This document shows, in pieces, positions 1 to 64,000 of a DNA stretch of 64,000 bases. Numbering within the stretch: the stretch's first letter is position 1; each line of letters begins with the position of its first letter. The DNA lies in assembly GCF_036785885.1 (NCBI RefSeq), contig NC_092320.1:14137557-14201556 (forward strand), given 5' to 3'. The DNA comes from Coffea arabica. Taxonomy: Eukaryota > Streptophyta > Magnoliopsida > Gentianales > Rubiaceae. The translations under genes and the position numbers were made by a program. A model generated the notes under the pieces. It was given only the letters and a program-made list of their open reading frames with translations, made no database searches and had not been told where the DNA came from.

Positions 1-107
1 CACAAGGAGATAAAATCAAGCAAAGAGAGCATCTTATCCAAAAGATACTTTTTCTTTATGCCATCCAGTCCTACTCACTATCTTTGCTCAGACTGGAGAC
101 TGGAATT

Positions 108-3100
108 TCAGCAAGGCTTGATTTCAAACCCAATACTTAACAGAGTTCTAGCAGATTCAACGTTCTTCTCACCTCCACATTCCAATGTCTGACCTTTCAG
201 TCCACCTTCTTTGTCTACTGACCACTGGGTGGCAGATACTTGATTCTGGATGGTTTCAGATTTTACTACCTGCACAGTGCTCATTGAAGCAGGAGCAGCA
301 GCAGCAACAAGTGGAGCACTAGGTGGGCCATGACGTTTCTTTGGTACTGGCATGTCATGATCATGTACACCTTTGTAGGTTATTATGACAGCATTTGTGT
401 TATCTTTGGCCCTCTCAATGTGCTTTCGAACTGGACATCCTGCTGAAGTACACCTATAATAGTTCCTGAAATTCATTGATTTGAGATGAAACCAACCAAT
501 AAACATGTAGGTCTGGTAGACAACAAGAAAAAAAAAAAAAAAAGAATGTCAGAAGACTTCCAATTATTGCTCAGCTAAGAAAACAATCGAATCCAAGCAC
601 TGGCAAGCACAAGGTCTCTCATTACATTCATTTGACACTATTTCACAGACATCTAACTTTGGGGATCAATACAACCAAAAAGACACTCTTGGTGAACCTA
701 AACGGAATTCGGGATATCCTGTGAATGTATATAGTTTTTTGATTACGGGTGAAATTTAGCACAATAATCACTGTATCTTTCCATTATTCTAGCAAAATAT
801 CTGTCTCAAAAACAACAAAGGCTAAAGCATTGGTGCATGTCAGGGCTACACGTAAAGTGCTCCGCTCGTGTCTTAAATATATATACAGTTGTGCACATTA
901 ATTGAGACGTATTCATCCATTGATTCAGTTGTATGACCAGTATTAAGTCCTTCATGTATGATATTAAACAACAAGCCACTAACTGCTAGCTTCTTCATGT
1001 CTCACTGCCGTCACTTCTAAAACTTTCTCTTTTCCTCCATTTAACTGCTAAGATATCACATTTAGCAGCAACTTATCCACCAATGTTTCTCTTGAAGTCC
1101 TCAGTTTACAAACTGTATCAGATAGTTTTTCCTTTGCAGTCTTAGGATAACACCACAATCAGTCAACATTTAGAAATCTTCATTCATCTTAAGGCATGGA
1201 AGCAACTAATTTTGTTTCTGCAATCTAACAATTTTAGTACCTCATGAAGTCAATCTTTGTTCTTCTTTGGATAGGACTTGAAATGTCTTGAGTTTTCTCC
1301 TTAAACTATTTAATGGATAAAAGCTTAGTAATATAGCAATTAGCACTGTCAGTGATTACTCCTATCATGCACACATAATAACACATAATAAGCAGGACAG
1401 GATACATCTCAGAGAAGAAAAAAATTGTTGAAAGTAGAATCCCAACTGCACCATTCCTTTTCACTTTCTAGTAGGAATTCATGTTTATTTCTTGTAAACC
1501 TTGGCCATCTTACTAATCAGAATGCTGACCTCTACACACAGGTTTCTACTCTCACAATTTGCCTTTAACTTTTCTTCCAGTGTTTAGTTCAGAAAATCAT
1601 CCCCTCCAGTTATCAGGTATCAAATAGACAGTGCATGACAACACAACATCAAGTACCAATTTATGCCTGTGAAGGGAGCAATCTCTAATCTCTAATTCCT
1701 TCTAACAGGACCTAGGCAAAGGAAAATGTTTGAGCAAGACTTGTAAGGTGGATAAGCTGGATACTTCTAGCATTTGCTTCTTGTCATATATGGGTAGACT
1801 ATAAGGAACATCAAGATTCCCTCGCTTGAAGTTAAACTCAACTCAAAGGACACTCCAACATTCACTTTTTAACAGCAAAGTGTGAGAAACAAAAGCAGAA
1901 TAATACATCACAAGAATTTCTTTAAGATCTCATATCATAATAGAAAACATTTTACCTTGGATGAGGATTCCCCTTGACCATCTTTTGCCCATACTTCCGC
2001 CACCTGTAGCCATCTGCTGAGATTCCCACATCACCAGCAGCATGGACCACAATTTTTGGTTTCTTTCCAGGTTTTAAAAGAGGAGCAGAGCAGCTAGCAA
2101 CAGTTTTCTTCAATCTGGTAATCCAAAGAGTTAATATATATTAGTATGTATTAATTATCAGCTTAGGGAGAAACTAACTAGATGTAATCAGTAATAGACA
2201 GATATTTGCTTATGTTGAATTACCTTTTGCTTGGTTCAGGTTCATCTTCTCGCTCCTGCTTAATATTAGTTTCAGCATTATCATCTGAATCACTGGAATC
2301 CTTTTGTATTGGATCTGGTACACTAACTGTTTCCTGTATAGAGTCTTTTGAAGAAGTGGATGGAACTGAATCAGCTGTAGCTCCAATTGGAGCAACCGAA
2401 GAGTCACTCCCATTTGCAGGGGCAACTGACAATGAATGCCTGCTTCCCCGTGTGCAATTTACTTTTTGAGGAGGATCATGATTGTGATGACTTCTATAAA
2501 CAATTTCCATAACACGATTAGAATCATCAGAACATTCAATTTTCTTAGCACAGCACTCAGAGTACGTGCATCTATAATAACTCCGAGAGCCTTGAGGACT
2601 CTTAACTTGCTTTTGACCATACTTCCGCCAGTTGTAGCCGTCAGGGGAAGGTGTTTTTTGAATGGACACAACAGATAAAGTTTTTGGGTCAAATGAATTC
2701 TTTTTGTCTGCCTCTGATGTGTGAGAGGTGTTTCTGTTATCTCCAGGTGACATTTTTTGTTCTGGAAGAGTAGGACTTGGAACGGATGAAATTGGCTGAG
2801 TAACAGAAGTTGGAGATGGTTCTGATGAACGTGGACCATTAGGTGGCTCTTGCTGATTCTGTGTCTGATCTGGAACAGCTTGATCTGCAATGATTCTGAA
2901 TTCTTCTTGGTAGGACATGCCAACTTGATCCTGAAAAAATTAAATAAAAATGAAATGAGAATCAATTACATGCTACAGAATGCAGGAAGCACCTAAATCA
3001 AAGTTCTTTAGTTTGACAGCGAAAAATTTAACATGTAAATTCCATGGTGCTCTAAGTAGGAAGAAAGGACAAAATCCTACTTGCTCCACTTATAATATGC

Positions 3101-4795
3101 ATGCAGCCACTAAAGAAGTTCTGAATGTATGTAAATGCAGAAATTTCAATAGACAGTAATAATAACATGGCAACAGAAAATGCCATCAAAAGATAGCAGT
3201 TACACTAATTCATAATTAACATGTTGAATTGGCTTGCACATGTAGTTACATGTGGTAACCTCGAGCTTTGAGTTGCATGTTCCTATAGATGAGCATTCTC
3301 AGAGTACATTTAGCTTCTCATTCGACTTTCATAGGACAAATATTTTGAAATACCAAGAAATTATACATGCAACTATGAGGGGTTCTCTACTATGAAGCAT
3401 GTTGGAAAACTAAGAGCCAGTGAAAGGTAGATAAATTGACTTTTGGCCACGTTATCTGAATTATTTCAGCACATGCTCTGATATTTTGCTGGATAAGGTA
3501 AATTACACTTTGTCCATCCGTCTTGGTAGGACACATTTCTTTCTTCAATTATTGCAAAATACACTTTCAAAATCAAAAGTCAAACTAAAGTAATTAACTG
3601 GTAACCTTCATGTAATACGAAAGAAGTTAGAAATACAAGACTAAAATATCCTCTCAAATTTCAAGTTTTCACATATAAGGAATGCTAATGATGAAATCAC
3701 AATTCCACATGTAGCTTCGTATTATATGTCTAGCCAAACAGGAAAACAAAACCTACAGTCTGGTGCATTCAAAGACTAGTGTTGGGAACTGTCACCACTC
3801 TTGAGGGACTTGAAATAGAGCTTTTTTTTATCTCAATTCTTTGATTCTCTTTCAGAATTTCAAGTTATTTTCTTCCATTATGCGGTTTTAATACATAGGC
3901 TACAAATTCAAGCCTCAGATATGATAACTTCATGAATTCTACAAATGTCTTTAATATCTTGCTTTGCACCACTCCTCTTCTTATGCTTGTTCATATATTT
4001 TTTTCCCAAGCTTCTACACTTAATTACCATAGCTGATGTGGATCTTAACTTCAGTGTCAATGAAAATCATGCAAAACCAAGAAAATCTTGTTATTTAGTT
4101 GAAGCTTGAATACAACAAGATCACTAATTTTAAAAAGACCTTCTAGCAAAGCTATGATCACTAGAACTCTAATTTCCAGGTCCTTAACTTTTTGTTCTAG
4201 CTCAACTAGTAGAAGCAAAACTTCTTTTTTGGCAGATCTGATCTCGTAGCTAAGAAGATCAGATGAATTGAGGGCCTGAACAAATACTCAATTCCAAAAA
4301 CCAAAGCCCTAAAAACTAAAAAAAGGTCGGGGCAGATCATTTGACAGCCAAGCTAGTACCAGAACCCAAATAATTCAGCTAGTACCAACAATAAGGCAAC
4401 GAGAATGACAATTAATCAAGGACAAATTATCCAAAATCAACGAGAATGACACAGGTGAAAACTCCAACAAGGACAGAAATTATCCAAAAAAATTTCACGA
4501 ACATCCAATTAATCATGAAACATATTACTAGTAAATTTAAAATCAAAAGTAACTAAAACAAAGGTTTATTCTAACCTTCAATTCCGCGGCCGGCTCCAAC
4601 CGTTGCATTTCATTGTCCACCGCCACCTCTGTTTTACAACTCACTAAACTTAATATTTTTTCCGCACAATTTCAAACCACTAACCTTACAACATGCAGAC
4701 ACTCATGTCACGCACATCACACGCTTAAAAACAGGAAACAGGAAATTAGCATGAAAGAATGACCGGAAGGAAAAAAGGAAAAAGAAAAACTCTCA

Positions 4796-4829
<34 letters not shown>

Positions 4830-5196
4830 ATACACCAACCGCACAGAAACAAACGGTAGATTAGACAGGAAAAAAAAATGTAATGTTCCAGGAGAAAAAG
4901 CGGAGGGAGAGTTAAGCACCGAATTTGCAGTGGGGATCACTCGGGCCGACGGTAGCTAGGGTTCCGGGAGTGGACGAAGCTCTGTTATTACTCATCTGAG
5001 CTACTACTACTGGAATTGAACTGTTGTCAACAGTTTTAGAATTCACTTGCTCATAACCATCACCACCACCACCTCGAGAATTTTCATCAAATTCTTTTCT
5101 GTACTTTGAATTCTGAGCCGCTGCTTCATCTTCTCCTTCGCAGCTCGGGCTTTTGCTGCTACTATTATTTTCAGAATTGAAATTTTTGGCGTCCAT
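108..5196 (-). CDS. WRKY32: Group I WRKY transcription factor, WRKY32-like (5 exons)
   Basis: This is a nuclear DNA-binding transcription factor expected to bind W-boxes (TTGACC/T). Exons on the minus strand are 5196-4920, 4628-4576, 2930-2224, 2114-1956 and 465-108. All junctions are GT-AG and phases are consistent, giving 517 aa. The 53-nt second exon (17 whole codons) is the only piece I found that joins exon 1 (phase 1) to exon 3 (phase 0). Two WRKYGQK heptads are seen, near residues 211 and 384, each with a C2H2 finger; this defines group I. The last intron splits the second domain after PR, the conserved position in this family. The C-terminus [16 protein letters not shown] and the KKIECS finger of the N-terminal domain match Arabidopsis WRKY32 as I recall it. 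In Arabidopsis WRKY32 has been linked to photomorphogenesis; whether that holds here is inference. The start ATG at 5196 lies in a CCATGG context. Confidence 0.93.
4796..4828. repeat. (CA)n microsatellite in WRKY intron 1
   Basis: About 16 CA units lie in the first intron of the WRKY gene, between exon 1 (4920) and the micro-exon (4628). The open frame running through it (HTHTHTHT) is low-complexity and not a gene. Confidence 0.9.
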
Positions 5197-5222
5197 GGCC
5201 CCTGAGTGCAGCAGCTGCAGCA

Positions 5223-6705
5223 CACAGTTAGTGCGTGTAATATAGAGAGAGAAAGGAAAGGTGATATAATTTCTTTTTTTGGAACGTTATTTTAATTTTT
5301 GCATTTAACCGCATAGTTTTGGTTTAGCGGTCGTGGTTAGCAATTCGGGTATAAACATGGGTTCTGATTAGTATTGTTTTGGGCGCGCAACCATTGTCGT
5401 ACTAAAGTGACATTATTGTCCTTTAAAACAAAGTAAAAATGTGTAATCAAGAAAAAATATTGCTAAATTTAGGAGACAATTAAAGTAAAAATAGAAAAGG
5501 GCAAATTCCAATAGTTGAAAATGAAAAGGAGCATAGATGGATGAAAATAACTAAGTTGGCTTAAAATTTTGGTCCTTAAAATTAATCTTAGAAAAGTTTT
5601 AATAAAACTAAATTGTGCACGCAATATGTTTAGTCAAACTGTAAAGTCAGATAAGACGCATTTAGACGCTCTCCAAAAGTATCTTTCTTTACCTCTATTA
5701 AGAGATAGTCAAAATTTGTCTAGTATACCTTTTTGTCGTGTTATCACTTATCACTTAATTGGAACAAAATTATTTTGCAATATTCGAAAATTTATGACCA
5801 ATAATAAATTATTACGAAAATACACTACTAATTGCAGATATTAACGTTGTTTCAATTTCAATATATGAAGCCTCGTGGATTCAAATAGGATTTACTGATT
5901 TTACTCTAAAAGTTGCAACTGATTCAATTGAAACTTGAATTAGTAATATTGTCATTTTTTTTTAGGAGAGACTTTGCCAGTAGAAATGTGCAATACAAAG
6001 GCATGAGGGTACAATAGTCATTCGAGAGGGAAGAAAGAGGATGAGTGGACCGGAGCGGCCAGAAATGAGAATAGTAACCGGGGTGAAGGCCTAATATAAC
6101 AATGAACCGGACAAAAGATCCGAGGAAAGGGAATTAATGGAGTGTGTTGTTGACTGCTGTTGACTCAGGTGCTTTCTGTATTACTTATTATTTATACTTA
6201 TGCCGGCATCTTCTAAACGGACGTTAGATTCTCCGTTGGGCGTTAGATTGGTGGGTGGCTCAATCAGGACTATCTATGACCGGCGCGTTGACGTTTTCGT
6301 TCTACTAGCACCTGAAAAATTCACAATTTCATCAAATTCGTCTATTCACATTTTTTTCCTTTTTGTTTTTACAAACTAATTTCATTTTCTATTCTAAATA
6401 TGACTAATCTAAATTTCTGAAATATATATCACATGAGTTTATATTATATCTTCCAATAATTAAATAAATGATATTATAAACAAGTACTATATCCTATAAT
6501 TACCGATCTTTTTATTATATTTTTGTGGAGTAAATAAAAATAGAAGAGCATGGACTAACTTTGGTAATATTAGGTCTAAATGCATGATATATGATAAATG
6601 CATGATATATGATATGTGTTCAAATTTATTTATTTATTTTTACATGTCTTATGTGTCTACATTTGTTTGTGAAAAAAAAAATTGCACTGATTGATATAGG
6701 AAAAA
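5223..6705. other. WRKY 5' flank and intergenic DNA
   Basis: The minus-strand segment just above the start codon is CT-rich (about 5222-5260), which fits a plant 5'UTR. Beyond the W-boxes I see only AT-rich DNA; the open frame at 5569-5844 shows no recognisable domain. Confidence 0.5.
6150..6293. promoter_or_regulatory. W-box cluster upstream of the WRKY gene
   Basis: Two TTGACT W-box hexamers (6150-6155 and 6160-6165) sit 10 bp apart, with a TTGACG at 6288-6293. They lie about 0.95-1.1 kb upstream of the WRKY start codon. Paired W-boxes are common in WRKY promoters and support auto- or cross-regulation. This is inference from motif and position only. Confidence 0.45.
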
Positions 6706-7192
6706 GGGAGAATTGTAATTTTGGTCCCCAATCTATAGTGTATGTGCGGAATTATTTTCAATCTATTTCAAAAATTAATTTTGGTCCCCAATCTATTCAA
6801 TTTTGCTCTAAAGTGGACAATTGACGGAATCTCTTCAATTTCAATCGAAACTAAATCACCTGAGATCACGTGCCGGCATCTAAAACCCCTTTTTCAATTT
6901 TTTAATTTCTAAAACACGTTTTTTTAATATTTTTAGTTTTCTCTTGCCTTTTGTCTTATTAAACAAAGACATGAAAGGGGTAATCTCACAATTCAAATTA
7001 CTCCTCTTATTGGCTGCCGCCTTCAAATCCTCAAAACCCATAGCACGAGTAAGAAGCTCAGCTTAGCCTCCAAGTCCAAGTCTCGTTCTTGCCTCTATTA
7101 GTAATGGAGATAATCTGCAATCAGCGTCAGAGGTGGACCCAGTTCAACTCTCCTGCACAAACAACAGGAGCAGCAGCAATACTACTTCATAA

Positions 7193-7212
7193 GCAAGCAA
7201 GCAAGCAAGCAG
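7193..7212. repeat. (AGCA)n short tandem repeat
   Basis: Five AAGC-type tetramers lie inside the Pack-MULE between its left arm and the P450 exon. The surrounding 7000-7230 segment is not P450-like and may be a second captured piece of unknown origin. Confidence 0.6.
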
Positions 7213-7238
7213 CCGAGAAAGAAAAGTGGTTGATAACA

Positions 7239-7959
7239 ATTGGAAATCAAAGGGATTATACGGACCAAATCATCAAAGGGATTATACTGGTAAGTATATT
7301 TTTTCCCTATTAGCCATTCTTCACCATTGAACTGGAATGAGCATTCAATTGAACCACTAATATATTATTGGTAGATTATGTTTACGGCCGGAATAGACAT
7401 TTCATCGGTGACTATAGAATGGGTCTTGTCTCTTTTGCTCAACCATCCCGAGGTACTAGAAAAAACTCGAGCTGAATTGGATGCTCAAGTAGGGACTGAT
7501 CGATTGGTCGACAAATATGATCTATCCAATCTTCTTTATCTTCATAATATTCTTTTAGAAACACTTCGGTTGTACCCAACAACACTAATGCTAGTGCTAC
7601 ATGAGTCGTCCGATGACTGTAAAATTGAGGGATACAATATTCCGTGAGGCACAATTTTGCTAGTTAATGCATGGGTAGTTCACAGGGACCCAAACGTTTG
7701 GGATGATCCAACAAGCTTCAAGCCATAGAAATTCGAAGGCTTGCAGGTTCAGCCATCAAAGCTGCTTCCATTTGGGATGGGAAGGAGATCTTACCCTGGT
7801 TCTGGCCTAGCACACCGGGTGGTGGGTTTGGCCTTGGGATCTCTAATTCAGAGTTTTGATTGGAAAATAATTAGCGAGGAGGATATTGATTTGGCTGATG
7901 GGATAGGAGTGTCCATGCCAAAAGTTAAGCCACTAGAAAAAATGTGTTTTAGAAATTAA
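7239..7959 (+). pseudogene. Captured cytochrome P450 (CYP81-like) 3' gene fragment, inactive
   Basis: An exon-1 tail (DYTDQIIKGIIL) ends at a GTAAGT donor (7290). After an 84-bp intron and a TAG acceptor, exon 2 starts at 7375 with [11 protein letters not shown], the I-helix oxygen-binding region. The K-helix ExxR appears as ETLR. The heme loop reads [14 protein letters not shown], so the axial Cys codon is TAC (Tyr) at 7792-7794. In-frame stops occur at 7645-7647 (TGA) and 7726-7728 (TAG). The intron is kept, so the capture was from DNA, not mRNA. The I-helix and heme-loop wording resembles CYP81 proteins. The 5' two thirds of the gene are absent. Confidence 0.85.
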
Positions 7960-8157
7960 AAAAATTGAAAAAGAGATTTTAGGTGCCGACACGTGATCTC
8001 AACGTGACTTAGTTCCGATTGAAATTGAAAAAATTCTATCAATTGTCCACTTTAGCACAAAATTGAATAGATTGGGGATCCAGATTGATTTTCGAAATAG
8101 ATTGGGGATAATTTCGCGCATACACTATAGATTGGGGATCAAAATTACAATTCTCCC

Positions 8158-8689
8158 TAGGAAAAAATAATTTAAAAGCATTCCAACAAACTATCATTTC
8201 AAGTAATCGGGGAAGGATTTTTAGAACTTTTCCTATTATCAGATCAACAATTTGAATCTTGGCCACCATTAAGACAATTGGAATGAAATTTGCTCTCTTT
8301 TTTGTATTTCTTGTATCTAAAATTAGTTTGTCATTTATAGAAAAGTCATGTAGAGTATTTTGAGGTGGAGAACCAAACTCTGTGGTTAATACTCATAAAA
8401 GGGTGCATTAACATGCTGGATAAACAAGAAGTCAAGCTAAGTTCTCCATCTCTACCGGCAAAAAGAGAAAACTCGCAAGGGAATTTTTTTTTCCATTTAA
8501 GCAGAAAATCTAAAATTTTAACTACAAATTGTCCATTTCTTCATTCTACAAACACAAAGGAGATGTCTAAAACGCGTCAGAAATCCCTCTTGGATCAGCT
8601 TGAAGAAATTGATTAATTAGTTCTAACTACTATCTTGAAAGTTTAAGCAGCAAAAATTTTGTTTTACTATTATTTTGCTATACTCGAGC
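8158..8689. other. Intergenic DNA, no gene recognised
   Basis: AT-rich sequence with one 83-codon open frame (8365-8616) lacking recognisable motifs. I see no signal of a gene. Confidence 0.4.
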
Positions 8690-9134
8690 TCGATTCGACC
8701 TATATGTAATTAGACTCGAGTTCGATCGAGCCTAAAAATCGCAACTTGAGACTTGACTCGAGAAAATTCTTTTAAGTTCGAGACTCGACTCGATAAGGTT
8801 TTGGTCAAACCTTATCAAGTCGAATCTAATCAAGGTTTTTGACTCGACTCGGAAAATGTATACTTATAAATTCAGTATAAATTATATCCATAATGGTCAT
8901 TTTATAATTATAATATATATATTATTTAAATTATATATATTAATTAAATATATCCGGCTCGATGAGTAGCTCGTCGAGCCACAAGCCGCAAATTCTTGAC
9001 TCGAACTTGACTCGAAATTATATTTGAGTAGCTCGAGACTCGGTTTGAACTCGATTTGACCGAGTTCAAGCCAAATCATTGACCGAGCTACTCGCGAGCT
9101 ACTCAATACTGGCTCGACTCGCTTACATCCCTAG
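8690..9134. mobile_element. hAT-like non-autonomous element, left end eroded
   Basis: The stretch is full of CTCGAG/ACTCGA words on both strands. It ends in GCTTACATCCCTAG at 9121-9134, typical of a common plant hAT-type repeat (ends resembling CTAGGGATGTAAGCGAG). I could not find a matching left terminus or a TSD, so the left boundary is approximate. Confidence 0.5.
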
Positions 9135-9673
9135 TCGTTCGTCATAAATTTTCGATACATGTTCAACAATTTAATGTTAATTAATAAAGGGATTCGTACA
9201 ATGTAAGTAGGATGGTGATACGATGCTTTAGTCTCCGTTATTAAAAAAGACTCAGGTCAGTTGGTTCCAAAATAAACAGTATTGGGTCATATTCCATTAA
9301 TGCACCAATTATTAACTTATTATCTCACAAATGGATTTAGTGTTAGCACTTTGGTTAAAGAAAAAATAATAGTTGTCTTGATACGTAGAACATTACATCA
9401 CAACATCAAAGGATCACAAAAAAAAATCAAATTTCTTCTACAATATGTCTCGGGTCGGGTGTAATCACTTCGCATGTACTACATTTTTATTTTCAATGAT
9501 TATACAACAAGTATATATATTTTGTTGGTTTGTCTAACGGGTGTATCGTTAAAATGTAATTCAGGTGTTATGTTCTTAAAAATATAATATTAATTAAAAA
9601 AAAGTAAATAAATATAAGAGAAAGTAGGTAAGATTAAATAGAGAAAGTACATAACTGCAAGAAAAGACAATAA

Positions 9674-9680
<7 letters not shown>

Positions 9681-9712
<32 letters not shown>
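9681..9712. repeat. (TA)n microsatellite
   Basis: An uninterrupted run of about 16 TA dinucleotides in non-coding DNA. Confidence 0.9.
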
Positions 9713-9720
<8 letters not shown>

Positions 9721-10129
9721 TAGGTAAATATTAGATATGTTAATGGGCGGCTTAGGAACCAGTTAGAAAAACCCATATTTTATATCAGCCCAATCTGGAC
9801 TTTTTGGACCGCTTTGTCATCACGTTATTAAAATTTATTTCCTTTGATTAAGGAAGTTATTCATGTCCTTCTTTCTCTTTTATTTATCAGTCTTCTGTCC
9901 TGATCTCTTTGAAGTGGTCGATAAAGCAATAATTTAACGTCGAATACTAGCACAAAACCATCACATTTCACGATTAATTATCATATTGGGAAACAAGTTA
10001 AGGAAATACAAACATAATCTTATACTAAAAATCTACTGTAAATCATTACTATGATTATATTGAAATATCAACATAATTATATAAAAATCAATGATAAACC
10101 AAAATACTACACAGTGATGTGTTTGGATA

Positions 10130-10563
10130 TAGAGTTACAAATAAGTCGAGTTGAGTCCAAATTTTTGCCTAATTGAACCAAGTTTCGATTTAATTTTACC
10201 AAACTCGAGTTCGATGAACTCTCAATGTAAAACTCGAGTTCGAATTCAATCTCAAATTCAAGTCAAGTTGAATTGAACTCAAATTCAATCTTAAAAAAAT
10301 TGAAATAATTATTTTTATTTAAAAAAATAAAATAGTAAATTTTTTAATAAATAATAAAACATAGGGATACATATACGTAATTTTGTTATTAAGATAAAAA
10401 AAAAATATATATATATATATAATTGAGTTGGCTCACGAACTAACGAATTGAATATCTTTGAGTTTGAACTTAATTTGATCAACTTGAACTCGAGTTAAGT
10501 TTTGATTCGAACTACTCGTGATCAGCTTACGAGGACGAGTGGTTCAACTCGCATATAGCTCTA
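10130..10563. mobile_element. Short non-autonomous hAT element with perfect 8-bp TSD
   Basis: A 434-bp element starts TAGAGTTAC and ends (reverse complement) TAGAGCTAT. It is flanked by the 8-bp direct repeat TTTGGATA (10122-10129 and 10564-10571), the hAT signature. The interior has CGAGTT-type words like the 8690-9134 element, so the two are probably related. No coding capacity. Confidence 0.8.
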
Positions 10564-10690
10564 TTTGGATATAAGTTTATTTGGAAAAAAAAATTTTGAA
10601 ATAATAACGAAAGTAAGAATTTTCTAATCTTTTATAGTCTAAGTAGCACATAAGGTTGAGGTCATGAATGGTGCATGAGATGGTTCAGTT

Positions 10691-11069
10691 TTTTTTTTTA
10701 ATAGAAATGTTAGAAATATTATTGATATAAAAAACAAACTATATAACTTGATCAAAGACCCATATTGATCTTTACAAGAGTGTCCTTAGACGTCGAGGAT
10801 TCAAGTATTCCTTATCTTGTACTAACTTAGCAGCATAAGCACTGATCCTTCTACTTATCATATTACATTGGCAGTCTATCAAGCTAAATTAGCATTTCAT
10901 AAGTAAAGATCTTAGCATTTGAATGTCTTCCAGATGAGCAAAAAGTATTATGTCTTGTGCTTTGTTCGTCCTCAAACAACGTATCAACTGAGGTGATGAA
11001 ACTTGCACTTTCATTTCTTCTTGCCAGAGCTTCTCCCTGGCCTTGCATACTGTTAGTTTGATCGCTGCA
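10691..11069 (-). mobile_element. 5'-truncated retroposon (LINE-like 3' end) with 18-bp TSD
   Basis: On the minus strand this segment ends in a poly(A) run next to 10690. It is flanked by an 18-bp direct repeat, GCATGAGATGGTTCAGTT (10673-10690 and 11070-11087; the second copy runs directly into the element). Poly(A) plus a long TSD means target-primed retroposition. From 11067 downward there is an open stretch of about 63 codons (AAIKLTVCKAREKLW...) ending TAA, then further frames such as ISAYAAKLVQDKEYLNP. The style resembles the RNase H/3' end of a plant LINE, but a processed pseudogene is possible. Confidence 0.7.
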
Positions 11070-11489
11070 GCATGAGATGGTTCAGTTGGTCAAGCAAAAT
11101 CTTCGTGAAATGCGTGCTATTTGTTGGAACTTTTCCCGGCAGGGAATGGCGCAGTCTGCGGGAAGTGACCCGGTCTACATCGTTCATCCATCTTTGGGTT
11201 AATTCCTTATAACCCCTTGTACTTTTTCCTGTACCCAGTTGGCCCCTATTGTTTTGAATTGCATCATTGTTCTCATCATAATTGTTTTGGTGCCTTGACC
11301 TGTAATTGAGTTTTGGAACTTTAATAAAACTGTGTCTAATTAATTTACCAACCTAATTCCGATGATAAGGGGGGCTGTGTTAGGTGGTTTGAGAGAAAAA
11401 AAAATATAAGTGAAAAATCTCAAAATTTAACCCTTTTATTTACACTTAAAAAATAAAATAAAATAACCTAATTCTGATGATAAATTATA

Positions 11490-12976
11490 GGGATAATTGC
11501 ATAAACCTCCCTTGAGGTTTCTGACATTTGCACTGACCTCCCCTGTAGTTTGAAAAATTACACTGACCTCCCCTGAGGTTACTAATCCTTTGCAAATTCA
11601 GTCCAAATGATTAAAATATTATTTTAGGAAGTGAAATTAGAATTTTTTTTTATCAAATTTGTCCTTTGTACTACATGTCCAATGAATGACAAAATACTAC
11701 AAATCAATTAACAATTAATAAACTTTAAAGAGTATAGTTTATAGACAAATATGCATTACCTATTTAAAGTAATGGCTCTTTATGGGTATTTTACTTTCAA
11801 ACATTTAATTTAATACAAATATTTAGGCTCAAATACATATTTGTATTTACTTTCAAATATTTAATTTTTGTTAAATACAACAACTACCAATCTCTCTTCC
11901 GTAAAAATATTAATATAACACCTTTTCAATTTTAGTTACAAATATTTATGTATTTAACATAAATTAAATGATTCAGAATAAAATACCCATAAAGAGCCAA
12001 TACTTTACTCATGTAATGGATGAAAGTCATAAAGAATTAATACTTTATGGGTCATTTTAAAAAAATAATTTATATTAAATAAATAACCTAACGATTTTCT
12101 TTTTGCAAGAATATTACTGTAACACTTTTTGAATTTTACTAACAAACATTGATATATTTATCATAAATTAAATATTTGAAAGTAAAATATCCGTAAAAGG
12201 TCGGTACTTTAAATGAGTAATGCGTGTTTGTCTATAAAGAGTCGGTAACTATTTAAAGTACCGGTTCTTTAAGGGTATTTTACTTTCAAACATTTAATTT
12301 AATACAAATATTTACACTCAAATACATATTTGTATTTACTTTCAAATATTTAATTTTTTTAAATACAAAACCTACCAATTTCTCTTCCATAAAAATATTA
12401 ATATAACACTTTTTCAATTTTAGTTACAAATATTTATGTTTTTAATATAAATTAAATGATTCAGAATAAAATGTACATAAAGAGCGAATACTTTACTCGT
12501 ATAATGGATGAAAGTCATAAAAAATTAATACTTTATGGGTCATTTATTTTTTTTAAAAAAAATTAATTTATATAAATAAATTATCGATTTCCTTTTTGCA
12601 AGAATATTACTATAACAATTTTTGAATTTTACTTACAAATATTGATATATTTATCATAAATTAAATATTTGAAAGTAAAATACTCGTAAAGAGCTGGTAG
12701 TTTAAATGAGTAATGCGTGTTTGTCCATAAATTATACTCCTTAAAATTTATTAATTGTTAATTGATTTATAGTACTTTGTCATTCATTGGATATACAGCA
12801 CAAAGGGCAAATCTGGTACAAATTTCTAATTTCACTCCCTAAAATAATATTTTAATCGTTTGGACTAAATTTGCAAAGGATTAGTAACCTAAGGGGAAGT
12901 CAGTGTAATTTTTTAAACCACATGAGAGGTTAGTGCAAATATTAGAAACCTCATGGGAGGTATCTGCAATTATCCC
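11490..12976. mobile_element. Foldback-type MULE with 9-bp TSD and internal duplication
   Basis: Ends are GGGATAATTGCATAAACC at left and its near complement at right. The inverted arms stay similar for at least 270 bp (about 11490-11760 against 12700-12976). The 9-bp TSD TAAATTATA is perfect at 11481-11489 and 12977-12985. The interior is non-coding and contains a roughly 490-bp direct duplication. Confidence 0.88.
11745..12730. repeat. ~490-bp tandem duplication inside the foldback MULE
   Basis: Copy 1 (about 11745-12235) and copy 2 (about 12243-12730) share long blocks such as GGGTATTTTACTTTCAAACA and AATACTTTATGGGTCATTT. Each copy begins in the inner part of the inverted arm. No reading frame is conserved between copies. 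Confidence 0.75.
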
Positions 12977-13754
12977 TAAATTATACTGGCCCGAGTAGGT
13001 CACATGCATGGCTTATGACTTAGAGAGCCCCAGTTGTCAACGTGGAAAGAAATGCTTGCCTTTCACAATTATGCTAACCAAACAAAATACCTAAAGAAAT
13101 AAAATATCCCAAGTTTCTTCACCTCTTTTGATTAAACAAATAAAATAAGACCATCTTAATCTCACTTAATACTTAACCTAAAAGTTAATTCTCTAGGATG
13201 CAAAGATTTTTTTTTTTTTTGGAAGTGATATAGATCTACATCACTTGTACAGATGTACTAAAAATCTTAGTGTGTCAAAGAAAAATTGTTATGTTTTTTA
13301 TGGATACATTTTTTAATGATATTTTTATTTCATATATATCAAATCGTTACAGTAATTTTTCTACAAAAAGTCCAGAAAAATGCAATTCAAACAAATGGAA
13401 ATTAGCTTTATTTCTTTAAACAACTTGAATCTTTTTATATCTTTAGATTTATGTCCCATACGTTATAATAAGCACATTTTTGGCGTTGTCAACTTATAAA
13501 GGATCAATCCTCAAAACTAAATTTTCTTAACTAGATTTAAAGAGTATATGGTAAGAGTTAAAGAGTATATGGTAAGAGAACTATGGTAAGAGAAGTTTCC
13601 TGTATCCTAACTTGATCAAATTGACGATTACAACCCAACGCGAAGCGCCAAAACAACCAATTATTTGGGAAGTTGAGAATTTTCTCTCTATTTTTTTTTT
13701 AAAAAATTTTGGGTAAAGAAGAGCTTAGAAGGAAAAGAAAGTTACTCAATTCTA
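12977..13754. other. Intergenic DNA, nothing recognised
   Basis: AT-rich sequence with a short direct repeat (AAAGAGTATATGGTAAGAG, twice near 13540-13580). No gene-like open frame. Confidence 0.4.
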
Positions 13755-14130
13755 AGGCTAGTAGGGTTCCAAACGAATCAAATTGAAACTTTTAATTTGT
13801 CAGATTCAATTCAAACTTTTGGGTTCGAGTTTGTGTACGAGATTAAAAATTAAGATTGAGTTGGATTGAATCTAATACTCGATAAGCTCCGATTCCAAAA
13901 CTCAAAATTATATTTTAATTTCTAAAATTACTTTACCAATAATATATATAATGAAATCCAATAATAAATGTATAATCTTATATAAAATATTTAAATAAAA
14001 TATTAAATTTATTTGAGCATTATTAAGCCTTAAGGAGCCGAATCTATACAAATTCCGAATTCGATTCAACATTTCAATCGAATTTTACTTTTTATTCGAA
14101 TTTGACGTCGAACTTCTCAAATTGGAAGGC
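13755..14130. mobile_element. Possible degenerate hAT-type element
   Basis: The region starts near AGTAGGGTTCCAAACGAATC and ends near CTCAAATTGGAAGGC, with GAATTCGATT/TTCGAGTTTG words inside as in other hAT-like repeats of this window. No TSD was found, so this is a weak call. Confidence 0.3.
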
Positions 14131-14464
14131 AAACTATTTTTTAAAAGAGAAAATGACATGTTTCCTCTTCCATATTTTACAAAAAATATTCTTTGCATTT
14201 CTCACTTTTAAAACGAAGCAAATTTGTCCATGACATTTAAAATTTGTAAATATTACATTCCTGAACCCAACTTTCAATCTGAATCAAACCATCTAATAAT
14301 TCAGTAATGAATTTCAGGGATAAAATTGATAAATCACTCGATCAACTTGATCACATTCACATTACATTTATTGAACCAAAAAAGGAAAAAATTGAAAAAT
14401 TATAACATAAAAAGACCATTTTTTTTCTTAGAATAGTAGGGTTTCTTTTTTGGATAAATCTTTT

Positions 14465-14592
14465 TATGCACCATTAATATATACACTTGCGAGTCTTAAG
14501 TGTATACCATACATACAAAGTTTGGTATTTAAATTAAAATTAAAATGATGTGACAGGTATTTAGACCCGTCAGTGTATACAATGATAATGCA
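14465..14592. mobile_element. Possible small MITE
   Basis: TATGCACCATTAATATATAC at left and the complement of TGTATACAATGATAATGCAA at right form imperfect inverted ends of about 25 bp around a 128-bp unit. No clear TSD. The rest of 14131-15167 shows no gene; a GC-richer patch (14990-15110) gives a 75-codon frame without recognisable domains. Confidence 0.3.
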
Positions 14593-15670
14593 AGAAAGAT
14601 TGATCATTCTTTTTTTTGTTATAATTTTTTATTTTTCCTTTTTGGATTAATTAAATGTCACTTGAATATCAAGTTAAATTAACCAAGTGATCTTCCAATT
14701 ATACTATCGAAATTTGTAATTGGATTGTTAGGTGATTCAATTCATATTGAAAGTTGATTTCAGAATGCAATAGGTTCAATTTTTAAATATTAAAAATGAA
14801 TTTATTTCGTTTTAAAATTGAGAAATTAAAAAAATAATTTTTTTTTTTGTAAAATGTATGAATCTGGTTATTTTCCCTTTTTAAAAGCTGATTCGTCGAC
14901 GACCGTTGATTAGAATGGGCCACGGACTACTTTTGAGACTCGAGCTTCCCGAAGGCGAGGTTTTACCATCATTTGTTGGTTTTGTTATAAGTTCTCGTGG
15001 TACGCCGGGCGCCACAAACGTCAGGTCAACTAGCTCGCAGCGCTAAGACAATTATCGTGAATCATTGTCCTTGTAAAATGATGCCCGGCCCCGCGTTGTT
15101 TGGTAAGTCTCGTCCGTTTACAGGGAAACTTCTGCTATTATGCTTCCTTCTTTCTTCTTTTAAAGTAGGGATAATTTCAGAAACCTCCCCTGAGGTTTCT
15201 GACACTTTCACTGACATCCCCTGAGGTTCTCAAAATTTCACTTACCTCCCTTGCTTTTGATTTTGTGGTAACAATCCAGTCCAAATCAGATTAAAATATT
15301 ATTTTCATGTGTGAGAAGGTATTTTTATTCCATAGCTACCCTTTGCAGAAGTTGTATTAGTAGAAGATTCAAAGAAGAATAAATGATTTGGACTAATTAG
15401 TAAAGTTGAGGAGGGGTAAGTGCAATACAAAAAATTGCATGCACCAGATGTGCCATGCAACAGTTATTTGGCAGATTTTGCAACGGCTAGTTGCAAATTG
15501 CAACGGCCAGAAGGTTTGCTGTTTCAGTAGCAATAGCATATAAAGCAAAGCAACTTAACTACCTCTGAGGTTTCAAGCTATTAACATTCTTTGCTACTAA
15601 TTTGGAGTGATAACAAGTGCATTTGCTGTGCTACAATTAGAGCTCTGAGTAAAAAGTTTTAGCTGCAACC

Positions 15671-15814
15671 ATGGCCTCTTCAAGCCATAGGGGAGAATCA
15701 TGGAATTCACCTACATCTTTCTCCATTAAAAACAGGTTTTGCCGTTGTAATCGCAAAGCAACCGTAATGATATCAGAGAGTGAAAGGAATCCAGACAAGT
15801 TGTATTTCTATTGA
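15671..15814 (+). pseudogene. GRF-type zinc-finger N-terminal fragment, stop at a Cys position
   Basis: Starting at an ATG in ACCATGG context, the frame reads MASSSHRGES, then NRFCRCNRKATVMISESERNPDKLYFY and TGA. The CxC...NPD(K)LYFYC pattern is that of plant GRF-type zinc-finger proteins (single-strand nucleic-acid binding in the family). The expected third Cys codon (TGT/TGC) is TGA here, so the finger is truncated. It lies inside the MULE and is most likely a captured first exon; a minimal 47-residue product cannot be excluded. Confidence 0.55.
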
Positions 15815-15898
15815 GAAATTTCCAACTTTGTGATGAATTTTAAAAAAATTCTACAAAAGGGGTGATTTTGGGTTTAATTTCCGTCAGGGGGGTCTTCG

Positions 15899-15923
15899 CA
15901 TTTGTGAATTTCACAAATGCGAG
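15899..15923. repeat. Near-perfect palindrome in MULE interior
   Basis: Arms of 12 bp (CGCATTTGTGAA and its complement) are separated by a single T. In the MULE it could form a hairpin; no function is implied. Confidence 0.7.
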
Positions 15924-16885
15924 CTTACAAGAGCTCTCTTCTCAATTTTTTTTTTTCCTTTTTTAAGAGATAGGGAATTATTTCTAGGAAGCAAATGCGA
16001 GCTCTTATCTTTTTTATTTTGGTATTTTTTGAGAGGTAGGGAATTATTTGCAGAAAGCTTCTAATTTTTGTTTTAAAAAATGTTGCAAATATTTAAAATT
16101 TTGCAAATAGCTCGCATTTGTTGCATTTGACCTGCAAAAATTGTATTTAACTTTTTTGTTAGATTTCGCATTTATAAGTATGACTTGTAGAAAATTAGAT
16201 TCAAATTTAGATGTATTAGGGTTTTAAAAATATTATATAAGTGATAAAAATTTTATAAATTGTAAAAATAAAATCAAACTGCTTGGATAATTAAATGTTA
16301 TATTTGCATAAGAAATAATACAATAATCATAATAATGATAATACAATAATATTGGTGTAATAAAACTGCCATTAATTTAAATATTTACTTATAATGCCCA
16401 AAGAGCCTAATTACCAATTTTTTCTTCTCGCGCTCAAATATAACATTAACCCGCATGCGAGCTAACCTTGAAATAGAAAAAACACAGAATCCCGCTTGCG
16501 GGTTTCAGGAGTATTCGGATATTCTCATATGCACCTATGCAAATCGAACCAACCGGATATCTTATCCGTATCCCATTTTTTTAAATAAAAATCTTATAAA
16601 TTTGAAAAATAAAATCAAATTTAGATGTATTAGGGTTTTAAAAATATTATATAAATCAAGTTTCTATTATTGTTGTTAAGCTTAATTAATCATATCAGAT
16701 GCCATTATGTAACTAAACGGTAGTAATTAACCCCAACTACTTGGGATATATCTGTAATTTTGGCCCTGATGACGTCAGAAAAGGGGCCCAATTTTTTATC
16801 AAGGGAGGTAAGTGAAATTTTGAGAACCTCAGGGAATGTCAGTGAAAGTGTCAGAAACCTCAGGGGAGGTTTCTGAAATTATCCC

Positions 16886-18439
16886 TTTAAAGTAAGATGT
16901 CTTAAGTCGTACCAAATGAACTAGTTGTATTAACTGGTAGTCTGGTATTCGCCCGGAGGTCTTGCCCAAAATTCTCACCTTTTAATTCTTGAAAAATACA
17001 TTGCAGAAAAGTTGGGTTCATGCAGAAGCCACTTCTTGTACCAGGTTTGCTCAATTCAACGCATACAAACTTGGTATTTAATTGTGATTGATACATGTTG
17101 TGTGTTCTTTCCTTGAACAAAAAGTTGATGAAGGGTGTTTGAGTGTGTATTTTGTGGTGTATTGTGTGGATTCTGGTTTGTTGGTTGTGTTCTAATGCTC
17201 AATTTACAAAGATACTTTTAAGGGTTGTAGAAGATTATTCAAGAGCTGGATGTTGACTTAATCTTGAAATTAAAACCTTTTCTCTAGAAACAGAGACACT
17301 ATGATAGTAATTGGATTTTGACTTGATTATCGTGAAAAGTTGAAACTTTTTCAGATTGTTGTATCTTTGAACTTTGACTCAGTTAATTATTTAGACTTCA
17401 CTTTTAAAAAAAAAAAAAACACCAATGGGATTGGGATCAGTCAGCATATTAGGTTTTCATGGGTTGTATGGGAGCCTAGGAGGTGGTATTACAGGCGCTG
17501 ATGTTTGTTGAAACGCATGTATTTAGCGAGATGGAATTAACATTTGGTGGACATTGGTTAGCGGATCAGGCTGTTGTTTCTTAAACTTGAGGGATAGAAG
17601 TCTAAGATGGCAAACAACGTTTTGCTAACGTAATTGCCCATAAAACGCGCAAATGAATTGATTGTTGACTAACGACTCATGCCTTTTCATGTTTAGTCAA
17701 TTTTGTGCCTTTATTATGTCTATCCAATTTGGAATTCCACATACTCTTCTTTATAGTTTTTGGGCCTCAATAATGCATAAGTGCAAAGCAGAAAAGGATA
17801 AAGCAAGAAAATATCGAATAAAAAGGAGAACTACCATTTCTTGAAGGTTTGTTCTTCATTCAGTGGTCATGAGAGGTAATTCTGAAATGGGAGCGGTAAT
17901 TAGTATCTACTGTTTCCTTCAGCTTACAAATTCTGTAATAAGTTACACTATTTCATTGTCTTTCAGGTTACTTGATTTTACAACTACAACAGGCTCAATG
18001 ATTTTTAATTGATTTTTTTTTCATCATCTGTCAGCTTGAATACTGTTGCACTCCACAGCTGCACCTCTGCTTACATGTAAAATTCATTCTTGAAAATCCA
18101 GAAAAATTTGAATTCCAATCCTCTCAACCCAAGAAGAGAACTTTAAAGTGCTATCAGCAGTATTTGAGGCAATATAGCTTTTGTGGCCCTGAAGCAGTGA
18201 TTAAGGCATTATACTATGGCTTATCATTCTCAGTGAAGATAATACTTGGAATCATTATTAATTTGCCTTCAGTGTTCAATGTGTGCCATAATTTGATTCC
18301 TTTCATTTCCCTTTTTTCTTATTGAATCTGATCCTGCCCTTGTTTAAACATGTCGCTTCATTCTTTAGAAATATCTGCTTATGTGACATGATTATGGGAC
18401 ATTACTGATCAAGCAAATTGATCCTTTCTAGGGGAAGGA
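16886..18439. other. Upstream region of the purine permease gene
   Basis: No domain-bearing frame is seen. A pyrimidine-rich CTTTCTAG at 18425-18432 just before the permease start could be an intron acceptor in the 5'UTR or for a short upstream exon, which is common in PUP genes; I could not identify that exon. Confidence 0.4.
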
Positions 18440-19504
18440 ATGGAAGAGTCGCCTCCAAAAACACTGCCAAAATCCTTAAGGGACAGAATTTCTGCATACA
18501 AAGCCATGGCTTGGGAAGCATACAGAAGCAAACCGATCTCACATTGGATTCTACTGGTTTTGAGTAGTGCTGCTATGCTTGTGGCCTTCCCTGCTTCTAG
18601 TCTCCTTTCCCGTCTTTATTTTTCCAATGGAGGCAAGAGCAAATGGCTAATTTCGTGGGTGGCTGTTGCAGGGTGGCCTATTCCAGCTCTAATCTTAATT
18701 CCTACCTACTTCATTTTAGGAGTCTATCCTACTCCTTTAAATTTAAAACTTGTTGTGTCTTATATTGTGCTGGGCTTCTTGACTGGTGCCGACAATCTTA
18801 TGTATGCATATGCCTATGCCTATCTGCCTGCATCAACTGCATCCCTATTGGCTTCAACAGTGCTGGTGTTTTCTTCACTCTTCGGGTATTTGCTTGTGAA
18901 AAACAAAATGAATGCTTCAATCATAAATGCCATAGTGATCATTACTGCTGGAATGGTCATCATTGCGCTGGATTCAGATTCGGACAGGTACGGATATATC
19001 ACTGATTCTCAGTACATTATGGGATACGTGTGGGACATTCTGGGATCTGCTCTTCATGGGCTTATTTTTGCACTGTCGGAGTTGGTTTTCATAAAACTTC
19101 TAGGGAGAAGATCATTCCATGTCGTTTTAGAGCAACAAGTGATGGTTTCCCTATTCGGTTTCATCTTCACTACAATTGGTTGCATTGCGAACAAAGACTT
19201 CCCAGCAATGGCATCTGAGGCACGAAGATTCAAGGGTGGTAAAAGTGCTTATTACTTGGTTCTTACTTGGGGTGTAATCACTTTTCAGTTGGGGATTCTG
19301 GGAAGCACTGCTATTTTATTTCTGGCCTCCACTGTGTTTGCTGGAGTGCTGAACTCAATAAGAGTGCCGCTCACAAGCATTGCAGCAGTTATATTGTTGA
19401 AGGACCCCATGAGCGGCTTCAAGATTCTGTCTCTGATTATTACCTTCTGGGGATTCGCTTGCTACATTTACGGGAATCGTCCTGCCAGTAAAGAACCATC
19501 ATGA
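18440..19504 (+). CDS. Purine permease (PUP family transporter)
   Basis: A 354-aa integral membrane protein of the drug/metabolite transporter superfamily. Plant purine permeases import purine bases, cytokinins and related compounds by proton symport, usually at the plasma membrane. About ten hydrophobic segments are seen, starting SHWILLVLSSAAMLVAFPAS. Family hallmarks include LLSRLYFSNGGKSKWL after the first helix, GADNLMYAYAYAYLPASTASLLAS and the C-terminal VPLTSIAAVILLKDPMSGFK. Length is typical (350-400 aa) and the frame is uninterrupted. Loop wording recalls the PUP4/11/21 branch, not enough to name a member. An upstream exon may add residues at the N-terminus. Confidence 0.92.
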   Translation: MEESPPKTLPKSLRDRISAYKAMAWEAYRSKPISHWILLVLSSAAMLVAFPASSLLSRLYFSNGGKSKWLISWVAVAGWPIPALILIPTYFILGVYPTPLNLKLVVSYIVLGFLTGADNLMYAYAYAYLPASTASLLASTVLVFSSLFGYLLVKNKMNASIINAIVIITAGMVIIALDSDSDRYGYITDSQYIMGYVWDILGSALHGLIFALSELVFIKLLGRRSFHVVLEQQVMVSLFGFIFTTIGCIANKDFPAMASEARRFKGGKSAYYLVLTWGVITFQLGILGSTAILFLASTVFAGVLNSIRVPLTSIAAVILLKDPMSGFKILSLIITFWGFACYIYGNRPASKEPS

Positions 19505-19847
19505 TCGATTGCCAAGTTTTGCACATAGATCCGAATAGTTTGTGCCAAGCAGTTATAGCATGATCCATTTCCTTGACAAGATTCAGCTCTAGGATTACCT
19601 TACTAGTACTGGGAACTCGTAATGTATAAAACTATACCTTATAATCGTTTTTACCATTGAAACGCCAACGATGAGCTTCAGTTTCTTAAAAGTATGCTAA
19701 ATTTGGCTTATATGCAGTTGCCTCTTAACCCTTTTCATTCCCATTCAACATCAATGTCTCAAGGAGCTGGTAATTTTTTTGGAACTTGAACTGCTGCTCA
19801 TAGAGCTCGAACAGCTTTATCTAGCGGAGATGTCAGGCTGTCTTCAT

Positions 19848-19919
19848 TTTAAGGTTTGGGGCAAGTGCAATTGTGACTTTGGTTTTAAGGTTTGGGGCAA
19901 GTGCAATTGTGACTTTGGT
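19848..19919. repeat. 36-bp tandem duplication 3' of the permease gene
   Basis: Two adjacent 36-bp copies of a unit containing AAGGTTTGGGGCAAGTGCAA. It lies downstream of the permease stop and is probably a replication-slippage duplication. Confidence 0.85.
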
Positions 19920-20784
19920 GCTGTTGTTATACTTTTACACGCACACCAATTCGACAGACGAATGCAATTGTTCACGGAATCTGAAAGAAATACAATCACA
20001 CCAATCCGACTGTACCAATGCCAACCAAACCTACCTCAATCCCCTTCAATCATATTAGCATAGCTTGTATGAATCAGCAACTATTATAGGAAATGGTCCA
20101 AATGTACGAGGAAGAAGAAATAAAGAGGATCTCCTGAGTGATTTTGCTGGTTAACGCATTTCACACTGGCGTTTGCTTGCATCTGATCGATCGCCTTTAG
20201 CGGACACGGGAAATTATAAAAGAGTGACCGACCCGGAAAGCACGAAGAGAGTTAAAAACGAAACACAGAAGAAAACCCGAGGAAAATTGCAATACTAGAA
20301 GCTTCACCAAGTGAATAAAAGCAAGGTACTCGAGCAGGCACCGCACATCTGCATCTCCGCAAATCACAAGAACAATGACCGGTCACGGACCATATCTCAT
20401 TTTCTTATTAAAGTGGAATACAAACCAGCCAGATCTTGGAACAAAACAGATATTTCTTGTCAGAGAATTGGTGGCCGCTGAAGAAAGAGCAGCACAATAG
20501 AGCAGGCTCGCAAAATCTTGAAACTATATTAAGGCAAAACAGCAGATGGTACCATGTATATAGATATAAAAGCTATGATGAAAGTTAAAGTTTCCTCCCT
20601 AGAAGGATCAAGGCAGCAGTTTTGCATCTTTTATGTCTGTTACAAGTCCAAGAAAAGTTCAAATAAAACACTTCCAAGACCATCTAAACAGTTGTAGTTC
20701 TAATGAGCATCCAGAGAGTATATAGATTCCCTGTTAAACACATAGTTGCCTTTGCTACAGCTATTGGGTATGCTATAGCACTTA
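19920..20784. other. Convergent intergenic region between permease and eIF5A
   Basis: This holds the 3'UTRs of the two convergent genes; for eIF5A the 3'UTR lies just below 20785. No further gene is recognised. Confidence 0.5.
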
Positions 20785-23582
20785 TTAATTTTTGCCAATG
20801 TCCTTCACAGCACAGATTTGCTCCTCCCCCATTGCAGACATGACACTGACAACAAGATCTTTTCCTTCCTCAAACCCACCTTTAATCTGCATATAATGGA
20901 AACCACATTACTCTTAACCATTCCAAAATGAAAGAAACTGAAAAAAATGTACATAATACTGTACGCTACTTACCTGTGCAAGCAGAGTATCGTCAGTAGG
21001 AAGCCTCAGGTCATCTTTAGTACCTCCACTTTCAGTGAGAAGAGACACCTGCAAAACAAAATATTCAGTTACAGTTTTTAACAGAAACTGGGAAGATAGA
21101 ATGGCTATTGGCAACAAAGCCACGCAAATCACGATGTCAACTTCAATGCTCAATATAACATGAAACCAACTTGTCCAGTTAAACAAGCAAAATCCCACAG
21201 GGCAGTAGTGTCTAAAGCAATAATAGATATCAGAAGATGCGATAAAGAAAATTTTCCACTAAATATTTTCCTTTGACTTTCATTGAAACAGTTCAAGTTA
21301 AGTTTCCTCTAAAACTGAGCAGCAGCTTTAGTAAAATAAACTTAAAAACAGAGATCAGTATTCTAGATTTTGTAAAATTTCAATGCTTAATATTACCTTG
21401 AATTTCAAATCTCCTCGCTTATGTTATAAATTTTTCTACCAACAGATGACAATTTTAAACACCCATTGCTAACTATTAGTAGGGAAACAGGGAAATTCAC
21501 ATCATTGAATACAAGAAATTTAGAACCGAAAAAACTGAAGATATCATGTGCTTTAGTCTCAACAAGTGCTGTTTATCAGATGGATGATGACCAAAGAAAC
21601 CACAGGATTTCAAGATGAGACGATCACCCATATTGAAGTATTGTCATGTTTTGCTACTTATGTCATTAGCTGCTAACATTTCATTCAAACAAAATCAGTA
21701 TAATTCAGTGTTCAGCAGAAAAAGATAAATGTCTTACAAAACCATCTTCAGAGATGTCAATGAGCTGATAATCACTACGATTAACATGGGGCACCTGAAA
21801 CATGTCACGAGGAGAAAAATTAAAACCTTCACGTTCAACAAGTCACTTGTCACGCATGCATCAGAACAAAGTGATAGAAAGAAAAAATAAATCAATTTCA
21901 TTACATCACAGTTGTGGGATGACGGAACAATATCTTCAAGCTTCTTGCCGCTGAAAATATCAATTCCCACAAAGTGGCACTTTGCATGTCCATGCTTCCC
22001 GGTTTTTGAAGTGGAGACCTCAACAACCTGTTAACAAAACAAAACAGGTAAAAGGACAAATAATGATGCACGAGAAAAGAAACAAATATTCTCCTAGCCC
22101 CTTACCTCTATTCTTGAACCCAGGTTTCTAATAAAATGACAGGATGATGTGGAGAGACCAGATTAGATCGGTAGAACAACTATACAATGTTACAAGGAAT
22201 ACATGATTTCACATTAAATTGTATCAGGAGTAGAGAGGAGTGCTAACAAATTACATATTTATTGCTTAAGTCAAATGCAAAGGGGAGCTCCAAGATAGCC
22301 ACAATAAGCTGATCAAGCAACCAAGAAGAGGCCCTCAGAGACATACACAAGTGAACAAGCCAAAGCAAGACACTAGATCTAATCAGATAAGATTAACCGG
22401 TTTTCCAATTTGAGCACTTCCAACATACACCATATAATAAAACAGATAGAGAAGACAGCATCACTTAACCTAAGAACACCGTATAGCAGCACAAACACGA
22501 AAAAAAAAAAAAAAAGGTCAAACCCTAATATTTGGAATGACCTGTTTTGCTGAACTGCTGTGTTAAGTGTATCATAGTCTCAATAAGGCTAAGGAATGAT
22601 GTCCATATCAACATTTTCGAAAGCTGTTTAAAACATTGAAAAGCCAAAACAGCTTATAAAAAGCACCCACAAGAGCTCTTTATGGTAGTCAGCTTTTCAA
22701 ATTCAGCTTATGATGCCTAAAAGCAATTTCAAAAGCAAATGAAAGGGCCTCACAACATTCTTGGCTATGAAAAGTTACAACCAACTAATTAACAGACACT
22801 TAGGACCAACGAAGTTTCTTGGTGCTTCTGAACTTCTGTTATTACAGATATTTCAACTACTTTATTGGCTTCTCAGATTGCACCATAGACCAGTGGATGA
22901 ATTAAAACCAATTAATGTGTCACTGACCCAAAAAAAAAAGTAAACTAAAACATAAGTATCAATAAATAGAAATTGAAGACCTGAACTGGGAAAGAATGAA
23001 AAGCCCAGTTTAATGATGTCCAATCAGCACTAATTAACAAATTCATGATCACGTATTTCTAAGTGTATAATTTATGATATCAGGGCACCCTTTTGGTTCA
23101 AAATTTGAAAAGAGGCCAAGCTACTAATTGTTATGTTCTTTTAATTAATAATAACGAAAAGATGGTCAACTGGATCTGGTAGCATCAAAACGGAATTTTC
23201 AACAAATAACATATACACGAAGTTTTACTTGATGCCAACATATTTCCTCGTATCCACACACAGAAAGACACACACGAAAATAAATAACTTAATCGATGGT
23301 AGGATTTGATAGGGTAAAAACCCATCAAGATCCGGGCATAAGAACAAAAACCCAGTTCAAATTCAACACGACAAACTAGGGAAAACCCATGAATTCAGCA
23401 AAAAATCCAATCTAGACATGGAATTCCAATAAGAAAAAGTAAAGAGGATGCAATTAGACCTTGCAAGGCCTGGCCTTGATGACGATGTAGCCATTCTTAC
23501 GAATGGTACCAGCTTGCTGGGGGAAGGTCTTGGAGGCTCCGGCGTCAGCCTTGGACTCGAAGTGGTGCTCGTCGTCCGACAT
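20785..23582 (-). CDS. eIF5A: Eukaryotic translation initiation factor 5A
   Basis: eIF5A promotes peptide-bond formation and elongation at stalling motifs and helps termination; it acts in the cytoplasm on ribosomes. Exons are 23582-23460, 22027-21905, 21794-21738, 21048-20974 and 20886-20785, all joined in phase 0 by GT-AG introns, giving 159 aa, the usual plant length. The N-terminus is [20 protein letters not shown]. The hypusine loop [12 protein letters not shown] is present, with the modified Lys at residue 52. The C-terminal OB-fold part ends [16 protein letters not shown]. The first intron is long (1.43 kb). No lesion is seen; this is a functional housekeeping gene. Confidence 0.97.
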
Positions 23583-23932
23583 CTTCTCTCTTTCTCTCTG
23601 TATCGAACAGTCTCTTTTTTATCTCTTTTGTTGTCTCTCTCCAAAGCCTAAGGAGGAAGATATGAGGCAAGGGGCGGAAAACGTGACGCACAAAGGCTGA
23701 CTATAATATGGAAAAAAAAAATGGTTAGGGAATCCATTTTCGCACCTTTTTCTTTTTCTTTTTTTTAATTCTTTTGTCTTTTTCGGAAGGCAATTAAACT
23801 TTTCCTACTCTACGGGTACACGAAATCCCTATATTACTTGTCTTTATCTCTTTCTCTTTTTTTTGTATTCTGAAAAAAGTTGATTTTTACTAAAATCTAA
23901 ATAAAGTAATTCGTTTTCCAAGTTTTATATAA

Positions 23933-24003
23933 GGGATAATATTAGAAACCTTCCCTCGGGTCTTTTTTAATATCACTTAATACCCCCTAAGATTTTAAGA
24001 ATA
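23933..24003. mobile_element. Extra MULE terminal fragment
   Basis: A GGGATAATATTAGAAACC end like those of the other MULEs sits immediately outside the 24004-24863 element in the same orientation. It may be a truncated older copy or a duplicated terminus. Confidence 0.45.
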
Positions 24004-24863
24004 AGGATAATTTTAAAAACCTCTCATGAGATTTCTTACTCAACTCTTTTGAAGTTTTTAAAATCTCACTTATCTCTCTTGAATTGACATTTCTTATAAT
24101 ATTTTAAGTTTTTTAACCCCTTTGGAAGAAATACAAGAAAGATAAAATTTTTGTTCTAATACTACCCTTATGTTATCATACTTATAAAATTTATAACCCC
24201 TTTGGAAGAAATACAAGAAAGATAAAATTTGTGTTCCAATACTATCCTTATGTTATCCTACTTATGAAATTTATAACAAGAATAAAAAATAAAATAAGAT
24301 TAAATTTTTATAAGATGTAAATATTTTGACATAAACTATTTATTTTAGTTGTATTGGAACAAAAGCAAAATTTATATCTTGAAAAATTCACGTGTATAAA
24401 GAGATTATTTTAGTTTTCAATACAACTTAAACTACACTATGAATTAAAACATATTTTCCCAAAAAAATATCTTGAATTCCTTAATTGTAACTTAACTGTG
24501 CACGAAATTTTTTTAAGTATTAATTATTCACCAAAATCCACCTAAGTGTTTGATCTTGATTAGATTTAATTTATCCACGTCCTTTGCTAACCTGCCACGA
24601 TCCCAATGTAAAGAAAGATGAACCATTATTAGCTAGTAATTTATTTTTTTAATTTACATTTTTGGTTTTGAAAATTTATCGTGTTTTGGATTTTTGGTTA
24701 AATAGTTATTAAGAGCAAAGATAATGTTGTCAATTTGTGACATTTGATAGAAATATTTAGTCTTGTCAAATTGACAAAGAAGGTAAATGAGATTTTAAAA
24801 ACTCCAGCAGGAGAGTTGAGTGATATTTTAACAAACCTCATAGGAGGTTTCTGAAATTATCCC
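24004..24863. mobile_element. Degenerate MULE, TSD 7/9
   Basis: Left arm AGGATAATTTTAAAAACCTC and right arm (complement) GGGATAATTTCAGAAACCTC remain similar over about 85 bp. Flanks TTAAGAATA and TTAAAAAAA match at 7 of 9 positions. The interior is non-coding with an ~80-bp tandem duplication at 24113-24271 (shared core ACCCCTTTGGAAGAAATACA). Confidence 0.6.
24113..24271. repeat. ~80-bp tandem duplication within MULE
   Basis: Two successive copies contain the same CCCCTTTGGAAGAAATACAA core followed by CTTATGTTAT. A few substitutions separate them. Confidence 0.8.
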
Positions 24864-27038
24864 TTAAAAAAATCCCTAATTTGTAAATCTCTGGTTTTTC
24901 CATTTTTTCTTCCCTATTGGGAAGTCCTAAATTCTTCGAGTTCAATATTGTTTCTATTTGATAATTATTATGGATTTGGATTTGGAGTCTTAGAAGTTAG
25001 GATAGGATACGTAATTTAAGCTGATGGTGCTATCTAATAATCGAGTGATAAATAGTCATTGGATAAGCAATCACGAGGTTTTTATTTTTTAGGTTAAATG
25101 TACTAAACCCTCTTTAATTCTGCACCGATTTGCAGTTTATCTCCTGAAGCCTTTTTATTGGCATTTTAATCCCTTAAATTGGTTCTCAACGTAAGAGACA
25201 TAGGAAATAAAGAAGGAAATGAAAGAAAAAATAAGAAAAAGATGAGAGAAAAAAAAAGAAAATAATCAAGATAAAAGAGATATAGTTATTTTCACGGCTT
25301 AAAGCTGATAAAAAAACATATAAATTATCGAAAAAAAATGGGTTAAAGTCAATGATTATTTTATGGCCCAGGTAGTGGATGGTGATATCTATAGTACACT
25401 CCCCTTTAACAAGCAGCTATCACTGAAATATCAATAAACAGTGGTTGATAAAGGAATCTTGATGATAATTTCTAGCATCAGTAGAAACTCGAGCCATGGT
25501 GGCAGTTATATTAATATCTTCTTTCAATGGACCTATGGGGTTCCATTGCAAAGTCAAACTGAGAACAACATGTTACATTAATATCAAGGCTCAAATTATC
25601 TTGTGAATCATCTCGGGAATTTGTCTTGTAATAACATCAACAAAGATTCAATAATGCACCGCACCGTCACAAAGAGGAAAGGGAGGATATCAACAAATAC
25701 TACGTAATTGATTTAATTGGTAGGAATAGATCATTTTCTCGTAAAAAGGCCGTGCATGAATGCATTCGAATCCTATTATTGACGTGAAAATTGCGTCGAT
25801 AAATAATTTATACGATCTCAGATAAAGAATCTATGATATTGAAAGTATGTTTTAATCTATGGAGATGGTCGAAATTAAGTCCATCTAAATTTTTTCTCAT
25901 TAAAAAAAAAGTTGGGTATCATTTTTATTCTTTGGAAAGGGTATTCAGGTACTGTGGGAACTTTTAATTTTGGTGTGTGAAGCCAGACATTTTGGAATTT
26001 TCAATAAAACAAAGATTAACTTATCATCTATATTGTTAGTCAAGCTAGGCCAACCTTAAAGAATTTCTTATTGGTAGCCGTGGAGGAGCAAGATGCCATC
26101 AGATAAAGACAGCCAAATTCAGGAATTATTCCACCTTTGGGTGCACGACCGCGAAGCCCCTGCACTTTATTTTACCAATCGCGAATGGTCGCCCTACACC
26201 TATTCTAGTCTATTCGAAGGAGATGGATTTAACTAGACTTACTGGAGAACTGATTATTGGATTAATCACAAAAATTGAGCCATCATTAAATCAGACGGGT
26301 GCACTATGCATCTGTATGAATTTAAATTACTTAAAATAACAAATCACATATAGTGACAATTGATGAGAGATAAGGTTTGAACTCTTGATTTTTTGCCCCA
26401 TCATGATCTATTTGAGCCCTTCATTTTAGTGTAGACCTACACTAAAATAGAAGTAGGGTATACAAGTATCGATTGACAGAAAAAAAAAAAAGAAAAAAAA
26501 AAAGACCTCCCATCCCACCAAATCCTAAAGGCTATATGTACACTCGATCGCTTGCTTTTTATTGTTTATTCTGCTCTCTCAATTACAACCGTACAATCTA
26601 TAAAGGATTCCTTGCCTCCTTGGAAAATTTACAACTCCTGCACTTTTTTATAAGCTTTAGTATTGTAGCAGTTCTTATTAGTGACTGGGTCACAAGAAAA
26701 AAAAAAGTGGCTACTTAAATGCATAGAGGGACAATTTATGGCTAAGAAAAATTTTACTCCAAACAACATTCAATTTACTATATGATAGACACAAATTAAG
26801 TGATATCTCACCTTATTTTATTTTTGGGATTCTCATTTATATATCTGTGATTTAGACATATCATGATTTTTAATCACTTTTTATATGTCAACTCTTATGA
26901 CTATTTGTGCTCATTAAAACTTTGTGAATAGATCTTACATTGTTTCATTTTTTTAGAGCGCGTTTGTTCATTTTTTTTTTTTTTTTGCACACCATTATAT
27001 TATTTAAACGCTATCTTAAGTAAGTATTACTTTAAAAA

Positions 27039-27081
<43 letters not shown>

Positions 27082-27473
27082 CTCTTAACGGGAACGACAG
27101 AGCACTCGTTAACCACGCGCTTCAAAAAATGGAGCTCAAATCATCAAAACATTTTGGAATTACCAGCTGGATAGCAGAATGTCTGGCACGTACGCCTGAG
27201 CCAGCCGACCAGCTTTTTTCCATGCGTAGTTGGACCTGGACCGACGGAGTGCTACTTCAGTCGGCGTTAACCGCCATCTTTGAGTCTTATCGTCGTTGGA
27301 CGGTGCAGATGATAACTCAAAAAATGATTTACGTGACAAGGCATGTATATATGTATACTTTCAATATACATATATATATATCTAGGCATGAGTTATTTCC
27401 TGTTTCCTTTACAATCAACCAAAGATCTCACAAAACCAGCTTGCTTGTCCTCCTATGAAAATAATTGGCTTAC
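24864..27473. other. Long intergenic stretch without a recognised gene
   Basis: Mostly AT-rich DNA, with A-rich runs near 26480-26505 and a (GA)n tract at 27047-27080. A GGTTTGAACTCTTGATT segment near 26373 is shared in style with 59318-59335 and may be a tRNA-derived repeat. The frame at 27129-27458 has no recognisable domain. Confidence 0.5.
27047..27080. repeat. (GA)n microsatellite
   Basis: About 16 AG units just after an A-rich run. Confidence 0.9.
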
Positions 27474-27742
27474 TTCAGTGGCTGCCTTTATTATATGGGT
27501 CTTTGACAGGCTGTATCTCGACTCTCCTTCAGTTCAGCATATCTTCCGGACAAAAGGAAGAGACAACTGTTTGACCAAGATTTGATAGAAGAAACCAGTG
27601 TGACCTCTGAAAAGATTAAAACGAGCATCTGGCCGACCCTTGTCAGGTGAGAAATACTTGCCGGAGAGAATGCCCAAAGCTAAAGGACTGTATACTAACA
27701 GACGAACCCTAAATATAAAATTTTGTTTTGTTTTTGTTGGTG

Positions 27743-27759
27743 GGGGGGGGGGGGGGGTC
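27743..27759. repeat. Poly(G) run in AKR intron
   Basis: An unusual G homopolymer of about 15 bases in otherwise AT-rich DNA, within the intron above exon 27708 on the minus strand. It is a possible assembly trouble spot. Confidence 0.7.
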
Positions 27760-28639
27760 AGTGCAGGAAAATGCCAGCATCAGAATAATTTATTAGACGA
27801 TCATATGCATATATAAGCATGAAGGAAAGTTCTTCCACTGGAATACAGAATAAGAAGGCCAACAGAAAACTAGATAAGAGTAGTTTCCTCTGTTCTATTT
27901 CTGGTTGGTGTAGTGCATATCTGATGAAAACTTCAAAGAAGATGTTTTCACAAAGACCATCACATTTAAGCCAAGAAACTTAACTCCTTTCATATATTTG
28001 AAGTATAAACTCTTTTACAGGTTATGTTCTCCTTCCACTTAAACATTCACAAAATCTCTATAACTGCCATATACCCAAAACCTCAAGAAGATGCACGAAG
28101 CCAGTAATTGTGAATACAACAGACAAAAATTAAGACCATGAAAAAGTCAAGTACAGCATGAATAAGTGTGGTTCATGGAAACAAGATGGTCAAAAGGTAC
28201 AAGTATGACGAATGATAACTTGCCAGAAGATACACTAAGTGAAAGAGGTAAACTGAAGCAAATAAATGCGGCTTGAAAGACAAGAGGCTTCAGGTTTGGA
28301 ATTTAGACAAAAAAGAAACAACCATTGATGTGTGGCTAAACCAAGAATGAAGAGTGACATACATATTTATCACAACGCAAATGTAATGAACTCGTAGCAG
28401 AAGGCAGTTAAACATGTTGACAGTACAGCATATAACCTAATTAACTGAATATTGAAATACATACTTCAAAGGATATTAGCGAGCAATCACTTTCTCACTA
28501 ATTTTTGGAGCTTCCTAGTGGATGGAAGGAGTCTTCCCAGTATAAGTGAGGCTTAACTCAGTTGTGCAGATCATACACACATTCAGTACGAAGGGGTACC
28601 TCTCATGGTGACAGCATTCAGCCATCCCAAAATCAAAGT

Positions 28640-28945
28640 TCCGGCAAAGCAAGTTGTACGCATTCTGAAAACAGGGAAGTGAATCATATATTAGCTTCAC
28701 ATACATAGGGCCAACTAAAGTACAGAGATGAACGCACATGCAAGAATAGACAGCAAAACAAACTCAAATTACTCAATTATCTAAAGAAGCCATCTTGAAA
28801 AAAAAGCCCCGCCAGAGCAAGTTGCACAAGTTCTGAAAGTAGGGAGGTGAATCATACCACAAGCATAGGCTGCACTAAAATACAGAGACAAGCAAACACA
28901 TGCAAGCATAGACAACAAAACAAACTCATCTTACTCAATTCTCAA
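28640..28945. repeat. Partial tandem duplication in the AKR remnant
   Basis: The segment about 28640-28790, which includes the start of the 28664-28600 exon and its upstream intron, is repeated in diverged form at about 28805-28945 (for example CAAAGCAAGTTGTACG against CAGAGCAAGTTGCACA). The second copy is not needed for any exon. Confidence 0.7.
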
Positions 28946-29839
28946 AAGGAAGCTACCCATACAACACCTGCAAAGATACTATCCTTGGATAGTGAGGTTC
29001 CTTTTGGGCAATTTCCAGAAACTTCATGACTCCATACGGAGTCTCATTGCTTAGTCCGATGTATCTGATCTACAATAACAGTCAACATTCTGTAACAGGA
29101 ATATATCACCCTAAAGCAATAAGTTGACTACGAGCTGAACTTTTAGGTCATCTTTACTAACCTTACCAGCATCAACAGCTCTGCCTAAAGCATCAAGTTG
29201 TTCATCAAAACTTATATGTGAAATATAACGGCCAGGATCATAGTCAGTTTCTCCAAACATTGGAACATAACTGCAAGAAATCCCAGCGGACATCATCCAC
29301 GAAAACAAACTTTTTTTTTTTTGTTCTGTATCATAATTTTCTGCAGGGGACAATATGTGGGATTACTTCAGTTAGATTTGCAAAGGACAGTTACACATTT
29401 TTAGTACGTCAGCTTATTATTCTGGAAACAGAATTTGTCCTAATGGTTACCCATTTGCCACATAGTATCTATACAGAAAAGGTCAGGTCAATGTACAAAC
29501 CGATCAGGCCAGTGGATTTGATACAAGTCTATGTAATCAGTTTGAACACGCAACAAACTGCAAGAATTTTTGCAATCCTGTCAGAGATTATTTCAACAAA
29601 ATCATCTTGAAAACAAAAACATACAAGCCCTGCAGTTAAGAACTGCTACCTCAAACACACACTGACACTAGAGACATACAATCTCTGAATGCCAGTGTAA
29701 TGATGTAAGTGTAGAACTAGACCCAGCAGACGACAACATTAGCACCACTAGGCACTCAAGATATAGGTTTACCCCATGAGAGCAGAGGGCTACAAACGAA
29801 TAACTCAACCTATTCTCTAGGGCTTCTGTTATATATATA

Positions 29840-29860
29840 TATATATATATATATATAATG
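29840..29860. repeat. (TA)n microsatellite
   Basis: About 14 TA units (29831-29857) between the AKR remnant and the kelch gene. The region 29558-30340 otherwise shows no gene; specifically I found no missing AKR N-terminal exon there. Confidence 0.6.
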
Positions 29861-30340
29861 CAGCATATTTTATACGCCAATAAATGTAAGTAATATACAA
29901 GGAGGTGAGATTGCGAAATGGCTCAAGCACAAGATGTCGAGTTGAAGTATCAAATAACACAATGATTAACGCGCAAAGGTGAACTGATCAATGTATCAGC
30001 CCACTATATCTGCTTTTGAACAAGTCACCTAGGAAGGCTCTGTTTTGTCAGGCGCTGACCAGAACAAAACTGAAATTGTCAAAGGGAGGCTTCCCTTCTC
30101 AACCTTAACTGGATCAGCGAAATAGTGTAATACCAAAAATTCAATCAATAACGCAAGTTCAGAATCCATCCTCAATCCTTCTGGATCATGAAGCAAACTC
30201 CAAGACTATATATATGACACAATCCAAAGGAAATAAAACCCCACAAAAAACAAGAAACCGTTGGCTATAACAGTTTCATCAAAAGCTCCATTTTCTATAT
30301 ATTGGAAACCACAAGAGAATTAGCCAGAAACAAAAACATA

Positions 30341-30463
30341 ATGGGATCAGCTACCATGAAAGCTGCTAGTAGTAGCATTTTTTGCACTTGTCTCTTTTCC
30401 ATGATCATCAGCTTCAGCTCTAGCTATGCTAGCCCTTCATACTCCTCATGGAATCTTTCTTAA
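30341..30463 (+). CDS. Possible small secreted-peptide ORF
   Basis: A 40-codon frame (MGSATMKAASSSIFCTCLFS...) looks like a signal peptide: basic residue, hydrophobic core, then a small-residue region SSSYAS. A TATATATAT box lies about 130 bp upstream (30207-30215). It stops two bases before the convergent kelch gene's stop codon. It could be a real small peptide gene, the first exon of a lost gene, or chance. I do not recognise it. Confidence 0.25.
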   Translation: MGSATMKAASSSIFCTCLFSMIISFSSSYASPSYSSWNLS

Positions 30464-30464
30464 C

Positions 30465-31643
30465 TTACAATATGAAGGAACAGATGGGACGCACAATAGA
30501 GTCATTCTCTGTTGCATTACAAGTCCTTGTACTTACCAATGCACAACTCAGAGCTCCATCTCCCCCTCTTTCTGAAAGCAGCTTGAAAGTGACAATTGTC
30601 ATATCTTCGGCCTGTCCCTCTGTTTCGTATTCAAAAAGCATTACAGCAAAGTAATCATTTCCTAAATCAACAAGATCAACAGGTACTCCATTTGGTATGC
30701 CATCCAATATAAGTGGCATATGTACCACTTTCTCATCACAAATTTGATAGGCACAGACAGGAGGATGGAAGGCAGACATAATGCACAACAAGATATTGTC
30801 TTTATATAGGATGGCTTTTTTCTCAAAAAGAAATGGAGGACCGCAACCATCTAGGTGTCGCACATAACGTTCGGGAGGTTGAATCGGGAAATCAGAAAAT
30901 AACTCGCAAGCCTCCCACTCCCACTGCACAGTGTCAAAAGCACACGCGTATTCCCCAGTCGAAACACACAACCTTGAACCAATCACTACATATGAATAGA
31001 AGCCCCTAAACCTATTGGAGTAACTACCTTTTTTGAGAAAAGGAGGAATCGGCAGATCAGCCCACCTATCCTCTGAAGGATAATAAACCTCAAAGCCGAT
31101 GTCAATTATATCAGGAGATCCATAGCTGGGCCGGGGACCAGATAGAACATAGATGCGACCATCAATTTCCTCTATAAGAGGGAAATACTTTGCCCCATGC
31201 ATTGGACACTTAATCTCTGCTCGAGAGTTTTCTAGAGGAGTTGAGAGAGAGATGCAACTGAACTCTCGGGGCAACCTTCCTGGCTCATACAAGTGCCTCT
31301 CGTCATCATCGGCCTTCACACCACCAACAGCATAGACCAAACCTCCAGTATGAATCAAACTCATAGCAAAGTAATTTGGGGTGCATCCCTCAGATGCATC
31401 CTTTATCTCACGCCAGACAAACTCCTCTTTCGGTTTAAGCCTGCTTGAAGAATGGTGAATCAATTTCCGAATTGGAAAAGACTTGAAAGAATAAACCATT
31501 GGATCCGCATAACCATCCACTTGCGTTAAGCACACCACGAGGTTTCCTGTTGTTTTCCTTTCATGCTTTCCAAAAATACGGCTGAAGGACAGTCTCCCAA
31601 TTCTCCCTTTCTCTGTTGTTCGCGACATGCTTAATCTGAGCAA
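30465..31643 (-). CDS. Kelch-like beta-propeller protein, no F-box
   Basis: A single open frame of 392 aa. It contains kelch-type repeats: NYFAMSLIHTGGLVYAVGGV, IEEIDGRIYVLSGPRP, FEVYYPSEDRWADLPIPPF, SYVVIGSRLCVSTGEYACAFD and FAVMLFEYE, which fit a propeller of 5-6 blades. No F-box is visible in the basic N-terminus (SMSRTTEKGRIGRLSF), so a role as an E3 substrate adaptor is not supported. The first ATG (31643) may not be the used one; MSRTTEKG at 31628 is an alternative. Family identity is clear only at the fold level; the protein's partner is unknown. Confidence 0.7.
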   Translation of the reverse strand: MLRLSMSRTTEKGRIGRLSFSRIFGKHERKTTGNLVVCLTQVDGYADPMVYSFKSFPIRKLIHHSSSRLKPKEEFVWREIKDASEGCTPNYFAMSLIHTGGLVYAVGGVKADDDERHLYEPGRLPREFSCISLSTPLENSRAEIKCPMHGAKYFPLIEEIDGRIYVLSGPRPSYGSPDIIDIGFEVYYPSEDRWADLPIPPFLKKGSYSNRFRGFYSYVVIGSRLCVSTGEYACAFDTVQWEWEACELFSDFPIQPPERYVRHLDGCGPPFLFEKKAILYKDNILLCIMSAFHPPVCAYQICDEKVVHMPLILDGIPNGVPVDLVDLGNDYFAVMLFEYETEGQAEDMTIVTFKLLSERGGDGALSCALVSTRTCNATENDSIVRPICSFIL

Positions 31644-32079
31644 AAGAAATCAATTTAGCAACAGAAGAATGAGTGACGCAACAGCCAAATTGAAGCTGTA
31701 CAAAAGAATAACCGTGAATGAAAAACCAAAAAACGAATAATACAATTTGTTCTTTCACTTTCTGCATCAGACACGCCCAAATTTCAACCCCAAAAAGAAA
31801 AAATGAATGTCATCCAGGTCAAGGCATCGAACAAATATGCTCACACAGGAAGGCCAGCAGTTGCACAAATCTAAGAAGATCTTGTCATGAAGTCAATTAA
31901 AGGCGTGAAGTCAGAAGGAGGGTAGGCGTGAAATCGGAAGAAGAAACAAGCAAAGCGTGATTCCAAAAACCACGCTTTTGCTGGGAATTAGTTCTGCAAC
32001 AAACGCACAAGCAACAAACTTTCAAATGGATGAAACAGATTCTCAGCCACTTGGCCACGTGGGCGAATATGATTGGAAG

Positions 32080-32521
32080 GTTTGGAAGTTAGTTATTAGC
32101 TGATAGTTTATATAGTGAATGTAATAGGGGGCAGAATTCTTGTGTAATTTCAACAGAATTGAGCTGAACCTCATTCTGATTCCCTTTTTTCCCAAATTCC
32201 TTCATTTCTGTTCATCTTCTCAACTTTCCCGCCCTTTTCTGTAATTCTTCATTCATCAATAAAATAACTTCTGAGTTATCTTCCAGCTTACCCCCATTGT
32301 TTAATTGATTGTTTATCAAGTTTGTTTACCAATTTCTGTTATCACATTGGCAATTCCTTATAGCTCAGTCTGGCACCATGACAGATCTAGATGAAACGAC
32401 TCTCCCTAACTCTAATAACTCCCTCTTGGACGAAAATATCATTTATCATTTATCAGTTGCGATTTGCAAGATAAGGATCTTAAAGTCCGGTAAGATCTCA
32501 AATAAAAAGGAAAAAAAATAA
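32080..32521 (+). mobile_element. Possible copia LTR remnant with start of gag
   Basis: The stretch around 32115-32345 (TATAGTG..., GGGGGCAGAATTCTTGTG, AATAAAATAACTTC, ending CTGTTATCA) reads like a plant copia LTR with its polyadenylation region. It is followed by CATTGGCAAT, a degenerate Met-tRNA primer-binding site, then an ATG at 32380 (MTDLDETTLPNSNNSLLDEN), as gag frames often begin. Only this edge is present, with no pol and no second LTR. Confidence 0.35.
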
Positions 32522-32828
32522 AAACGGAATAAAAAAACCAAAAACAAAACTGCAATCAAAATAACCATCAATATGAAAGAACATAAAAACAAAGGGATAC
32601 ACTTTGGTTTTCTTCATCAGGCCAGCCCAGACTTCAATCAAAAGTAAACAATAATAACAAAATAAAACAGAATAAAGTAGACTACTTCGCCTGTAAAAGC
32701 TCAAATACGAAGACAGAAAGGCCAAAAAAAAAGAAGCGAACAAAAGCGAATAACCAAGCATTCACCGTTTGCTCTGTGATCTTCTAAAACAGAAGCTTAT
32801 TAGGAGCTATGTAAGCAGTAAGAAGATG

Positions 32829-32957
32829 TTAGATATGAAAATGCCTCTAGCAAAAGCGCTCGAGTTAGAACAGAGGAAAAAAGGGCGACGGCTAGATGTG
32901 AAAATATCTCTTGCAAAGCCTTTGCTGGAGTTGGACAGCAGAAGAGGGAGACGATTG
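32829..32957 (+). repeat. Coding-like ~63-bp tandem repeat (basic residues)
   Basis: Within an open frame (32769-33044) two consecutive ~21-residue units read LDMKMPLAKALELEQRKKGRR and LDVKISLAKPLLELDSRRGRR. The pattern is kept at the protein level but the frame is short, and I know no family for it. It may be a fragment or chance. Confidence 0.3.
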
Positions 32958-33141
32958 CTTATTCTAAGATTTGATGACGCCCTAATTTTGGGCTGGCCGA
33001 GAGCCTTCTTTTGTTTTAATCATTTAATCCACCGCCACCTCTAGGCCTCGGATCCAGATTGGAATTAATAAATTCAGATTCGGAGCTGTTATACTATACC
33101 CGCTCCAGATTTGGCCTGGATATCGGAAAGACATTTTATTA

Positions 33142-34130
33142 GAGGCCGCTTGGTTTGAGGGGTTTGGCATGTGGAACGACAATAATTCCAATATTTAGTG
33201 ATTGGTACAATGTAATGGCAATTGAAATATTGGAATCATGCCCAATTCATGATTCCCGACTAAATTGGGAGGAATCACTCAAAACCCTCAACTCATTTCC
33301 AAGAGTGAATAAATTCGGAGACCACATGGACTGCAACCTCCTCCTCTTCCTCCTCCGCCTACCACGTCTTCCCTCTTCCCCCCACAGCCCACCAAAAGCC
33401 TTGCTCCTCCACTCCCTCCGGTGACCCCTACTGGGATGCCATCCGTCGCGCCTACTCCGCTTCCCCTTCCTCCACCCTCTCCCTCTCCCTCTCCGACCTC
33501 CGCTTCCTCCACTACCTCGGCTCCGCCGACATCGGGTCCATCTACCTCGCTGAGATCAAAGCTCCCGAGCCCCCTCCTACTCCTCCTTCGCTAAATTCCT
33601 CTTTCACTATCAAATCGTCCGTCTCAGCAAGCATCCCAACCTCTCTCTTCTCCTTGTGAAAAGCAAAACTGATGTTTAATGGCAAGAAGGCTGGTGGCCA
33701 TAGGTGGATTGCAGTTGTGCTTGCAAACAGATTTCAAAGGATTGGGATGGAATTCACCATTTCATTTTGGGATTTGTTTTTGAATTGTTTAATTAAAGTT
33801 CCATTTGCCAATTTCAGAACAACGAAAAATAAATAGACACCATGTGCCAAATCTTCTATTTCAGACATGGATTTTTGATTGATAATTGCAAAATGAAGCA
33901 CAAAAGAAGAAGTTTTGATTGGTGGTGGTTTGGTAAAGTTAGCGGTGGGGAGGCATTGAGTCAAGAAGACAAAAAGTCCAAAGGAGAAAAAAAAGAAGCA
34001 AAAATAAATTTTAATACCCATCCCACACCAAGCATTGCCCGTGGGAATAGCACCAATTCAAACCCATACTGATTTTCTATCCATTATTCCATTTCTCTTT
34101 CCAATTCCAAAGCATGAACCAAGCGCCCCC
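33142..34130. mobile_element. PIF/Harbinger-like element carrying an AGC-kinase fragment
   Basis: A 989-bp element has inverted ends GAGGCCGCTTGGTTT and (complement) GGGGGCGCTTGGTTC, flanked by the trinucleotide TTA (33139-33141 and 34131-34133). A TTA target duplication and GG(N)CGCTTGGTT-type ends fit PIF/Harbinger. Inside is a CT-rich, GC-richer block coding for a kinase N-lobe piece. No transposase is present. Confidence 0.6.
33328..33660 (+). pseudogene. AGC protein kinase (plant AGC VIII type) N-terminal fragment
   Basis: An open frame reads GDPYWDAIRRAYSASPSST then LSLSDLRFLHYLGSADIGSIYLAEIKAP, which resembles the entry to the kinase domain of plant AGC VIII kinases (PINOID/WAG/UCN/D6PK relatives; LGSGDIGSVYLAEL pattern). 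The second P-loop Gly is Ala (GSADIG). The frame then departs into Pro/Ser-rich sequence and the kinase core is missing. It lies wholly within the Harbinger-like element, so it is best read as a captured fragment. Confidence 0.6.
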
Positions 34131-34514
34131 TTACTCTTTTTCCCGGAATCGGATTAGATGGATCTTAGATTCGAGTCGGGCCTATCCTAAAAAAGACCCG
34201 TCAAAAGCCTATTTTTGGGTTTGGTGTGTTTGACTATTTGGATAATAGTCAGAAAAGTAAATTTGGATATTATATTAATAAATATATATATTTTAAATTA
34301 TTAATCAATTTATATTCGAGTTCGAAAGTCGGATATGGGTCAGAATACCACATTCCGTATCCGCCCTGTTTTTTGTTTGACAAAACAGATCCGGGTCCGA
34401 GTCTGAGTCTCGGAATTATATCCCTATCCGTATCCGAAATAATTTGACGGATCTGGTCCGGGTCTAGATCTGTTGATAAGCCTTGACACCACCACCGCCA
34501 CAACCTCTTGTTTG

Positions 34515-34685
34515 GGCTGTGTGTTCGGGTGCCACTTTTAGCGAACAAGGGAACTTGCTAAGGTCCATACAGCTGCCAACACAAGTTGGCTCAATGTTTG
34601 GGCTTGTGTTTGGGTACTACTTTTAGAGAACTAGAGAACTTGCTAAAGTTCATACAGCCACTAATACAAGTTGGTTCAGTGGTAA
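34515..34685. repeat. Diverged ~87-bp tandem duplication, second copy running into a tRNA-like segment
   Basis: Two copies share CACTTTTAGCGAAC/TACTTTTAGAGAAC, GAACTTGCTAA and CACAAGTTGG. After the second copy comes TGGTTCAGTGG (34672-34682, a good Pol III A-box) and GTTCGAATT (34717-34725, one base off a B-box). This suggests an old tRNA-derived SINE. Confidence 0.45.
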
Positions 34686-34873
34686 AAACGGAACACTTCT
34701 TCACAAAAGATCGTATGTTCGAATTTTCTGCTATGTGAGGGTTATGTTGGTTGGTGATCTGAAAGTATCTCTGCAAGTGACCTAAACCTATGGCTCCGAA
34801 AGCTTGTCGTCCCGTGGTGATGATCGAAACCGAACTCATCCAAACTTTTAATTGCCATAAAAAATGTCTTACA

Positions 34874-35565
34874 TAGGGATGGCAACGGGGGCGGAGACCC
34901 ATTTTAAATGGGACGGGAAGCGAGAAACGATACCCCCGCCCCATTCTCAGCTTTAATTTATTAATATAAATAAATGTAATATATTATATAATCTAATAAT
35001 AACATACTTAAAATATTTGACAACTAAATATTACCTTCACCAACAACATCCTTCACTAATATTTTATCAAAAACCTTTCTTGCCTCATCAAGAAGTCTAG
35101 AATTCCCATACCTGGAAGGCATAAAATTCCTAGACTCCAACTTCTTTACAAGCATCTCACCAATCAAATTATGAAATAAAGATGTTAGGACATTGATTTG
35201 GAGGTGCCAAATTCCTAGTTGATATTTGGCACAAGCATGTTACGTTCTCTATGAGTATTCCCAAATATTATCTATACAATCTAATTGAGACTCTTAATTT
35301 TCCGTGTTTTATCTCAACACTTTTCTTGTTTCTTGTTTCATTTTTCACTTTTTTCAGTTTCATATTTTATTTTATTTTTTAAATTTAAATTTGATCTATT
35401 GAATAAATATTTTTTTTTTAAAAATCAAATTATCACCCGCGGGCACCCGCAGAAGAAACGGGGTAGGGCGAATGAAGGCGAGGGACGAGGCAGAGGAAAG
35501 GGGAGTTTTTTGATAATGGGGGTGCAAACCCTCCTCCGTCCTAAGCTCGCCGGTTGCCATCCCTA
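34874..35565. mobile_element. hAT-like non-autonomous element, TSD 6/8
   Basis: Inverted ends TAGGGATGGCAACGGGGGCG and (complement) TAGGGATGGCAACCGGCG bound 692 bp. Flanks GTCTTACA and GCCTTGCA match at 6 of 8 positions. Subterminal GGGGCGG-rich blocks sit at both ends. No coding capacity. Confidence 0.65.
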
Positions 35566-35819
35566 GCCTTGCATCTTTTTCCCAATCACTATACCTATCT
35601 CAAATCTTGGTGCAATAGCAATACTTTGGTAGTTGAATTGTGGCCTTACGCGCTGCGTGAGGGTGTCCGATTTATTTTAAATGTATGCTTAATTAAAGTA
35701 TTAACTAAATCAAAGGAAAGATAGGGTCAGCTAAATGAGCTAATTAGTATACTATTTTACGAATGCATTACACTTTATTCTGTGAGTCAGCATCAGAGGG
35801 CCTAGGTGAGCATTGAACC

Positions 35820-36797
35820 TATACCTGGCAATTGGGCGGGTTGGGCTAATTTTGGACGGGTTAATATTGGATTTTTATTTAAATGGGTTATATCTAACCC
35901 GTCCAACTTTAGATTGGGTTAATATTGGATTGAGTCATATTGGGTCATCTCAAACCCATAACCCAAATATGACCCAATATATTAATTAATAAATTTTGAT
36001 ACATTAACTCTCTCAAATATATTTTTACATACAAGAAAAAAGTTTTAGGTGAGTGTCCAACGCAAATACCCAAACAGCCCAAAAAAAGATTTTATGCTAA
36101 TATTTTCACAAAGAAAGTATGGTAATTTTTTATTTATGTAGTTTTTACATATTGAGAATACGGTTTATAAAAACAAAAATCTTTTAGCATGATTGAGTTA
36201 TGTGGTAATTATTAAGCACCGAGGGCATGAGTAGTTGTAAGTTGACATTAACGTCTCAAAATTAATTTCGAATTTAATAATGTTCAAATTCTTCATACTG
36301 AACATTTTGATGACGATAATATAAATGAAAAAAAGTCACATTGTAGCTAAATATCTAATTCATAAATGCAAATTATTTTTTTTTGTCACGATGAATCTGG
36401 CAACTATTCTAACACATCTAGCCTTTTCCATATCTAGGGTAATACCCTATTAAGTATGTAACCAAGGAATTAAAAACAGGCCAAGTAAAAAAATTTTAAC
36501 TTGCTTGGCGAATTATGTTATAATCACAAAAGATGTTTATATCAAAAAATAGTAAAAAAAAAGTCTATAGTTGATGCTTTTGAGTAACTATTCACCTTTT
36601 AAGATTGTGTTGATTATTCACTTGATTCAATTAGCAAAAGTTGGGTAATGGGTGCCTAACACAAATACCCAAACCGCCCAAAATATATGTGAATTTTTAT
36701 TACGCAACCCAAAATTGACCTAATACCAAATTTACCCAACCCAACCTCTCAAATTAGTGGGTGGGTTGTTGAGTTTTGGGTATAATTGACAAGTCTA
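35820..36797. mobile_element. hAT-like non-autonomous element, perfect 8-bp TSD
   Basis: Inverted ends TATACCTGGCAATT and (complement) TAGACTTGTCAATT bound 978 bp. The 8-bp TSD ATTGAACC is perfect (35812-35819 and 36798-36805). Subterminal GGGTTGGG/CCCAACCC words occur on both sides. Non-coding interior. Confidence 0.75.
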
Positions 36798-36805
36798 ATT
36801 GAACC

Positions 36806-39465
36806 TTAGGAATGCCAATATTGGGATATTTAGTATTTGAAGTGGGCAAATTCTCCGAGAGAGATTAAAGAAACAATGGAAAATGGTGCGCACATGTAGT
36901 TAAACCTTCAACAACGGGACAAAAGAGTGAAAAGTTTACCCTAACTCCTCGTCAATTTTGGTTAATTATAAACTGTCTCGGATAGCTGTTCTAGGATATT
37001 CATACTTACAATGTGTCGATTTCAGTTTCCTTACAATCTCCAGGATGATACAAGTACCTTGACATTATGAAGTGTTGTCATGTTATACTGGAATCAATCT
37101 AGTTTCTTCTTCAAGAAATAGATGAAACACCCCAGGAGTGAAATGGAGGAATGTACAAACTTTTAGCCAGCTAACAGTGTGAATCAATGGCGTTTCCAGG
37201 CAACCAAAACATATATGCTTTATCCCTGTCAACAAGTAATAGAATCTAAAAAACAAATTTAACTCCCTAAGGTGCGTAGCAAGGCAAGGTTAGACCATAA
37301 TCTTTCAGCTATCGAATGAACTGAAATTTGGCGAAGTAAGAACTCTCAGTGGCTGGAATTTGCTTTAGGTTCCGTCGCTCAAAAGTACTTGGCTACTTCG
37401 ATCAAGCCTCCACGTTTGCCCTCAAGAGTCAAAAAAACCTGCACCAATCCCCAGAATCAATCAAAAGTAGAAGCCATGGTAATAACAAAACAATACTAAT
37501 ATAAGTGGACATAATCACTCAATACATGTTTGTTTGAAGTTCAAGCATGGCAGCTCGAGCCTTTGTGATGTATTACTAAGGATTTTCGATTATTATTCTC
37601 AATAAAAGTCAGGTGTTTTGAAACCAGAAACAAATATAATATGTATATCTATATAGAATCTTTAAAGAACTTTGCTCCTGCATCTCAATTTTTCACTCTT
37701 GTATTGGCATCCCAATTACAAATAAGTATTCCACAGTTTCATGGAAACATAAATAACAAGACCTTGTTCATTGTGTGGCATTATCTTTCACCTCTTTCAT
37801 CTGCTTAATCTAATATGAGATTCTAAAATCCTAGTGCTGTTCCAATGTTGCAGAAATTGGAGCTATAGGGGGAGAAGAAAAAAACTCGAGTCCAAATCTA
37901 CTCTAGTGAAACTTTCCACGTTAGCAACTTTTCACCCGCAATCACTAAGCATATTTGTAGCAAGTGAATTTGGCCATATAAGTTGCCGCAACGAACCATT
38001 TCTGACTATCTGTCTCTATCCCCCTCTCTGGCTTGACACTATATGATCACTGCAACTTAAATAAAGCATGAAGAGCAATTATATTAAACCAGACTAATAT
38101 AATTAAAGATAAACAGATTAATACTTATCTCACTTTTTGTTCTCTCTGTCTAATCTGTCTGTCTCTGGAGCATATGTTGTTTGAGTCGACTAAAGACCTT
38201 CCGTTTGCTTTTCTATTATTCTCATATTGATTAAACCCTTCTGCATCTTCATGAATCATGCCTGATTGGGACTTGACCCTTTTTACTTCTTGTTGCTGAT
38301 GTTAAAGTTCCAGAAGTGTTTATTCTCTTACTAAGCATGCAGGAGAATGGTTTATTTGATGATGAAAGAGATGTCTCTCCTTGGGGATGAGGTGCAATAC
38401 TGTTTGTTGAGATCTACATTGCAGTGCTACATGCACTTGTTTTGGTCCAACAGCTATGAGCTCTTGCACCTCTGGTGCATACACTGCATTTTATCAAGTA
38501 TTTATTCAAGTCATTCTGTCTTGCACATAAAGATGCAAATCAGCATCGAACGAATATCTCTAACCATCTGAGGAATATCAGTTGCTTGGTTTGAGTAAAT
38601 CTTGGGAGTGTTTCAATTTCAGCCATTTTTCTTGGTCTTGCCTATTATCTACACTGCATTGGGATTTCGGACTAGATGTGTGTCACTGATCATATGTTTT
38701 GCAACAGGTTTTACATTTTAAAATTTTTTAAATACAAAATACCTCCTCAAGATTTTCATCTTTTGGTAAAAAATAGTCTCTCTCTCTCTCTCTCTCATGT
38801 TAGTCGAAACAAGCAAAAGAATATGAAAATTAGGGAAATGATATATTTCTTTTGGATAATCAATTCAACTCTCAGTGGTACCTGCCTTTTCTTCGTCCTT
38901 TTTTAATTCTTTATTATTTTTTTTAAAGAGAGAGTAGTATATATTCTTATACTAAATACTAATGAATTCAAAGGACCATATTAGCTTTATGCTAGCAAGA
39001 ATTTAAATGGATGCATGGTGAAATGAAACTAAGACATCATGGAAAGTTTTGAACTTGAAAATGTTAAGGTAACTTCCATGGGATGATAGAAGAACAGAAT
39101 AAGATAAAAGTTTAGGATATCTTCAAAGAGGGATGTTAGATGCCACAATGACAGATAGTAACTTGAAAATGATGGTATTACTTGTAGTTAGTTGAAGAAT
39201 AGATAAGGACACAACTCTCTCCACTCACATAAAGCAGGTCTTGAATAAAATTTAATGGGATAAAAGGATAAAAGGATTAATGTGATGTGCTCAACACAAT
39301 AAGGTCTGGTTCTATTTCTGAAGTCCTATAACTATCTCAATATTTTTAAGAAACAAACAAATATCTAAATATCATGTATTTGACTTTAGTAGTTAATTAC
39401 ATATTCAAAACTCTATTGTATGCGATGGCTAATATATTATACACTGTGTTGCTAGCAAATGAGCA
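36806..39465. other. Intergenic stretch, no gene identified
   Basis: I recognise no domain in any frame. One weak hint of a minus-strand terminal exon is at 37438-37379: after a TGCAG acceptor, 19 codons (VFLTLEGKRGGLIEVAKYF) end in TGA. No partner exons were found. A (TC)n run lies at 38778-38797. Confidence 0.4.
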
Positions 39466-41209
39466 TCATCGAGCAACTAGTCTTGTGATGGTTGCAGTAT
39501 CAACTTGTCCTGTTCCTTCTGACAGTGTGGAGGACTTATCTCCATCTTCATCTTTTTTAATAGAGAAAGCTGGTCTTTTTGGATGCTTCATATCCAAATT
39601 TTCGTTCCTAAGCATATGAGAAATTTCTAGCATGTTAGGTCTATCATTTGGATCTTCTTGAACACACTGAAGAGCAATTTGAAGGCATCTCATTAGTTTG
39701 CAAGATGAATGTGTGTCATCCAGTGTTTCATCTAGAAACTCTTTGCCTTCTCCATTTTTCCATAGCTCATATGCCTGTATAAAAGTTCAAAAAGTCAAAT
39801 AACTGCAATCCAGTTATACTTTGAGCAAATTGTTTGCAAGTTCTAGTAATTCTACCAGCGCTTCTGCAATAACTTACATATTCTAGGAGGTTTATATTTG
39901 AACGAGATCCATAAAAGCATGTATTTTTTCGTCCACTGATTATTTGAAGAAGTAGAACTCCAAGGCTGAAAACATCCGATTTTGTGGAATATATCCCTTC
40001 TCGTACATATTCAGGTCAGGGGCGGATTTAAAGTGGGGGCACGGGCCCCCACTGCCCCCCTTAAATTCTCGTAATACATTTACAATTTTGACATAATTTT
40101 AAATGTGTCCCCATAATTTTTTTTAGAAAAAATGTGAAAGAATGAGTCACAAAATTTATATCATTCACTTTTCTCCTCTAGTTCCTATTTTCCGACCAAT
40201 AGGGCCAAGTACCAATTATATCAGTTATTCCTTTTGGTCCCCACTCCCCAAGTTCCCTTTACTTCTGTGGTCCCCCATTTTTCTTCACAACCGGCTCCTC
40301 TTCTTCCACACCCAAGCCAACTACTTTTTTTTTTTTATCACTTCATCCAATTATCATCTACTTCCTTTATCTCCACTCCCCCATTTCCACTCCCCCATTT
40401 CCCTTTCCTCATCTGGCTCTCGGTTGTCCCCACTCCCCAACATACATAGGAGAGCCATTTTTTTCCACAACCAAAGCTTGTTACTCTTTCTTTTGATCAC
40501 TTCATCCTATTTAGAGATTGCACCAGAATCAATTGATTTTCTAGAACTTGGGTCCGCCACATTTTGCAGCTCTTTTCACCAACTTTAGGAAACCATCAAA
40601 ATCAGATTCTAAACAATTACTTCTTATTATTATTATTTTAAATTTGTTTGCAAATATATTTCTAGAGCATGAGACTATTACTGTTTTAAAGAAATTTGAA
40701 AATTGATTAGTTAATGTAATAATTAATAAATGGGTTATTTGATAAATATTTTAACTTGTGAAATGGTGATTTTATGCATGAGACTTTTTTTTTTGCTTAA
40801 AAAATTATAAAAAGAGTAGCTAAAAAATTTTAATGTTATTTTTGCCCCCACTAAATTTTTTTTCTGGCTCCGCCCCTGATTCAGGTGGAACATAACCACT
40901 GCAGCATACATCATAAGCTTAGCAACTCATGAGAGCATTCTTTAGGTTAGTTGTAGAATCATTTCACTTACTAGGTGCCAACTACTCGATCGGTGTTTGC
41001 TTCAACCTTGTCCTTTTGGAATATTTTGGCAATTCCAAAATCTGATATTTTGGGTTTCATTTGATCATCCAATAGAATATTGCTAGCTTTTAGGTCCCTA
41101 TGAATTATTGTTAGTCTTGAGTATTCTTGGAGATACAAGAGTCATTGAGTCACTCCCTCAATGATTTGTGCTCGTTGTTCCCAGTTGAGGGACAAGCGGT
41201 TGATTGGAT
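39466..41209 (-). pseudogene. G-type lectin S-receptor-like kinase, kinase C-lobe remnant with hAT insertion
   Basis: Three minus-strand exons survive. The first (41209-40972) carries [15 protein letters not shown] and [11 protein letters not shown]. The second (40898-39878, interrupted) carries [20 protein letters not shown] and LLEY. The third (39774-39466) carries [13 protein letters not shown] through RPNMLEISHML to the stop. Splice phases join perfectly (VGTYGYVPPEY) once the hAT at 40017-40878 and one TSD copy are removed. A TGA replaces a residue in EGVTQ*LLYL in the first exon. The extracellular lectin, S-locus, membrane and kinase N-lobe parts were not found. The closest style is the CES101/SD1-type RLKs. 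Confidence 0.85.
40017..40878. mobile_element. hAT element inserted in RLK exon (family of 45644-47129)
   Basis: Inverted ends CAGGGGCGGA and (complement) CAGGGGCGGA, with the perfect 8-bp TSD ATTCAGGT (40009-40016 and 40879-40886). 862 bp, no transposase. It splits the RLK codons for PPEY. Its ends and much of its interior match the larger copy at 45644-47129. Confidence 0.9.
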
Positions 41210-41728
41210 CTATAACAGATAAATTAGTAAAAAAGGACAAAATTATGCATGCAAGAAACTAAATCCAATAGTACGCAATTCAAGAACAGTAAAACAGGAC
41301 CTGTGATCCTCTAAAGAATATCAAAAGCAAACTTGGATGGATCTTCCATGATTCTGCAAAGCACCTGAAGACAGTCCTTGACCTAAATTAGTTGATTGAT
41401 TAAACAAAATTTTAGAACTGGTACTACCCAAAGAAAGTATTTGGGTAGAAGTTTTATGTATCTGATTCCATGGATTCATGTTTACTTGCGTTAATTCTTT
41501 CATTTAATTAAATCTTTCCAGGTCAGGATTTACTTTGAACTTTCGCCTGCCAATCTGTAAACTTGGCGATTAGTTCTCAATTGTGCATATGCCAAGCTAT
41601 GTATAATTGTGAAACCCTGTTTAAAATGTAGACGCACTGAGATTTGAAGGTAATTTTTTTCTAGATAAAAGAATTAGAAGTGTCATCGGCCTCTCTTTAA
41701 CTTTTCAGTCTGTCTTGATGCGTATACT

Positions 41729-42628
41729 TAGAGGTGGCAAAATCGGCGGGATGGACGGGATTTGATAGAGTTTGAAATGGAACCGGGTCATATAGGTTTG
41801 GGGCTTTGGGTCCAATCTTATGCATATGTGTTTTGGGACTAATTTGGGCGGGATCATTTTGGGATGGGTTTAAATTGATTCTGCCCAATACCCAAATCTA
41901 TTTTCTACATATTTTTTTACTTTAATTCATTTTTTATTTTTAAAATAATTTTAATATTTTTTATTTATTAAATTTATTTTAGTCTTATTGTGAATTTATA
42001 TTTTCATGAATTCATTTTACACTCTAGAATGATTTCCCGTCCAATACCCAATCTATTTTCTACATATTTTTTTCCTTTAATTCATTTTTTATTTTTCAAA
42101 TAACTTTAATATTTTTTATTTATTAAATTTCTTTTAGTCTTATTGTGAATTTATATTTTCATGAATTCATTATACTCTCTAGAATGATTTACACTTTAAA
42201 ACGATCAACAATTACTTCAAAAAGATGTAACATTTTGATAAGAATGAATATATCTTCTTCCTGGACAAAACCAAAAGAAAAGTTGAGAGGGTTTAGAATA
42301 AATATTTGAATCTTTTCTACTTTTTGTAGCCCAAATGACAAAAGAAAAAGGAAAAGTTGAGAGGGCTTGGAGACCACTCCATCAAAGGTCGAGCTCATTG
42401 GGTGCTGACTATTGAAGTTTGCTTAAAATTTTTGGATTTTAAAATTTTTTGGGAAGATATTTGGGCCCAATGGGTACCCAAGTATTTCTCAATATTTTCC
42501 ATTAATTAATGGGTACAATTGGGATATGTCCCATTTTAAATCCAATATTAAATTACAATACCCATTCCACCCAAAGTTCCTTTGGACATGGGTAGCCCAT
42601 TGAAATTTGAGACAAATTGCCATCTCTA
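41729..42628. mobile_element. hAT-like element, no TSD found
   Basis: Ends TAGAGGTGGCAA and (complement) TAGAGATGGCAA bound 900 bp with CGGGATGGACGGG/CCCATT subterminal words, the same style as the other hAT-type elements here. It contains a diverged ~158-bp tandem duplication (about 41890-42046 and 42047-42190, both with CTATTTTCTACATATTTTTT). Confidence 0.5.
41890..42190. repeat. ~158-bp tandem duplication in hAT-like element
   Basis: Both copies run from CTATTTTCTACATATTTTTT through TCTTATTGTGAATTTATATT to CTCTAGAATGATTT. Confidence 0.85.
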
Positions 42629-43424
42629 CTCACGAACCCATTTATCTGCAAAATTGTGTACAATGCAAAGGCATACACGTGAAAAAGTGTTGGAATATTA
42701 AATTTATCGTTGTCGCAATGGCTTCAATAATTGAACAACATAGTCCTTGGGACAATAATTCCATTTCCTCTTCCATTAAATATCTCTCTGAATAATCAAG
42801 GTGAGATTCCTTCAGCATATGCACTCCAATTTACATAAAGCATCTAAACACATTATGAAAGGTCTCCAATTTAGACGTTAGTTGAAAGAGATTATCATCT
42901 CAATTGGTGAGTTTGCACTTCTCCCAACTACTAATTGTCTCTACATAACCACCACTCACTCCTGGTTGAATAACCAATCGGTTGTCAACTTCTCAATTAG
43001 AATATGTTTAGGAGAACTCATTCTTTAGAAGCTACAATGCCACTAATCAGTAGAACTCATTATTTAGAAGCTATAATGTCACTAATCAAATCCAAGAAGC
43101 CTTCCTCAGAGAGCAAAGTTGTGGCTGTATAGAAGCACTCTCAAGACGTATGTACTGTTGGCTCCTTTAACTGATCACCTGTACGAGCTAGTACTTTTAT
43201 TAATCACTGTCTAACATTTGATTAGAATTTTATTATAACAGAATGAGCCGTTTTCTTCCTTATGGATCTCTGGTAAGTGAATATATTAGTCCCTTTGTTT
43301 TTAAGAAAAGGAAAGCAGCACCAAGTTGGATTTGCTAAATAATGCATCTACAATCCAAATTCTTTTCCATCTACAATCCAAATGAGAAGGGGTGAAAGGA
43401 TTCACCTCTTCGACGTGTTTCCGG
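42629..43424. other. Intergenic DNA, no gene recognised
   Basis: No recognisable coding signal; an imperfect 50-bp repeat occurs near 43015-43090 (AGAACTCATT-TTTAGAAGCT twice). Upstream exons of the RLK remnant were sought here and not found. Confidence 0.4.
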
Positions 43425-44449
43425 CAATGTTTTAAAAATCGGACCGTTCATTGAACCGGTGAAGTGAAAGGGTCGAGGTTCAACCGGTCGGATCGGTTCA
43501 ATCTCGATTTAATGAATTTTTAAAAAAATTATTTATATAAATATATATGTACAAAATAAGGCATGTAATGGATTAATTTAATACTTTATATGATGAAAGG
43601 TTTACTATTTTTCAATAACTTTGGATTTTTTAAAAATAAATTTTTAAATTATAAGTTAAAACAAATAAATTTCATCTCAATTTCAATTATATCTAAATCC
43701 AACCCAAAAATATCACAATATTTTGAAATTATACAAAATTCACGTCTATGAGAATTTAGATATTGTGAACTTAAATTTTAATTTATGTTTTAGAGATTGC
43801 CATTTGAAAAAGGAAGTTTGGAGTTCGAAGGAAGTCAAGAAAATCGAAAATAGAAATGTAAACTTGATAAGAAACAAAAAATGAAATAAAAGTGAGTGGT
43901 TGTAGCATTAAATAATTTGGGTTAAAAAAATAATTCTTTTTGAACTTTTTTCAATTTAATGGACAAAAACAAAATTAAAAGATGGAAGAAAATATCAATA
44001 AATTAAAAATAAAGAGGTTTGATTAAAAAGGAAGTGACAAAAAAAAGAGGATAGAGAGAGAGTTGAAAATTAAAAAGAAAGAGCCATGAGAGGATGAGAT
44101 TTTGTAAGAAAAATGGAAAAAAGAAATATGAGTGTTTGCTTTATATAAATAAGTTATCAAAAAAAACTAATAGGATGTGATGGTGCAACGGTTAATACAT
44201 TGGTCTTCTATTACAAAGGTCTTAAGTTCGAATCTTAATAGCTGCATTTTGCAAAAAAAAAAAAAAAAGGAAAAAAAAGGAAGGTTGAAAACCGGTTCAA
44301 TAGCGGTTCGGGATTCGACCCGCAGTTTTTACGGTTCGACCGGTTCTTGACCGGTTTTCTGACAAAGTCAACTATGGCATTGAATCGGACTGGTGCCATG
44401 GCCGGTTCGCGGTTCAACCGGCCGGTCCGATCCGATTTTCAAAACATTG
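43425..44449. mobile_element. hAT-like element, TSD 7/8, with nested tRNA-like SINE
   Basis: Ends CAATGTTTTAAAAATCGGAC and (complement) CAATGTTTTGAAAATCGGAT bound 1,025 bp. Flanks GTTTCCGG (43417-43424) and GTTTCCGA (44450-44457) differ at one base. Subterminal regions are rich in GGTTCAACCGG-type words on both strands. No transposase. Confidence 0.75.
44166..44270 (+). mobile_element. tRNA-derived SINE-like segment with poly(A)
   Basis: TGGTGCAACGG (44181-44191) fits the Pol III A-box and GTTCGAATC (44226-44234) fits the B-box. A run of about 16 A follows at 44252-44267. This order (A-box, B-box, poly(A)) is that of a short tRNA-derived SINE. It does not fold as a convincing functional tRNA, since I see no matching acceptor stem. 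Confidence 0.5.
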
Positions 44450-45169
44450 GTTTCCGATGGCAATTCCTGCAGGCGGTGGGTTGTTTTTGGGACCTTCCGC
44501 CGCCCAAATGGGGGTTAAGAAGCGAAGCAATTCTCATCTCTCTGCATTCGCAACTTGGGCAGTAGAGGAAGGCAAAGAAACAAGGGCTTTCACTAGGGTT
44601 GGCCAGCTAAACCAACGAGAGCTCTCTTGTCGCCTCTCTTCTCTAATTTCTTGCCTAGTTCCTCAGGTGGGCAAATATATAGTCGATGTAGGGTAAAATG
44701 GTCAATTTAGATTATCCTCCGGCTCTCCAATCTGACGGCTGTGACCAGCTTGATGGAAGGATTACGTGTCAAGATCGTCGATGGGTACTAACTGAAGCGT
44801 TCGGATTATGTGAATGATTGGGCGAGACACGTGTGCGGCACATGCGGTAAACGAGTAGAGGTAAGCGAGTAAAACACTTTGAAACCAACTTGTTGTGTTA
44901 TCGAAATTACCTTTTTGTCCTTCTGAGCCGATGGCAGCATCATCTAGGTATTTTCTCCAAATCCAGATTCCATCTAGGTAAAAGCGTGGGAGATTTGTAG
45001 ATGTGAAGTTGAAGGCGCGGGATTATAGGACCAAGACACCATTTTCTTTTTTATATAAAATAGAAGTTAGTATTATTAATAAATCAGTTAAAAATCGTCT
45101 ATTTTGACATAATTGGTTCTGCCTTTTTGATATAGAATAAGATATTAGTTCAGTATTGAATTATTTATA
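44450..45169. other. Gene-like GC-rich segment, unrecognised
   Basis: From 44457 a 79-codon frame (MAIPAGGGLFLGPSAAQMGV...) runs to 44696, followed by a CACGTG G-box (44830). Base composition is richer than its surroundings. I do not recognise the product; it may be the 5' portion of a lost gene or a UTR. Confidence 0.3.
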
Positions 45170-45643
45170 GGGTTAAAAACACAAAAGCTCCCTGTGGTAT
45201 AGTTATTACACATAAAAACTCCTTGTGGTTTCAAATCATACCTATCGATACCCCATGGTTTGAAAGAAAGTGCATTTTCGACGGAAATCGTTAAAGTAAA
45301 CGCGATTATCAACCACGCACTGAAAAGGAGCGTGGTTGCTTCGGAAAATGGGTTTTTAACTCAAAGTTTGAGCTGATGTACCTCTTGTGCCTTTGACAAC
45401 TTATTAAACCTTCAAGCCAATCAGCTTCTTCGGCATTTTGCAGCAACCCAGCTTCTTTGACCGAAGAATTGCTCAAGCTCTCGTGCCTCCTTAAGATCGA
45501 GGAGGAAAATCTGCAGGCTCTTCACTTCCTTGTATTTCCTTCGATTTTTTCAGCAAATCTTCACTTTCTTGTATTCCTGTCGCTGTCGGATGATAGAGAT
45601 GAAACTGTACCTGGAAATCGGGATTAAAGTGATGCCTCTCACC

Positions 45644-47129
45644 CAGGGGCGGATTTACAGTGGGGGCACTGGGGGCACGGGCCCCCACTGCCCTCCTTAA
45701 ATTCCTATAATACTCCTATAATTTTAATACAATTTTAATGGTGCCCCCAGAATTTTTTAAAAAAAATATGAAAGAATGGGCCACAAAATTTATATCATTC
45801 ACTTTCCTCTCCTAAGGACCAAATATCAATTATATTAGTCATTACTTTTGGTCCCCACTCTCCAAGTTCCCTTTACTCCTGTGGTCCCCCATTTCACTTC
45901 ACAACCCACGACTCCTCTTCTTCCACACCCAACTAACTACTCTTTCTTTTTATTACTTCATCCAATCATCATTAATCATTTACTTCCTTTGTCCCCATTC
46001 CCCAATTTTCTTTTCCTCTTTTGCCTCTTGGTTGTCCCCACTGAAAATGGTCTCTCCCATCAAATAGTCCGACCCTGGTTTTCCTGTCATGAAAATGGTG
46101 TTGTTGACTACTTCAAACAGTGTTCCATTAGAGGAGTAGGCTTTTTGAAAACCAAGACCTGCTTTCTTCAGTTCAACCGCAAGAAACCAGTCCTTGAAGA
46201 TGACTTCTTTCCAATTAAATAACGTGATACAGGGCACAAAGGAAGTAAAGGGACCTGAGTCTGCCACAGTGCCACTGATTTGCAACTCTTTTCACCAATT
46301 TTGGGAGACCATTGAAATCAGGTTTTAAACAATTATTTCTTCTTATTATTATTTTAAATTTGTTTGCAAATATATTTCTAGAGCATGAGATTATTACTGT
46401 TTTAGAGAAATTTGAAAATTGATTAGTTAATGTAATAACTAATAAATGGGTTATTTGATATTTGATAAATATTTTAACTTGTGGAATGGTGATTTTATAG
46501 ATTTATAATTTATTTTTTATTTTCCATGATTAGTTTCTTATTTGGAGTTAATGTAATGATGAATAGAGGGCATTTGACATATATTTTAACTTTTAAATTA
46601 TTCTTATATGGATCCTTTTGTCTAATTAACTTGATTAGGTTCATATATTCTAATTAATGATTTGATATAGTAATGAATGAATAAGTTGTGATTTGATATA
46701 GTAATGATATGTTGTGATTAATGATTTAATAAATAATTTTAACTTGTAAAATAGTTCTTGGATAGATTATTAGATTTTATTGTACATTTAATATTTTAAT
46801 TGGATTAGTATCTTATATATTGATTTTAATTTCTTTAGCTATGGAGAGATATTTCAAGAGGAAATCAATGGAAAAAGAGCCATCTAATAAAGAAGAAGCC
46901 AAGGATAATGAAGGTGCAAAAAATGACAATAAAAGAAGTTTTTAAATAAAATTATTATTACATTAATAATTTTGAGTTTGTCTTTTTATGTTTTTCATGG
47001 AATATACATATCAATTGTACTTGTTAGTGAATTTATTTATTTTTTGCTCAAAAAATTAAAAAAAGAGTAGATAAAAAATTTTAGTATTATTTGTGCCCCC
47101 ACTAAGATTTTTTTCTGGCTCCGCCCCTG
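45644..47129. mobile_element. hAT element nested in MULE, with transposase start
   Basis: Ends CAGGGGCGGA at both termini and the perfect 8-bp TSD CTCTCACC (45636-45643 and 47130-47137). 1,486 bp. Same family as 40017-40878 but with two extra parts: an unrelated block at about 46040-46265, and an AT-rich stretch including a transposase N-terminal coding piece (46841-46945). Confidence 0.9.
46841..46945 (+). pseudogene. hAT (TTF-type/ZMYM-like) transposase N-terminal remnant
   Basis: Reads MERYFKRKSMEKEPSNKEEA...KRSF and stops after 34 codons. Many plant hAT transposases of the TTF-type zinc-finger class begin M(E/K)RFFKRKS, so this very likely marks the start of the original transposase gene; everything after it has been deleted. 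It sits about 185 bp from the right terminus, so the parent element probably carried the transposase from this position. Confidence 0.6.
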
Positions 47130-47137
47130 CTCTCACC

Positions 47138-47600
47138 TTCCATTCCCTGGGACTAGATAGCCATAAATGGGCATGCAGCCATAGAAGCTCCGGTGCAGCA
47201 GCTCTCTAGCTGCATTGAACCCTCGAAGTGAATACCTCTCCTCGATCCATAAAAAAAAAAACGGAATCCCGGGCGATTCGAGCGAGTAGGCCCCGGCGGA
47301 GCCCGCAGCCTTTCATTAAGCCGCCCTCAACATCTGAGATACCGAATCAAAGTGATCGCCTCTGCAGGTCTATCATCCGCTTCCCTGGCTGCATGCCTTA
47401 TCTCTCTCTCGCTCTCCATTCAACTACCAGACAAGCAAGGAAGGAAATTCATTACTTCCCTTCTTCTCCCTATGGTCGAGCCAGCCAGCCTAACTTCGGT
47501 ATGAAAAAAGGAGTTCCGCCAATGTGTTTTGATTTATTCCTCATGACTTTCCTTTTACCCCTATGAGGAAGACTGGAGCTGGCACTCATACTAGCAAGGA
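47138..47600. other. Possible organelle-derived filler inside the MULE
   Basis: The block is much GC-richer than the window and has no coding pattern. Phrases such as GGTCGAGCCAGCCAGCC and ATGAAAAAAGGAGTTCCGCC remind me of plant mitochondrial intergenic DNA. This is an impression only. Confidence 0.25.
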
Positions 47601-47860
47601 TTTCTTCCTACTTTGATAAGAACCGCGAGGGCAATTGTCAATTTTTCGCGAGGGCACTAATTCCTTCACCAATTTTTCGCTTATATTGTTAGGGCATTTA
47701 TGTCTTTTCACTGACCTCCGTTTCCTTTAACGATTTCCGTCGAGAATGCACTTTATTTCAAATAATAGGGTACCGATAGGTATGATTTGAAACCACAAGA
47801 GATTTTTATGTGTAATAGATATACCACAGGGTACTTTTATGTTTTTAACCCTTATTTATA

Positions 47861-48548
47861 ATAATATAGAATAAGATATTATTATATTTTTCTTTTCTTT
47901 TAATAAAAAAAGTTTAAATTTTTCTGTTAAAATCTTCTAAAATTTTGAAATTTATAATCGATTCAGTCACCATGCTTTATATGTACATAATATTTATATT
48001 AAGGCACAGAATAGGAAAAAAAAAATTAGTATTATATTAGTAATACATATAATATGATGCAATTGTAGTCCAAGAAAAAGATGACAATTACAGAAGTGCC
48101 GCCACGTCTACGATGTGGGTGGAATTGAGGTGGGGGCAACATCGTCAACGTCTAAAGTTTGTGCAATTTTGGGAACGTATGATGGCAGAGGTTGAATGAG
48201 GATGTATGTGACCATGCTGGCTAGTTTAATCGTAAAAGCATCAAAGTTCTCTTTGACCCAAAAAAAATAAATAAATAAATAAAGGACAACCTTAATGGAA
48301 GAAAGTAGTACTTATAATTTTATAAATTTCATTTACAGATTGTTTGGGTCAAAAATAGTTGCGAATTTGACTGGTTTTATAGTTAGTGTTATACAAGTCA
48401 ACGAACAATTCATTGGCGAAATTTCAAAAGCTGAATTGTTCAATGAATTGTGAGATGATATTCAAATTCATGGTGTTGTCGTATCAAATTCTTTTCTAAA
48501 CTTTTTCGATCCGTTGCTAGCACCATTGTGAAACCTGTAATTAATTTT
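47861..48548. other. Intergenic DNA, no gene recognised
   Basis: AT-rich sequence with a short (AAAT)n run near 48268-48283. No coding signal. Confidence 0.4.
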
Positions 48549-48551
48549 TGG

Positions 48552-48660
48552 GATAATTTCAGAAACCTCCCCTGAAGTTTCTGACAAAGTTCCTGTGAGG
48601 TTTGAAAAATTACATATACCTCCGTTGTCATTTAAAATGATAATACTATCCTTAAATATT
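48552..48660. mobile_element. Solo MULE terminus
   Basis: GGGATAATTTCAGAAACCTC begins a left-type end matching the 15168-16885 element, but I see no partner right end before the LRR-RLK. It looks like a truncated copy. Confidence 0.55.
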
Positions 48661-50043
48661 TTAATGAAATTCTGTTGTTTGATATGCTTATATTTAGAAT
48701 GACTTTAAAATAATTTTTTTCATTCTTTTTCCTTTTTATTTTAATTTTTTACCAATAAAATTATAAAATTACCACTATTAGTACATGCTTCTGTGATTAA
48801 CCGAGCAAAATTAGAATTAACCATTTGATATCAAGAACATGGCCTTTAACCATGTTGGGCTGCAAACTTGGAAAGCAAACATTTGTTGGCTTAGTGTACA
48901 GCATGTAGCAGGTATGGAGGAGGAACATAGTATCTGAAGCTAGTTAATCATGATTTGCTTGATATAGATGTCGAGTATAGAAGATCCGGAGCCATTAATT
49001 AAGGTTTATGTTGATATGTTCTTCATTTTGCCTGGGCATTCTTTTTTTTTTCTTCTTTTACTTCTTCAGGGAGAGGGGCTGGCTGAGGTACGGACAGGGA
49101 AGAGTGAATAACCTTTGGCTGCAGTTCAATTTGTGTTCGATTTTCACCATTTAAAAGTTACACAAGGCACAAGTAGCGTCAAAGTAAGCAAGTACAACAA
49201 AAAGCATGTAATGACTTGAGAAATTGAAATATCAAAGATTTGGGGGATTCAACTTCTGATTTCCCTGCGCAACAGGTAAGGCACAAAAGACAGAACAAGT
49301 TACAGAAATAGCCAAACGAAGTTGCACGAATCCAGGACCTAGTGGACTAGTATTGGCATATGAACAAAGAAAATTTGAAGGAAAGCAAGGTATCAATTTA
49401 TCATTCCCTGTCTTACATGCATGGCTGCAAATATAAACGACGATGGTCCAAATGGTCCACCGCAGTGCGCTGCAGATTATGTCTCTCGCAAGTGTCATGC
49501 TGCCCTCTACTAACTTGCACCAGGGACCAGAATCTAGAAGTGAATACTTTGTTACAGAAGAAAGAACGACGAACGCATAAAAAGTGAGGATGAGAGACAT
49601 TGCCAATTCTACTCGTAATCTTGCGAGTTCTTATTTATTGTCCGCCATTGTGCTTCAATCATCTATGAAAATGCTTCCAAACCATCAAAAAGTTTGTGAA
49701 GAAACAGAATGGAAATATTTGAATGGAAACCATGCTACTGCACAACAGAACGTCGTACATTTTGCGTTTTAACTCAGAAAATGAAAGAGAGACGAGTTTC
49801 TTCAAGTGCGGGTGGTACGAAGAGAATTTTGAACTCAAGAAGAAAAACCTGTGCACATAAATTAGGTCCTCCTCCCACTAAAATGAGAAGGCAAATAAGA
49901 AACATGGAAACATTTCAATGGAATCCATACTACTGTACAACCTCTTAATGGAAGCAAGCACAGAGCTCATAACAAAAATTAACAGATAGGTAAATTTGCC
50001 AAGAAGTGAACTTTTCATTTTTTGTAAATTTTTGGCTCAATCT
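48661..50043. other. 3' flank of the LRR-RLK gene
   Basis: Several short frames overlap on both strands at 49230-49950, none with recognisable motifs. Nothing to annotate beyond a likely 3'UTR just below 50044. Confidence 0.4.
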
Positions 50044-52641
50044 CTATGAAACAGGTTCAATGTCCTTCAGGAGCCCTACTACTTGTTGCATACTTGGTCG
50101 CTTTGAGGGAAGGTCAGCAGTGCACAAATATCCAATCTTCAGAGCTTCCCCCATTTGAGTCTCTAGTCCAGTACCATGGATTTTTGGATCAATAGCTCTT
50201 GACCCTACATTCTTCCTCACTAATCCTCTCACCCAACTAACTAAAGTTGCTTCCTTTTCATCTGGATAATCATCGTCTACAGGCTTTTTTCCAGTGATCA
50301 GCTCAAAAAGAATGACTCCAAATCCATAGACATCAGACTTAGGTGTTGGATTCTTAGGGGATCCAATCTGTGGGTCAAGAAATTCTGGCGGCACATATCC
50401 TGCAGACCCACGAGCAATCTCATCCTCCAGACCGTTGCCAAAAATTTTAGCAAGTCCGAAATCAGATAATCTTGGTTCCAAATTCAGATCAAGATAGACA
50501 CTGCTTGCTTTGACATCTCGATGTATAATAGGAGGAGAACAGCCGTGGTGGAGAAATGCCAGCGCACGTGCTGTGCCAAGTGCAATTTTGTACCTAAATC
50601 TCCAAGTTGTTAACAATCCTTCGGAGCCAATGTTTTGAATGGAATTGTTTTCATCTTCTTCCCACGTGTCTGTGCTCCAGTCTTCTGTAGCTTGAACCCC
50701 AAGTGGGAGGTCATGAAGCAAATTTTGCAAGTTTCCATTCTCCATATAGTCATATATAGCAATCCTTTGCTCTCCAGCCAAGCAGTATCCAGTCAATGGG
50801 ACCAGATTGGGATGTTTTATTCGACCAAGATACTCAAGCTCTCTAGCAGCCTCTTGGTCAGTCATGGTGGATCCATGAACCAAAACTTTGACAGCTACAT
50901 GAATCCCACCAGACAAGAATCCTCTATACACTGGTCCAAACTTACCTTCAGCCAGCAATGTGCCACGGTCAAAATGAGAAGTTGCAGACAAGAGGTCTGC
51001 AAATGTGAAATTCAACAGAGGCTTTTCAAATATAACTACTGGGACAGATGTTGCTTGCTTAACATCGGCAACCCAAGTGGTTGAATCCGTCTGGAATGAA
51101 AAGGGGCCAGATATATTCTGTTCTTCTTTGTAAGAATTCTGTTTCACTTCCCACATTCTGGTTTTCCTTCGACAACCAAAGGCTAAAAACAGCAATCCCA
51201 AAAGCAAGAAGACCATGGAGATGGTTAACACCACGGCAAGCTTGAGGCCCCGATGCTTTTGAGTTCTTCTCTTGAAAAGATCAGGATTTGCAGCAATTGG
51301 ACAGCTGTTCAATGAGCCGATGAAAGCTGAATTGAGGGTTTCAGGGGAGAATTGTGATGCACAAAGGGTAAGGTTGTTGTAAGAGAAATTAAACCTCTCC
51401 ATCCATGGTAGCTTGTCTATGAGCTTCATTGGGATGTCACCACTTAAATTGTTATAGGAAAGATCTAGTACTTGGAGTTTTTGGATGCTTAAAAGAGGAA
51501 TATGGCCACTAAGATGGTTCCTAGAGAGATCAAGTGTCTTCAGATTACTCAACATCGAAATTTCACCAGGCATTTCGCCAATCAAATTACTTGCAGACAA
51601 ATTCAGATACTCTAAACCAGAAAGCATACCAATGTGCAGCAACTGTTCTTTGGAAAATCTGTTGTGTGCAAGATTAAGGTGTCTGAGATTCTGAGCTTCA
51701 TTTAAGTCGTTGAAAAACTCTCCACTAAGCTGATTCTCAGATAAATCCACATAAACCAAGCGAGACAAGCTGAAACTGGAGACAGAATTTACCTGAGAAA
51801 TGTGACCTTGAAACTGATTTCTGCTCAAATCAAGCACTTCCAATGGCCCCTCAAAAAGACCAACAACTGAACCTTGAAAATAGTTTCCTGAAATATTGAG
51901 ATAGGTAATTGATGTCAGCCCCAAAAAATCTGATTCTTTTCCAGTGAAGCCATTTCCAGCAATGTTCAAATATCTCAACATTGGAAATGAAGCACCAAAA
52001 CCATCACGAAGAGAACCATTGAGCTTGTTCCCCGAAAGATCAAGCGAAACCAAAGAACGGCATTGCAGGATCCCCAGAGGCATGCTAAACTCAAACCCAT
52101 TTCGGTCGAGTTTTAGAACTTGTAAGCTTCCAAGGGAGCTTATAGCTTCAGGGATACTGCCAGAAAATTGGTTAGAAGAAAGGTCCAAGATTTCAAGTTG
52201 GCCAAAATTACCAATGTTGCTAGGAAGGTCCCCTGAAAGATAGTTAAATGAAAGATTAAGGCTCTTGAGTGAACCTAAACTCCAAAAATCAGAAGGCAAA
52301 CCAGTGATTTTATTATTGCTCAGATCCAAAGATTCAAGCTTTACAAGTTTGCCAATGGTAGAATCAGGGATTACACCAGAAAGACCCCACCCTGAAGCTA
52401 CCAACTTGACAACATTTTCTTCATTGGCAGCACAAAAGACACCAGGCCATGAACAAAAGGGGGCAGAAAAGTTGTAGATATCGGAAGAATTTAAACCCAT
52501 TTTCTGCAAGAAATCAGAGACAAAGGATTCATCTGTATTGGGTTGCTGACAAACCAAAGGCCTGAAGAACAGTGTTAGAATAAAAAAAGAGCTAAAAAAA
52601 CTAAAACCCATTTGGAAATGAGGCCTTAAACTAGCAACCAA
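50044..52641 (-). CDS. LRR receptor-like kinase, At2g24230-type
   Basis: A plasma-membrane receptor kinase of 865 aa in a single exon. Layout: signal peptide ([16 protein letters not shown]), LRR N-terminal cap with the FCSWPGVFC cysteine pair, about 14-16 plant-type LRRs to roughly residue 430, a second cysteine cap ending CPIAANP, one transmembrane helix ([20 protein letters not shown]), a juxtamembrane segment, then a kinase domain to the C-terminus. Kinase signatures: [51 protein letters not shown]. The catalytic-loop Asn of HRDxKxxN is Ser, so catalytic activity is uncertain. Overall it matches Arabidopsis At2g24230 closely; its ligand is unknown to me. The second Met (52611) directly precedes the signal peptide and may be the real start. 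Confidence 0.95.
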
Positions 52642-55600
52642 GAAACAGAAAAAAAAAAAAAGAAAAACACCAGCAGAATTCCCCCAAAGTCACTTCAAAC
52701 GACTAATCTTTTTTAGCCTTTCTGCAGCATAAAGGGCAGTGAAAGATCACTTTTTTTCTGACTTCTGGAACACCAACATTAATTCCATAACCACTCCCCA
52801 ACCTCTCAACAGAAACTCCAGTGAGGAAGTGGTATTCAGCTTTCAAGGGAATATTACCACTGGGCTAGAGGAACCAACCACTTTTGCCTCAACTTTGTGG
52901 TGGTCTTTTTGTGCCCATAACCCCAGAAAGTGCAGTGAGCAGCACATGACTGGAGACTCTTTATCAAGAACAAAAATGGGATTTTATTATTGTTTTTCCT
53001 GCGAGAGGGAACAAAAGTTGTAAGTGTATGGGGATGGTCTTGAGAGAACGAACGTGAGCATCGTTTCTTCTGGGCTTGCAGTTTCACTCAATTACAAGGG
53101 GGACAGAAAACCACCACTGAAAGCGGTTTTGTTAAAGTCAAAAGCAAGACTGACTCACACAATTTTCCCAAAAGAAACAAATATCAAACACTGAAAGAAA
53201 TTTGCCAGACTACCTTAAAACAAGCGAGAGTGAACTCAGTGAAATGGGGCTTTGTTTATTGGGAGGAGAAAATTGATAGCGCTGTACGGCTGTATGGAGT
53301 GGTGAGAAGTTGGGCTTAATAAATGACAAAGGATTGAAAGAAACGTCTTTTTGGTTGGTGGAATTTATCAAAGGGCCGTTGGCAAATGATTCAATTATTT
53401 TTTTTTCCCACATTTCTGATAAGAACAATGCATTGATTCTGCATTTAAGATAGTGGTATCTTTTTTCCATAATAAATCCCATCAATTAGTACCTTTTGGT
53501 GAAGTAATTTTGGGGAGTCAATAAAGATATGGCGAAAAGGACAAAATGAAACTACTTTTCATTGATATATCTACCAGTTAGAATTCTTTACAATTTTTGT
53601 TAGGCAAGCATAATTTTAGAATTGTAGATATTTTTTAGACAAATTGCAAATACCACTGTATTATCTAATTAGATAACAAGTACAAAATTTTGGGTTGTTT
53701 ACCTTCCAAAACAATTCCCCATTTTTTTATGGATATAATGGGGAAAGTTAATCACAAAAAATCTGTTTCCAATCTGAGTGTATAGCATTTACGATTCGCC
53801 ATGTGAGTGCTGATTATTTTAGCCCCCAAATAGAAGAAGATATTCTTTTTTCTGTCAATAGATAGAAACACACATCCAATTAAATTATAAACACTTGGGA
53901 GGTTAATGGTTAGGAGCCAATTAAGAGTAATATAAGGGAACTCACAAGAAACCCAATTAGATTAGAAGAAGATATTCAATTCATTCAATTATGAGAATTA
54001 TTAGCACAGATTGTTTGTACTGTACTGTACTGTATAACATGTTTGGTTGGTCGTTTTGTTCATGAACCATTATGTATCAAAATGTGATTGTTCTTCTTTA
54101 CTTGATTTTTGGTACAATACTTTATATGAAAGGGACAAGGGGCAGAAACGGTTGCACCTGCAATCTTGCAATCGTTCCTGGCGGTTTGATCATTTTTAAC
54201 AGCGCGTAACTTTGATTATACACAGAGTAATTTTATTTTCACAATGTGTAATTTTAGTACAAAATTTTATGAGCCTCACACACAGTGTGAAAATCGATAT
54301 ATAACTAGTAACGTGGATCGCACATTTTTTTGATCAAATCTTAACCCTTAACAGCTTAGAGACGGTCCACCTAATGACCGTCCTGCCCCTTATCCATATG
54401 AAAGGTAGAGAACATAGAGAACATAATAGTGAAGTGGGCGGGGCAGTTGTTTTGGTTGACTTCTAAGTTCTGCCCGTGATATTTTTCCTCGAGATATGTA
54501 TTATATAATTTATGGCAAGGTTGGCCCTGATGGACTAAAGTCTAAAAGAAGATATGTTTCTTGGAAATGTGAATGAATTCCAAATTCAGGTTAATTCCTA
54601 GATCAGGAAATTATACCCTTTTGCAATTGTTCATAACCATTTTTTGAGAAAGTGGAAGTAATTTGCTTCTGTTTTCCAACTTGGATTTTTACCCTCTTCC
54701 ATCAGCATTTGATGGAAATTGCGCCAGCAGATTAGGTCAGGGGACCAGTTGCAATTGGGGTCGCCCCAGCAGAACCGTTTGCTTGGTGGACCATGTTTGA
54801 CAAAAGTGGTGCTTTGTGTTTTATATGTCGCTGCATCGTGCAAGTTAAGAAACCAGACAGAAATGCAAGGAAATTTTGATTTGTCAGTTTTTGAAAAATA
54901 AGATTTTCAAATAGAATGTCACAGTGATATAGATAAAAATAATTATAAAAATATTAAAAATAATATCAAAAATACCAAAAACACAGAAAATAATCTCATA
55001 AACAATCTCATCTATAGTAAAAAATTTTCACTTATATTACTACAGTAAAATATTTTAAAAACATATTAAAAAAAAACTAATCCTCCTTGAAATTAAAATA
55101 TGAGCAATTTGAAATTTTGTTATAATTCACCAAAAGACACTACTGTCCTCCTTGAAACAAATCAACCAACAATAGTGTATGCAAATGTACTAGGGTTAAC
55201 TGGTTATCATGATTCTAATAGTTTTTGCAACTCAATCCATCCATATACTTTACACACCGTTTAACTAAAAAATAAGAACATTTTTCAATCGTCTTTTTAT
55301 TTTACGTATACCAAATTATTATAATATATATATATATATATATATTTACAAAATTTTTAGAAAATAACAATCCAAACTGGCTCTTGAATATCTTAAACGT
55401 CTCTACAAGATTTCAAATCCTGTGGTTCACAAATCCTTTGATATCAAATATCTGTGAGAATAATCCATCCTTTTGTGGGAAACTGGAAATCCCTCAAGCT
55501 ACGACCAACAACACATTCAAGTCAATATCGTGATCTTGATAAGCCCTAAAGTTGTCTCGTATATACCAATCTATTCAGTCCTTATGGGCCCCAAGAAGTG

Positions 55601-57220
55601 ATCACCGATCATAATCTATATTATTATTCCAACCATTGATCATTCGTGGACAGATAATTAACCTTATTAAGATCTCATGATTAATCATATGAAAATCAAA
55701 TTGATCATATGACGCACTTGTCCATAAACAATGAGTAATCACCTCTAATCAAACAAGAGATTGGACAATGCCAACCCCCGTTCCAAGTGTTGTGTGGATG
55801 TGAGTGTGTGAGAGAGAAATTGGTTGGTTTTTTTTTTTTTTCTTTTGGTTGAGCACGCCAAGGCCGACAAGAGATGAAGTGGGGGTGGTGTTTTAATGAT
55901 TTGCATTGATTGAGGAAGCTTGAGAAGTGAGAACGAAGAAGAAACCAATAAATCAAGAAATCAAACCGGCAGCACAGCTAATGATCAAGGTCATGTCATT
56001 TGGTCATGTGCACAAATGCAAATGCCAGCAAACTTTTATTCTTCAAACTCTTAGTATTAATAATGTTTCTTTTCAACGTCTACTCCAGTCAACTAAAACC
56101 GGCTGTAGCTTTCTGAGTTAATAGTTTAGAGCTGGCTTGGAAACATATTTGAAAGATACCCATAAATTGATCAAAGAAAAGGGTGTATGTACTATGTAGT
56201 GTTTTTCTCGTTCTCTAGAAGTGGTCTCTGTCATTAACACATATTCTACATTATCAACGACGTCGGTGATTGATTATTCTCTTTAATTTTGTGACGAAAT
56301 CAATCAGGCGATAATGGGTTCACGTAATTTTTTTCATCACAAACATCCACACATACATAGCTCCGATTAATGTTAATTGGATTCTGAGAGAGACAAATAA
56401 AGTTGCATATGAACTCAGATTTTTTGCGAAAACCGCGAAATTTTGTGACACATGAGCTCGCATTTTTTGCGAAATCTCTGATGAATCTCTTTAGAATTTC
56501 TCTCCTACTTTTGTCGAGCAATTCATGTTGGACAATTTTTAAAATAATGAAATTTCTCTTTTATTAAAAAAAATCAAAGATACTTGATGTGCCTTTCCTT
56601 GTATGTGCCCCCAAAATTTTTACCTATTACCTCATTCGTGAGTAGCCGAAGTTAATATCCTAGTTGAAAATTGTTGACTCAATGGAATAGTTTAGTAAGC
56701 TACTTGATGCATTTGAACTTAGTGATTAAAAGGTTGCATACACAATTTGACAATTAAAAGGAGAATCCATAGATTTAACATGGGTTTATTCAATAGCCGG
56801 CCGAACCCAAAAAGGTATTTGATCAGGGTCTAATCTGACATCTAAAAGTCAAGAGGTCTTTTTAATTTACTCAACAGGGTCCAACTTAAACACTTGTTTA
56901 TGTGAATCGTACCCACCGGGGTTAATATTATCATAAGCCTGACTACAGAATTTTGTGTTGGGGGGATAATGCTGAATATTTAGACAGTGGTTTGGTTTGA
57001 CCTTCTCGTTTGCTTGTCTTCAACTAATACACAATTAATTGGTGGTTTCAGGCAAAACTAGTAAATAATCTATCATTATGGTGTCCTACTCCTACCATGA
57101 GAAATATGTCACCGTTTTGCATCACTATCCCAGCACCAGCAATAAAATAGTCAGTATTGATAACTTGGAATTAGCTCTCTCTTGTAATGATTGAAATGCA
57201 CTTTTCTGAAATACTATTAG
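52642..57220. other. LRR-RLK upstream region and long intergenic DNA
   Basis: The first ~600 bp should hold the 5'UTR and promoter of the minus-strand kinase. Beyond that I find no domain-bearing frame. A (TA)n tract lies at 55326-55344. A repeated GCGAAA/CGCGAAATTTTGTGAC motif occurs near 56425-56480. Confidence 0.5.
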
Positions 57221-57390
57221 TGTTTGGATACCCAAATTATCTCAAATAATATTGCGCTTGCATCATAAACACGTTTTCCAATCTACCTTTTTATATTCCC
57301 AATCACCTTTTTATCTCACATACATCACATCACAAAAAGTGTTACAGTAATTATTCCAAATAATATTTCAAATAATACACTATCCAAACA
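57221..57390. mobile_element. 170-bp MITE with perfect 10-bp TIRs
   Basis: Starts TGTTTGGATA and ends TATCCAAACA, exact complements; similarity continues inward (TTATCTCAAATAATATT against AATATTTCAAATAATAC). It contains the GTTACAGTAATTATT phrase common in a widespread dicot MITE family. No TSD was recognised, so the superfamily is unassigned. Confidence 0.7.
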
Positions 57391-58635
57391 ATTGAATAAA
57401 AATTAACTCATTCCAAAAAAAAAAAAAAAAAAAAACTCTGTGAGATGCAATGTACTCGTCTCTAAGAGTTCGAGCCCTGTGCTTTTGCCTTTTTGTGCTT
57501 GGTTTTTCGTTGAAAACACATTCTCTCTGTGGCAGTTGCATCTGCCTGCATGTTTATGTCCAGTTATATTTCCTTTCTGTCTTACTATACTAGTAGTACA
57601 TTTTATGCATGTAAAAGCAAATGCTAGCATTCCAGAACATTTGTAATCATTTTCGAAAGAAAGTCCCTTTAATTTGATGAAGCAAAACGCTTGCCTAGAA
57701 AGCAATTAGGAATATATGATAATGATGGCAGCAGTAAATATTCATGTCGTGGCACCATGATTGCTTCCACATTATTTCCTTTTCAAGATCATTAAAAGTA
57801 TCGAAATTTAGATGTTTATTGTGACTTGGGTATATTTATTTTGAATCTCTGGGCATAAAATGTTAAAAAAGAGTAACATTTAGTATCTAATCATCACTTC
57901 TCATTACTAGCTGGTTTCATTCTACCTCTATGTTAGTTATTCTGGGTAATTTATTCCTAACCCTTGATGAGATTAAACCTGACCTCAAAGAATACTACAT
58001 ATATATACTGTATATGTTGTGAACTTCAATCTTGATTCTTACAGCTTTTACTGTAAAGTTGCTTAGCCATCATAATGAGTATCACAGAGTCCCAGCGCAA
58101 GCAAGACTGGATGGTTAATGGTTGGACATAAGAAACCTATGACTTGGTGAGCAGAATAATTCCTTCCACTTCAGCAATTAATCCAACATCTTCATCAACC
58201 ACGTTTTGAGCTGGATCGGAGTAGCAAATTAATGGATGTGCTTTTTCTTTTTTTGGGTGAAAGCTGGAGTAGCAAGCACGTTTCATCATCGAGGTAGCCT
58301 TAATTAGAGTGGGACTGTTTCAGTCTTCACAGAGACAAAATGTAAAGGTGAAAATGGTATGGAAGGAAGACAAGTCTGGAATGGAAGGATGTTCCCTGCC
58401 TTCATTATTGCTATTGCGTGAGAGTTTCTACTTTCTACTCTTATCAATTATTACTGCCACATCCACATGCATGTAATTAACATCTCCACTTCACATTTGT
58501 GATGGTTATAAGCAATTAGTCCACAACTTTTTTTTTTTCCTTTTTTTGGTTTCGTAATGACACATCTAACCTAGCTACTCTTATTCCTACTCTAATCTAT
58601 TTTAGGGGTGGCCCAACTGAGGCACATCCAGCCTT

Positions 58636-59245
58636 AGGGTGTGAATCGAAATCAAAATTAGTAATTCAAAACTTTGAAATCAGAATTTTTCAGAACCGAA
58701 TTCAATTTCAAATTCACCAACTCCGAATTCGAATTCGTTCCAAATTCAATTCGAAATTCGATAAATTCCAATTTCACCGAATTTAGGAATATAAAATTTT
58801 TATTATTATATAAATGTTATATTACATATATATATTATGTGTGTATATATATATATGAAAAATGAATTTGAAATCGAAATAGGAATTTTGAATCACCAAA
58901 TTCAGGAATATAAAAATTATTATAATAATATAAATGTTATATTACATATATAATATATATGTGAAAAATGAATTTGAAATAGAAATAGGAATTCTGAATT
59001 CCGATTTAAAAAATCCCATTATCGAATTTGAACCAAATTTGCATAATTCGAAATCGAAAAATCCGATTTCAGTTCCGAATTCCGAATTACCAATTTCGAA
59101 AATTTTTCAATTTTGCACACAACTATCTAGCCTAACCTGTTTCTACTCCTGCTCTAACCTACTCTAAGTTGATTCTAAATTCAATTCGAATTCAGTTGGT
59201 AAATCGAAATTTTTCAATTTTGCACACTCTTATCTAACCTAGTCT
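58636..59245. mobile_element. hAT-like repeat rich in GAATTCGAAT words
   Basis: Begins near TTAGGGTGTGAATCGAAATC and ends near CAATTTTGCACACTCTTA. It contains an imperfect ~120-bp duplication (about 58786-58900 and 58906-59000, both with ATAAATGTTATATTACATAT) and two copies of TTTTTCAATTTTGCACAC. Ends resemble hAT-type TIRs (TGTGCAAAATTG). No TSD was found. Confidence 0.45.
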
Positions 59246-59254
59246 ACTTCTAAT

Positions 59255-59390
59255 CTAGCCTACTCTAGGGGGTAGTCCAAATGAACCACATATAGTGGTA
59301 CATTGATGGGAGGTAAGATTTGAACCCTTGATCTCTTACCTCACAATACTGGTTAATTAATCTATAACTTAATGTCAAAAGAAATGTGCA
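59255..59390. repeat. Possible tRNA-derived repeat (reverse orientation)
   Basis: The complement carries GGTTCAAATC (B-box-like) preceded by GTAAGAGATCAAG. A related segment lies at about 26310-26410. It may be a dispersed SINE family. Confidence 0.3.
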
Positions 59391-61514
59391 TGCACAATAA
59401 AGCAAGTTCATTAGAAACGAAGGAAATACGATGAAAACAACAAAGTTTACAATAAAGTAACTATGTATAATGTTGTGAAATACAGGGGAAATGACGAGAG
59501 TAAAACTAAAGTACCTTGAAATGGCAGTACTTCTTATTCAACAGGTTCTAAGCGTTGGAACGTGAGACTTGATCTCTTTGGTAGTGTTTAATTTTCTTTA
59601 CGGCTAATTACAGCAGTTTCCTAATGAATGCGAGTCATCTGCACTTTTCAACTTTGGATGCAAACAATACACTAGGCACTTTACTCTTGGAAGAACATTT
59701 TATTTACATTTCCAAGTTCTAACCAAGAAACCGTTGACCAATTTGACCTTCGAATTTGTGTACAATTCTACCCTCCATATGATGACCCAAAGAATTTTGT
59801 CTTCTTGACCAACTCGTCAATTGACCCAGTTGTGTTGCACCTTTGAAATTGAAACTTGAACTGCAGCAGCTATCAATAGCAAAATCGCATAACTATTTAA
59901 ATTTGGTATTTTTTTAATCGAAATGACCAAACAGAATAGCATCAATTTTTAATGAAAAATCTATCAAAACAATAACTTATAAAGCGGAACCATACTTTAT
60001 TGCTAAATCTAATTTCATAGGATCTTACTGGCTGTTGCGTTGTAACATGCTCCAATTAGTAGTTAAAAAAAAAAAAAGAAAAAAGAGTAACGAGTCATAA
60101 TGCGTTTTCTCTATATATTTCACTGAGAACACTTTCTAATGCATCTTTCGTTTTGCTTATCGTGGCTCAATTCTGTTTTTTTTTTCCCCCATTTTTATAC
60201 ACAATAAATATTTTCAATTCTTATGCTTTTAGTCTTTCTATTTTCTTTTAATAACAAAAATAGTCCTACACCAAACTTACTTTTGAAAGAATTTTAAAGG
60301 GGACCCAACATTTTTTTCTGAAGGAGGAAGTTAAACTCTACATCTAGTTCAGAGCAGTGCAATTCTGCTACTTTGGATTTAACATGATTTGAACTTCCAA
60401 TCTATCAACCTGACAAAACGAGTCCAGTTTTAAATGCTGGAACTGAAACCAAAAGTCTAAAGTGACTCAAAACGAGAAGTCTAAAGTGCCTATTTTGTGC
60501 ATTTAGGAAGAGAGAGAGAGTGCAAATGACCCTGACAGAGACAAAAAGTGTAATTAACCATCTGTTTCGGTAGACATGTCGCTCAATCCTCTACTGTTTA
60601 GCGGAAACTCATCCGCACGTACACCTTAGAATTGGTAAATGCTGCTGTGACTAGTGATTGCTTCTCCGAAACTAATAATGACATGGTGATTTTTAGTCAA
60701 TATGTGATGTAGGAAAGAGATTAGTCCGTTTACTTTTCCATGACAATCGTACTTCTCTTAACCAAAGCCCAAAGACTTTTCGGCATTGTTTTTACTAACC
60801 CTCATGTGACAATCGTACTTGCTTCCAGCAATTCGGTCATTTGCTCTTTGTCGTTGTCTTGCTTATTGACTTGCCCACCCAAGTACACATGTCGCTGGCC
60901 CAGTTCCCCATTTCTGTCTAGCGTCCGCAGGACCACAAGCAAGTCCATCAGCACTCCATTGCAAGAAATTTCTCCACAGCTAGTTGATTCCTCCTGGTCT
61001 CCACGCGAACAAAATCTCTACACTTTAGCTTTTGGCAAATTGTTAAAACTTACTCAGGTTTAAGCAAGCAATTTTTGTATTGTAAATCAAACAAGCAGAT
61101 GAAAAATAACACACTACTCTTACAAGAGAACGCCGAGGATCAATCAGTAAACAAAACTTCATGGAGAAAGAAAGGCTGGTCAATACTCAGCATCTATCTC
61201 CAGATAAATTGCAGAGTCAGCTGTAAACCAGGTAGCCTGGCAGGTCACCCACACGACTAAACACTTGGAGCTCAAGCAAGTCCCAAAATACACATATTTT
61301 GCCAACTGCCAAAACCGATGATGAAAACTACATTTATCGGGTGGGGAAAAAGAAGAATAGCGTTCACAAAAAAAAAAATTTGGTCCATAACGATTTCGAC
61401 CACACCCTCAGCTCTGGCCAGCAACAATCGTTACAGAAAAATGCAGACATGCCACTCACTATACGAGGAACTCTCTTCAATTCGACAAATTCTAGACTTT
61501 ATGCTTGCGAGTCA
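59391..61514. other. 3' flank of the ubiquitin-hydrolase gene, otherwise empty
   Basis: No recognisable gene; frames at 60740-61063 and 61075-61260 carry no domain. The 3'UTR of the hydrolase should lie just below 61515. Confidence 0.4.
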
Positions 61515-63954
61515 TCATATCCTGAATGGTTGGTTTGCAGAGCTGCATCGGTCCAACTTTGCTTTCTTTGATTTTGCCTTGTGCGTCGCAATTTCTTGGA
61601 AAGGATTGATTCCATCAAATGTGAGCTTGGAGCTTCTAACCTTCTTCCTTTTTCCCTTGTCGTATTCCTCATCCCTGCAAAAGTATAGATGATTTGAAAT
61701 GGAGACTGCAATAAGAGATCATTCCATACAAGAAAAACACCTAAAAGAACAAGTAGGCCTGAAACTTTTATTTGGTTAATAAGCCCAATTTACTTTAAAT
61801 GTATCACGACAGAAAGAGCAGAGAATTTCGACTCTTCTATAGCTGGTCTCACAATTTAAACAGTAGGAATATTGGGCTCCCAAGGCAAAAGGAGTGGAAC
61901 GAACTGAGGAATTCACTGACAATTCATGGGTGGTAGCCAAAGCAGCCAGCAGCATCCAATCCAGATTTTAACAAATTAAGCTGCATACTTCTTTTTAATG
62001 ATGTGAACCTTGGTATTGTAATTTAAAAATTAGAAAAAAGTACTAAACACAAATATCTCAGTAACTTATATTCAACTCACCAGTCATCCCCAATATAACC
62101 AATTCTAAGATTTTCTGCGCCTCTGGATTCTAGAATATCATCAGAACTTTCAACACCATCCCAACGTGCAACTGTAATCAATCAAATCAAAAGACAAGTG
62201 ATAATCAGTGCTCCAGCAGGGAGTCCATGGACAAAAACTAGATTGAGCTAAAATACCCTAAAAAGACAAAATTATGCAGGTACTCACCAGTTGTCTCTTC
62301 CAAACCTCTAGCAGGAATCCGTATCAAACCATTCTCCACCTTTTCAATTTTCTTGTGTGCGGAGCCACATGATTTTCCATTATCTGATAACTCTCCGCCC
62401 GATGTGGAATAATAACTCTTGCTTGGTTGTGCATCTGTCAAGGGAACTTTCTCATGTTGACCAACTTCATCCCTACGTGGGACGACCTTCACAACCCTTA
62501 GAAGTTCACCATTGTTTGAAGGACTCTTCAAACCTAGAACCTTATCTTTCTCATCTGCACTAGATCTGAGCCTCCTAGGAGGGTAAGCTGAACAGCTTAT
62601 AGTTTTGCAGTCCTCAGAAGTAGATGGCCCGAGATCTGACAGGATACGACTCCCATCCAGTTTTTTTGGGCAACAATGTTTGGCCCTGTTTTTCTTCTTT
62701 CTCCGTCCCAAGGCTGCTCCTAAAATGATGTTTCTGCTAAGATGCTTGGTTGTAACAACAAGCTTCAAAGGCTTCCTCTTTACTAAATGCAGCCTGTCAT
62801 TAAGGGACTTTTCGCAAAGCAAGTGTTTTGGTGCTGGTTTTCTGCGTGCTAGATCTTTGCTATCACGAGCCTTTCGAACACCTACCTCAGCTACACCAGT
62901 ATTGTCAGGGAAACATCCAACCTACAGAAGATTTGGTTAGATGTGCAGCAAGAGGGGGAGGGGAAGGCCTAGAATAAGTGGCTGTCTTTGTAGCTTTGTT
63001 TATTGACTATGCTGGCCAAGTAAAAATTTGTCACTTATCTCCAGATATGTTAATTATCAAATCAGAAATGACAATATATATGGGAAAGATGCTTGAAATA
63101 GTGTGACATTCTGCAGATACAACTGGGCAAGTCAGATGGCATATATGCAATTCCAAGAAAGCAGGTAAGAAAAAGAAATAAAAGCTAATCACCATGTTTT
63201 CTCATAATCTAAGCAAATCAAGTACCTTTCCAGCATTAGTCTCCAAAGAAACACATGTATCTTGAGGAGGTCTATGGAGGACATTGCCATTAGGTGGTCT
63301 GTCAACCGCATTACTGGGATCTTTACCAGCACTCACTTTAATATTTCCATTAGTTGGTATGACCGCAGAATCAGTCTCGTTCTTTCCAGCAGAACTTTGG
63401 GAGCCATTGATGTCTTCTTGCTTAACAATAGCAGTAGTCAGTTCTATGCCACTGCTACTGCCCGAGTTACTAGAATTCCCAAGATTAACAAAGCCATCAG
63501 ATCCCTTAGAAGATGGAAGTGATTGCACCAAGCAATCTCCACCATTTATATTTGATCTGGAAAGGCCATCCACAGGTGGCACCTTCAGTAAATTTGCGGC
63601 AGGACGGTCTTTCTTTAAGCATGATTCTTCAGGAGCTGTTGGGCCATTAATTTTCTGAGCAGGATCCTTTTTCATTTGATTTTGGCTTATGATGTTAGGA
63701 TTCACTACATCTTTCTGAGCAGCAATAGCAGAAAAGGAATCATTCAACTTTCCCCCAACTGCTCCGTTCGGGACATTTTCCTCCGATCCTTGATGAAAAT
63801 TAGGATACGTTTTCCTTCCAAATGTATTTATAACCATACTTTCTTTATGTACTGCATCGACAACTTTCTTAGGTGTGGAATACATTCCATCTCGAACATA
63901 AAACAACATATAAGCCTTCTGCTCCAAAACCCTCCTCTCACTAACTTGAACAAC
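61515..63954 (-). CDS. UBP23: Ubiquitin carboxyl-terminal hydrolase, UBP23-like (3' part, cut by window end)
   Basis: A deubiquitinating cysteine protease of the UBP/USP family. Four exons lie in the window: 63954-63226, 62921-62288, 62171-62081 and 61674-61515, joined by GT-AG introns in consistent phase (537 aa to the stop). The first starts VVQVSERRVLEQKAYMLFYVRD, the very end of the USP catalytic domain; the Cys and His boxes lie beyond 64000. The rest is the long, disordered, Lys/Arg-rich tail (GRRKKKNRAKHCC, PPRRLRSS), then the conserved VARWDGVE...IGYIGDDWDEEYDKGKRKKVR and SKLTFDGINPFQEIA near the C-terminus, as in Arabidopsis UBP23. The basic runs suggest nuclear location. No lesion seen. 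Confidence 0.93.
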
Positions 63955-64000
63955 CTGTAATTCACGGTGCATCAGTTTACAATGCAGAGAAGCCAAAATT

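Follow-up and report, generated by a model that had tools for sequence, protein, structure and literature searches.

Pack-MULEs are known from rice, maize and Arabidopsis. The family described here resembles those elements in its long terminal inverted repeats (TIRs), its 9-bp target-site duplication (TSD), its non-autonomous nature and its load of host exon and intron pieces, and differs from them in being a chimera of two genes present at at least 59 loci. In tomato, PM-ZIBP is an amplified Pack-MULE family whose tree leads back to a single parental gene of that genome, with 13 tandem-TIR copies and one single-TIR copy; another MULE type in tomato has 29 copies, and related single-TIR elements average 3 (PMC3310237). 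The present family is likewise amplified and traced by a tree to a parent in the same genome, but PM-ZIBP carries one gene fragment, mostly with tandem TIRs, whereas our family carries two gene pieces with single TIRs (PMC3310237). A grapevine MULE family that carries intron and exon sequence of cellulose synthase, as presented in the available part of a second report, is comparable in coming from a eudicot and in its host exon and intron, which amount to DNA-level transduplication, although the captured gene is a different one and that part contains no analysis of junctions or empty sites of the present kind (PMC2528002). KI-MULE and other ULP-bearing MULEs, treated in the same part, also combine high copy number with host-derived sequence, but they bear a ULP protease domain, and KI-MULE is described as a non-TIR MULE (PMC2528002). 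A literature search of titles and abstract openings, in which few subscription journals were covered, returned no earlier report of this Pack-MULE family. Given its two-donor build and the completeness of the evidence, the family is a strong example rather than a new class. Few captures can be traced within one genome from both donors, via the joint, to amplified copies and an empty site.

The window, a stretch of 64,000 nucleotides of Coffea arabica DNA, corresponds to C11:14137557-14201556 in a searched genome of 1,197,963,845 bases in 131 contigs. Positions 6706 to 8157 of the window are very probably one copy of a non-autonomous Mutator-like (Pack-MULE) family in which a founder captured pieces of two genes and then spread. 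This copy is flanked by TAGGAAAAA on either side (6697-6705 and 8158-8166, no strand assigned), a perfect TSD within the 9-11 bp of MULEs. The left TIR occupies 6706-6924 on the plus strand and, by self-alignment, is about 220 bp long with an internal 21-bp repeat at 60-bp spacing; the right TIR occupies 7939-8157 on the minus strand, with repeat homology from 7937. In a within-window comparison, the inverted arms 6705-6924 and 7937-8158 align over 222 columns at 87.8% (E 1e-74), and a 20-21-bp repeat at 60-bp spacing is found inside each arm. The inverted repeats and the TSD, both reported in an earlier note made on this DNA, are thus long (about 220 bp, 88%) and exact, respectively. The element starts with GGGAGAATTGTAATTTTGG and ends with its near reverse complement. 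A 23-base terminus, searched with up to 3 mismatches, matches the window only at the two element ends (0 and 1 mismatch), with 0 occurrences in 100 shuffles. Apart from about 3 bp, 6706-8157 consists of TIR or subterminal sequence and the two gene pieces, and no transposase of its own is present. The divergence between the two TIRs (K80 0.128) was rejected as a measure of insertion age, because, in comparisons between copies, the window arms align with the opposite arms elsewhere in the family at 87-94%, so that its two ends differ in any case.

Larger elements with the same ends link the family to MURA-type transposases. Among the TIR matches listed, at least six TIR pairs lie 5-9 kb apart, and three of these elements were read: L088 (C10), L094 (C5) and L095 (C1), which match the window element at both ends at 85-91%. 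Of the window element, positions 1-291 correspond to the left end of L088 and to either end of L095, positions 1-273 to the right end of L088, and positions 1-270 to either end of L094. The segment at 6925-6982 (plus strand) is therefore subterminal MULE sequence, common to L088 and L095. L088 carries DBD_Tnp_Mut (PF03108) in broken-up transposase frames, while L094 carries PF03108 (DBD_Tnp_Mut), PF10551 (MULE) and PF04434 (SWIM), split over two overlapping frames; related broken transposase frames were recognized in L095 by alignment and reading. As these same-ended larger elements carry transposase pieces, the family is, judged from its ends, one of MuDR-type MULEs. None of the three is an intact autonomous element. 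The shorter copies most likely obtained their transposase in trans, from elements of this type. At C19:44556573-44556992, two exact TIR ends spaced by only 420 bp mark a relative of the family that is of MITE size.

The P450 piece lies in the plus orientation and comprises the end of exon 1 (7257-7289, YTDQIIKGIIL, identical to the donors L054 and L055), an intron (7290-7374, with GT at 7290 and AG at 7373-7374) and exon 2 (7375-7938). The earlier note had described a CYP81-like gene end with its intron and splice sites at 7239-7959; the P450 identification and the splice signals hold, but the piece extends only from 7257 to about 7938. Exon 2, read with X at its stops, matches PF00067 (E 2.1e-51), and the best matches among solved structures are other plant and animal P450s. 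In this copy the exon contains in-frame stops (TGA 7645, TAG 7726), and the heme-loop Cys codon is replaced by a Tyr codon (TAC, 7792-7794). The parental gene, which the note had proposed to look for, was sought genome-wide with a degenerate pattern for a residue stretch without counterpart in the element (TAYTAYACNGAYSARATHATHAARGG); this pattern was drawn from CYP81 residues, and donors with other residues there would escape it. Six places were found, aligning as three pairs (C13/C14, C13/C14 and C19/C20). L055 on C14 aligns with window 7257-7946 over 690 bp without a gap at 91.7%, and its homoeolog L054 on C13 does so over the same 690 bp at 89.9%, the 85-bp intron being included in both. 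Two other pairs were rejected as donors: L056/L057, with 85-86% identity, and L058/L059, with 65% over part of the sequence. The donor runs on upstream into a full exon 1 and downstream to its own stop, beyond both points at which the element match ends. The joined exons of L055 read as a whole P450 (PF00067, E 1.3e-97) and form an open gene, which we take to be of the CYP81 type, the profile match being to PF00067 only. Because the 85-bp intron is collinear with that of the donor, the capture took place at the DNA level, as the note had held. L054 (C13:18379000-18388900) has a late in-frame stop, whereas its C14 homoeolog reads through, possibly a one-sided loss after polyploidy.

The reading of the element as a P450 capture was incomplete, since a second captured gene piece occupies 6983-7242 on the minus strand. 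In antisense, it corresponds to the 5' UTR and opening codons of L087, a gene on C2, with 83.7% identity over 257 columns; other family copies match L087 at 86-90%. The L087 exon closes with the beginning of an SBP zinc-finger domain (PF03110, E 9.8e-10, profile positions 1-32 of 75, where the fetched stretch stops), and on this basis the donor is an SPL-type transcription-factor gene. Both captured pieces therefore have an identifiable parent, the CYP81-type L055/L054 and the SPL gene L087. As the SPL piece is less donor-like than the P450 piece, the true donor may be an unsampled SPL paralog. The SPL gene occurs twice on C2 (55484699-55485600 and 55751357-55752354), at 98% identity, on opposite strands and about 267 kb apart, and the second copy is broken by a short insert. 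Among the best 40 places scored, no C1 homoeolog of these genes was found.

The two pieces are separated by 3 bp, followed by 11 bp of repeated P450 sequence (7246-7256, plus strand). This repeat opens a 26-bp tandem duplication ending at 7271: positions 7246-7261 and 7272-7287 both read ATCAAAGGGATTATAC, at a spacing of 26 bp. The 26-bp unit is present in 55 of the 56 copies compared; L036 (C8:16034280-16035900) is the sole copy without it and represents either the ancestral form or a reversion. Since L036 lacks the unit, the slip may be later than the founder. With a 5-bp match (TATAC) at its bounds, the slip is suggestive of template switching during filling. At the right junction, the majority of 40 copies reads CTAGAA joined to AAAACGTG, where the donor reads CTAGAAGCCATGTG, so the captured P450 sequence ends at 7936-7938, with about 2 bp common to the TIR. 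The last codons and the TAA in the window are, by this comparison, TIR sequence rather than P450. A C-terminal "KMC" was likewise rejected as captured P450: the family majority has ACGTG, as in the TIR, and the donor-like ATGTG is a departure from that majority. The junction, with its 26-bp slip at a 5-bp match and its TIR overlap of about 2 bp, informs how MULEs fill with host DNA. We propose that genomic DNA from two unlinked genes was copied into a founder element, between its inverted ends. From an SBP/SPL gene the founder would have taken up the 5' UTR and the beginning of the coding part, in antisense; from a CYP81-type gene it would have taken, in sense, the final 11 codons of exon 1, the intron and almost the entire exon 2. 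At the inner junction, the copying end would have slipped back on the P450 template at TATAC, giving the 26-bp tandem, and the composite would then have spread.

The note, which had suggested a search for other copies of the TIR family, missed that the element is one copy of an amplified family. Three merged searches gave at least 59 loci. A whole-element search with 1,470 query bases turned up 344 first-look candidates; scoring covered 40 of them, in 41 rows, and 37 rows span 1,370 or more of the query bases at 87-100%, the other four being shorter. A pattern spanning the P450 repeat junction was found at 54 places and an SPL-piece pattern at 56, two of which are the SPL genes themselves, while TIR ends (up to 2 mismatches) number 173 genome-wide. 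Copies from 56 of the 59 loci entered the comparisons, namely that of the window, 39 others and a further 16; the partly fetched L089 was left uncounted. Both ends are present in 44 of the 56, and some of the other 12 were perhaps truncated when they were fetched. A perfect 9-bp TSD flanks 34 of the two-ended copies and one with 8 of 9 positions identical flanks 7. The perfect TSDs are 93% A+T and comprise 33 distinct sequences, L077 and L078 being a local duplicate.

The contigs pair as homoeologs, consistent with an allotetraploid, and some insertions are shared between partners. Both flanks are shared by L019/L074 (C4/C3) and L081/L082 (C5/C6), and one flank by L028/L039 (C13/C14, right only) and L011/L073 (C9/C10, left only); on C9/C10 the left flanks show 100% identity across 100 bp. 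A 75% flank match between L014 and L027 was rejected as a shared site, as it joins opposite sides and is taken for a chance or repeat match. Most simply, the shared insertions would predate the subgenome split, although exchange between subgenomes could also have produced both the shared sites and the grouping of the donors. The split of the two progenitors is placed at 4-6 million years ago (PMC11018527). A tree was built from 52 element rows, the two donors and two paralogs as outgroup; four of the 56 copies, whose P450 part was too short, were dropped. The 52 elements fall on one side of a branch (96/90) and the two donors on another (98/92), in a bootstrap that fell short of full settling. 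Because the donor homoeologs group together, apart from the elements, the P450 capture most likely predates their split. The single element branch and the 26-bp unit in 55 of 56 copies point to one founder. The window copy groups with L041 and L079 (100/99). Its end branch (0.044) exceeds those of the shared homoeologous pair e019/e074 (0.027 and 0.024), and for this reason an alternative is that the window insertion occurred before the subgenome split and was followed by sorting or loss. Taking shared and unshared sites together, the spread would have started before the subgenomes separated and apparently went on afterwards.

The insertion of the window copy is recorded at a homoeologous site on C12 (L070). 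Window 978-6705 matches L070 1-5690 at 95.7%, and window 8158-10719 matches L070 5682-8283 at 92.6%. These two matches overlap by 9 bp, and C12 reads ...GATATAGGAAAAAATAATT..., with one TAGGAAAAA and no element, as the earlier note had required of an empty site. This structure is the prediction of an insertion with a 9-bp duplication. The note's reading thus withstood both of the refuting checks it had set, the one on the empty site and, with the donor gene running on past both limits of the match, the one on the extent of the P450 exons. The site belongs to the other subgenome rather than to another individual, and it is the one site examined, for the window copy; together with the distinct TSDs, it documents past mobility.

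The captured sequence has decayed as non-coding DNA would. Exon 2 contains an in-frame stop in 39 of 52 copies and a frame-changing net indel in 22, and only 6 copies have neither. Non-CpG differences from the family majority are distributed over codon positions 1, 2 and 3 as 411:358:319, without codon-position constraint, whereas the intron signals are kept in most copies (GT in 49 of 52, AG in 50). The codon at the window TGA is CGA in 34 of 52 copies and TGA in 6, that at the window TAG is GAG in 42 and TAG in 2, and at the heme codon 38 have TGC and 8 TAC. Because most copies have CGA, GAG and TGC there, the window stops and the heme Tyr are most simply explained as mostly later changes, after capture. 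The note had concluded from these changes that the fragment gives no active enzyme; the changes are present, but being mostly post-capture they say little on the captured fragment, in which most of exon 1 was missing from the outset. The decay marks of one copy should not count as properties of the capture. The captured intron (7290-7374) differs among copies at a rate of 0.026, against 0.040-0.066 for the exon, SPL and TIR parts.

The cargo could nevertheless be functional, with element transcripts giving rise to small RNAs that damp the SPL and CYP81-type parents. The SPL piece is antisense and spans the start region, which favours such a role, and exact 21-mers common to the window copy and L055 number 125, those common to it and L087 number 21 (maxima among the 56 copies, 269 and 90). 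The window copy thus has few perfect SPL matches, however, and the captured coding parts show no sign of constraint (rates of 0.045 for exon 2 and 0.044 for SPL against 0.050 for the 5' TIR), although the intron is at 0.026; we consider this role unlikely. A full-length transcript from either end would be antisense to one parent and sense to the other, and through its dispersed copies a single transposon family could in principle link an SPL developmental regulator and a CYP81-type enzyme by way of small-RNA control, a scenario that we regard as a long shot. It is very improbable that the chimera is a new protein gene, starting at ATG 7104 and continuing in frame through the splice into the P450. 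The window copy does have an open 62-codon exon in frame with exon 2, but this frame needs an extra 4-bp GCAA unit that is missing in the majority of 40 copies, and the open frame was rejected on that account; it also stops at TGA 7645, and the frequent exon 2 stops and indels and the lack of codon-position bias argue against coding. That the locus is a local P450 pseudogene flanked by chance inverted repeats, without a transposon, would account for the decayed reading frame only and is refuted by the empty homoeologous site, the TSD and the at least 59 dispersed loci. The preferred reading remains a two-gene Pack-MULE that spread from a founder.

A minus-strand ORF (4912-5286) that gave no Pfam match has the left TSD 1,501 bp upstream of its first ATG; WRKY domains were found in two ORFs further along the minus strand (2220-2939 and 108-548). 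We infer that the three ORFs belong to one predicted WRKY gene, so that the window copy would have landed 1.5 kb upstream of its first ATG and decayed there. Other repeats occur in the window. Window 8675-9135 matches many dispersed places, mostly at 77-89% (1.6-kb query, 1,557 first-look candidates, best 40 scored), and is an unrelated high-copy repeat adjoining the element. Window 11483-12982 contains nested direct and inverted repeats, with a tandem of about 490 bp at 90% and inverted outer arms at 86%, and looks like a rearranged inverted-repeat element. Finally, window 40017-40878 and 45644-47129 are same-orientation duplicates, with 77-90% identity in three blocks.
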